DNA of 46,259 nucleotides, taken from assembly GCA_018692355.1 (NCBI GenBank), contig JABHKE010000160.1, forward strand, positions 1-46,259, read 5' to 3'. A program made the translations under genes and the position numbers. Shown here piece by piece: positions 1 through 46,259 of the stretch. Position 1 is the stretch's first letter, and every line of letters starts with the position of its first letter. This stretch comes from Fidelibacterota bacterium. GTDB taxonomy: Bacteria; Fidelibacterota; Marinisomatia; Marinisomatales; UBA1611. The notes under the pieces were generated by a model. The model made no database searches and was not told the origin of the DNA. It saw only the letters and a program-made list of their open reading frames with translations.

Positions 1-1
1 A

Positions 2-463
2 AAAGTGGATGCTTTATTAGACACAGATTCCCATACAGATGTAATCCGAAAATCGGCAATCACTTATTTTGGAAGTGTTGTAACAGACAAGAATTATGAC
101 CGCTTAAAAGAATTGGTCTCCTATGGCGGCACTACATGGGATGCTCGGCCGGAAGCGGTGAATCAATTGACAAAATATGTTAAAACAAAACCTAAAACTG
201 TTGATCTGTTTGTAGATATGCTTAAGGATAATTCCCGAGACATTCGGCGAAATGCGGTTCGTGCGTTGAATAAACATGGAAAAAGAACCCACATTGGTGC
301 TTTGGATGAATTGTTGGCAAGAGATCCAATCGTCAGTCGGGATGTGCGATCTGCAAAGAAAAATATTCTTTATCCGCCAAAAAAACCTGCTAAAAAAGGG
401 CCGGAAAAGCAGTTGGAAGAAGCAAATAAAAAACTGGACGATATCCGAAAATTAACTAAATAA
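2..463 (+). CDS. HEAT-repeat protein, C-terminal part (5' end outside window)
   Basis: The reading frame is open to the left edge of the window, so the GTG at position 5 is probably an internal Val and only the C-terminus (about 153 residues) is visible. The sequence is alpha-helical with HEAT-like pairs of helices (for example the region around RDIRRNAVRALNKHG) and ends in a charged, Lys-rich tail containing PPKKPAKKGPEK and a short coiled coil. Such HEAT tails occur at the C-terminus of some M1-family aminopeptidases and of stand-alone scaffold proteins. The catalytic part, if there is one, lies outside the window, so I do not name a function. The stop codon shares one base with the next ATG (TAATG), implying co-transcription. 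Confidence 0.6.
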   Translation, partial: KVDALLDTDSHTDVIRKSAITYFGSVVTDKNYDRLKELVSYGGTTWDARPEAVNQLTKYVKTKPKTVDLFVDMLKDNSRDIRRNAVRALNKHGKRTHIGALDELLARDPIVSRDVRSAKKNILYPPKKPAKKGPEKQLEEANKKLDDIRKLTK

Positions 464-975
464 TGATTAATCGGTGGTCTATTTGGCTCTGTCCAGATCC
501 ATCTGACCAATCCAGTATTCAACAACTAGTTGATGAATGCTGTTATCGGTTTAAATCCCCATCCTTTGATTCTCACATCACTTTATTTGGTAGGGTGGAT
601 CCAGACCCTGAAACCACTTTTTCTTTTTTATCAGATTGTGTTAGCGGGCTAGGTTTGATTTCTTTAAATGTGCTTGGTGTCAATACCGGGCCCACGCCGT
701 GGAAAACTCTCTATCTCCAAGTGGATAAAACTGAACCACTGGTCAGACTCCAAAAAGAAATCGACCAATATTTAAACGTCTATAGACATTATGAATTTGA
801 TCCCCATTTGAGCCTAGCTTATGGGAATTATGAAATTGATGAATCTAAATTAGAGAATATTTCTTTTCCTGAAACGATTACCTTTTCTTCCGTAGTTTTG
901 ATGGAAACCCCTGATGATATAAACGAATGGAAATCAATTTTTCAGGCTGACTTGATAGGAGGAAAAGTCCTATGA
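463..975 (+). CDS. Cyclic phosphodiesterase-like / 2H phosphoesterase family protein
   Basis: A 170-residue protein of the 2H phosphoesterase superfamily, closest in style to the CPDase-like group (hydrolysis of 2',3'-cyclic phosphates, RNA-end or nucleotide processing). The two diagnostic His-x-Thr/Ser motifs are present: SHITLFG with His38 and PHLSLAYG with His115, spaced as in the family. No signal peptide is seen, so it should be cytoplasmic. ATG at 463 overlaps the previous stop, and the end overlaps the next gene's ATG by 4 bp (ATGA), so it is the middle gene of a tight three-gene unit. The natural substrate cannot be told from sequence. Confidence 0.75.
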   Translation: MINRWSIWLCPDPSDQSSIQQLVDECCYRFKSPSFDSHITLFGRVDPDPETTFSFLSDCVSGLGLISLNVLGVNTGPTPWKTLYLQVDKTEPLVRLQKEIDQYLNVYRHYEFDPHLSLAYGNYEIDESKLENISFPETITFSSVVLMETPDDINEWKSIFQADLIGGKVL

Positions 976-1505
976 AAAACCCGTATTTAGTTGTGATCGA
1001 TGTTCAGGAGAAATTATTTCCTGTTATCCATGAAAAAGAAACTTTTTTAAAGAATATTCAGATATTGATTAAAGGATTTCAATTATTTGATCTTCCAATC
1101 ATTTTGACAGAGCAAGTTCCGGAAAAATTAGGGTCCACGGTTGAACCCATAAAATCGTTACTTCCGGATACAAATCCCATTATAAAATCATCCTTTTCTT
1201 GTGCTGCGGATGCTGGGTTTTCTTTGAAGGCTAATTACATGACTAACTGTGATGGTGTCGTTCTTGCGGGGATCGAAACTCATGTATGTGTTTACCAGAC
1301 GGAACGGGATTTAATACACCGAGGGGAACATGTTGAAATTGTGACTAATGCCGTAGCATCAAGAAATTTTAATAATCATCAGATTGCCTTGGATCGTATT
1401 CGAAACAATGGTGGATTCTTAACCACAGTCGAAATGCTCCTTTTTAGCCTTCAAGAGAAAGCTGAAGGAGAGACTTTTCGGGAATTGATTAAATTGGTGA
1501 AATAA
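972..1505 (+). CDS. Isochorismatase-fold cysteine hydrolase
   Basis: A 177-residue cysteine hydrolase of the isochorismatase-like fold. The Asp-Lys-Cys triad is readable as Asp10 (VVIDVQEKLF), Lys72 (IIKSSFSC) and Cys106 (GIETHVCVYQT), and the length matches the compact form of the family. Members hydrolyse amides, nicotinamide, isochorismate or carbamoyl compounds; the substrate here is unknown. It overlaps the upstream phosphodiesterase by 4 bp (ATGA), so the two are probably translationally coupled. No export signal is visible. Confidence 0.85.
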   Translation: MKNPYLVVIDVQEKLFPVIHEKETFLKNIQILIKGFQLFDLPIILTEQVPEKLGSTVEPIKSLLPDTNPIIKSSFSCAADAGFSLKANYMTNCDGVVLAGIETHVCVYQTERDLIHRGEHVEIVTNAVASRNFNNHQIALDRIRNNGGFLTTVEMLLFSLQEKAEGETFRELIKLVK

Positions 1506-1550
1506 TCAAATAATTTGAAACAATATAATTTTAATAATGTAAAATCAAAA

Positions 1551-1904
1551 ATGAGTAAACAGTACATTTCCATCATTTCAATAGTCCTTGTGGGTCTTAT
1601 GTGTGTAACGCCGTTTTTATCCATAGAGCGGTGCGATATGCCTTGCTGTGAAATAGATGGGAGTTCCTGCTGTGATATGGAGAAATCAATAGAGTGCCCA
1701 ATGGAGATGTCTGAGTGCAGGGTGAGTGCTTTTTTCCCTCTTTTGGGTGCACCACTAAATCAGACTGATGGCTCCTGTGACTTTGAAGAAATCAGTTTGT
1801 GCCAGAACAACCAAATTATTAAACATTGGCATGACTCTTTCCCTTCATCTATTAAGTTTGTTTACCAACATCCTCCGGAAATAATTATACCACTAATCTG
1901 TTAA
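1551..1904 (+). CDS. Small exported cysteine-rich protein, candidate metal-binding
   Basis: 117 residues from the ATG at 1551; an in-frame TTG at 1515 would add 12 polar residues and spoil the signal sequence, so I prefer 1551. An N-terminal hydrophobic segment (residues 5-24) looks like a signal peptide or anchor. It is followed by a dense cysteine stretch: Cys28, 32, 33, 40, 41, 49 and 56, with acidic and Met residues between them (RCDMPCC, SSCCDM, ECPMEM). That pattern fits soft-metal binding (Cu, Hg, Cd). More Cys and a His-rich segment (IKHWHDSF) follow. I recognise no named family. It heads a run of genes that nearly all carry paired cysteines. Confidence 0.6.
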   Translation: MSKQYISIISIVLVGLMCVTPFLSIERCDMPCCEIDGSSCCDMEKSIECPMEMSECRVSAFFPLLGAPLNQTDGSCDFEEISLCQNNQIIKHWHDSFPSSIKFVYQHPPEIIIPLIC

Positions 1905-1948
1905 ACTAAATCTAGTTTCATTCTTGCTTTTTGAATAGGTCAAAAAGC
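1903..1948. promoter_or_regulatory. Two tandem dyads between the Cys-rich gene and the HMA gene (candidate operator)
   Basis: AAACTA (1903-1908) pairs with TAGTTT (1913-1918), and a stronger perfect 9-bp dyad pairs GCTTTTTGA (1926-1934) with TCAAAAAGC (1940-1948) across a 5-base spacer. The second dyad lacks a following T-run, so it is not a typical terminator. It overlaps TTGAAT (1931-1936) and lies just upstream of TATAAC (1952-1957), a poor sigma70-like pair with only a 15-bp spacer. A repressor site for the downstream metal genes is plausible but inferred. Confidence 0.4.
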
Positions 1949-1980
1949 TATTATAACAAAAAATATGAAGAGGATTTGGT

Positions 1981-2388
1981 ATGAATATATTTCATAAAAT
2001 AATTTATGTAATCACTTTAACTGCAAGTATTGCATTATATGCGCAAACAGAAAATTCAATAAAAATCAAAGAAGCCACCGTTATTGTTAATCAAAATGAT
2101 CTTGTATTTTCAGTCAATGGGTTGGTGTGTTCATTCTGCGCATTTGGTCTACAAAAAGGTCTGTCTAAGCTAGACTGGGTAGATAAAACAAGACATGAGA
2201 AAGGAGTTTTTGCTGATATGAATAATCAATATGTTAAGGTTGCTATGATCTCTGGGAAAGAAAAGAAAGTCCAAGATGCAATCGACATTATCAAAAGCTC
2301 AGGATACGAAGTTTTTGACTATTATTTAAATCCTGATGGCAAGTTGACCCAACAGTATAAAGTGGGGGAGAATACCCATGAAAAATAA
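1981..2388 (+). CDS. Secreted HMA-like (heavy-metal-associated) domain protein
   Basis: 135 residues with a clear signal peptide (residues 1 to about 21, ending ALYAQ, likely cleaved before Gln). The mature part resembles the ferredoxin-like HMA fold: a beta strand, then the metal-binding loop VCSFC (Cys50 and Cys53), a helix, and the closing region DAIDIIKSSGYEV. This is the layout of periplasmic MerP or CopZ-type carriers, though longer. A good Shine-Dalgarno (GAAGAGGA, 1967-1974) precedes the ATG. The 3' end overlaps the MerT-like gene by 11 bp, matching the usual pairing of a soluble metal carrier with a membrane partner. The metal is unknown. Confidence 0.75.
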   Translation: MNIFHKIIYVITLTASIALYAQTENSIKIKEATVIVNQNDLVFSVNGLVCSFCAFGLQKGLSKLDWVDKTRHEKGVFADMNNQYVKVAMISGKEKKVQDAIDIIKSSGYEVFDYYLNPDGKLTQQYKVGENTHEK

Positions 2389-2767
2389 AATCTTTGCTAT
2401 TTTATCACTTTTTACATCATCTAGTACGCTCATTTGTTGTGCATTGCCGGCATTGGTAGCAACTTTAGCAGGGGGGATTGCTGTTTCAGGAATGGTCTCT
2501 GCATTCCCCATATTGATTCCTATTTCCCAGAATAAAGAGTGGATATTTTTCGCTGGTGGGATCCTTTTACTGTTGAATGGGTATTCCGTTTTTCAAAACA
2601 ATAAAGAAGTTGCTTGCGATTTGGAAGAGGAATCAGCTTGTGATATTGCTGATCAATTTAATCGGCGAATGTTTTACATCTCGGGTATAATTTATTCTGT
2701 AGGTGTATTCTTTGCCTTTGCTTTAGTTCCAATTCTAAGGTTCATTGATAATTGGAATATGTCATGA
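2378..2767 (+). CDS. MerT-like small membrane protein with vicinal cysteines
   Basis: 129 residues with about four hydrophobic segments. The first contains a vicinal pair, Cys20-Cys21 in STLICCALPAL, as in mercuric transporters of the MerT type. A second pair, Cys80 and Cys88, sits in the acidic loop VACDLEEESACD between membrane segments, again like the loop pair of MerT. It overlaps the upstream HMA protein gene and its stop overlaps the next start (ATGA). No mercuric reductase or MerR is in the window, so the substrate may be copper or another thiophilic ion rather than mercury. Assignment is by motif and topology only. Confidence 0.6.
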   Translation: MKNKIFAILSLFTSSSTLICCALPALVATLAGGIAVSGMVSAFPILIPISQNKEWIFFAGGILLLLNGYSVFQNNKEVACDLEEESACDIADQFNRRMFYISGIIYSVGVFFAFALVPILRFIDNWNMS

Positions 2768-3414
2768 GAGTAATACTTTTGATAACAACGTTATTGGCAC
2801 ATCAGCCAGTGATGGATATGGCGCCTAGGTGGAGTGGGGGTTATGGATTCCAAATACGAAATGAATATAGTCCTAATGTAAGTTCTACTAACTGGTTCGA
2901 AGGTGTATACACTAGATCGAGGGAAAAAAGGTTTACATTTAAAATTCCATTAGAAGATGGAAAAACTTTAGGATCCCCAATTATCGCACTTCCTATAAAA
3001 AAGTACCAAAATCATTCCGGTTATACTGAGAATTGGGGAATAACACCTCAGCTAAAGATACCCATCGAAGGGAGGGGTGGCACAGGATTGAGTATCTCAT
3101 ACAGTTCTGAAGATCCCAGGTTTTATCAAATGTATGATATTTTTGGCTGGAGGAATTCAATTGGCGAACCGAGCTATGGATTCGATGGAAATATAGGCTT
3201 ACATCCAATTCACAGAAATAAAACAAATTCCGGCATTTTCACCATGTGGGATGTTACTTTTCGGAAATCAAAAAGGATTACATCGGTTCATTCTGGCCCT
3301 GTTCTTGTAATCTATAGAAAAAATATTATGGCAAGAATAGAGTTTAAACTGCCATTAAAAGGAAATAAGTCCACGCTGCCCATTTTAAATTCGGGTATTG
3401 GTTTTGTATTCTAA
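2764..3414 (+). CDS. Exported beta-rich protein in metal cluster, possible outer-membrane component
   Basis: 217 residues from the ATG at 2764, which overlaps the previous stop (ATGA); an in-frame TTG at 2752 is less likely. A short hydrophobic leader (RVILLITTLLA) suggests export. Right after it comes a conspicuous His/Met segment, HQPVMDMAPRWSGGYGFQ, followed by alternating polar and hydrophobic strands, and the protein ends in Phe (GIGFVF), as many outer-membrane beta-barrels do. There are no cysteines. In context it could be the outer-membrane partner of the HMA and MerT-like proteins. I cannot assign a family with certainty. Confidence 0.5.
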   Translation: MRVILLITTLLAHQPVMDMAPRWSGGYGFQIRNEYSPNVSSTNWFEGVYTRSREKRFTFKIPLEDGKTLGSPIIALPIKKYQNHSGYTENWGITPQLKIPIEGRGGTGLSISYSSEDPRFYQMYDIFGWRNSIGEPSYGFDGNIGLHPIHRNKTNSGIFTMWDVTFRKSKRITSVHSGPVLVIYRKNIMARIEFKLPLKGNKSTLPILNSGIGFVF

Positions 3415-3436
3415 ACTATTAAAAAAAGGAATTAAA

Positions 3437-3772
3437 ATGAAATTGATCCAAATATTAATACCAATTATCTTTACTATGGTGATTGGGTGTGGGGGTGAGC
3501 AAGTGAATGTAGCTGTGAATACTCCAACAATCCAGTGTGGTATGTGTCAAAAAACCATTGAAATGGGATTAAAAAAAGTTTCAGGAGTTACTCATTCTGC
3601 CGTTGACTTGGAAACCAAAACAACTAAAGTGTTTTTTGATAAAGAAAAAACAGATTTATCTAAAATTGAAAAAGCCATATCAGGTTTGGGATATCAAGCC
3701 AATGAAACATTGGCTGACCCCATTGCTTACGAGAGGCTTCCAGGATGTTGTAAAATCGGTGGGATGAATTAA
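3437..3772 (+). CDS. HMA-domain lipoprotein
   Basis: 111 residues from the ATG at 3437, which has a purine-rich ribosome site (AAAAAAGGAATT) just upstream; the longer frame from 3398 lacks one. A lipoprotein signal peptide ends at the lipobox VIGC, with Cys18 the likely lipidated residue. An HMA domain follows, with the metal loop QCGMCQKT (Cys34 and Cys37), a helix, and the closing KAISGLGYQA. The C-terminus has an extra vicinal pair in LPGCCKIGG. This looks like a membrane-tethered periplasmic metal carrier, the second HMA protein in the run. Confidence 0.8.
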   Translation: MKLIQILIPIIFTMVIGCGGEQVNVAVNTPTIQCGMCQKTIEMGLKKVSGVTHSAVDLETKTTKVFFDKEKTDLSKIEKAISGLGYQANETLADPIAYERLPGCCKIGGMN

Positions 3773-3811
3773 TCGTATCAATAATTAGGGACGGGAGTCC
3801 ACCCCTTTTTT

Positions 3812-4321
3812 ATGTTTATTAATTCCCATATTGCTTCCGGCTATTTAGCGGGGACATTTTCAAAACAAGAGTCGAAATGGGTTTGGCTTTTAATTTTCTC
3901 AACAATTCTTCCGGATATCGATGGAATTTGGTCCAGTACTGTTGCAGGCCACCACAGTATTTTGCATACACCTATTTTTTGGATAGTTATTTGCTCAATT
4001 TGTGCAATAATTGGGAAAATTCAAAAACGCAATGACATTGAAAAAGGTTCAAGGATTATTCTTGCAGGAGCAATGCTTCATTTAATAACAGATTGGCTTA
4101 CCGCAAGAACCGTAGGCATTCAATGGCTTTATCCATTTTCTGAAACTAATTATTGGATTTATCCGATAGAGCCAGAAAAAGGGGATATTCCTATTTGGGA
4201 TATGGTAATTCCACCCTATATCAATTTTTATTTTGAAAATAAAATACTAGTCTATAGTGAAATTCTAGTCAATTTTGCAGCGCTCGGGTGGGCTGGCAAA
4301 ACTTATTTAATAAAAAAATGA
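3812..4321 (+). CDS. YdjM/YbcI-type membrane-bound metal-dependent hydrolase
   Basis: 169 residues with several hydrophobic segments and the His/Asp motifs of the membrane-bound hydrolase family to which YdjM belongs: SHIASG near the N-terminus, LPDIDGIW, a His pair in GHHSILHT, and AMLHLITDWLTA. The active-site metal is predicted; the substrate for this family is poorly defined. No Shine-Dalgarno precedes the ATG at 3812, which directly follows a run of six T. Its 3' end overlaps the next gene (ATGA). Its link to the metal-protein run is positional only. Confidence 0.7.
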   Translation: MFINSHIASGYLAGTFSKQESKWVWLLIFSTILPDIDGIWSSTVAGHHSILHTPIFWIVICSICAIIGKIQKRNDIEKGSRIILAGAMLHLITDWLTARTVGIQWLYPFSETNYWIYPIEPEKGDIPIWDMVIPPYINFYFENKILVYSEILVNFAALGWAGKTYLIKK

Positions 4322-5499
4322 AAAAATATTTCATAATAATATTATTTTTAACCATCGCCGGGTGCTCAAAACAAGATTCAGGCGAACTACCTTTTGGGAA
4401 TGGGAGTAGATATCCCCATTTAACAAAAACTGAATCAAATGGATTGCTTGTCTCCTGGTTTGAGCCAGTCGATTCTACAATTATTGGCTTGTTTTGGTCT
4501 GAATTCTCAAATAACGAATGGTTGGTAAAAACTCTCATTTATTCTTCAGATCATTTCTTTATTAATTGGGCAGACTTTCCATCCATTTTTGAACTAAACG
4601 ATAGTACTCTCGTATCGCATTGGCTAGAAATGAGTGGTAAGAGTACCTATGATTACGATGTGAAAGTCATTCATTCAACTGATCGTGGTAAAACTTGGAG
4701 TGAACCGATCTTACCTCACCGTGATGGGAAACACGCAGAACATGGGTTTGTATCCTTTTATAAAAATGAAACTCATGAATTAGAAATGGTGTGGTTAGAC
4801 GGAAGAGAAATGGCTGGTGGACATGGACATGAAAGTGCTGGAGATATGAATCTTTACACGACATCATTTGATCGTGACTTCAAACAAAGACATGATATTT
4901 CCCTGGATGCTATGGTGTGTGAATGTTGCCCGACTACGGCTGTCCAATTAGAGAAAGTAACCATAGTCGCTTATCGCGACCGCACCCCATCTGAAGTGCG
5001 AAATATTAATATTCTTCGTAAAGTAAATGGGAAATGGGAAAACCCTTATCCAGTAAATGAAGATGGCTGGATAATTCCAGGTTGTCCTGTAAATGGACCA
5101 AAACTGGCAGCAAAAAATGGAAAAGTCGCTATTGCATGGTTTACGGCTCCTGATGGTGAATCCCAAATAAACGTTGCTTTCTCTAATAATCAAGGTAAGA
5201 CCTTTTCTGACCCAATTCGAGTGGATGCAGGGGATTCCCAAGGAAGAGTTGACTTGGAATGGCTAGATGAAAAAACTATTGTGGCAAGCTGGTTAGATGC
5301 CAAGGAAGAATATTCATCTATTGTTTATAGAAAAATAGATATAAATGGCACCTTATCAGAAATTTCTTATGTTGAATCATTAGGCGGTGGACGTGGTATT
5401 GGTTATCCACAATTTGAATTGATGGAAGATCAGATTTTGTTTGTATGGACAGATCCATTGGGAAAAAACCAAATAAAATCAAGATGGATTGACCTATAA
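4318..5499 (+). CDS. BNR-repeat (sialidase-fold) lipoprotein with a CxCC motif
   Basis: 393 residues from the ATG at 4318, overlapping the previous stop by 4 bp. A lipobox (TIAGC, Cys16) marks it as a lipoprotein. Asp-box (BNR) motifs STDRGKTWSEP and SNNQGKTFSDP indicate a sialidase-like beta-propeller. Two segments stand out: a His-rich loop GGHGHESAGD and the cysteine motif MVCECCPTT (Cys201, Cys203, Cys204). I see no convincing sialidase catalytic set, so annotation as a sialidase would be unsafe. The Cys and His features and the neighbours suggest a metal-binding propeller. It is the last gene of the run. Confidence 0.65.
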   Translation: MKKYFIIILFLTIAGCSKQDSGELPFGNGSRYPHLTKTESNGLLVSWFEPVDSTIIGLFWSEFSNNEWLVKTLIYSSDHFFINWADFPSIFELNDSTLVSHWLEMSGKSTYDYDVKVIHSTDRGKTWSEPILPHRDGKHAEHGFVSFYKNETHELEMVWLDGREMAGGHGHESAGDMNLYTTSFDRDFKQRHDISLDAMVCECCPTTAVQLEKVTIVAYRDRTPSEVRNINILRKVNGKWENPYPVNEDGWIIPGCPVNGPKLAAKNGKVAIAWFTAPDGESQINVAFSNNQGKTFSDPIRVDAGDSQGRVDLEWLDEKTIVASWLDAKEEYSSIVYRKIDINGTLSEISYVESLGGGRGIGYPQFELMEDQILFVWTDPLGKNQIKSRWIDL

Positions 5500-5561
5500 A
5501 AAATGCTTTCTAATTAAGTAAGAATGTGTAATTTCACTCTGCAATTCGAGAATATGACTTC

Positions 5562-7136
5562 ATGAAATTCCTAACCCGGCTTTTAATATGTTTAATTCTG
5601 ATGGGAAGTCTGCCCATTTCAGAAAGTGGATTCGTGCGCGCAGAATCGGCTGAGCAACAGAAGAAAAAGAAAAAGAAAAAGAAAAAGAAAAAGAAATCAT
5701 CCGGAAAGAAAAAAAAGAAGTCCACGAAAGGATCCAAAAAGAAAAAATCATCTGGAAAGAAAAAGAAATCCAAAAAGAAAAAACCAAAGGAATCGTCTTC
5801 AACTGCAGAGCCAATCGAATCCGCATCAACGATTAATAAAAATTCTCGTATAAACTCGGCTGCTTATGCGGATGAATTATTCAATTTAACGGGTGAACTC
5901 CAGGCGTCCAATCGAGAATTAGCTCGAGCTACACGTTATTATTACAATGAAGACCCTCAAAAGAAAATGGTATCTTTGGATTCAAAACCATTTTTTTCCA
6001 GGCAAGATTTTGAAAAAGAGTCTCGTCTTAACCCTGACAATTTATATGTACAAAGACAGTTAGGGATGCATTACGAAGCCAATGGTGATTATGATGCAGC
6101 CAAAGAAGTTTATTTACATGAAGTTGGAAAAAATCCTGGAAATCCTGATGCACATTTTTTCTTGGGATCATTATATTCAACCCTGGGTGAATATCAAAAG
6201 TCAAAAAATGCATTTGAGGAAGCATTATACATAGATCCAAATCATGGAGCAACCATTGAAGCTATGTCTATGTTTGTCCAAACAGATCAACAAAAAAAAC
6301 TGAGTCGGGATATACTTACTCTTTCCTCAGAGAGAGCACCAGATGGACCAGCCCAACGAATCACTATTATTCGTGAGAAAATGGCTTCTGGTGATTATAC
6401 AGAGGCATTGAATTTATCTGAAGAAGCCTCTGAAAAATATCCAACGCAAACGGGTTTTGTTCAACTGATTGGTGAAAATCATTTACGGCTTGGTCGGGTA
6501 GAAGAAGCTAAAAAAACATTTCAGCGCGCTGTTAAGCTCAATTCAAAAGATGTTCAGCCTCATCTTTCATTGGCAGATTTATATTTTGAACAGGGTAAAT
6601 ATGTCTATGCTGCACTTTCTTTTAGTGATGCCGTTTACCTTGAACCAGACAACCCTGATTATCGATATATGCAAGGGCTTAGTTATTTTAATGCACAGGA
6701 ATGGGGCAGAACCGCTGCTTCATGGGAAGATCTCCTACACTATCGCCCGAATGATGCCGTGGTTCGGAATCTCCTGCCACAGGCATATTATGTCCTGGCC
6801 GTTGAATATAACAGGATAGGAAATCCGACTATGGGTCGCCGGGCGTTTAAGAATGCTCTCTCTGTCAATAACAACACATCGTCTTGGCTTTCAGGTGCTA
6901 TGGGAGTTTTAGGAAAGTTTTATCGGGAAAAAACCATGTACAGCGAATCACTGGTTGCCTATCAGGAAGTTCTTGAATTGAGCCCTAACAATGCCAATGC
7001 TTATATGGGCATGGGTATCACATATTGGAAAATGAATGAAAAACAATTAGCTCGTGCTTCCTGGGAGAAAAGTATTGATATCAAGCCGGATAATAATGAA
7101 TCACGTGGATGGCTCATTTTGTCTTCTCCAGGTTAA
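5562..7136 (+). CDS. TPR-repeat protein with poly-lysine N-terminal linker
   Basis: 524 residues. Residues 1 to about 28 look like a signal peptide. Next comes an extraordinary low-complexity Lys/Ser region (about residues 34-78) with a run of 12 lysines followed by SSGKKKKK-type blocks. From about residue 150 the protein is a series of tetratricopeptide repeats (for example NPDAHFFLGSLYSTLGEYQK and NPDYRYMQGLSYFNAQEWGR). TPR arrays mediate protein-protein contacts; the Lys-rich linker could bind polyanions such as LPS, nucleic acid or cell-wall polymers if exported. Function unknown. It stands alone, about 60 bp after the upstream gene. Confidence 0.8.
   Translation: MKFLTRLLICLILMGSLPISESGFVRAESAEQQKKKKKKKKKKKKSSGKKKKKSTKGSKKKKSSGKKKKSKKKKPKESSSTAEPIESASTINKNSRINSAAYADELFNLTGELQASNRELARATRYYYNEDPQKKMVSLDSKPFFSRQDFEKESRLNPDNLYVQRQLGMHYEANGDYDAAKEVYLHEVGKNPGNPDAHFFLGSLYSTLGEYQKSKNAFEEALYIDPNHGATIEAMSMFVQTDQQKKLSRDILTLSSERAPDGPAQRITIIREKMASGDYTEALNLSEEASEKYPTQTGFVQLIGENHLRLGRVEEAKKTFQRAVKLNSKDVQPHLSLADLYFEQGKYVYAALSFSDAVYLEPDNPDYRYMQGLSYFNAQEWGRTAASWEDLLHYRPNDAVVRNLLPQAYYVLAVEYNRIGNPTMGRRAFKNALSVNNNTSSWLSGAMGVLGKFYREKTMYSESLVAYQEVLELSPNNANAYMGMGITYWKMNEKQLARASWEKSIDIKPDNNESRGWLILSSPG
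5661..5696 (+). repeat. Hexanucleotide (AAGAAA)x6 microsatellite
   Basis: Six uninterrupted copies of AAGAAA lie inside the Lys-rich linker of the TPR gene, in frame as alternating AAG and AAA codons. Copy-number change would add or remove Lys pairs without breaking the frame. Confidence 0.9.
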
Positions 7137-7167
7137 TAATCCTTTTCAAGTTTTGATTCGTGTTCTG

Positions 7168-7184
7168 ATCCGCCAAATGCGGAT
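7168..7184. terminator. Small hairpin between the two TPR-type genes (possible weak terminator)
   Basis: ATCCGC (7168-7173) pairs perfectly with GCGGAT (7179-7184) around a CAAAT loop. No T-run follows immediately, so a strong intrinsic terminator is unlikely; it may be a processing or regulatory hairpin. Confidence 0.3.
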
Positions 7185-7227
7185 GAGTCTTCAATTATTC
7201 TTAACTATTTAATTTGTATTATATCCA

Positions 7228-8349
7228 TTGGTACGTTGTAGTATAATTACACTTATTTTCTTTTCGACTTTATTTTCAAAAGATTACTATGAAGGAGACC
7301 ATCTCGTTAAGGATGGTGTATATGCTCTCTACAATTATGAGTTTGACAGTGCTGTTACTATACTGACAAATGCCAGGGACCAATATCCCGATCATCCGGG
7401 TGTTCATCTTATTTGGGTTGCCGCCCGATGGGTGCGAAGTCAGGCAAATGATTCTTTTGAAGAAGCCAATATCTTGCTTGAAACCGATCTTGTATTAATT
7501 CAACCTGTATATGAAGAGTTGGTGGACAGATTCGATTACGACCAAACCTATCAGCTTTACCGGGGATCTGCATTGAGCTTAAGTGCTCGTGTTACTTTGG
7601 GGAAGAAAAAGTGGCTTAAGACATTCTTTCGTGCGTATAAAGGATTTTCGATTATAGATAATGTAGCAAAAAAATCACCCGAAATAAAGGATGCTAGACT
7701 TCCAATAGGAATTGTAGAGTATTACAGCGCTATGAGTAATATCTTAATAAAATGGGCTGTTGAACTTTATGGATTAGATGCATCCAGAGAGGCGGGATTG
7801 AATGAAATATCCATGGCTGCAAATGAGGGAGATTGGGCATGGATCGAGGCAAAAGGGATTCTCAGTTTTCTCTATTTGTGGGTGGAAGACGAACCGATAC
7901 TGGCTTTTAAACATTCCAAGGATCTGGTGGCTCATTTCCCGAAAAATTATTATTTTAATCTTCTCCTTTTGGAATCCATGATTCGAATAGGAAATTCACA
8001 AAACATTAAGGCAATAATAGAAGATATAGAATTACTATCACCTAATCTTACACATCGCCAGAAAGAATGGTATGGGTCTTATTTTGATTATGAAAGAGCA
8101 TTATTCTTTTTTCATCAAAAAAAATATTCAGATGCATTGGAATTTCTGAATTCAGCTATCAATTCATATACAGCAGAGTTGGATATTATTTTAGGAAATG
8201 CGTATTTATTACAAGGCATGACTTATGATATGATGAATGATAGAAATGAAGCAAAATCAAGCTACAAAAAATGTTTGAAACTCGATAATTTTTCGTCTAC
8301 AATGAATAAAGCTAAACAATATTTAAACCAACCTTACCAAGGGCATTAA
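7228..8349 (+). CDS. Exported TPR-like helical protein
   Basis: 373 residues beginning at a TTG (7228). No ATG or GTG lies between the upstream in-frame stop (7210-7212) and the signal-like segment IITLIFFSTLFS, so TTG is the best start. The body is all-helical with TPR-style repeats, including ALYNYEFDSAVTILTNARDQ near the start and a C-terminal repeat around DMMNDRNEAKSSYKKCLKLD. It overlaps ispG by one base (TAATG). Exact role unknown; its partner TPR gene lies directly upstream. Confidence 0.7.
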   Translation: MVRCSIITLIFFSTLFSKDYYEGDHLVKDGVYALYNYEFDSAVTILTNARDQYPDHPGVHLIWVAARWVRSQANDSFEEANILLETDLVLIQPVYEELVDRFDYDQTYQLYRGSALSLSARVTLGKKKWLKTFFRAYKGFSIIDNVAKKSPEIKDARLPIGIVEYYSAMSNILIKWAVELYGLDASREAGLNEISMAANEGDWAWIEAKGILSFLYLWVEDEPILAFKHSKDLVAHFPKNYYFNLLLLESMIRIGNSQNIKAIIEDIELLSPNLTHRQKEWYGSYFDYERALFFFHQKKYSDALEFLNSAINSYTAELDIILGNAYLLQGMTYDMMNDRNEAKSSYKKCLKLDNFSSTMNKAKQYLNQPYQGH

Positions 8350-10256
8350 TGCAAACATACTGTCCTAGTTTAACAAAGTACCAGCGATGGCAAACACGTG
8401 AAGTTATGGTTGGGAATGTGGGTGTAGGTGGAAAAAATCCGATCCGGATTCAATCCATGACTACCACAGATACCTTAGATACGATCGGGACCATTGAACA
8501 ATCAATCCGGATGATCAATGCAGGATGTGAGATTGTACGTGTGACGGCGCCCAGCGTTAAAGAAGCAGAAAATCTTCAGGCGATTCGGGATGGATTGAGA
8601 GAGAAAGGCTATTATACTCCCTTGGTTGCTGATATTCACTTTACACCGAATGCAGCGGAGGTAGCAGCAAGAATTGTTGAAAAAGTTCGTGTAAATCCCG
8701 GGAATTATTCCGATCGAAAGAAATTTGAAATTCATGATTATAATGATGAGACTTATGCAGAGAAATTGGATCGTATTCGAGAAAGATTTATCCCACTGAT
8801 TCAAATCTGTAAAGAGTACGGGACCGCTATGCGGATTGGGACAAATCATGGATCATTATCTGACAGGATTATGAGTCGCTATGGAGATACGCCCATAGGG
8901 ATGGTGGAATCTGCTATGGAATTCCTTCGCATTGCAGAAGACGAAAAATATCACGATATCATTTTATCCATGAAAGCCAGCAATACACAGGTCATGGTTC
9001 AAGCATATCGATTGCTTGTGAAAACGATGGTGCTTGAAGGTATGAATTACCCACTTCACCTTGGTGTGACGGAAGCTGGAGAAGGTGAAGATGGTAGAAT
9101 CAAATCATCTGTTGGAATTGGTACACTCATGGAAGATGGCTTGGGTGATACAATCCGTGTCTCTTTAACGGAAGAGCCAGAAGCTGAAATTCCGGTGGCT
9201 CAATTATTGGTTAATCGCTATGAGGCCAGAAAGAATCATGAACCGATTCCAGAAATCAATTCCATTCCATATGACCCATTTTTCCGGAAAAAACGAGAGA
9301 CAAATACTATAATGAATATAGGTGGTGATGAGGTGCCGCGCATCATTGGTAATATGTCAAGAAAAGATTTGATTACATATCACGATCTAATACCATTTGG
9401 ATATATTTATTCTGAAAACCGAGATAAATGGCAAATTTCAGATCAAGCTGTGGATTTTCTATTTATTGGAGACAATTCCATTGATTTTGAAATTCCCGGC
9501 ACATTAGGAATAATCCAAAACCATATATCATTGGAAGATAAAGAGAGACATTTTTCATTTTATTCACTTGATGAAAAATCGTTGATTGATAAAAATAAAA
9601 TTTCATTTTTAAATATTTGTTCAGATATATCCTCAAGTTTAATCGCCGAATTAAGTCAATTTAAAAAAACAATATTTGTTTTAGATACTAATAACGAACA
9701 CGGATATGCTGATCAAAGACGATTTTTTATTGAATGCATGAAGAAAACAATCCAAAATCCCATTATCGTTAAAAGATCCTATCGCCAATGTTCTCAGGAT
9801 GAGTTGCTTCTTTATTCAGCAACAGACTTGGGTGGACTTCAGTTGGATGGATTCGGAGATGGTATATGGATTGACTCCAGCCATGATGCTGGTTATGTAA
9901 ATGAAACCGCATTTGGTATTCTCCAGGCAAGCCGTTCCAGAATCTCAAAAACAGAATATATTTCTTGCCCATCTTGTGGAAGAACCTTGTTTGATCTTCA
10001 AGAAACGACGGCAAAAATTCGAGCTCGGACCGATCATTTGAAAGGACTGAAGATTGGGATTATGGGTTGCATTGTTAATGGTCCCGGAGAAATGGCGGAT
10101 GCTGATTATGGATATGTGGGGACGGGAGTCGGTAAAATATCACTTTATAAAGGCCAGGATGTGATCGAAAAAAATATTCCTTCAGAATCTGCTGTTGATG
10201 CCTTAATCCAACTGATTGATTTTCATGGAGATTGGATTGACCCTGCTGATGTTTAG
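8349..10256 (+). CDS. ispG: 4-hydroxy-3-methylbut-2-enyl diphosphate synthase (IspG/GcpE), long form
   Basis: 635 residues. It catalyses reductive ring opening of methylerythritol cyclodiphosphate to HMBPP in the non-mevalonate isoprenoid pathway. The N-terminal TIM barrel is well conserved (IRIQSMTTTDT, VRVTAPS, LVADIHFTPNAA, MRIGTNHGSLSD). The C-terminal Fe-S domain carries Cys540 and Cys543 (CPSCGRT), Cys574 (GCIVNGPGE) and Glu581, the expected 4Fe-4S ligand set. About residues 300-520 form the extra central domain found in the long IspG of plants, chlamydiae and Bacteroidetes/Chlorobi; short enzymes of about 370 residues lack it. The reducing partner is not encoded here. Confidence 0.97.
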   Translation: MQTYCPSLTKYQRWQTREVMVGNVGVGGKNPIRIQSMTTTDTLDTIGTIEQSIRMINAGCEIVRVTAPSVKEAENLQAIRDGLREKGYYTPLVADIHFTPNAAEVAARIVEKVRVNPGNYSDRKKFEIHDYNDETYAEKLDRIRERFIPLIQICKEYGTAMRIGTNHGSLSDRIMSRYGDTPIGMVESAMEFLRIAEDEKYHDIILSMKASNTQVMVQAYRLLVKTMVLEGMNYPLHLGVTEAGEGEDGRIKSSVGIGTLMEDGLGDTIRVSLTEEPEAEIPVAQLLVNRYEARKNHEPIPEINSIPYDPFFRKKRETNTIMNIGGDEVPRIIGNMSRKDLITYHDLIPFGYIYSENRDKWQISDQAVDFLFIGDNSIDFEIPGTLGIIQNHISLEDKERHFSFYSLDEKSLIDKNKISFLNICSDISSSLIAELSQFKKTIFVLDTNNEHGYADQRRFFIECMKKTIQNPIIVKRSYRQCSQDELLLYSATDLGGLQLDGFGDGIWIDSSHDAGYVNETAFGILQASRSRISKTEYISCPSCGRTLFDLQETTAKIRARTDHLKGLKIGIMGCIVNGPGEMADADYGYVGTGVGKISLYKGQDVIEKNIPSESAVDALIQLIDFHGDWIDPADV

Positions 10257-10330
10257 CATTAGCCATATATCACTGAAAATCGTATTTTTGACCTAATTAA
10301 ATCGTCCAAGATGCCTAAAAAGAGTCAACT

Positions 10331-10765
10331 ATGAAAAAACTCATTCCATTTCTCCTCATAACAATTTTGTTCGCACAAACTGGTGAAGGTAAACTTTCGC
10401 CGGTGGTTACATATTGGAAAACCTTGTCTGTTGATGAAAAAGAAACATTCCTATTCTCTTATTTGACCCAGGTGTATGAAACACACACTGAACTTCAAAA
10501 CTCAGTTGGGTATGCTGGCTTTACAGAATGGTATTACGAAAATCGAGCAGAATTGGTCTATGGCATTTTTGATAAATTGAAGGAAGTTACTATAGCAGAA
10601 ATGGCAGAATGGATCGATGAATTTTATTCTCATGGAGAATACGCTAATCGACCATTCTATGAAGCATTGGAATTCGCTTATCGCTTTGCCGATGCATCAG
10701 GCGGTACTATGTGGCAAAAATACGAAAACCTTAAATTCGAAAAAATCAAACCCGGAAAAGATTAA
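10331..10765 (+). CDS. Small exported protein of unknown function
   Basis: 144 residues with a clean signal peptide (KKLIPFLLITILFAQ, likely cleaved before Gln16). The mature part is helical and rich in aromatic and acidic residues (TEWYYENRAELVYGIFDKL) with no motif I recognise and no Cys. Its stop shares one base with the next ATG (TAATG), so the two small genes are probably co-expressed. Confidence 0.6.
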   Translation: MKKLIPFLLITILFAQTGEGKLSPVVTYWKTLSVDEKETFLFSYLTQVYETHTELQNSVGYAGFTEWYYENRAELVYGIFDKLKEVTIAEMAEWIDEFYSHGEYANRPFYEALEFAYRFADASGGTMWQKYENLKFEKIKPGKD

Positions 10766-10956
10766 TGCCATTTCCACAGCCAAAATTTATTAATGGTTGG
10801 CTGGATATTTATAGAGCAGGTGGATTCACAAAACTCATTAGAGAAAAAGGTTGGACTGTACTCGTTACATTTTTTCTATTCTATTTACTTCGTGATTCAA
10901 TTCTTTATATCTTTATCCCTTTCCTAGTTTATTCCAATTTTAGCACCTGCTTCTGA
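10765..10956 (+). CDS. Small membrane protein of unknown function
   Basis: 63 residues with an amphipathic N-terminus ([19 protein letters not shown]) and one long or two short hydrophobic segments ([20 protein letters not shown]). It is coupled to the upstream exported protein by a TAATG overlap and ends 1 bp before the TTG of comM. No named family recognised. Confidence 0.55.
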
Positions 10957-10957
10957 T

Positions 10958-12499
10958 TTGAACTCAAAAGTCCTCAGCAGTTCTATTCTTGGAATCGATG
11001 CCTATATTGTTGAGGTAGAATGTCATATAACAGGGTCTCGACTCCCAAAGTTTGTTACAGTCGGTTTACCAGAAGGAGCGGTAAAGGAAAGCAAAGAGCG
11101 TGTCTCAGCTGCGATCCAAAATAGCGGGTATAAACTTCCTGGAAAACATATTACCGTCAATCTTGCTCCAGCAGATATCCGAAAAGAAGGATCTGCCTTT
11201 GATTTGCCCATTGCAATTGGTCTTTTATCAGCAATTGGTGAGGTGAGTGAAGATTATATAAATAAGATCCTTTTGATGGGTGAATTGGCATTGGATGGTT
11301 CTATTCGTCCAATCCAGGGTGTCCTTCCCATTGCTATTTGTGCCAAGAAAAATGGTATTCCCGGAATCATAGTTCCTGAAGAGAATGCCAAGGAAGCATC
11401 CGTGGTGGAAGGCGTAAAGGTTGCAGGTGCTTCATCGCTAAATGAAGTGGTCCATATCCTGAATGGGATAATTGAAAAAGACGCAATCAAAACGGACCTG
11501 AAGTCATATTTCAAACAACATAGTAGTTATTCAAGGGACTTTTCAGATGTAAAAGGACAGGAACAGGTAAAACGGGCCTTGGAAGTAGCAGCAGCTGGCG
11601 GTCATAATGTGATCATGGTGGGTCCCCCCGGAAGCGGAAAAACAATGCTATCCAAACGCATTCCAACCATCCTACCAGACCTTACCCTTGATGAAGCACT
11701 TGAAACAACGAAAATTCACTCAGTGGCCGGTATTTTATTAAATAAGCTAGGGTTGGTCAGCATCCGTCCCTTTCGATCTCCACATCACACGATTTCGGAC
11801 GCCGGCCTCATTGGTGGCGGTACTATTCCAAAACCGGGTGAGGTAAGTTTAGCGCATCATGGTGTTTTGTTTTTAGACGAATTACCCGAATTTAAAAAGA
11901 ATGTGTTAGAAGTGATGCGACAGCCCCTGGAAGATAGTGTGGTGACAATTGCTCGGGCAGCATTGACCTTGACATATCCAGCACAATTCATGCTCGTTGC
12001 TGCTATGAACCCATGTCCATGCGGGTATGCCACCGATCCAACTAATGAATGCGCATGCTCAGCACAAATGATCCAAAGATACATGAACCGAATTTCAGGT
12101 CCGCTTTTGGACAGGATCGACATTCATATTGAAGTACCTGCGGTCTCATTCCAAGAATTAGCTGATAAGGAAGAAGGAGAGCCATCCATAGATATTCAGG
12201 GGAGGGTTCAAAAGGCCCGGGAAGTACAGTTATCAAGATTCAAGAAATCTGGAAATCTTTTTGCAAATGCCCAAATGGAAAGTCAGGATCTAAAAACCCA
12301 TTGTGGGTTAGACAATGAGTCCAGTGAACTTCTACGAACAGCCATGGATAAATTGGGGTTGTCTGCACGCGCCTATGATAGGATCTTGAAAGTATCCCGT
12401 ACCATTGCTGACTTGGACGGGAAAATTAAGATTGATTCTGGTCATATCAGTGAAGCGATCCAATATCGGAGCTTGGATCGGCAACTATGGTTGGGGTAA
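10958..12499 (+). CDS. comM: YifB/ComM-family AAA+ Mg-chelatase-like protein
   Basis: 513 residues, full length for the family. ComM is a hexameric helicase that promotes branch migration during DNA integration in naturally competent bacteria; many non-competent bacteria also keep it. The N-terminal ChlI-like domain ([29 protein letters not shown]) is followed by Walker [10 protein letters not shown] (about 222-230), Walker [13 protein letters not shown], a Cys-rich insert ([18 protein letters not shown]) and the C-terminal helical domain ([19 protein letters not shown]). TTG at 10958 is the only suitable start. No other competence gene is visible here. Confidence 0.93.
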
Positions 12500-12609
12500 T
12501 ACACTTCAATCATGAGGGGGAACCAGTCGCTTGATTCATCCAGAGTGATTTTCCTTAGTGAGTTTACAGTATTTAAATAATATGGAAATTTTGAAATGAC
12601 TCCAATAAT

Positions 12610-12777
12610 CTAAAAGGGAATAATTTGGCAAGTGACCTTTATTGAATCTTTGTATTTTACAGTTATGATATGGTCAATAATTTTCACATCTTTCCCAATT
12701 TGTTTTCTCTTCAGGGCAAATCGGGCACCTTCTCCAACAAAAAATAAATTGGTAAAATAATTGGATAAAGTCCGCAT
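12610..12777 (-). CDS. Possible small ORF antisense to the folB leader
   Basis: A 55-codon minus-strand frame (ATG at 12777) fills most of the 261-base gap between comM and folB. The segment VGEGARFALKRKQIGKDVKI then IIDHIITVKYKDSIKVTC has the look of a real protein strand pattern rather than noise. I see no clear ribosome site and no family match, and its start overlaps folB. It could be a small protein, a remnant of a lost gene, or chance. Confidence 0.25.
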   Translation of the reverse strand: MRTLSNYFTNLFFVGEGARFALKRKQIGKDVKIIDHIITVKYKDSIKVTCQIIPF

Positions 12778-13117
12778 ATTAAATCTCAAGATTCCTGCAC
12801 GCCACGGCGTGTACGAATTTGAAAAGGACAAGGATAGCATATTTGAACTGGATGTGGAAATGCATGCGGACCTTTCTATCGCTGGGCAGACAGATGATTT
12901 GAAAGATACCATCAATTATAATGAAGCCGTATCTATCATCACCGACATATTTATGCAAAAAGATTATCATTTGATCGAAGCGGTAGGACAAACTATTTGT
13001 AAAAAGTTATTAGCAGATTTTAAGATCCAAAAGGTTGTTATTAAAATTCGAAAACCTCATGCACCGATTATGGCAAACCTGGATACAGTAGAAGTGGAAT
13101 TAGTGCGTGAGAAATAA
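12761..13117 (+). CDS. folB: Dihydroneopterin aldolase
   Basis: 118 residues, normal for FolB, which converts 7,8-dihydroneopterin to 6-hydroxymethyl-dihydropterin plus glycolaldehyde in folate synthesis. The N-terminus MDKVRILNLKIPARHGVYEFE carries the conserved HGV and following Glu, the middle has TINYNEAVSII, and the C-terminal IRKPHAPIMANLDTVEVEL carries the catalytic Lys and pterin-binding loop. The TTG at 12761 gives the canonical MDKV start. It abuts folK (stop 13117, ATG 13118), the next enzyme of the pathway. Confidence 0.93.
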   Translation: MDKVRILNLKIPARHGVYEFEKDKDSIFELDVEMHADLSIAGQTDDLKDTINYNEAVSIITDIFMQKDYHLIEAVGQTICKKLLADFKIQKVVIKIRKPHAPIMANLDTVEVELVREK

Positions 13118-13627
13118 ATGAAACCGGTTGCTGCTTATTTATCATTGGGCTCAAATCTGGGAGACCGGGAATCCAATATCGCTCAGGCAACCATGGGATT
13201 ATCCATTAATTTTGATATTTTGGATATTGAATCATCATCTTATTATGAATCGGAACCCTTGTACAATTTAGATCAACCCTATTTCCTTAATTCTGTGGTA
13301 AAATGTACCACCACATTAAAACCATTTGAATTTTTAGATGTGATTAAACGAATCGAAAAAATGTTGGGACGTTCAGAGATAAGAGAAAAAAACGCACCAC
13401 GTATCATTGATATTGATATTTTATTTCATGGTGATTCAATATTGGAAACAAATGAATTGACGATTCCCCATCCCATGTTGGGTGTTAGAAAATTTGTTTT
13501 AATACCTTTTGCTGAATTGGAACCACACTTTAAAATTCCCCATTCAAAAATTACCATAAATGATCTGCTTGATCATTGTATCGATACATCAATAGTGACA
13601 TCCCATCGCATGGAGACACAGGCTTGA
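13118..13627 (+). CDS. folK: 2-amino-4-hydroxy-6-hydroxymethyldihydropteridine pyrophosphokinase (HPPK)
   Basis: 169 residues. HPPK transfers pyrophosphate from ATP to 6-hydroxymethyl-dihydropterin, directly after FolB. Family motifs are complete: LSLGSNLGDRESNI at the N-terminus, SSYYESEPLYNLDQPYFLN, the Mg/ATP motif RIIDIDILFHGD, and IPHPMLGVRKFVLIPFAEL. It starts immediately after folB, and its stop overlaps the TTG of the downstream kinase gene (TTGA). Cytoplasmic. Confidence 0.96.
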   Translation: MKPVAAYLSLGSNLGDRESNIAQATMGLSINFDILDIESSSYYESEPLYNLDQPYFLNSVVKCTTTLKPFEFLDVIKRIEKMLGRSEIREKNAPRIIDIDILFHGDSILETNELTIPHPMLGVRKFVLIPFAELEPHFKIPHSKITINDLLDHCIDTSIVTSHRMETQA

Positions 13628-14265
13628 GAAATTTATATTATATTGCAATCGAAGGACCGATCGGTGTCGGTAAAACCAGCCTAGCAAATTTGATGTCCAA
13701 AGAACTGAGTGCTCGATTAGTTCGGGAAGAATTCGACGAAAATCCGTTTTTACCTGATTTTTATAAAGATCCGGAACGTTTTGCTTTTCAAACCCAACTA
13801 TTCTTTTTATTACAGCGATATCGCCAACAGCAGGAACTCCGACAGGTGGATATGTTCCAAAAATTACTTGTCACGGATTACATGTTTGTAAAGGATCGCT
13901 TGTTTGCATCCCTGAACTTAGGTGAAAAGGAAATGCAACTATATGATACGGTAGCCAATCTTTTAGAACGGAATATCATTAAACCAGATCTTGTGATTTA
14001 TCTCCAAGCAGATACGGATACCCTCATGAAAAATATTGCTAAGCGTGGCCGGGAAATGGAAACGGATATCACTTATGAATACATTGATGCATTGAGCCAG
14101 GTTTATACAGAATATTTTTTTCGCTACCAGGATACACCCTTGGTAATTATTAATACGAATAATATTGATTTTGTTCATAATGAAGATGACCTGAAAGAGG
14201 TAATTAAATATATTCGCCAGCCTGTTTCAGGGACAAAATTTTTTAATCCTGTTACGGAATTCTAA
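13624..14265 (+). CDS. Deoxynucleoside kinase (dNK family)
   Basis: About 213 residues from the TTG at 13624, which overlaps the folK stop by 4 bp; the longer frame from 13576 would run inside folK and adds nothing conserved. The P-loop GPIGVGKTS is at residues 11-19. The family motif EEFDENPFLPDFYKDPERFA, the helix with FQTQLFFLLQRYRQQ, the YMFVKDRLFA segment and the lid region AKRGREMETDI identify a dGK/dAK-type kinase that phosphorylates salvaged deoxynucleosides. Which base it prefers cannot be told. Its stop shares a base with the next ATG (TAATG). Confidence 0.9.
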   Translation: MRNLYYIAIEGPIGVGKTSLANLMSKELSARLVREEFDENPFLPDFYKDPERFAFQTQLFFLLQRYRQQQELRQVDMFQKLLVTDYMFVKDRLFASLNLGEKEMQLYDTVANLLERNIIKPDLVIYLQADTDTLMKNIAKRGREMETDITYEYIDALSQVYTEYFFRYQDTPLVIINTNNIDFVHNEDDLKEVIKYIRQPVSGTKFFNPVTEF

Positions 14266-14447
14266 TGTTAAAATGGCTCCTTTTAGGATTCATTTTTTAT
14301 ATGCTCTATAAATCTGCTGGGCCATTATTTTCTCTTTTTCAGTTTAACCAATCCATAAAAGAAAAAAAACATAAAATAGATATTCGTTCTAAAATACAAA
14401 AAATGGATATCCAGGATGCAGAATTCGAGGAAAGTCCAGATGAATAA
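14265..14447 (+). CDS. DUF4834-like small membrane protein
   Basis: 60 residues: one N-terminal membrane segment (LKWLLLGFIFYMLYKSA), then a charged tail (QSIKEKKHKIDIRSKIQ) ending DAEFEESPDE. Size and layout resemble DUF4834 proteins of Bacteroidetes. TAATG overlap with the kinase upstream and 8-bp overlap with the DoxX-like gene downstream suggest it is expressed with them. Function unknown. Confidence 0.6.
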   Translation: MLKWLLLGFIFYMLYKSAGPLFSLFQFNQSIKEKKHKIDIRSKIQKMDIQDAEFEESPDE

Positions 14448-14874
14448 TTTGAAAATGCTTTTTAATAATGAAGAATTATTTGCTGGCGGCAAGGATTGGG
14501 CCTTACTTATTTTACGGGTGATTCCGTCATTTTATCTTTTCTGTCTTCACGGTATGGATAAAGTCACCGCCGGTACAGAAACGTGGGATTGGTTGGGTGG
14601 TGCAGTTTTGTCCATATTCGGAATTTCTTTTGGACATGTATTGTTTGGATTTTTTGCAGCGGTAAGTGAAGGGGTTATGACTTTGTTCGTCCTGATTGGA
14701 TTCAAAACACGGCTTGCTTCTTTATTTGTTATGATAACCATGTTTCTCGCAGGCGTTTATCATCTGTCAGAAGGAGAAAATCCTGAATCTGCCTTTATTT
14801 ATTTTACAATTTATTTTACATTATTTTTACGGGGCCCTGGACAATTTAGCATTGATGCGAAAATAGATAAATGA
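14440..14874 (+). CDS. DoxX-like family membrane protein
   Basis: 144 residues from the ATG at 14440, preferred over the upstream ATG at 14416 because the latter lies deep within the previous gene. Four membrane segments with the DoxX pattern: a first helix with LLILRVIPSFYLFCLHGMDKV, the loop WDWLGGAV, a helix FGFFAAVSEGVMTLFVLIGF with the typical Glu, then TRLASLFVMITMFLAG. DoxX-type proteins are linked to quinone or thiosulfate redox and stress, but the role is not predictable. It overlaps the oxidoreductase gene downstream by 4 bp (ATGA). Confidence 0.8.
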   Translation: MNNLKMLFNNEELFAGGKDWALLILRVIPSFYLFCLHGMDKVTAGTETWDWLGGAVLSIFGISFGHVLFGFFAAVSEGVMTLFVLIGFKTRLASLFVMITMFLAGVYHLSEGENPESAFIYFTIYFTLFLRGPGQFSIDAKIDK

Positions 14875-15896
14875 AAGCAATACGGATTCACGAGCATGGT
14901 GGTGCAGACGCTTTAAAATGGGATGATATTCCAAAGCCAGAATTATCCGTAAATCAGGTTCTAGTTGATATAAAAGCAACTTCCCTAAATCATTTAGATA
15001 TTTGGGTCCGAAAAGGCATTCCCGGCGTTCCTCTTCCATTAATAACGGGTAGCGATGCTGCCGGAATTATATCGGAGGTTGGTGATGGTGTGAAAAAAAG
15101 CAGGATCGGTGAAAAAGTAATGATCCAACCACTGATATTTTGTGGGAAATGTGCTTCTTGTAACAAAGGGAAAGAAAATTTATGTAAATCAATGGGTATC
15201 ATGGGAGAGAATTGTCAAGGCGTGAATGCCGAAAGAATTACTGTTAAGGAATCCCAGGCCATTCCATTTCCAGATCAATTAAGTTTCGAAGCAGCGGCAT
15301 CATTCGCATTGGTGGCCCAAACGTCTTTTCAAATGTTGGTGAGTCGGGCGAATCTTGAAGCTGGTGAATTTGTTTTGATCTGGGGAGCAAGTTCGGGTGT
15401 TGGAAGCATGGGAATCCAAATTGCAAAAGCTTTGGGTGCCACTGTTATTGCAATTGCGGGAACCAATGAAAAATGTGAAAAAGCTGGTTTATTGGGTGCA
15501 GACCATATTTTGAATTACAAAACAGATGATATTTTGGGTGAGGTAAAAACGCTCACGAATGGAAAGGGTATCGATGTGGTTTTTGAACATGTAGGGCAAG
15601 AAACCTGGAATATTTCTATGAAAAGTCTTGCTCGAGGCGGACGTGTTGTGACCTGTGGAGCAACCACGGGATTTAAAGCCAATTTAAATTTGACTCATTT
15701 ATTTTTCAAGCAACAAACTATCTTGGGATCGACCATGGGCCCAAAATCATCTTTTGAAGGTGCGTTTACATTATTGAATGAAGGTAAAATAAAACCGGTT
15801 ATTGATCGTATATTTCCAATATCAGAAATTCAATCTGCTCATGAATATTTAGAATCGAGTATGCAGTTTGGAAAAGTGGTTTTATCTTATGAATAA
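14871..15896 (+). CDS. Zinc-type medium-chain dehydrogenase/reductase
   Basis: 341 residues of the MDR superfamily. The catalytic GroES-like domain has HLDIWVRKGIPG and the structural-zinc cysteine set CGKCASCNKGKENLC. The Rossmann domain has the NADP(H) motif GASSGVGSMGIQIAKALGA, then GKGIDVVFEHVGQETW. The combination of a structural zinc site with a quinone-reductase-like nucleotide motif is common in enoyl/quinone reductase or alcohol dehydrogenase members. Substrate unknown. ATGA overlap with the DoxX-like gene; the 3' end overlaps the next start by 8 bp. Confidence 0.9.
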   Translation: MKAIRIHEHGGADALKWDDIPKPELSVNQVLVDIKATSLNHLDIWVRKGIPGVPLPLITGSDAAGIISEVGDGVKKSRIGEKVMIQPLIFCGKCASCNKGKENLCKSMGIMGENCQGVNAERITVKESQAIPFPDQLSFEAAASFALVAQTSFQMLVSRANLEAGEFVLIWGASSGVGSMGIQIAKALGATVIAIAGTNEKCEKAGLLGADHILNYKTDDILGEVKTLTNGKGIDVVFEHVGQETWNISMKSLARGGRVVTCGATTGFKANLNLTHLFFKQQTILGSTMGPKSSFEGAFTLLNEGKIKPVIDRIFPISEIQSAHEYLESSMQFGKVVLSYE

Positions 15897-16470
15897 ATTA
15901 TTAACATTTGTATTTCCTGTCTTTTTATTGGGACAGTTTGACCAAGTTGCCAATGGTTTTGGCTTAGATATCGGTTCCAGTGGATCCGGCATGTTCATCA
16001 TGCGCAATTATGTTCATGCTTCAGAAAAATTGGCATTAAATGGTGAACTAAGGTTTTATGATATTAAAGCCGAAGATGAAACAATCGTTTATGATTATTA
16101 TACGGGGCAATACAAATCAGTAGGTGGTAAAAGCTTAGTTATGCTTCCCGTGTTTGTTGGTGGGAATTATTATCCTTTTGTAGGAAAAATTGAGAACAAT
16201 TTTTCGCCTTTTATTGCAATGAAAGGCGGCGTGGTTACAACAATTAATGGGGAGGAATTTGGAACTTTCAGTGAACGATGGAAAAACCCTGGTATTCAAT
16301 ATACTCCAGGTGGATTTTTAGGAGTGGGTATCGATTTCAAAATAGTTGGACAATCATCTGTTATGGTCATGGTTGGACTTGAATATTTACCTTTAAAAAA
16401 AGAAACAGATGGTAGAAAAGATTATTCCGGTTTTCTGATCCACCTGTCTTTCAATCGCCGTGCAAAGTGA
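15889..16470 (+). CDS. Exported beta-rich protein, possible small outer-membrane barrel
   Basis: 193 residues from the ATG at 15889 (a TTG at 15868 lies inside the preceding gene). The signal peptide NKLLTFVFPVFLLGQ is likely cut before Gln. The mature part alternates polar and hydrophobic residues with Gly/Tyr turns (MLPVFVGGNYYPFVGK, GGFLGVGIDFKIVGQ, VMVMVGLEYLPLKK), typical of an eight-stranded barrel. No named family. It overlaps rsmE by 4 bp. Confidence 0.6.
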   Translation: MNKLLTFVFPVFLLGQFDQVANGFGLDIGSSGSGMFIMRNYVHASEKLALNGELRFYDIKAEDETIVYDYYTGQYKSVGGKSLVMLPVFVGGNYYPFVGKIENNFSPFIAMKGGVVTTINGEEFGTFSERWKNPGIQYTPGGFLGVGIDFKIVGQSSVMVMVGLEYLPLKKETDGRKDYSGFLIHLSFNRRAK

Positions 16471-17165
16471 TCCCGGATAAAGCCTTTTATGTGAATCCTC
16501 TTAATGTTAAAGGGAGCACATTTCAATTAGACAAAGCCGAATCTAACCACGCTTCCCGAGTCCTTCGCTTAAAACAGGGAGATGAAATCTGCCTTTTGGA
16601 TGGAGCAGGTATAGGATACCATGCTAAAATAAAATCCATCGAAAATAATATTTCTGGAACAATCAAAGAATCAATACCTGATTTAGGTGAAAACAAATGT
16701 TCAGTTAACTTAGCAACGGCTCTGATCAAACGAGACCGATTTGAACTGCTGTTGGAAAAAGCCACTGAATTAGGTGTGAATAAAATTCAGCCGTTGACAC
16801 TCGAGCGGTGTGTAAAAAAAACTATGAATTTTGAACGAAGCCAAAAGATTGTTATTTCATCTGCAAAGCAGTGTTGCAGAAGTCGGTTCCCAATGCTGCA
16901 TGAGCCAATAGATATGAAAAAATTATTGAAAAATTCGGATGGACAGTTTATTTCCGGGCTTATAGGTGCAGACAAATCATTATCTGAATTGGAATTAGAT
17001 AAAAATGTCACCGTGATTATTGGGCCTGAAGGAGATTTTACAGAAAATGAAATTGGGCAAATGAAAAATGCTGGCGTATTATTTTACAATTTGGGAGGAA
17101 GACGCCTGCGATCAGAAACAGCAGCCTTAAATTCTTTGGCTGTTTTAAATGAACTATTTGATTAG
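16467..17165 (+). CDS. rsmE: 16S rRNA (uracil-1498-N3)-methyltransferase RsmE
   Basis: 232 residues starting at a GTG that overlaps the previous stop (GTGA). RsmE methylates U1498 of 16S rRNA with S-adenosylmethionine. The N-terminal PUA-like part has ESNHASRVLRLKQGDEICLLDG. The SPOUT-type C-terminal knot region has KATELGVNKIQPL, IIGPEGDFTENEIGQ and LGGRRLRSETAALNSLAVL, all diagnostic. One of the clearest assignments in the window. Confidence 0.96.
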   Translation: MIPDKAFYVNPLNVKGSTFQLDKAESNHASRVLRLKQGDEICLLDGAGIGYHAKIKSIENNISGTIKESIPDLGENKCSVNLATALIKRDRFELLLEKATELGVNKIQPLTLERCVKKTMNFERSQKIVISSAKQCCRSRFPMLHEPIDMKKLLKNSDGQFISGLIGADKSLSELELDKNVTVIIGPEGDFTENEIGQMKNAGVLFYNLGGRRLRSETAALNSLAVLNELFD

Positions 17166-17174
17166 GGTGGCATC

Positions 17175-17519
17175 ATGGATGATTGTTTATTTTGCAAAAT
17201 AATTTCCGGGGATATTCCCGCAGACAAAGTATTTGAGAATAAAAGACTTCTCGCATTTAGGGATATTAACCCGGCTGCTCCAACCCATATTTTGATTATC
17301 CCAAAAATCCATATTCCCACTTTGAACGAGTTGGAAACGAAACATAATGAATTAGTGGGAGAATTGGTTCGAACTGCTTCAGAATTGGCAAAACAAGAAG
17401 GAATCGCCGAAGCAGGTTACAGAACGGGATTTAATTGTAATGAAGCTGGTGGACAAACTGTTTTTCATATCCATTTACATTTAATGGGCGGGCGAACATT
17501 TGGGTGGCCTCCTGGTTAA
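17175..17519 (+). CDS. HIT-family nucleotide hydrolase (HinT-like)
   Basis: 114 residues. The N-terminus CLFCKIISGDIPADKVFE and the histidine triad motif HIHLHLMGG are those of HinT/PKCI-type purine nucleoside phosphoramidases; the loop PAAPTHILIIPKIHIPTLNEL is also typical. It starts 9 bp after rsmE. Cytoplasmic housekeeping enzyme. Confidence 0.96.
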   Translation: MDDCLFCKIISGDIPADKVFENKRLLAFRDINPAAPTHILIIPKIHIPTLNELETKHNELVGELVRTASELAKQEGIAEAGYRTGFNCNEAGGQTVFHIHLHLMGGRTFGWPPG

Positions 17520-17567
17520 AATCAACTTTCAACTATGCCCAAATTATTTCATTATATGTATTTTAGT

Positions 17568-17601
17568 TATAATCTCCCTGTGGAATTCTGGATAGAATTC
17601 C
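17568..17601 (+). promoter_or_regulatory. Candidate smc promoter with 20-bp operator-like palindrome
   Basis: A perfect TATAAT lies at 17568-17573 (no good -35 seen). Nine bases further on, around the expected start of transcription, is a perfect palindrome: GGAATTCT (17582-17589), spacer GGAT, AGAATTCC (17594-17601). The smc ATG follows 34 bases later. No T-run follows, so this is not a terminator. A repressor site is plausible; the factor is unknown. Confidence 0.45.
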
Positions 17602-17635
17602 TGTAAATTCATCGACCACATTCTTACCAGCACTC

Positions 17636-20600
17636 ATGTATATATCTGAACTAAAAATGCATGGCTTTAAATCTTTCGCCAATAAGGAAGTCATGAAACT
17701 CGGCCAAGGGATTACCACCGTAGTGGGTCCAAATGGTTGTGGTAAAACTAATATTGTTGACGCCATCCGGTGGGTGTTAGGTGAGCAAAAATACAGCGTA
17801 CTTCGAAGTGGGAAAATGGAAGATGTAATCTTTAATGGTGCCGATGGGACAAAACCACTGGGAGTTTGTGAAGTTTCCATGACTGTACATAACAATGCTG
17901 GTAAACTTCCTTTAGAATATAATGATATCGAAATTGCTCGACGGGTATATCGTAGTGGTGAATCTGAATACTATCTAAATAAAACCCAATGTAGATTGAA
18001 AGATATTATGGATCTTTTCGTAGACACGGGCATGGGCGCTGATGCCTATTCTGTAATTGAATTGAAAATGATTGAACAGATCCTATCAGAAACGGGTGAT
18101 GATCGCAGGAAAATGTTTGAAGAAGCTGCTGGAATTCATAAATATAGAAGCCAACGTAAAACCACATTAAGAAAATTTGAAGCCACACGGACTGATCTAG
18201 AACGGATAAGGGATATCATTGCAGAAGTGGAACAAAGGGTGAATAGTCTGAGGCTGCAACTCAAACGATTCAAACGCCATGCGACCTTAACCGAAACACT
18301 TGAAATAAAGGACCTTGAATTGGCATTTCTCCAGGTTCACAGGTATCAATCTATAGTAGCACCACTTCAGGCAAGAATTGAAGAATTCCAACATTTGAGA
18401 GAATCTAAATCATCCGAATCATCCAAACACGAAAAAGAACTTGAACAATTTCAAACTGCATATAAATCACAGGGAACTGAATTAAACAGTATGCAATCAG
18501 TCATGTCTGATATGAATGATAAACGTGAATCATTGAGAAATAAGATACTTGTTTGGACCGAACAAGGGCGTGGTTCCTTATTAACTGTGGACCGCCTAGA
18601 GAGAGAACGAGGGGCAAACGGTTCAAAGATTGATAGTTTGAAACAATTAAGCCTTGATTTTGACAAAGAAATGAGAGATTTGGTCCCATCAATCGATGCA
18701 AAATTGGAATCCTACAAAATGGAAAAAAATGCATTTGATAAAGTAGATATTTCATACCAAAAAACTGTTCAGAAATTAGATGATGCTCAGAATGATCGAT
18801 GGGAATTGCAACGTAAACTTGCAAATGACAGATCCTTATTTGATAGAACAGAAGCTTTGGTCGATGATAAAGAGATTGCCGTTGGTAAGTTATTGCAGGT
18901 AATCGCAGATTTGCAAAATGAAGAAAAATCACATTCTAATAGTCAAGCCGAATTAAAAAGAAATAAAAAAGAAGCTGAAAAAAATCTATCAATTTCAAAA
19001 TCAAATTTAAAAAAATCAGATTCTAAACTTACATTATTAAAAAGTGATCAAGATTCTATTTCAGAAGAAAAGCATGCTGTTTCTGCACAGATTCAATCCT
19101 TAACAGGACAACGTGAATTTTACAGTGAATTGTTAGAGTCAAGGGAAGGGTTTCCTGAAGGGGCGAAATATGTCTTAGAGAATCCGAGATTGTTTCCAGG
19201 TGTTTTAGGCACTGTAGCAGATATGTTCCAAGTAGATGAAGAATTTCGCGATGCTTTAGAATCTGGATTGGGTGATTTATCCCATTGCTTAATAGCTACA
19301 AATAAAAAAGAAGCTATTTTGACACTTGAAAAAGCCAGGAAAAACCAAGCGGGTGATTTTACAGTAATCCCATTAAAAGAAGCGACAAAACTGAAGACAG
19401 ATTTGAAAAACATTCCAAAAAATAAATTGGTAATAAAGCGTGCATCTGATTTGGTAAAAACGAGTAAAGAATTGGAACCTTTAGCTCATTATTTATTAGG
19501 TAATCTGTTAATTGTAACTGATTTACAAAAGTCACTTCAATCCAAGGACTTTGAAGGGTGGGGGTTAGTTGATCTTTCCGGCGCCTATTCTGGAAGTGAT
19601 TTAATTCTTAAGAGTCGTCAAGTTTCCGAGCATGGCAATTTGATGGGTCGTCAGAAAAAACTGGATTCCATTTCAACTGACCTGCAGAATTTTTTGAATA
19701 AAGAAAAAGAATTAAATAATAAATCAAAAACACTTTTTGATGAAATTCAATCGAATCATTCCGAAGTAAAAGAAAACCTTCACGCGGTAGAAAGTTGTGC
19801 CCAAGTTTTATCTCTACTTGAGACGGAATCAATTCGAAATGAATTCCAACAAACACAGGCTTTTGAAGCGATTCAGTCTGCTAAACAGGAATTAAAAGAA
19901 ACTAAATCATTATTGAAACAATCTAGTCAAGCGTTGAAGTTGCTTCAACCTACCATGGATAAAGCACAGAAAACTCTTGATTCATTTCAATCGAAAGTGG
20001 AAAAATTAAATGAGAACATGTTGGTAGCCAGAAAAGAACGGGACGATTACCAGCAAAAAGTACAAGATATACGGATTAATTTAATCGAATTGCAGACTCG
20101 GAGTGATCAACTCAAGTTTAAGAAATCTTCTGGTGATGAATCTCGAGATGAATTAAATATCCGACAAGAAAGAATAAAAGCTGAAGTTGGAGATCTTCAA
20201 GCAAGAAAAATAGATTTGGATAGAGAAATAATGGATGGTGAAAAAGAATTACAAATATTGAATGCTGAGATTCAGAAACAGCGATCCATCTTAGACTTAA
20301 AACAATCTGTTTATCGTGAAACATACCAAAATATTGAAGAAGTGCAGGCTCGTATTGCTGCGGAACAAAAAAATCGTGAACAGATTCTTGAAGATTTGAA
20401 AAATGCCCAATTAGATGCAACTGAAACAAATCAAATGATTCGATTGGTTGAAGAAAGAATTCGTGATAGATATAATAAAAATGTTCCAAACGAATTGATC
20501 GTTGATGATTCTGAAGAACAGTTGGAAATAGAGATCCATAAAGTTCAAAGGACTTTAGAAAATATTGGTCCAGTGAATATGGCTGTTCAGGATGAACATG

Positions 20601-21157
20601 ATGAAGAAAATGAACGACTTGAAATATTGTTGACCCAAAGAGATGATCTAGTTGAATCTGAAGAAAATCTTCGAGAAACTATTCGCAAAATTGATAAAGT
20701 GGCTCGGAAAAGATTCCAGGAAACTTTTGATATGATTAAGACAAATTTTGAAAAATTATTTCAATTATTTTTCGAAGGAGGCACTGCTTCATTAAAATTA
20801 GTTGGGGATCCTGATCCGCTTGAAGCAGATATTGGAATTGAGGCCCAACCGCCTGGCAAACGAAATACATCCTTACGATTGTTATCCAGTGGAGAAAAAG
20901 CGCTAACGGCGATTTCACTTCTTTTTTCGATATACCAAGTTAAACCAAGCCCGTATTGTATTTTGGATGAGGTAGATGCACCGTTAGATGATGTGAATAT
21001 TCATAAATTCACTCGGGTTCTTTCCAAATTTTGTGATGAAACCCAATTCATCATTGTAACCCATAATAAACTAACTATGGAAATTGCCGACTACATGTAT
21101 GGTGTAACTCAAGAGAAAAAGGGAATTTCACAGCTAGTGTCTGTGAAGTTTGATTAA
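17636..21157 (+). CDS. smc: Chromosome segregation protein SMC
   Basis: 1173 residues, standard for SMC. It is the ATPase arm of the condensin complex that compacts and segregates the chromosome, with partners ScpA and ScpB not encoded here. The N-terminal head has ISELKMHGFKSFA and Walker A GPNGCGKTN (31-39). Long coiled coils flank a hinge at about 505-650 (around GVLGTVADMFQVDEEFRDAL). The C-terminal head has the ABC signature LLSSGEKALTAISLLF and Walker B YCILDEVDAPLDD. It starts 116 bp after the HIT gene, behind its own promoter-like region. Confidence 0.97.
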   Translation: MYISELKMHGFKSFANKEVMKLGQGITTVVGPNGCGKTNIVDAIRWVLGEQKYSVLRSGKMEDVIFNGADGTKPLGVCEVSMTVHNNAGKLPLEYNDIEIARRVYRSGESEYYLNKTQCRLKDIMDLFVDTGMGADAYSVIELKMIEQILSETGDDRRKMFEEAAGIHKYRSQRKTTLRKFEATRTDLERIRDIIAEVEQRVNSLRLQLKRFKRHATLTETLEIKDLELAFLQVHRYQSIVAPLQARIEEFQHLRESKSSESSKHEKELEQFQTAYKSQGTELNSMQSVMSDMNDKRESLRNKILVWTEQGRGSLLTVDRLERERGANGSKIDSLKQLSLDFDKEMRDLVPSIDAKLESYKMEKNAFDKVDISYQKTVQKLDDAQNDRWELQRKLANDRSLFDRTEALVDDKEIAVGKLLQVIADLQNEEKSHSNSQAELKRNKKEAEKNLSISKSNLKKSDSKLTLLKSDQDSISEEKHAVSAQIQSLTGQREFYSELLESREGFPEGAKYVLENPRLFPGVLGTVADMFQVDEEFRDALESGLGDLSHCLIATNKKEAILTLEKARKNQAGDFTVIPLKEATKLKTDLKNIPKNKLVIKRASDLVKTSKELEPLAHYLLGNLLIVTDLQKSLQSKDFEGWGLVDLSGAYSGSDLILKSRQVSEHGNLMGRQKKLDSISTDLQNFLNKEKELNNKSKTLFDEIQSNHSEVKENLHAVESCAQVLSLLETESIRNEFQQTQAFEAIQSAKQELKETKSLLKQSSQALKLLQPTMDKAQKTLDSFQSKVEKLNENMLVARKERDDYQQKVQDIRINLIELQTRSDQLKFKKSSGDESRDELNIRQERIKAEVGDLQARKIDLDREIMDGEKELQILNAEIQKQRSILDLKQSVYRETYQNIEEVQARIAAEQKNREQILEDLKNAQLDATETNQMIRLVEERIRDRYNKNVPNELIVDDSEEQLEIEIHKVQRTLENIGPVNMAVQDEHDEENERLEILLTQRDDLVESEENLRETIRKIDKVARKRFQETFDMIKTNFEKLFQLFFEGGTASLKLVGDPDPLEADIGIEAQPPGKRNTSLRLLSSGEKALTAISLLFSIYQVKPSPYCILDEVDAPLDDVNIHKFTRVLSKFCDETQFIIVTHNKLTMEIADYMYGVTQEKKGISQLVSVKFD

Positions 21158-21158
21158 A

Positions 21159-22214
21159 ATGAATGATATTTTTGAATTAATCCAGTCGAATCAGCTAATG
21201 AATACCTGGTTTATACCTGCGACCATCGTTTTTATAGGTATAGTGTTGGGAATGATATTTAAACAGGTTGTCCATACTCGCCTTAAAAAAGCAGCTTTAA
21301 GGTCTGAATGGGAAGGGGACGACATAATTCTGCATGCAGTTGAATCACAGATTGTTCTTTGGTTTTTTTGGGCTGCATTATCTCTGGCGCTCCGTGATGT
21401 TGAAATTGCTGAACCTTTTGGACTGTATGTTTCCAACTTCCTGATTATTATCTTGATGGCATCTATCACACATGCATCCGCAAAATTAATTGTTGGTTTA
21501 CTTGATCTCTGGTCAAAAAAACAAGGAGGTGGATTCCCATCAACGACTATGTTTACCAATTTTGTGTGGATCACGGTCTACAGTATTGGTCTTCTCGTTA
21601 TTTTGGATGCTTTAGACATTTCAATCGCGCCGATGCTCACGGCTTTGGGTATTGGTGGCTTGGCTGTTTCTCTTGCACTCAAGGATACACTTACTGATGT
21701 ATTTGCCGGTCTCCATATTTTATTGAGTAAAAAAGTTCAACCAGGCGATTTTGTTAGTTTAGATTCTGGTGAAATGGGATATATACAAAATATTACCTGG
21801 CGGAATACGAAAATGCTTGAGCGGACAAACAATATAATTCATATTCCAAATACGAAATTGTCCAAAGCTGTCATCAAGAATTATGACAGTGGTGATCCCA
21901 GCTTTTCAGTGAAGATTCCAGTGGGAGTTGGATATGATTCTGATTTGGATGTGGTTGAACGCGTAGTGATGGAAGTAGCCAACGATCTCCATCAAAATAT
22001 GAATGAAATGAATAAACAATCGACACCATCATTTAAGTTTAGAGGATTTGGGCAATCTAGTATTGATTTCATGGTTTATTTCCGTGGGAATAAATACGGT
22101 GATCAGAACCCCATTATTCATGCGTTTGTCAAAAAACTACATAAACGTTTCAATGAGGAAGGTATCGAGATCCCATTTCCCATGCGGACTGTGATCCAGC
22201 GTTCCGAACCATAG
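21159..22214 (+). CDS. MscS-family mechanosensitive channel
   Basis: 351 residues from the ATG at 21159, 1 bp after the smc stop; the TTG at 21150 lies within smc. Three or four N-terminal membrane segments precede the pore helix with the MscS pattern ALGIGGLAVSLALKDTLTDVFAG, then the beta domain start QPGDFVSLDSG and WRNTKMLERTNNIIHIPN. It should open under membrane tension to release solutes in hypo-osmotic shock. Inner membrane. Confidence 0.93.
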   Translation: MNDIFELIQSNQLMNTWFIPATIVFIGIVLGMIFKQVVHTRLKKAALRSEWEGDDIILHAVESQIVLWFFWAALSLALRDVEIAEPFGLYVSNFLIIILMASITHASAKLIVGLLDLWSKKQGGGFPSTTMFTNFVWITVYSIGLLVILDALDISIAPMLTALGIGGLAVSLALKDTLTDVFAGLHILLSKKVQPGDFVSLDSGEMGYIQNITWRNTKMLERTNNIIHIPNTKLSKAVIKNYDSGDPSFSVKIPVGVGYDSDLDVVERVVMEVANDLHQNMNEMNKQSTPSFKFRGFGQSSIDFMVYFRGNKYGDQNPIIHAFVKKLHKRFNEEGIEIPFPMRTVIQRSEP

Positions 22215-22580
22215 ATGAAAACCTGGCTGATTGTTGGGGCATCCCTGGCTGGATTAGCCGTCTTACTAGGCGCATTCGGTGCCCATGTTTTAAAATCTAA
22301 AGTCTCGCAAGAAGATCTTGCTATTTTTGAGACCGGTGTTCGATATCATTTGTACCATGCGCTTGGACTATTAATAATTGGTGCGATTGGTTTCCAGGTT
22401 TCCCAAGATATCATTCAAATACCTGCTACTCTCATCACCGCTGGTATCGTCATTTTTTCCGGGAGTCTTTATTTGTTGGTATTTACCAATATACGATGGT
22501 TTGGAGCAATCACGCCCATCGGTGGACTTTGTCTTATCGCTGGTTGGTTTCTTCTGGTATATAATCTTTATAAATCGTAA
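22215..22580 (+). CDS. DUF423 (YgdD-like) membrane protein
   Basis: 121 residues with four membrane segments. The motif LLGAFGAHVLKSKVS followed by FETGVRYHLYHALGLL is the hallmark of DUF423/YgdD, and RWFGAITPIGGLCLIAGW near the end fits too. ATG directly follows the MscS stop. Function of the family is not established. Confidence 0.9.
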   Translation: MKTWLIVGASLAGLAVLLGAFGAHVLKSKVSQEDLAIFETGVRYHLYHALGLLIIGAIGFQVSQDIIQIPATLITAGIVIFSGSLYLLVFTNIRWFGAITPIGGLCLIAGWFLLVYNLYKS

Positions 22581-22591
22581 TACATACTAGC

Positions 22592-23926
22592 ATGTCATCG
22601 CCAAAGCGTGTATTAGGGCTATTTGATGCCACATCAATGGTCACTGGAAATATGATTGGTTCAGGGATTTTTCTGCTGGCAGGATACGCTGCAGCGCCCG
22701 TCCCTAACGATTTTACCTTGATCATGGCCTGGATTGGTGGTGGATTCATGGCATTACTGGGTGCATTCGCCATTGCAGAATTATCCACTCGATTTCCTGA
22801 AACCGGTGGAGATTTTTTGTATTTACATAAGGTTTATGGTCCGTTTCCTGCATTTTTGTATGGGTGGATGAGTCTCGTTATTTTTGAGACAGGATCCATT
22901 GCAGTTTTGGCACTTTTCTCTGCGAAATATTTTCAACAGTTCTTTCCAGGATCAATGGTACTGCCCGTTCCAATGCTCGCCACAATTTTGGTGTTGGGTT
23001 TTTCCGGGATTCATTGTTTAAGAGTGGAGGTTGGTTCCCGTTTTCAATCCATCCTTACCGTGTTCAAAATAGTCGGAATATTTCTCATGGTGTTTCTATT
23101 ATTTGGTGGAGAAAGTACAGTTATGCCATCATCAAGTACAGTTATACAAAGGGATAATCCATTCATGGGCTTTTCCCGTGCCTTGATTCCCATATTTTTT
23201 GCCTATACAGGCTGGAATGTGGCAGGTTATATCGGTGGCGAAATTCAAAACCCAAGAAAGACTCTCCCCATGGCATTGATTGGTGGAACAGTCCTTACAA
23301 CCATCATTTATGTGATTGTGAATTTATCTTTTCTAAAAGCGACCGGATTATCTGGAATCCAGGGACAAGAAATGGCACCTTTAATTGCTTTGAAAGCTGT
23401 CGGAGCAGAAAAATGGACACACTTTTTATCTATTTTGATTTTCGTCAGTGTATCCAGTTCTTTATCCATTACCATTCAAACGGCTGGTGCACGAGTAATT
23501 CAATCCATGGGTGAAAAAGGTGTGTTTTTTCAATTTACCGGTAAAGTACACAACAAATTCAAAACTCCGATAAATGCTATTCTGGTTCAGGCAGTTTGGA
23601 CAATTGTACTTATGTTCGTATTGGATATCGAAAGTTTGGTAGATGCATCTACGGTGGTCATGATCATGTTTTCTGCATTGTCGATATCTACATTATTAAA
23701 GGTGAATAAAACAGATTTAACTCCTAAAGAAAATGAAAATATTTATAGGACACCTTTTTTCCCATTTGTACCCGTCGTTTATGTATTGAGTGCAATTTAT
23801 GTGAGTTGGGGTGTGATACAATTCCACTTATCACAAGGTAGTATTTTACCCGTATGGGGATTAGCTTTCCTCTTCATAGGATGCGTGGTGTATTTAATTT
23901 GGCAAAAATGGGTTTTGAAAAAATAA
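22592..23926 (+). CDS. APC-superfamily amino acid/polyamine permease
   Basis: 444 residues with about 12 membrane segments. The first has the APC consensus MVTGNMIGSGIFLLAG (GSGIF binds the substrate carboxyl), followed by GAFAIAELSTRFPETGGDFLYL and FFAYTGWNVAGYIGGEIQNPRKTLP. Likely imports or exchanges amino acids; substrate unknown. It overlaps or abuts ahcY downstream depending on the start chosen for that gene. Confidence 0.9.
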   Translation: MSSPKRVLGLFDATSMVTGNMIGSGIFLLAGYAAAPVPNDFTLIMAWIGGGFMALLGAFAIAELSTRFPETGGDFLYLHKVYGPFPAFLYGWMSLVIFETGSIAVLALFSAKYFQQFFPGSMVLPVPMLATILVLGFSGIHCLRVEVGSRFQSILTVFKIVGIFLMVFLLFGGESTVMPSSSTVIQRDNPFMGFSRALIPIFFAYTGWNVAGYIGGEIQNPRKTLPMALIGGTVLTTIIYVIVNLSFLKATGLSGIQGQEMAPLIALKAVGAEKWTHFLSILIFVSVSSSLSITIQTAGARVIQSMGEKGVFFQFTGKVHNKFKTPINAILVQAVWTIVLMFVLDIESLVDASTVVMIMFSALSISTLLKVNKTDLTPKENENIYRTPFFPFVPVVYVLSAIYVSWGVIQFHLSQGSILPVWGLAFLFIGCVVYLIWQKWVLKK

Positions 23927-23931
23927 GTAGA

Positions 23932-25203
23932 ATGGAGATTCATTCATTGGTAACGGAAGGGAAAAAACGTTTATCATGGGCTGAAAGTAATATGCCAGTA
24001 TTGGCTTCAATTCGCCAACGATTTGAAAATGAGAAACCTCTTCAGGGAATAAATATTGGTGTCGCGCTTCATCTTGAGAAAAAGACCGGAATCTTATTGC
24101 GAACATTGGTTGCAGGTGGAGCACATCTATCCGCCGCATCTTGCAATCCACTCACAACTGATGATTCTATTGCGGGAGCATTAGCTGAAGAAATGGATGT
24201 GTTTGCCTGGGCAAACCAAACAGAAGCGGAATATTATAATTGTCTGGAATCTGTAATTGCATCTAAACCTCAAATAACCATCGATGATGGCTGCGATCTA
24301 ATTTATTTACTTCATACAAAACATGCAGAAGCTTTGGACAATGTCATTGGAGGATGTGAAGAAACCACAACAGGCATTTTACGATTAGAAGCAATGCACA
24401 GTGATGGTGTATTAAAGGTGCCGGTGATGGCCGTTAATAATGCCCATTCAAAATATTTATTCGATAATCGATACGGGACCGGCCAAAGTGTCATTGAAGG
24501 AATATTATCTGCAACGAATACACTGATTGCTGGGAAAACAGTTGTAGTGGTGGGGTATGGCTGGTGCGGCCGCGGAATTGCAAATCGATTAAAAGGCTTG
24601 GGTGCCAAGGTGATTGTTATTGAATCTGCCACGACAAATAAAGGGTCGTCTTCCGGGTACCATCGAGCATTGGAAGCGTCTTATGACGGTTGCTGGGTTA
24701 TGTCCATGAAGGATGCAGCATCACATGGTGATATTTTTATCACAGCAACGGGGAATAAACATGTGATTTCCGGAGAACACTTTTCCCAAATGAAAGATGG
24801 GGCTGTCCTTGCAAATTCTGGCCATTTTAATCATGAAATCGATTTGGACGCCCTTGAATCAAAATCTGAATCAAAAGAAACTATTCTTACTAACGTAGAA
24901 AAATATGCCATGAAAAATGGTAAAAATATTATTTTATTGGCCCAAGGGAGATTAGTGAATTTAGCGCAGCCAACGGGACAGGGGCATCCCATTGAAATAA
25001 TGGATGGAAGTTTTGGAGTACAGGCACTTTGCGTGGAATATTTAGCAAAGCGTGGTGACGATCTAAAATCAGGTGTTTATAATGTTCCCATAGAGATTGA
25101 TAATGATGTGGCCAGAATCGCATTGGAATCACAAGGAATTATTTTAGATAAACCAACAGATGAACAGGAAAAATACACTAAAACTTGGAAGGAAGGCACC
25201 TAG
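23932..25203 (+). CDS. ahcY: S-adenosylhomocysteinase, archaeal-type
   Basis: 423 residues from the ATG at 23932; an ATG at 23908 is also possible and would overlap the permease by 19 bp. It hydrolyses S-adenosylhomocysteine to homocysteine and adenosine with bound NAD. Motifs: CNPLTTDDSIAGAL, IDDGCDLIYLLH, the catalytic Lys/Asp segment HSKYLFDNRYGTGQS, NAD-binding GYGWCGRGIANRLKGLGA, and VLANSGHFNHEID. The YGTGQS version and the missing C-terminal Lys-Tyr tail match the short archaeal/Thermotoga-type form rather than the eukaryote/proteobacterial one. Paired with the homocysteine methyltransferase next door. Confidence 0.93.
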   Translation: MEIHSLVTEGKKRLSWAESNMPVLASIRQRFENEKPLQGINIGVALHLEKKTGILLRTLVAGGAHLSAASCNPLTTDDSIAGALAEEMDVFAWANQTEAEYYNCLESVIASKPQITIDDGCDLIYLLHTKHAEALDNVIGGCEETTTGILRLEAMHSDGVLKVPVMAVNNAHSKYLFDNRYGTGQSVIEGILSATNTLIAGKTVVVVGYGWCGRGIANRLKGLGAKVIVIESATTNKGSSSGYHRALEASYDGCWVMSMKDAASHGDIFITATGNKHVISGEHFSQMKDGAVLANSGHFNHEIDLDALESKSESKETILTNVEKYAMKNGKNIILLAQGRLVNLAQPTGQGHPIEIMDGSFGVQALCVEYLAKRGDDLKSGVYNVPIEIDNDVARIALESQGIILDKPTDEQEKYTKTWKEGT

Positions 25204-25214
25204 CGCTCAAAATA

Positions 25215-26108
25215 ATGAAACGAATTATACCGAAAATATTAGACGGGGCGATGGGAACAGAATTAGCAAAACGCGATGTGGATATTCCCCTGCCTTTATG
25301 GTCAGCTGATGCCAATGTGACCCACCCAAACATTGTGAAGGATATTCATATTGATTATATCAAAGCTGGCGCAGATATTATTACGACAAATACATTTCGG
25401 ACAACGAGTTATTCTTACCAAAAAGCGGGTTATTCTCCCCAAAGAGCAAGAGAACGAGCCCATGATAGTTTAAGATCGGCAGTTGAAATGGCACAGATTG
25501 CCGCTGGAGATTCTACACAAATTGTAGGATCTATAACATCCATAGACGATTGTTACTCTCCAGAATTATTCCCGGGAAAAGGTGCTGCGCAAGATACCTA
25601 TGGGGAAGTCATAGAGTGGTTCAATAATTCAGGCATCAATCACCTTATTTTCGAAACGATGGGGCATTTAGAAGAAATCCAAATTGCGTTGGAAATGAGT
25701 CAAAATGCTCAAATGAATCTATGGGTGAGTCTTATTTTGAAAAATGGAAATCAAATTCGAAATGGTGAATCCATAGAAGAGACAGTGAACCTGATAAAAA
25801 AATATTCAGTTTCATGTTTACTGATTAATTGCAATCGAGTTGAAACCATTCATAAAGGGATTGATAACTTCTTAACATTTTGGAGAAATGATTGGGGCGT
25901 TTACCCGAATTTAGGGAAAACCGATTTCGATAATGATTATTTTGAATTAATAAATAGTGATAATTTTAGAGAAGCTATGCTAAGTTATTTAGATCTTTCT
26001 CCCTCCGTAATTGGCGCATGTTGTGGATCAACTCCTGAACATATCCATTTATTAAAAAAACTCTTAACAAATAAAGATAAAAATGAAATTAAAAATCAAA
26101 CCATTTGA
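25215..26108 (+). CDS. Homocysteine S-methyltransferase family protein
   Basis: 297 residues from the ATG at 25215. A stand-alone zinc domain of the type found in BHMT, MmuM and the N-terminal part of MetH, which methylates homocysteine to methionine. Seen: ILDGAMGTELAKRDVDI, GADIITTNTFRTT, and the three zinc cysteines (LLINCNR, then GACCGSTPEHI near the C-terminus). The methyl donor (S-methylmethionine, betaine or a folate/corrinoid route) cannot be read. Next to ahcY it completes S-adenosylmethionine recycling. It overlaps dut by 26 bp. Confidence 0.9.
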   Translation: MKRIIPKILDGAMGTELAKRDVDIPLPLWSADANVTHPNIVKDIHIDYIKAGADIITTNTFRTTSYSYQKAGYSPQRARERAHDSLRSAVEMAQIAAGDSTQIVGSITSIDDCYSPELFPGKGAAQDTYGEVIEWFNNSGINHLIFETMGHLEEIQIALEMSQNAQMNLWVSLILKNGNQIRNGESIEETVNLIKKYSVSCLLINCNRVETIHKGIDNFLTFWRNDWGVYPNLGKTDFDNDYFELINSDNFREAMLSYLDLSPSVIGACCGSTPEHIHLLKKLLTNKDKNEIKNQTI

Positions 26109-26520
26109 TGATACTGTAAAGTCACTTTACGAAACCCATGGCCATTTTCACGATGGTGATGCGGGGATTGATCTTTTTGTAATCGAGGAACAAACTATTG
26201 AATCTGGGGAGACTACCCTAATCCATTTGGGTATTGCCTGCGAGAATATGGAAAATAAACCGTATCTATTAATGCCGCGATCAAGTATTGCCAAAACGCC
26301 ACTACGGCTATGTAATTCTATTGGGCTCATCGATGCGGGTTATAGAGGTGAAATCATGGCTGCTGTGGATAATATTAAATTGGAGCCATATACTGTGGAA
26401 GAAAAGCAACGCCTTTTTCAATTGGTTGCTATGGATGGAAGTCCCATCCAATTTCAGTTAGTAGACGAATTGACAGAAACACCACGAGGAACGGGGGGGT
26501 TTGGATCAACAGGGAAATAA
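26083..26520 (+). CDS. dut: Deoxyuridine 5'-triphosphate nucleotidohydrolase (dUTPase)
   Basis: 145 residues, normal for trimeric dUTPase, which hydrolyses dUTP to dUMP to keep uracil out of DNA. All five motifs are readable: DAGIDLFV, PRSSIAKTPLRLCN, GLIDAGYRGEIMAAVDN, QRLFQLVAM and the C-terminal arm RGTGGFGSTGK. The 26-bp overlap with the methyltransferase gene is longer than usual here. Cytoplasmic. Confidence 0.95.
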   Translation: MKLKIKPFDDTVKSLYETHGHFHDGDAGIDLFVIEEQTIESGETTLIHLGIACENMENKPYLLMPRSSIAKTPLRLCNSIGLIDAGYRGEIMAAVDNIKLEPYTVEEKQRLFQLVAMDGSPIQFQLVDELTETPRGTGGFGSTGK

Positions 26521-26587
26521 TTATAGTATATGCCATATTGGCGTTATTATTTACCGTGTTCTCACAAAATGAATTATAAGTCATTCT

Positions 26588-26668
26588 GGTACATTCTTTG
26601 TATACATTATATGAAGTTTGAGATATTATCTTAATTGTTGAAAATAAAACATATTATACGGTACATTC
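26588..26668. repeat. Pair of GGTACATTC direct repeats upstream of groES
   Basis: GGTACATTC occurs at 26588-26596 and again at 26660-26668 in the 209-base gap before groES, 72 bp apart. No CIRCE element (TTAGCACTC-N9-GAGTGCTAA) is present. The repeats may be regulator half-sites, but nothing else supports that. I could not place a convincing -35/-10 pair. Confidence 0.3.
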
Positions 26669-26729
26669 GCCGCCACTTTTAAGAAATATTTTAATTAAAC
26701 AAAGATAAACACATAAAGGAGTTTATGAA

Positions 26730-28675
<1,946 letters not shown>

Positions 28676-28680
28676 CTCAC

Positions 28681-28697
28681 ATCAGATTCTATCTGAT
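28681..28697 (+). other. Perfect hairpin just after groEL
   Basis: ATCAGAT pairs with ATCTGAT around a TCT loop, 5 bases after the groEL stop and directly before the terminator. It may protect the 3' end of the mRNA. Confidence 0.4.
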
Positions 28698-28701
28698 TAT
28701 T

Positions 28702-28748
28702 AAAAAGCCCCTAATCCTGAGTTTGTTGAAGGACGGGGCTTTTTTTTT
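28702..28748 (+). terminator. Intrinsic terminator of groES-groEL
   Basis: AAAAAGCCCC (28702-28711) pairs with GGGGCTTTTT (28735-28744), followed by further T. An inner TCCT/AGGA stem lengthens the hairpin. The flanking A-run also makes it usable in the reverse direction. Confidence 0.9.
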
Positions 28749-28799
28749 ATATAAAATGTGAGTGGTACAGGAGAGAAGAGTACCGTAATTTTTTTGCTT

Positions 28800-31526
28800 A
28801 TGTCTTCCAATAAAACAAACAGGAAACGCTTTTTTATACTGGATGGATATGCACTCCTTTATCGAGCTCATTTTGGGTTGATTAGAAATCCACTTATTAC
28901 CAGTTATGGACTTCATACCAGCGCACTCTTTGGTTTTGTAAATCAAGTGCTGAGAATCATAAAATCTGAAAATCCTGATTATATTGCCTGTGCCTTCGAT
29001 TCCAAAGAAAAAACCTTTCGCCATGATATGTACAAGGAGTACAAAGCAAACCGTTCACCCATGCCTGATGAAATGCAACTTCAATTGCCCCATCTTTGGG
29101 AAATGTTAGAAGCCATGAATCTACCCGTTTTAAAAAAGCCAGGTGTGGAAGCAGATGATATCATCGGTACATTGGCAGTCCAGGCTGAAAAAGAAGGGTT
29201 AGATACCTATATTGTGAGCGGCGATAAAGACTTTATGCAACTCATGAATGACCATATCTTTATGTTTGCACCGGGAACTCGAAAAACACCTCATCCCATT
29301 ATATATAATTCTGCTAAAGTAGAAGAGAAATGGGGCGTACCACCCAATAAGATCATCGATCTTTTGGGACTCATGGGCGACAGTTCTGATAATGTGCCCG
29401 GTGTGGCAGGGGTGGGAGAAAAAACAGCAGTAAAACTAATCAAATCCTATGGATCATTAGAAGGCGCATTAGAGAATGCGGATAAAGTCACCAATAAACG
29501 AGCTCACAATGGTTTAAAAGATGGTGTTGAAAATGCCATATTAAGTAAAGAACTGGTTACAATTCTCACTGATGTGGAACTATCCTGTAGCGTGGGTGAA
29601 TTAGAGAAACGAGATATAAATATCGATGCATGTACTGACAAATTCACTGAATTGGAATTTCATGCTATCTTAAAACAATTGGTCGCTGAATCCAATGTTG
29701 AAGTGAAGATAAAAAAGGACAATGTAGAGAAGAATTATAATACAATCCTGACTGAAAAGAGTTTAAACGATCTTGTGAAATCATTGAAAATATCTAAATG
29801 GTTTTCCTTTGTTCTTGAAACAACATCAATTCACGCTATGAAGGCAGACATTGTTGGATTGAGTTTTTCAAATAAAGCAGATTCCGGCTGGTATGTACCA
29901 ATTCAATATTTGGAGAAAGAAAAAAATAATTTCGGAGAAAACGACCTAAAAATTGTCCTGGAAAAATTAAAACCTATTCTTGAAGATGACTCAATCTATA
30001 AGACTGGCCAAAATATCAAATATGATTCATTGATTCTCAAGCGATGTGGTGTAACGGTAAAAGGGATTGAATTTGACACTATGATTGCCGCTCATTTACT
30101 GAATCCGGCTGCCCGGTCATTAAAGTTAGATACCTTGAGTCTAGAACATCTCAATTATGAAATGGTGCCAGTTGAAGAGTTGGTTGGAAAGGGAAAAAAT
30201 CAGATCACAATAGATCAGGTGCCCATAGAAAAAGCAGCATTTTTTTCGATAGAGGATGCAGATATTGTTTTTCAGCTCACTGAATTATTTAAAAACAGAT
30301 TGAAAGAAGCAGAACTCTATGAGTTCTTTTCCACTATTGAAGTACCTTTGATCCCTATTCTTCTTGAAATGGAATATGAAGGTACATTTGTGGATCTGGA
30401 CTTTTTAAAGGAAATGTCTGATGATTTGGGAAAAAAATTGGATGCACTCACATCCGATATTCATCGGTTAGCAGGAACAGAATTCAATATTAATTCTACC
30501 CAGCAGTTGGCGAATATTCTTTTTGATATTTTGGAATTACCCCAGATCAAGAAACGAAGTACAGCAGAAATAGTTTTACAACAATTAAAAAATCAGCATG
30601 AATTGCCAAGACATATCTTAGAATACCGGAAATACAATAAACTAAAAAACACTTATGTGGATGCACTACCAGAATTAGTGAATGATGAAACAGGAAGGAT
30701 TCATTCAACATTTAATCAAACCATAGCTGCAACGGGACGGTTATCTAGTACAAACCCAAATTTCCAAAATATTCCAATCAGAAAAGAAGAGGGTCGGGAA
30801 ATTCGGAAAGCATTTAGAGCAAAAACATCTGGTTGGAAAATATTTTCTGCAGATTATTCTCAAGTAGAACTTCGAGTGATGGCACATTTAAGTCAAGATA
30901 AAGGTTTGATTCAAGCTTTTCAGAATGGCGAAGATATACACTCACGAACAGCAAGCCATGTTTTTAATGTCCCATTAGATTCAGTTCTACCGGAAATGCG
31001 CCAAACGGCAAAAGTTGTGAATTTTGGGATCATGTATGGGGCAGGCCCCTTTCGAATGAGCCAGGAATTAGGGATTCCAAGAATTGAAGCGGTTGCTATA
31101 ATAGATTCTTATTTTGATCAATATTCAGGTATCAGGAATTATATAGATTCCACTTTGGAAAAAGCCCGAAATGATAAATTTGTGGAAACAATGTTAGGCC
31201 GTCGTCGTCCTGTTTGGGATGCAAATTCTGATAACGGTCTTAAACGACAAGCTGCAGAAAGGATGGCCATAAATATGCCAATTCAAGGTTCGGCAGCGGA
31301 AATGATCAAACTGGCCATGTGTTCCATTCATAATGAAATAGTAGCACAAAAAATGAAGTCAAAAATGGTTCTTCAAATTCATGATGAATTATTATTCGAA
31401 TTTCCGGAATCTGAAGAAGAATTATTAATAAAATTGGTTGTGGATAAAATGGAAAATGCTATGAAGTTATCTGTACCACTGGTTGTGGATTATGGGATTG
31501 GCGAAAATTGGTTTGAAGCGCACTAA
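28800..31526 (+). CDS. polA: DNA polymerase I
   Basis: 908 residues from the ATG at 28800; a GTG at 28758 is possible but adds no conserved residues. Repair and Okazaki-fragment polymerase. The 5'-3' exonuclease domain (1 to about 290) has FILDGYALLYRAHFG, KPGVEADDIIGTLA and GDSSDNVPGVAGVGEKTA. The 3'-5' exonuclease domain (about 320-520) is altered: the usual DxE reads FVLET, with Val338 in place of Asp and Glu340 kept, and Phe482 replaces the usual Tyr, while Asp409 and Asp486 remain. The polymerase domain is intact: DYSQVELRVMAH, RQTAKVVNFGIMYG, QIHDELLFE. Confidence 0.97.
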   Translation: MSSNKTNRKRFFILDGYALLYRAHFGLIRNPLITSYGLHTSALFGFVNQVLRIIKSENPDYIACAFDSKEKTFRHDMYKEYKANRSPMPDEMQLQLPHLWEMLEAMNLPVLKKPGVEADDIIGTLAVQAEKEGLDTYIVSGDKDFMQLMNDHIFMFAPGTRKTPHPIIYNSAKVEEKWGVPPNKIIDLLGLMGDSSDNVPGVAGVGEKTAVKLIKSYGSLEGALENADKVTNKRAHNGLKDGVENAILSKELVTILTDVELSCSVGELEKRDINIDACTDKFTELEFHAILKQLVAESNVEVKIKKDNVEKNYNTILTEKSLNDLVKSLKISKWFSFVLETTSIHAMKADIVGLSFSNKADSGWYVPIQYLEKEKNNFGENDLKIVLEKLKPILEDDSIYKTGQNIKYDSLILKRCGVTVKGIEFDTMIAAHLLNPAARSLKLDTLSLEHLNYEMVPVEELVGKGKNQITIDQVPIEKAAFFSIEDADIVFQLTELFKNRLKEAELYEFFSTIEVPLIPILLEMEYEGTFVDLDFLKEMSDDLGKKLDALTSDIHRLAGTEFNINSTQQLANILFDILELPQIKKRSTAEIVLQQLKNQHELPRHILEYRKYNKLKNTYVDALPELVNDETGRIHSTFNQTIAATGRLSSTNPNFQNIPIRKEEGREIRKAFRAKTSGWKIFSADYSQVELRVMAHLSQDKGLIQAFQNGEDIHSRTASHVFNVPLDSVLPEMRQTAKVVNFGIMYGAGPFRMSQELGIPRIEAVAIIDSYFDQYSGIRNYIDSTLEKARNDKFVETMLGRRRPVWDANSDNGLKRQAAERMAINMPIQGSAAEMIKLAMCSIHNEIVAQKMKSKMVLQIHDELLFEFPESEEELLIKLVVDKMENAMKLSVPLVVDYGIGENWFEAH

Positions 31527-31573
31527 TAAGATGGATTGTGAATTAAGATTAGGTAGAGCAGTAAATAAATAAA

Positions 31574-32500
31574 ATGGAAGCAAGTATAACACTAAAAAAA
31601 GTTGGAAAACTGGTAGGGGATAAAACAATCCTCGCTGGACTTTCTTTTGGTGTAGAGCGGGGGAGTCTTGTAGCCATTGTTGGCGTAAATGATTCAGGAA
31701 AAACAACATTGCTAAAACTCTTATCTGGCTTTGAGAACCCTAATTATGGTCAAGTTTTCATTCATGGATTGGATATGGATAAGCGCCGTCAGGAAACTCG
31801 TAAACTTATTGGATATGTGCCTCATGAAAATGATTTGGATCCATGGTTAACCCTTGAACAAAATATACGATTCACTTCTAATTTGTATAAAGTAAGTAAA
31901 TCCACTGCATCTGCTCGTATTTTACGTTATGCAGATGCCCTGAACCTCACGCAAAATTTAAATGAATTGGCTATGAATGTATCTCATGGCACTCAGAAAA
32001 AAACGATGTTAGTTCGAGAATTGGTTCATGATCCAGATGTTTTAATCATGGATGAGCCAACAGGTTATATGGATGCAGAATCAATTCGCCTGACATGGGA
32101 TTTACTGAAGGAATTGAAAGGAAATAAAACAATTGTTTATGTGAGCAACGCGTTGGTTGAGATCGAACAAGCACATGATCGGATTCTGGTTTTTCATGAA
32201 GGGCAAATTCTCATGGATGGACATTTGGATAAATTATTGGAAAGCACCTTAGACTATCATCAATTTCAGATAGAATTTGAAAATTTATCTAAAGAATTGT
32301 ATAAAAAATTGGCTAATGTGGCGACGGTTGTCTCCCCAAATCGATTAGATAATATTTTTCACTTTTATGGACGAACTCGGAATGTATTCTTTGATGTGAT
32401 ACGTACAGCATCTGACGAACTAATGATTGACTTGAATGTAAAGAAATTAGGTTTACGGGATTTACTGGATTCCGAATTTGCCGGACGAGGATTGGATTGA
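31574..32500 (+). CDS. ABC transporter ATP-binding protein with degenerate motifs
   Basis: 308 residues. Walker A GVNDSGKT (37-44) and Walker B VLIMDEPTG (Asp160, Glu161) are good. However, the signature reads VSHGTQ (Ser137-His138-Gly139) instead of LSGGQ, and the switch His is replaced by Asn192 (VSNALVEIEQ). A C-terminal extension of about 80 residues follows, as in drug/lipid/heme exporters of the CcmA/DrrA style. TTG of the permease gene overlaps its stop (TTGA). Energises export with that permease; substrate unknown. Confidence 0.88.
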   Translation: MEASITLKKVGKLVGDKTILAGLSFGVERGSLVAIVGVNDSGKTTLLKLLSGFENPNYGQVFIHGLDMDKRRQETRKLIGYVPHENDLDPWLTLEQNIRFTSNLYKVSKSTASARILRYADALNLTQNLNELAMNVSHGTQKKTMLVRELVHDPDVLIMDEPTGYMDAESIRLTWDLLKELKGNKTIVYVSNALVEIEQAHDRILVFHEGQILMDGHLDKLLESTLDYHQFQIEFENLSKELYKKLANVATVVSPNRLDNIFHFYGRTRNVFFDVIRTASDELMIDLNVKKLGLRDLLDSEFAGRGLD

Positions 32501-33246
32501 TTTACGCTCTGTTTATGCGTCGAATCTGGTCGTGGAAAAACCGCCTGGTTCCAAGTTTGCTATTATTGCTTACTCTGCCTGTTATACTTTTTGTATTGGT
32601 AGGTCTTTCATTGAATAATATAATGAGGAATAGTTTATCCGGCATGCCCTTCGAACTTTGGGTCATTCCCGGTTTCATTTTTATCATTTCATCTATGGGA
32701 TTGTTCCCTCTTATTTATCGGGACTTCTTTGACCTTAGGGTTCACCGTAAAGTCCTCGCCCATGTGGTACTCGCTCCTTACCGGAAACGCATTATGATCT
32801 GTGGATATCTCATTGTTTCAGGAATCGAAGCCATAATTCTTGGCGTAATCTCAATAGGTATTTTTTCAGCAATATCTTCCTTTCCATTATCTGTGATTCA
32901 AACACTTTTCATGATAGTTTGTCTTTCGTTGTACTTATTGCTCCTTGGAAATTTTTTAATCAGTATGGGATTACTTATTAATACAGTGACAACATTTTCT
33001 ATGATTTCTTTCATCACGTTCATTTTTATTTTATTTGGAAATGGTTTTATCATTGAATTCGGTTTTTTTCCAGCTGGCATCGCCTCATTTTTAAAATGGC
33101 AACCCATTTCTATCCCGTTCCAGGTATTTCAGTTGTTTATCAATACCAATATCATTGATTGGCAAATGCTAGTTTATCCCTTGGTTTTAGTTTTATTTTG
33201 GGTGATTGCTAATACTAAAATTCTAAAATGGAAGTTACGCCATTGA
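32497..33246 (+). CDS. ABC-2 type permease
   Basis: 249 residues with six hydrophobic segments, the size and topology of ABC-2 permeases (NodJ/DrrB/CcmB style). The start is TTG at 32497, overlapping the ATPase stop; an ATG at 32515 is an alternative. A positively charged segment DLRVHRKVLAHVVLAPYRKR between helices 2 and 3 may be the coupling region for the ATPase. It overlaps the next gene by 19 bp. No substrate clue. Confidence 0.8.
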   Translation: MIYALFMRRIWSWKNRLVPSLLLLLTLPVILFVLVGLSLNNIMRNSLSGMPFELWVIPGFIFIISSMGLFPLIYRDFFDLRVHRKVLAHVVLAPYRKRIMICGYLIVSGIEAIILGVISIGIFSAISSFPLSVIQTLFMIVCLSLYLLLLGNFLISMGLLINTVTTFSMISFITFIFILFGNGFIIEFGFFPAGIASFLKWQPISIPFQVFQLFINTNIIDWQMLVYPLVLVLFWVIANTKILKWKLRH

Positions 33247-33707
33247 TTGCTTATTTATCTGGCGGTATGGAAAATGCTCAAAATGAAGGTGCGGATTGGC
33301 GTAGTGACATAACAAATTGGTTAAAGGGAAACCTTGGGCATGACACGATTAATCCAGTACTTGAATCGAAAAAATTAGTTCTAACCCATGGTGCGGAAGA
33401 ATATCAAGACTGGAAAACGACTAATCATAGAAAATATAAGGAATTCATTCGATTATTTATTAATCAAGATCTTCGTGCGGTCACCGGGAAAGTGGACTAT
33501 TTAATTGTCCTCTGGGATGAAAGTACATTATATGGTGGAGGTACCCATGGTGAGGTCACCATGGCCTATTGGGTGGATAAACCAATATTTTTGGTAAATA
33601 AACTTCCTAAAGAGAAATTAAGTGGATGGATCTCATCCTGCTCAACTGAAACTTTTAAATCATTTGATGAATTAAAGAAAGCACTCCTTACAGAATTCCA
33701 GTCATGA
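33228..33707 (+). CDS. Nucleoside 2-deoxyribosyltransferase-like protein
   Basis: 159 residues with the layout of the nucleoside 2-deoxyribosyltransferase-like superfamily: N-terminal strand and Gly-rich turn IAYLSGGMENA, a middle strand DYLIVLWDES, then YGGGTHGEVTMAYWVDKPIFLV, where the Thr-x-x-Glu pattern fits the usual nucleophile Glu. Members swap bases on deoxynucleosides or hydrolyse nucleotide sugars. Starts inside the ABC permease gene and overlaps alr by 4 bp (ATGA). Confidence 0.7.
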   Translation: MEVTPLIAYLSGGMENAQNEGADWRSDITNWLKGNLGHDTINPVLESKKLVLTHGAEEYQDWKTTNHRKYKEFIRLFINQDLRAVTGKVDYLIVLWDESTLYGGGTHGEVTMAYWVDKPIFLVNKLPKEKLSGWISSCSTETFKSFDELKKALLTEFQS

Positions 33708-34810
33708 CTTCCATCGGGCCAAAAGCATACATTCATACGGACAGGCTCAAACAAAATCTATGGAATATCCGTCGTCATATAGGAGACAGAAAACTAGTGT
33801 GTGTGGTAAAGGCTAATGGTTATGGTCATGGTGCCTTAGAAATATCTAAAGTTCTCTCGAAAGAATCGGGAATTATTTTTGCAGTTTTTGCATTTGAAGA
33901 AGCCATTGAACTCCGGGATAATGGAATTGATAATGAGATACTGATTTTTTCTCGGATCCTGCCCGAATTAATTTCAAAGGCAAGTGAATTAAACTTTACC
34001 TTGAATGCATGTACAATGGCCGATTTGAAAGCATTGTCAGATTTCCATGTTAGAACAGGAACTTGCCCAACATTTCATCTTAAGTTTGATACAGGAATGA
34101 CACGATTAGGATTTGATGTGTCGGAAGCCCATAAAGTTTTTACTTTTATCGTTAATAATCATTTGAATCCGGAAGGAATTTATTCTCATTTCGCAACGGC
34201 AGATGAAGGTGATCTTTCATATGCAGAATTCCAACTGGGACAATTTAATGAAATTGTTGAAAAAGGTAAAAATACAGGGATTAATTTCAAATATGTTCAT
34301 TGTTCCAATAGTGGTTCAATCCTTAATCTGCCAAATGCATATTTCAATATGATTCGAGTTGGAATGCTCCTGTACGGAGTGTTGCCTTCGGATGAAGTTT
34401 CCATGGATATTAGTGTAGAGCCCGTTATGAGTTTTTGTGGCCCTATTGTGAATGTTCGAAAGGTTCCGGCTGGAACACAGGTGAGTTATGGCGGTGTATT
34501 CACCACAGAAAAAGAAACAAATATCGCTGTGGTTCAAGCCGGGTTTGCCGATGGATTTCCAAGGCCTTGGTATGAAGAAGGATTTGTGGGATATAAAGGT
34601 CAGACTTATAAAATAGCTGGCAGGGTATGTATGGATCAATTCATGGTTGATTTTGGTGATGTGGAGCCAGACGAAGGGGAAGAAGTTTTATTTTTTGGAA
34701 AGAAGGATGGTAACGATATAGCGGTGGAAACTATTGCAAAAGAGATTAACACAACTACCTATGTGTTGCTCACTGCAATTCATGGACGAACAGAAAGGAT
34801 TGTAATCTAA
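33704..34810 (+). CDS. alr: Alanine racemase
   Basis: 368 residues, normal for the PLP enzyme that makes D-alanine for peptidoglycan. The PLP lysine lies in VCVVKANGYGHGALE, the second catalytic Tyr in VSYGGVFTTE, and RVCMDQFMVDFGDV is the conserved C-terminal motif. The barrel has KFDTGMTRLGF and HCSNSGSIL. ATGA overlap with the upstream gene. It ends 42 bp before the convergent GFA-type gene. Confidence 0.95.
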   Translation: MTSIGPKAYIHTDRLKQNLWNIRRHIGDRKLVCVVKANGYGHGALEISKVLSKESGIIFAVFAFEEAIELRDNGIDNEILIFSRILPELISKASELNFTLNACTMADLKALSDFHVRTGTCPTFHLKFDTGMTRLGFDVSEAHKVFTFIVNNHLNPEGIYSHFATADEGDLSYAEFQLGQFNEIVEKGKNTGINFKYVHCSNSGSILNLPNAYFNMIRVGMLLYGVLPSDEVSMDISVEPVMSFCGPIVNVRKVPAGTQVSYGGVFTTEKETNIAVVQAGFADGFPRPWYEEGFVGYKGQTYKIAGRVCMDQFMVDFGDVEPDEGEEVLFFGKKDGNDIAVETIAKEINTTTYVLLTAIHGRTERIVI

Positions 34811-34852
34811 AAACTGTAATACAACAAGATTACTCTTTTGTCTTTATTAGTT

Positions 34853-35236
34853 TCAGGGATAAATAGAATAGTCTGGTATATCATCTGGATTTTCGATCCA
34901 GCATAACCGTTTCTTGGTCCAGATATTTTTTCCCGGTGGATATTTTTCCGGTTCGTCCAAGCATCCAACAGTAATATCTAATTCATTTTTACGGTTGGGG
35001 TGCCAGTAAGTGATAGATGTTCCACATGTAGCACAGAAAGTGCGAATGGCTCGGTTTGATGCGGTATGTATTAGGGGGGACTCATTAAATATTACAGACT
35101 CTTTTTCAAAGACAGCCCAGGTGACAAATGGAGCCCCCACAGAACGTTTACAATTGTCGCAGTGGCAATTCACCACCGAATTTGGATCTTTTGCTGTGGA
35201 AAAGCGGATCTTTCCACAAAAACATCTGCCATGCAT
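34853..35236 (-). CDS. GFA/CENP-V-type zinc-binding protein
   Basis: 127 residues. The cysteine set of the GFA (glutathione-dependent formaldehyde-activating enzyme-like) family is present: GRCFCGKIRF, NCHCDNCKRS and FCATCGTSITYW, which bind two zinc ions. Family members include S-hydroxymethylglutathione synthase, but most are of unknown substrate. It ends close to alr (convergent), and the next minus-strand gene ends 3 bp before its start. Confidence 0.88.
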   Translation of the reverse strand: MHGRCFCGKIRFSTAKDPNSVVNCHCDNCKRSVGAPFVTWAVFEKESVIFNESPLIHTASNRAIRTFCATCGTSITYWHPNRKNELDITVGCLDEPEKYPPGKNIWTKKRLCWIENPDDIPDYSIYP

Positions 35237-35239
35237 TAC

Positions 35240-35572
35240 TTAATCATCTGTTTTCTTTTGTCCCGGACTCCGAACCCAGGAACGGCGATTCTCAAATGAT
35301 TCGATCTTGAGATTTGCCCAATCTTCGATAATATCTTTCAGTTGTGCAGATTGTTCAGGATGTTCTCCAAGATTGGCATCAATCAACTCATTGAGCTGAC
35401 CTTTCCTTTCCTGAACTTGTCCATATGAAACAATATCTGCATTGGCATCTTCTTCTTTTTGCACCATATTTTCTGCAAGATCTGTGTCAAGTTTATCACG
35501 TTTTTTATCTCTTTTTTCAGTTAATCCGTAGATCAATAATCCAATAAGAACAACAATGATTGCAATATACAT
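35240..35572 (-). CDS. Single-pass membrane protein of unknown function
   Basis: 110 residues: an N-terminal membrane helix (YIAIIVVLIGLLIYGL) then a highly charged, probably helical tail with KRDKKRDKLDTDLAEN and a second acidic segment. No recognised family. It lies between the SLC13 transporter and the GFA-type gene on the same strand, 12 bp from the former, so may be co-transcribed with both. Confidence 0.55.
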   Translation of the reverse strand: MYIAIIVVLIGLLIYGLTEKRDKKRDKLDTDLAENMVQKEEDANADIVSYGQVQERKGQLNELIDANLGEHPEQSAQLKDIIEDWANLKIESFENRRSWVRSPGQKKTDD

Positions 35573-35584
35573 ATTATAGCTCCT

Positions 35585-37114
35585 TTAAAATCCCGTCCCT
35601 GCAGGATCTATTCCCAATATACCAACCCAGTATAACACAATAATTACGGATAATGTTACGAGTGCTATAGGCCAACCGATGGTTGCCATTCGAATAAAGT
35701 CTTTGGATTCTAATTGTCCGCTGGCATAGACAATGGAACTGGCAGGCGTTCCAATAACTAACCAATAGGCCATTGATGTTGCAATGGCAAGGCCAACACC
35801 AACGAGAACGGGGTTTGTGTTAGAAGCGACTGCCATGTCCAATACAACAGGACCAATAACAGCTACCGTTGCACCGGCACTCATGAGATTTGTAAGTACG
35901 GCTCCAATACAGCACATAAGTATCACAAGGCCAACACCTGAATTAAGTCCTAATGGCGCAACCATATTCATAATTTGATCAGCAAACCAACTGGATGCAC
36001 CTGTAACTTTAAAAACTGTTCCCAAACTAATACAACCAGCATAAAGGACAATTACGCCCCAACTAACCTTATCTTCATAATCTTTCCAGGATGTGAGTCC
36101 ACAAAGCATATAAAGAACTGCACCGGATATAGCAATCCCGCCTAATCCCAGGGAAAATCCCAATAAACTTGCCACCAACGATTTATCTGTGATCCATAGA
36201 AAAACTACCAATCCCATAATGGCAGCAACTAATTTTTGTTTGCCAGTCATTGCACCATGTTTTTCTAGATCTTTCTTTAAGAAATCGACAGCTTCACTTA
36301 AATCATCTACTTCCGGCTTAAAAAGGAGTGGAAGGAGAAATGCCATCACTGCAGACATGACAATTGTATAAGCAACACCCATCATAACCCATTGCATGAA
36401 AGAAACATCAACCCCCATATTGCTGAGAAAACCAATCATGAGTGCATTCCTTGCACCGCCAGTTGGGCTCATGGGTCCACCGATCATGCAGCCTACAGCA
36501 ATGGTGATCATGAGTAAAGTTCCAAGCCGAGGGGCGGGAATAGATTTATTTGTTAATGTATATAGTGCCATGGCAATGGGAACATACATGGCTGCAACCG
36601 CATGTTCGCCCACAAATGCTGTGGGAATCGCTGTTCCGAGAAGAATGCCTATTACAATCATTCGAGTTTTGGTGCCGGCCATGTTTACAACCAACATACC
36701 AACTCGCTTATCGAGGCCATATTTCACTAATGTAGCGCCTAAAGCCAAAGAACCGGCAATAAACCAAACTGCATCGTGAGCATACGTCACTGCAATCATT
36801 TTTGGGGCTGTGATCCCAAAAAAGAGTTGCACCAATCCAATAAGAAGAGCCACTGCAGGCATTGGGACCGCTTCCGTAGCAAAGAAAACCACGCAGGTAG
36901 CAAGTAATGCCATCGTGAGCTGAATATGATTTGCTTTTATGGGGACATCCATAGATGCGTCATTCCCAAAGAGCTCCTGGGCTTTTAGGGTCATGGATTC
37001 TGGAGTTGGCATTATAAAAGCAATCAGGATAAAAACTAAAAGACCAATCCCAAGCCATTTGAAATCGGTCGTTTTGGCGAAGCCGCCGGTATTATTATTA
37101 TTTGTGTCGCTCAT
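35585..37114 (-). CDS. SLC13/DASS-family anion symporter
   Basis: 509 residues from the ATG at 37114; the frame extends to a TTG at 37153 with no conserved sequence. About 12 membrane segments. The two Ser-Asn-Thr-like substrate/sodium motifs are seen as MIGGPMSPTGGARNALMIG and, near the end, VIGTPASSIVYASGQ. Members move Na+ with dicarboxylates, citrate or sulfate; the first motif reads Ser-Pro-Thr rather than the usual Ser-Asn-Thr, so the substrate is uncertain. Divergent from the NamZ gene across about 107 bp. Confidence 0.88.
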   Translation of the reverse strand: MSDTNNNNTGGFAKTTDFKWLGIGLLVFILIAFIMPTPESMTLKAQELFGNDASMDVPIKANHIQLTMALLATCVVFFATEAVPMPAVALLIGLVQLFFGITAPKMIAVTYAHDAVWFIAGSLALGATLVKYGLDKRVGMLVVNMAGTKTRMIVIGILLGTAIPTAFVGEHAVAAMYVPIAMALYTLTNKSIPAPRLGTLLMITIAVGCMIGGPMSPTGGARNALMIGFLSNMGVDVSFMQWVMMGVAYTIVMSAVMAFLLPLLFKPEVDDLSEAVDFLKKDLEKHGAMTGKQKLVAAIMGLVVFLWITDKSLVASLLGFSLGLGGIAISGAVLYMLCGLTSWKDYEDKVSWGVIVLYAGCISLGTVFKVTGASSWFADQIMNMVAPLGLNSGVGLVILMCCIGAVLTNLMSAGATVAVIGPVVLDMAVASNTNPVLVGVGLAIATSMAYWLVIGTPASSIVYASGQLESKDFIRMATIGWPIALVTLSVIIVLYWVGILGIDPAGTGF

Positions 37115-37221
37115 AGATACAAGGAATGTGGTGATATTAAATATTAAAATCAACCCTTTGAATTAATTTTTTAGTTTCTTATTTAGATTCCCATCCTTTC
37201 CGACTAATTTTAAATAAGAAT

Positions 37222-38526
37222 ATGAAGCGATTCCGGCACAAATTTTTATTATTTCTTTTCTGTACAATTTCTTTGGGACAGGACTCATCCCATCATTCAT
37301 ATGAATATTCCACTTTATTGGAGATCCCGGACCTATCGTTTTCTGATCAGGTTTATACGGGATTAGATATACTTGAACAAATGGATTTTAAACCATTAGC
37401 AGGTAAGTCCATTGCCATTTTTACCAATCAAACTGCAATAAATAGAAATGGTGACCATATTTTGGATCTTTTGAAGAATGCACCAGATGTAAAGGTGTCT
37501 GCCTTATTAGCACCTGAGCATGGGATCTGGGGTATTGACGATAGTCGGGCAACCCTAGTTGGGCGAGAGCAAATTGATCCTGTCCACGGCGCGCCCATTA
37601 TTGATATGTTCAATAAATATGTTCATCCACCGCATTGGGTCATGGATAAGGTGGATCTAGTTTTGATTGATTTTCAAGATACGGGTTCACGGTATACTAC
37701 AATCATAGCCACCATGTCAAAATTATTGGAATCTGCATCAGAGCGGCGTATTCCGGTGATGGTTCTGGATCGTCCAAATCCCTTACGGGGCGATATAGTG
37801 GATGGACCTATACCGCGAACAGAATTTCAATCTTATGAGTCTTACCATCTTTTTCCAATCCGTCATGGTCTTACCTTAGGTGAAGCATCCATTATGATTA
37901 ATGAAATGGGATGGATTAAAGATCTGAAACGGGTTGATCTTACTGTGGTGCCTATGTCAAATTGGGATCGTGAAATGTGGTATAATGAGACGAAAATTAC
38001 TTGGCGTCATCCAACACCATTTCTTCGAAATGAAGAGAGTTTGCTAGCCTATGTTGGGATGGATCTTTTCCGGGGAACCAATATGAATATTGGTTTTGGA
38101 ACGGAGACACCTTATATGGTTGTTGGTTCACCATGGCTGGCCACGTCATTCCTGTTACAGAAACTCAATGATCAGAATTTGAAGGGTGTTGAATTAAAAG
38201 CAGTGGTTTATCGTCCCACTGGATCCATCTATCATACACGCATTCCCCAGTACGATGGCCAGTCTTGCAGTGGAATTCAATTAACCATTACAGACCGGGA
38301 TGAGTTTAGTCCAATAACAACTGCAACAACATTGATAATGTTAATCAACCAACTGCATCCCCGAGAATTTCAGTGGAAAGAAAATGGATATATTGACAAA
38401 TTGTTTGGTTCGGATTTATTAAGGTTGTTAGCTGCACAAAAGAAAACACCGGATTATTTGCCGTCCCAATGGGTTCATGATGTGTACAAATTCAACGAGT
38501 TTAGACAATCATTTTTGATCTATTGA
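37222..38526 (+). CDS. DUF1343 / NamZ-type exo-beta-N-acetylmuramidase
   Basis: 434 residues with a signal peptide (FLLFLFCTISLGQ, likely cut before Gln). The DUF1343 family, founded by NamZ, releases terminal N-acetylmuramic acid from peptidoglycan fragments. Family motifs: GKSIAIFTNQTAINRNG, LLAPEHGIWG, LIDFQDTGSRYTT, VLDRPNPLRGD, HGLTLGEAS and GTNMNIGFGTETPY. Acts in the periplasm in cell-wall turnover. Its stop overlaps the next ATG (TGATG). Confidence 0.92.
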   Translation: MKRFRHKFLLFLFCTISLGQDSSHHSYEYSTLLEIPDLSFSDQVYTGLDILEQMDFKPLAGKSIAIFTNQTAINRNGDHILDLLKNAPDVKVSALLAPEHGIWGIDDSRATLVGREQIDPVHGAPIIDMFNKYVHPPHWVMDKVDLVLIDFQDTGSRYTTIIATMSKLLESASERRIPVMVLDRPNPLRGDIVDGPIPRTEFQSYESYHLFPIRHGLTLGEASIMINEMGWIKDLKRVDLTVVPMSNWDREMWYNETKITWRHPTPFLRNEESLLAYVGMDLFRGTNMNIGFGTETPYMVVGSPWLATSFLLQKLNDQNLKGVELKAVVYRPTGSIYHTRIPQYDGQSCSGIQLTITDRDEFSPITTATTLIMLINQLHPREFQWKENGYIDKLFGSDLLRLLAAQKKTPDYLPSQWVHDVYKFNEFRQSFLIY

Positions 38527-40091
38527 TGCAACGACTATTTGTTCTTCTATTATTGGCAGATATACTATTTGGGCAGATTCTTCCAACAGTTCCAAGCAAT
38601 GTATTCCGCTTCTCTGTTGGAAGCAGTATTTCCGAATCAGAATGGGATTTGGATGAACAAACTTTTGATCTTAGGGGAATAGGTCGACATTATTTTGACA
38701 ATGTAACCCATAATGATTCTGTACGTTTTTCTTCCAATTATGATCTTTACCACAACGGCTCTTCAATGGTGGATTCTGTGAATACGATTGAAGAGTGGCT
38801 CACTCAATTTAATTCAGATTATGGATTCTCTTTACCCGTTTTTGGCGCTCAGCTCATAGATACATCAAAAGGTGTTTCTCCTTCGGGCTTGTATTTGGAA
38901 TCCAGAGACAAAAAAACAACTGGTAAAACATTTATGGTAGAATATGGATTGTCCAATGAAGTGACGTTAAGTGTTTCTGTGCCTATTCTGGATTCTTACA
39001 CCATTGACCGATCGATTACAGATTATTCTATTAAGGGGATGGATGATGTAGATGTTCTTTTGAATTATCATACAAATGCAAAAAGTGATTTTTATGATTT
39101 TATCAATTCGAGCAATTATTCCGGATTAAGACCAGGATTAAAAGATACGCTCAGTGATATTTATGATAAATTTTATGATAAGAGCAGTGAATTTTCTGTT
39201 TTGTGGGCCACCCATGCTGGTAATGACCCGCTGAATAATCTTCTTGTTGATGCACGGTTTATTCCACAGGATATCGGGAAAGATACAGTCTCTTTATTTG
39301 ATCTAGTCTCCTATTATTATCCCAGTGAACAATCGGGATCCGGCGTGAATGATGTAACGGTGGGTGCAACAATATTATTGAAAGGAAAACCGACCTGGGC
39401 AACAGACGGCAATACTAATGCGCTTTATGCACAGATCTTTTTAGATATACCCTATGGAAAAACATTGTCTTCTTTTAATGAAGTTGGATCAAAGCAATTC
39501 ACGGAAGCAAAAATCGGTAATGGCGTTAGCAGATGGTCCATCGGGGTCTATGGGAACTCGGGGCTAAAAGGCAATACCAAAGGACGGATGTATTTCCAAA
39601 CCCTAATTAAGTTCAGTACACCGGAAATCCTAAATACACCAGTGGGACTTTTTTCCGGCGGGCACACAAATCCGGATTCCATTTTCTATGGCGTTAAACG
39701 ACAGCGTTACTGGACAAGTCAGATTGGCAATACCTATAAATTTGATCAAGGACTGGGATTATTTTTTCGGGGTGGGGGAGAATTGGATATGATTCCAAAC
39801 CAACTCCGGATCCGTACAGAATTAAATTATACTTTTAAAGGTCAGGATCGCTTTGTATCTAAGGATCCAGCTTGGGATATCTGGATGCAGGAACATGTAG
39901 GGTATAATTCATCCTTTAAGCGAATGGACCTTCGGGCAGAAATATGGTTATTGAATTCCATTTCTAAAAACAGGATTGGTCCCATTTCTTTTGACCTTTA
40001 TGCTGGTTTTAAGAACAGTATTATTGCAGATAATACTTTTGATGGGTGGAACGTCTACACGGGCATAACAACTTATTACCAGGGTTGGTAG
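38526..40091 (+). CDS. Large exported beta-rich protein, probable outer-membrane protein
   Basis: 521 residues from the ATG at 38526 (TGATG overlap with NamZ). Signal peptide QRLFVLLLLADILFGQ, likely cut before Gln. The rest is rich in alternating-pattern strands (NEVTLSVSVPILDSYTI, LRIRTELNYTFKGQ) with Gly/Asn/Ser loops, ends VYTGITTYYQGW with a terminal aromatic, and has no Cys. Fits an outer-membrane barrel; could be the route by which cell-wall fragments enter or leave with NamZ, but this is only position-based. Confidence 0.65.
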   Translation: MQRLFVLLLLADILFGQILPTVPSNVFRFSVGSSISESEWDLDEQTFDLRGIGRHYFDNVTHNDSVRFSSNYDLYHNGSSMVDSVNTIEEWLTQFNSDYGFSLPVFGAQLIDTSKGVSPSGLYLESRDKKTTGKTFMVEYGLSNEVTLSVSVPILDSYTIDRSITDYSIKGMDDVDVLLNYHTNAKSDFYDFINSSNYSGLRPGLKDTLSDIYDKFYDKSSEFSVLWATHAGNDPLNNLLVDARFIPQDIGKDTVSLFDLVSYYYPSEQSGSGVNDVTVGATILLKGKPTWATDGNTNALYAQIFLDIPYGKTLSSFNEVGSKQFTEAKIGNGVSRWSIGVYGNSGLKGNTKGRMYFQTLIKFSTPEILNTPVGLFSGGHTNPDSIFYGVKRQRYWTSQIGNTYKFDQGLGLFFRGGGELDMIPNQLRIRTELNYTFKGQDRFVSKDPAWDIWMQEHVGYNSSFKRMDLRAEIWLLNSISKNRIGPISFDLYAGFKNSIIADNTFDGWNVYTGITTYYQGW

Positions 40092-40099
40092 ATTTAATA

Positions 40100-41374
40100 A
40101 TGTATAACCGAAAAAAAGTATGGAGTTGGGCCTTTTATGATTGGGCGAATTCCGCATTTTCCACGACAGTTATGGCGGGGTTTTTCCCCATCTTTTTTGA
40201 GAAATACTGGTCGAATCCCAATGATGTCATTCAAAGTACCTACCATTTGGGGTGGGCAAATTCAATTGCGTCTATCTTTATTGCAGCCATTTCTCCTTTT
40301 CTCGGTGCCGTTGCAGATCGTGGATCTGCCAAAAAGAAATTTCTGTTTTTCTTTGCTTTTTTAGGCATATTGATGACGAGTGGACTCTGGATGGTCGGTC
40401 AGGGTCAATGGCAAATGGCAGTTTTGTTTTATGTGGTAGCATCTGTCGGGTTTATGGGTGGAAATATTTTCTATGATTCGTTATTGCCATCTGTTTCATC
40501 AAATGAAAATGTGAACTATGTTTCGTCATTGGGATTTGCTGTGGGATACATTGGAGGTGGATTATTGTTTTTAGTGAATGTACTCATGTATCAACACCCT
40601 GAATGGTTTGGAATTGCTGATGGTTCAACTGCCATTAGATTATCCTTTTTATCGGTGGCGGTCTGGTGGGCTGTATTTTCCATACCAATTTTATTATTTG
40701 TTCCGGAACCAAAGAATGAAAATTCCGTTCCCCTTCTTTATGCATTAAAAGCAGGCGCAAAACAATTAAAAGAAACTTATAATCATATTAAAGAATTAAG
40801 AGTTATAGGAATCTTCCTTTTAGCGTATTGGTTCTATATTGATGGTGTGGACACTATCATTAGAATGGCCGTAAAAATGGGATCATCTCTAGGGTTTGAA
40901 GCGGGTGATTTAATTGTTGCATTGCTTATGGTTCAATTTATTGCCTTTCCTGCTGCACTTCTTTATAATCGGTTTGCGCATAAGATTGGTACCAAGAATG
41001 CAGTTTTTGTTGCAATCGGTGGATATGGGGTTATCACATTTTTGGGATATTTTATGATGGATCCTATTCACTTTTATATGTTAGCAGCTATGATTGGAAT
41101 ATTTCAAGGTGGTATTCAAGCTCTCAGTAGAAGTTTATATGCACGATTAATCCCTGTTGGAAAAGAAGGCGAATTTTTTGGTTTTTATAATATGTTAGGA
41201 AAGTTCGCTGCAGTTATCGGTCCCGTGCTTATGGGTTGGGTAACCTTAGTCACAGGCAGTGTTCGTTTTGGAATTTTATCCATATTAATTTTATTTATAA
41301 TAGGTGCAATCCTTCTCAGTAAAGTTGATTTTGAAGAAGGAAAAAAATTAGCGGCTGATTTCGGAAAAAATTAA
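40100..41374 (+). CDS. MFS transporter, UMF1/Atg22-like family
   Basis: 424 residues from the ATG at 40100. Twelve membrane segments. The N-terminus VWSWAFYDWANSAFSTTVMAGFFP is the signature of UMF1-type MFS proteins related to vacuolar Atg22 effluxers. Later GGIQALSRSLYARLIPVGKEGEFFGFY is also characteristic. Substrate unknown; amino acid export is one idea from Atg22. It is the last gene before the large intergenic region. Confidence 0.9.
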   Translation: MYNRKKVWSWAFYDWANSAFSTTVMAGFFPIFFEKYWSNPNDVIQSTYHLGWANSIASIFIAAISPFLGAVADRGSAKKKFLFFFAFLGILMTSGLWMVGQGQWQMAVLFYVVASVGFMGGNIFYDSLLPSVSSNENVNYVSSLGFAVGYIGGGLLFLVNVLMYQHPEWFGIADGSTAIRLSFLSVAVWWAVFSIPILLFVPEPKNENSVPLLYALKAGAKQLKETYNHIKELRVIGIFLLAYWFYIDGVDTIIRMAVKMGSSLGFEAGDLIVALLMVQFIAFPAALLYNRFAHKIGTKNAVFVAIGGYGVITFLGYFMMDPIHFYMLAAMIGIFQGGIQALSRSLYARLIPVGKEGEFFGFYNMLGKFAAVIGPVLMGWVTLVTGSVRFGILSILILFIIGAILLSKVDFEEGKKLAADFGKN

Positions 41375-41429
41375 TTGTTAAAAAATATTGATTTAAAAAA
41401 GGGTTGTGATTTAACTTTCATTAGTAATT

Positions 41430-41506
41430 AGCCCCGTTGATGTGGCGTGCTCTTCAGGGAAAATAGTTTTTTCCGAGGGTTTTTCACCGGGGCTTTTTCT
41501 TTTTCA
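41430..41506 (+). ncRNA. Structured RNA / long terminator hairpin after the MFS gene
   Basis: AGCCCCGTTGA (41430-41440) pairs with TCACCGGGGCT (41484-41494) in an 11-position stem with one mismatch, followed by a T-rich tail. Inside is a second hairpin, GGAAAA/TTTTCC (41458-41463 with 41469-41474). The 43-base inner part is larger than a simple terminator loop, so this could be the 3' end of a small RNA as well as the terminator of the upstream operon. Confidence 0.6.
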
Positions 41507-41663
41507 TCTACTTTTTATTTTGTCAGAGTAGATTCTTTTTAATAGAATGCTGAATGTTATTAAATAAATGTCCTGATTTAATTGTTTCAGTAAGAAAAGA
41601 TTCAAACATAAATCCCCCAAAATCTTTTCAGTATTTGGGGGATTTTCTTTTATAATTTTAATT
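41506..41663 (+). promoter_or_regulatory. Leader-like structured region upstream of the thioesterase gene
   Basis: Contains ATCTACT (41506-41512) pairing with AGTAGAT (41527-41533), ATTCT pairing with AGAAT (41532-41548), and AAAAGATT (41595-41602) complementary to AATCTTTT (41621-41628), which lies in the terminator below. TATAAT at 41651-41656 could drive the downstream genes independently. Either an attenuator leader or a separate small RNA. Confidence 0.35.
41610..41651 (+). terminator. Strong intrinsic terminator 40 bases before the thioesterase gene
   Basis: A perfect 12-bp stem, AAATCCCCCAAA (41610-41621) with TTTGGGGGATTT (41634-41645), loop of 12, then a T-rich tail. It ends about 33 bases before the ATG, an arrangement seen in attenuators. 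Confidence 0.85.
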
Positions 41664-41683
41664 ATGAATATAAAGAGTTAATA

Positions 41684-42070
41684 ATGATTACACGCTATTC
41701 CCAACTCGTAATGCCCCAGGATGCCAATGTTGTTGGTACTTTATTTGGTGGGCAAATGGTATCCTGGATGGATATTGCCGCTGCAAAAGCAGCCTTTAGA
41801 TTTTTGAAAGGAACAGAAGCAGATGTGGCGGTAACCCGTGCTATTGATTCCATAGAATTCACAAAACCAGTTTATGTGGGGAATTGGGTGAATTTCGAAT
41901 CCGAAATTATAAAAACGGGAAACTCATCAATCGTGATACAGGTAGATGCTTATAAAGAAAATCACGAAGAAGATAAAACATTGGCCTGTACCGCAAAATT
42001 CACAATGGTTTCTGTCAAGAAATTGGCTGAAGGTTCGTACCAGAAGGTCAATCATAACAAAACCATATAA
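41684..42070 (+). CDS. Acyl-CoA thioesterase, hotdog fold (YciA/BFIT-type)
   Basis: 128 residues, single hotdog domain that hydrolyses acyl-CoA to free acid and CoA. The motif MPQDANVVGTLFGGQMVSWMD with the active-site Asp/Asn region, and DSIEFTKPVYVGNWVNFESEI are the usual ones for the YciA/ACOT group. It sits 12 bp before acs; together they would interconvert acyl/acetyl-CoA and free acids. Weak ribosome site AAAGAG upstream. Confidence 0.9.
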   Translation: MITRYSQLVMPQDANVVGTLFGGQMVSWMDIAAAKAAFRFLKGTEADVAVTRAIDSIEFTKPVYVGNWVNFESEIIKTGNSSIVIQVDAYKENHEEDKTLACTAKFTMVSVKKLAEGSYQKVNHNKTI

Positions 42071-42082
42071 TTGAGGCCCGCC

Positions 42083-44014
42083 ATGTCAAAAGTATACACT
42101 CCTTCAGATTCAACATCTAATCAAGCACACGTTTCTTCAATTGACTCGTATCAAAAGCGATACCAGGATTCCATTTCTGATCCTGAATCATTTTGGGCAG
42201 AAATTGCACAAAGATTAGACTGGATGGAGCCCTGGACTTCCGTCCGAAAATTTGATTTCGTCAATGGTCAAATTGAATGGTTTAGTGGCGGTAAGCTCAA
42301 TGCATCTTATAATTGTATTGATCGCCATATTAAAAAAGGGCATGGAGATGAGACCGCTATCATTTGGGAAGGGAATGACCCAAATCAATCTAGAAAGTTC
42401 ACCTATAATGATTTATTAAAAGAAGTTTCTCAATTTGCCAATGCCTTAAAATCACTTGGTGTAGAAAAAGGGGATCGCGTTTGTATCTATATGCAAATGG
42501 TTCCAGAACTGGCTTTTGCCGTATTGGCCTGTGCACGGATCGGCGCTGTTCATTCTGTTGTCTTTGGCGCATTTTCCAGTGATTCACTTCGGGATAGAAT
42601 CAACGATTCATCATGTAAAATTTTGATAACGCAGGACACGGGCGTTCGTGGAACAAAACAAAATATTCCCATGAAAGTGAATGCAGATAATGCAGTAGCA
42701 GACACGCCTTCCATCGAACATGTGATTGTTGTTCGCCGGACTGGCGAACCAGTTAACATGGATAGCGAACGGGATCTCTGGTGGCATGAAGCCATTTCCG
42801 GTGTTGATGCCAAGTGTGAGCCAGAAGTGATGGATGCGGAAGATCCGCTTTTTATTTTATATACATCCGGCTCCACCGGGACACCAAAAGGTGTGCTCCA
42901 CACAACCGGTGGTTATTTGACCTATGCAGCTTTTACCCATGAAATGGTATTTGATTATAAACCCGGGGACATTTACTGGTGCACAGCAGATTTAGGCTGG
43001 ATAACAGGGCATTCTTACATTGTGTATGGACCTTTGGCGAACCGTGCCACAACGGTTATGTTTGAAGGCGTGCCTAATTTTCCCGATTATGGACGATTTT
43101 GGGACGTTGTAGACAAGCATAAGGTAAATCAATTTTATACAGCTCCAACGGCTCTTAGGGCCCTTATGAAAGAAGGGAACGACTGGGTTACGTCTCGAGA
43201 TCTATCATCATTGAGATTACTGGGAACTGTGGGCGAACCCATCAAGGAACCAGAATGGAATTGGTATCACAATATTGTGGGTAAAGGAAAATGTCCCATT
43301 ATTGATACATGGTGGCAAACGGAAACAGGTGGGATTCTCATAACACCGCTTCCCGGCGCAACCCCAACAAAACCGGGATCGGCTACATTTCCATTTTTCG
43401 GAATCGAGCCGGTTCTACTCTCGGAAGATGGGCAAGAAATTGAAGGGAATGACGTTTCAGGTTTATTGGCCATTAAATCATCCTGGCCTGGACAAATGAG
43501 AACCATTTATGGCGATCAGGATCGCTTTATTGAAACTTATTTTAAGCAATTTCCCGGTTACTATTTTACAGGTGACGGTGCGAAGCGAGATGAAGATGGC
43601 TATTATTGGATCACGGGCCGCGTGGATGATGTGTTGAATGTGTCCGGACACCGTATCGGTACTGCAGAAGTGGAAGGGGCCATCGGGAAAGCCAATGGTG
43701 TTGCTGAAGCGGCTGTTGTGGGCTATCCCCATGATATTAAAGGTCAGGGCATCTATGCCTTTGTAACCCTCATGACCGGTGTGGAAGCATCCGATGAAAT
43801 TTATGATGGTATTCGCGCTTCGGTAACTAAGGATATAGGTCCCCACGCAAAACCCGATGAGATTCAATTCACACCTGCGCTCCCAAAAACACGTTCCGGG
43901 AAGATTATGCGGCGAATCTTAAGAAAAATTGCTGAAGGTGATCTGGAAAATATGGGCGATATTTCTACCTTGGCAGATCCCAGTGTGGTGGCAAGCCTTA
44001 CTGCTGCGCGTTAG
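42083..44014 (+). CDS. acs: Acetyl-CoA synthetase (AMP-forming)
   Basis: 643 residues from the ATG at 42083 (a TTG at 42071 is possible), standard for Acs. It makes acetyl-CoA from acetate and ATP via acetyl-AMP. Seen: the N-terminal [21 protein letters not shown]-loop [47 protein letters not shown], and the C-terminal [15 protein letters not shown] whose Lys is the site of regulatory acetylation in relatives. The 3' end overlaps the convergent minus-strand gene by 17 bp. Confidence 0.97.
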
Positions 44015-46259
44015 TCAGTTTTTTGTTCATGGAGCGAACCCGTCGCGTTAAAATTTTAACAATTTGTTTCATGATCTCCGGGTTGCTTGCCATTAATTGA
44101 AAAAAACCTTCCTGGTCAATCTTTAGTAAAACGGATTCTTCCAGCGTTATTGCGTCAGCGGAGCGAGATTCATGATCTAACAATGCCATTTCACCAATAC
44201 AAGTACCTCTTTCAAGTTGGGTGATGGAATGGCCGTTCTGGATCACATCGACTTTCCCGGAAATAATAACAAACATGGATTCGCCATGATCACCTTCCTT
44301 AAAGATCACGTGGTTTTGTTCACATCGTATTTCTTCAGCGATCTGAGCGATCCGAGTTAAAACATCTCCGGGGATTTTGTGAAACAGGTCAACAGATTTT
44401 AGGATGATGGTTTTTTCAAGTATGGAATACATGGGTGGATTCTCCTGAGTTGGAAATTTATCATTTAAGAAATTGCGGTTTAAATAGTTTTGCTCGGTTT
44501 CATTGAAAAGGTTTCTGGTGAAAATGGAATTCGGTATCTCATTCCACTTTATCATTCGTAGGACGGCAGTATTTTCTGAATTGAGTAAATATTGGAGCGC
44601 AATCCCCGTTTTCCAAAAATGTGGATTTTTGATCCAGTCTTCCAGCATATCATCGGGAGTATGAAAAAGATCTGGAAATAGTTTTTGTCCGATTTTAATT
44701 CGATCTACATCCGGATCGATGAGTGGCAAGGAGTGTTTTCGGTTCTCCGGAGAAAAGGTGGAATCAACCAGTTCCAAAACGATAGGGAGTAGATCTGGGT
44801 CATTACTTTTTACATATCGAATGTAGGTCTCAATAGGAATATCTGGTTTATTTAATGTGCCTAGTTTTAACAGGATTGGAATTACTTTATACAAATCACT
44901 TTCAATATGATCTTGAATGAGAAATGCCTGGGATACATTTTTTAATTGATCTCTAAGAAGATATAACTGGAATGCACGTTTGGAAATCACTTTAATGTGA
45001 TTTTCAATTTTATTTAGAATTTCTGCTTCCAACTCTTTATTCTTACTCATTTTCACTAATGCATTGCTGATTCCATTCAGGATGAGTAGATCCTGATCAT
45101 TCAAACCGGAAGACAGTAATTCAGCCATATCAGAAGAAGAGAACTCATGAGTTGTTTTAAGGATTCCAAGTTTTAGTCGTAAGGGCGAATCTTCCGCAAA
45201 AAGGAAATGGTAAAATCGATCAGTAACCAAAGAAGGATCATATTGTTTGAGTGCGAATTTTGCAGAATCAAAGGTGGAAACATTTGCCAGATTTTGAATA
45301 ATAGAAACAAGAAATTCGGAGTCAGGGGAATCTTTAAAAACAGCCAAAATATGATTTCTCACATCGTGTGATTCATGACCAAGAAACCGTTTTTTATTTT
45401 CTGTGGAGATCCAGTGCCCTGATTGTTTCAAAAAGCCGATAGTAGTGCACAAAATGGTTGGATCATCACTTTCCATTAAAGAATCAAGAATCAGTTTTGA
45501 TTCATGATGATTGCTATCTTGTTTAAGGATTCCAACCGCCGCAGCGGCGGAAAGGGATGGATTATCCCTTTTTAAAAATGGGGATACTTTTTCGGCGATG
45601 CCTGGTATCATGCGATCTCCGGCACAGGAAATTGCAAAGGGCGCTAATTCCGACTCTTCATTGATTGAATTCAGCAGCAATAGATCAGTAATTATTCCCG
45701 GTTGATGCCATGCCAATTCCAGCACGGCCCTTTGGATCTGATTTGACCCATGATGGAATAAATGTTGCAGTGTATTTTTCCAGGGGTGGAGCGGGAGTGT
45801 CCAAAGTAAATCCAGGGCAAAAAGCTGTTTTAATTCATCATCGTCTTTGAGAGTTTTATCTATAGTGTCAACAATATGAGAATCATTGATATCAAACTCT
45901 ACATCATCCAGGTTCAGTTGCCGATTCTCTATGGCTTTCATGAGGGAATTCACATAACTATCTTTCAGTCTAAAGCTATTCCAAAGCCCAAAAAGAACGC
46001 CCAAAATAACAAGTAAACTGAGCCAATGGATATTGTCCTGCGAAACCAGTTTGAAGGAGACAAGGGCAAAGATCAGTACACCGGCTAACCCTTCTAGTCC
46101 TGAACGAATGGTACCATCAATGATGGGCTTGACTCGTTTCTTTTTCTCCGGTGCTACAGGGAGCCAAAGGATCTCCTGGACAGCATTATTTGTAGAAAAT
46201 CTGAATACTTGATCTGAAAATTTTGCAATAAATACGGCAGATAAGGTACCAAATGCAAA
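43998..46259 (-). CDS. MFS-like membrane domain + HEAT-like region + cyclic-nucleotide-binding domain (5' end outside window)
   Basis: The frame is open to the right edge, so at least 753 residues, with the start beyond the window; the internal TTG at 46004 is not the true start. Visible order: membrane segments with a loop [20 protein letters not shown] and [15 protein letters not shown] that recalls ATP/ADP-translocase-like (Npt/NTT) MFS proteins; about 450 residues of HEAT-like helices; then a C-terminal cNMP domain ([35 protein letters not shown]). Probably an inner-membrane protein sensing cyclic nucleotides; transport activity is unproven. Confidence 0.8.

Follow-up and report, generated by a model that had tools for sequence, protein, structure and literature searches.

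One of the closest described counterparts of the locus reported here is the cutFOG operon of Rhodobacter capsulatus, in which the first gene encodes CutF, a short exported cysteine-containing peptide with a C-terminal proline motif. The intergenic gap behind it is short and the Shine-Dalgarno (SD) sequence of the next copper gene is hidden by structure; copper-bound CutF delays its own export, and the structure masking the cutO ribosome-binding site unfolds (Ozturk et al., PMC9973294). Experimental proof of CutF-type control comes from one proteobacterium, and most of the predicted cases fall in Pseudomonadota and Bacteroidota (PMC9973294). Four other described systems bear on the locus: the envelope-spanning CusCBA copper/silver efflux system; the MerP/MerT pair of mer operons, an HMA-like periplasmic protein with a small Cys-paired membrane protein; PcoB/CopB, with a 12-stranded barrel fold, N-terminal His/Met residues and a long Met-rich domain; and the exo-alpha-sialidases (BNR), with a sialidase-type propeller and Asp-box.

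The window, the whole stretch of DNA that was analysed, comprises 46,259 nt of the forward strand of contig JABHKE010000160.1 in a Fidelibacterota bacterium MAG (GCA_018692355.1), and its nearest relatives were Candidatus Neomarinimicrobiota MAGs. The original prediction had picked out positions 1551-5499 as a run of seven genes, five of them with closely spaced cysteines, and as a candidate undescribed soft-metal handling system spanning the inner membrane, the periplasm and possibly the outer membrane. All seven ORFs were located there on the plus strand, and every quoted motif was present (Table 1). Genes 2/3, 3/4 and 6/7 share a few bases at their ends, and gaps of 76, 22 and 39 nt separate gene 1 from gene 2, gene 4 from gene 5 and gene 5 from gene 6, respectively. 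A scan for sigma-70-type promoters gave no excess over chance.

Table 1. Coordinates of the genes and of the two arms of the intergenic helix, as positions in the window.
Feature	Length	Coordinates	Strand	Description
Gene 1	117 aa	1551..1904	+	Probable CutF-type leader: Sec-like N-terminus, CxxxCC..CC, C-terminal HPPEIIIPLIC
Anti-Shine-Dalgarno arm		1905..1913	+	Immediately 3' of the gene 1 stop codon; pairs with 1972-1980
Partner arm		1972..1980	+	Extends to the base that precedes the start codon of gene 2, whose Shine-Dalgarno sequence it overlaps
Gene 2	135 aa	1981..2388	+	Exported HMA-like protein, GLVCSFC
Gene 3	129 aa	2378..2767	+	MerT-shaped membrane protein, CC in TM1, C..C in loop
Gene 4	216 aa	2764..3414	+	Probable outer-membrane beta-barrel; predicted mature N-terminus HQPVMDMAPRW
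Gene 5	111 aa	3437..3772	+	HMA lipoprotein, QCGMC and C-terminal CC
Gene 6	169 aa	3812..4321	+	YdjM-type inner-membrane protein, PF04307 58.2 bits (cut-off 29)
Gene 7	393 aa	4318..5499	+	Lipoprotein, sialidase-type propeller fold, CECCPT and GCPVNGP

Conservation of the neighbourhood in relatives and of the cysteines across homologues had been set beforehand as tests of the prediction, and both were found. All seven genes occur together again in two further loci (L068 and L069), genes 1, 2 and 4 stand together in nearly all gene 4 loci, and gene 3 is absent from one group (L061, L063-L066). Several loci also keep the flanking genes, with an isochorismatase gene before the operon and a Lys-rich TPR gene after it. 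The cysteines were invariant or nearly so in genes 1, 2, 3, 5 and 7, and on this sequence conservation the quoted motifs are more than chance. Because neighbourhood and cysteines are both conserved, neither of the grounds named for abandoning the prediction applies. The evidence supports a metal-handling operon that reaches from the inner membrane through the periplasm to the outer membrane. Within the window, AAGAAA-type repeats at 5661-5783 encode a Lys-rich stretch in the first part of the TPR protein (5562-7136), which trails the operon in relatives too.

No reliable known family was matched by genes 1-4. Gene 2 encodes a divergent HMA-like protein. Its GLVCSFC motif is conserved across homologues, and its weak matches were to copper HMA domains (E 2e-6) and MerP; with Pfam HMA (PF00403) the window protein gave no match and 2/11 homologues matched weakly. 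In gene 3, the motifs ICC and CDLEEESAC carry the conserved residues C20, C21, C80 and C88. Searches of 5 carrier genomes with PF02411 (MerT) were negative even at E 10, and alignment to MerT by hhalign reached a probability of 6.6%, though the cysteines align. Gene 4 is assigned with moderate confidence as an outer-membrane beta-barrel on the basis of its signal, amphipathic strands, C-terminal aromatic residue and fold across five sequences. Its AlphaFold model (pLDDT 78.9) was matched by Foldseek to 12-stranded porins and, more weakly, to PcoB (7pge; TM 0.50, low); it differs from PcoB/CopB in lacking a family match and in having a short motif instead of the long Met-rich domain. The stretch AHQPVMDMAPRW is nearly invariant and the protein ends in GFVF. 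If cleavage falls at the invariant A-H junction, the mature protein would begin with His-Gln-Pro-Val-Met-Asp-Met, residues that could plausibly ligate copper. The window copy is shorter (216 aa) than those of relatives (about 257-270 aa), the missing stretches lying between strands. Gene 4 was found in 14 of the 245 genomes of the phylum, two scars included, and a search of plasmids returned none.

What stands behind the leader varies among loci. CusCBA lay directly 3' of the leader in 16 of the 20 additional loci inspected, with room for cusC only on the contig of L241; the others had a TolC/oxidase cluster, DUF4396, a gene 5 homologue or other genes next. In a single-cell genome (L071) CusCBA has the leader before it and gene 5 after it, and a 58-residue remnant of the gene 4 C-terminus directly follows the cusA stop codon; a second gene 4 scar, of 41 residues, stands just before gene 7 in G020. 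CusA matches were obtained in 2/12 genomes with intact gene 4 versus 16/20 leader loci (Fisher p 0.0008). Because of the CusCBA-bearing leader loci, the gene 4 scars and the rarity of CusA in genomes with intact gene 4, genes 2-4 and CusCBA are seen to act as alternatives to each other behind the leader. Genes 2-4 share the position of CusCBA but have no RND pump, adaptor or TolC, and are a candidate non-RND copper module. We tentatively propose, at rather less than even confidence, that they provide RND-independent trans-envelope copper export as a cassette swapped with CusCBA, and that the copper-sensing leader in front is portable, its covarying anti-SD helix adapting to the module that follows.

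The flux could instead run inward, with genes 2-4 importing copper by a MerP/MerT-like route and an outer-membrane pore for cuproenzyme assembly. MerT moves Hg inward and gene 3 has the MerT cysteine layout, both of which count for import. Furthermore, TonB-type transporter genes stand behind some CutF-like leaders (PMC9973294). Import is nevertheless unlikely, since the module replaces an efflux system behind the same leader and has CopA and oxidase genes near it.

The assignment of gene 1 was based on the list criteria for CutF-like proteins (Ozturk et al., PMC9973294), with which it agrees. At 117 aa it is below the 150 aa limit; it has a hydrophobic N-terminus, judged by eye to be a signal sequence, the CxxxC motif (CDMPCC) and Pro-Pro within the last 15 residues (HPPEIIIPLIC), and RNA structure shields the downstream SD at the gene 1/gene 2 junction. 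The motifs RCDMPCC and SSCCDM are present, and C28, C32, C33, C40, C41 and C49 are invariant or nearly so across homologues. Members of the leader family were found in 76/245 genomes of the phylum; among 33 of them, CxxxCC occurs in 32, a terminal PL[LRI]x in 31 and Pro-Pro in the last 15 residues in 21. No Pfam or NCBIfam family matched gene 1 and no curated family shared with CutF was found; the likeness to CutF is one of list criteria. Unlike CutF, gene 1 has CxxxCC plus CC, its anti-SD arm begins at the stop codon and it belongs to another phylum; the leader precedes either CusCBA or the HMA/MerT-shaped/barrel module, whereas CutF precedes a multicopper oxidase.

The helix at the gene 1/gene 2 junction was assessed in the window and across loci. 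In the window, the cognate duplex had an energy of -13.8 kcal/mol, the top value of 33 same-strand junctions tested and the sole one below -10.6, and the fold of the region gave z = -3.46. An alternative fold pairs 1970-1981 with 1863-1875, in which the Pro-Pro codons act as the anti-SD. In 12/12 loci the leader stop codon is followed by an anti-SD arm that pairs with the SD and start of the gene behind it. Across these loci the mean duplex energy was -12.2 kcal/mol for cognate and -7.9 kcal/mol for mismatched pairs (0/20,000 permutations as good); seven divergent representatives alone gave 2/5,040. At several helix positions the pair type was altered on both sides, so that by sequence the helix is covarying. 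An independent set of 17 leader-to-CusC/TolC junctions, in which SD strength guided the choice of CusC start codons and a few loci have an uncertain exact start, gave -10.1 for cognate versus -6.7 for mismatched duplexes (0/20,000 permutations as good). RNAalifold on a plain alignment returned no consensus structure, since clades differ in the register and bulge of the helix, and it was replaced by the cognate/non-cognate duplex tests; pairing was tallied with per-locus registers, which favours the structure.

These leader features and the covarying helix revise one part of the original prediction, that on the Cys-rich mini-protein: gene 1 is probably a CutF-type regulatory leader and not a binding component or metal-storage peptide. 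That it is a mere periplasmic copper-scavenging peptide, with the post-stop helix incidental or a general coupling device free of metal sensing, is improbable, as two sets of loci both show covariation of the helix, gene 1 always comes first, ahead of different copper modules, and the extreme C-terminus is conserved; what speaks for scavenging is that six conserved cysteines exceed the strict need of a sensor and that Pro-Pro is not universal.

Gene 5 exceeded the cut-off of Pfam HMA (PF00403; 44.2 bits, cut-off 24.8), and its solved relatives are mostly copper HMA domains. Its CGMC and GCCK motifs include the conserved residues C34, C37, C104 and C105. Gene 6 was repeatedly found beside genes 5 and 7 in relatives. 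Gene 7 belongs to a widespread family annotated as 'sialidase family', with relatives in 16/41 related genomes, and its propeller model is confident (pLDDT 91.4) with a sialidase-type fold. An Asp-box is a further feature in common with exo-alpha-sialidases. It differs from exo-alpha-sialidases in its GCPVNGP motif, its copper-gene neighbourhoods, a score below the Pfam BNR_2 cut-off (28.9 vs 31.4 bits) and its cysteines: C201, C203, C204 and C256 are conserved in 41 sequences from several phyla, CxCC being invariant. The Arg of GSRYP, a candidate for the RIP-motif Arg of GH33 sialidases, is variable among the homologues, which have other conserved Arg, Asp and Glu residues. A search of the open-access literature found no copper role for a CxCC sialidase. 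In a flavobacterium (L142 7459-9200) the gene for the CxCC propeller shares bases with one for a TlpA-like thioredoxin, a hint of a thiol-redox role for the propeller cysteines. Distant BNR paralogues, about 500 aa long, were treated as a different family and left aside. A second, secreted BNR family of similar length (about 500 aa) often stands beside copper modules (L030 3582-5153, L033 10082-11563, L062 5622-7487 and L066 5572-7164).

The metal was judged from the genes surrounding the operon and its homologues. In relatives, the same chromosomal site holds genes for a CueO-like multicopper oxidase, a CopA-type ATPase, CusCBA and DUF4396, and the copper-translocating ATPase scored 625.6 bits with TIGR01511 (cut-off 397). 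Gene 7 homologues also occur in Roseobacter plasmid copper clusters, adjoining genes for copper oxidase, plastocyanin-like proteins, CusA or P-type ATPases. Gene 7 had copper genes close by in 7/34 loci of the phylum and 13/46 loci of other phyla versus 0/20 control regions, all 20 of which come from the phylum, so that the comparison is strictly valid for the phylum loci only. Outside Neomarinimicrobiota and the Roseobacter plasmids, many gene 7 loci had no copper gene nearby. The host CopA is split over two contigs, and a search of the window's own genome, an incomplete MAG, found no multicopper oxidase. An uncharacterised protein recurs in copper loci (L069 4694-5533, L029 7105-7995); the L069 copy, IEWWHSELEASGGDHEGN, is outer-membrane-like and has no Pfam or NCBIfam match.

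Metal handling, as originally predicted, is thus retained, while the generic soft-metal or mercury part gives way to copper, which is favoured by the CopA-type ATPase, CueO-like oxidase and CusCBA neighbours and is probably the metal of the operon. Mercury or mixed soft-metal resistance is very improbable: the HMA and MerT-shaped pair, the relation of gene 5 to MerP and a merA gene near one plasmid relative of gene 7 point to it, but copper-specific neighbours recur, genes 2-4 include an outer-membrane barrel extra to mer, and a mercury system was rejected on the negative PF02411 search (5 genomes) and on a MerA search that gave 0/13 carrier genomes (incomplete MAGs) over the TIGR02053 cut-off, in agreement with the earlier statement that MerA is missing.

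The sequence evidence gives good support to a copper operon headed by a CutF-type leader. We consider it likely that this is a copper-responsive envelope operon in which a CutF-type nascent-chain sensor gates genes 2-4, and genes 5 and 7 handle copper outside the cytoplasm. During export of gene 1, copper on the CxxxCC/CC cysteines would slow release of the C-terminal proline motif, and the paused ribosome would keep open the helix between the post-stop bases and the gene 2 ribosome-binding site, allowing translation of the overlapping genes 2, 3 and 4. These would form an envelope copper module, composed of a periplasmic HMA-like carrier, the MerT-shaped inner-membrane protein and a barrel with an N-terminal His/Met copper-type motif, that stands in for CusCBA. 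The lipoproteins of genes 5 and 7 would bind or process copper outside the cytoplasm, and gene 6 may have an auxiliary role. The operon layout, the conserved cysteines, the covarying helix, the exchange with CusCBA and the copper-gene neighbours are seen in the sequences themselves. Copper as ligand, copper sensing, stalling, the direction of flux, the functions of genes 2-4 and the biochemistry of genes 6 and 7 are the elements of this scheme that we infer.

The description of the system as undescribed holds in part. CutF-like leaders and copper HMA chaperones are of known kinds; the module of genes 2-4 and the presence of a CxCC 'sialidase' in a copper operon look undescribed. A leader with a covarying switch occurs throughout an abundant, uncultured marine phylum, where it would control a standard pump in some genomes and an unfamiliar module in others. 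This offers a set of natural variants against which the stalling model can be compared, as well as a candidate substitute for CusCBA. The large CxCC family annotated as 'sialidase' may be misnamed, at least in copper clusters.
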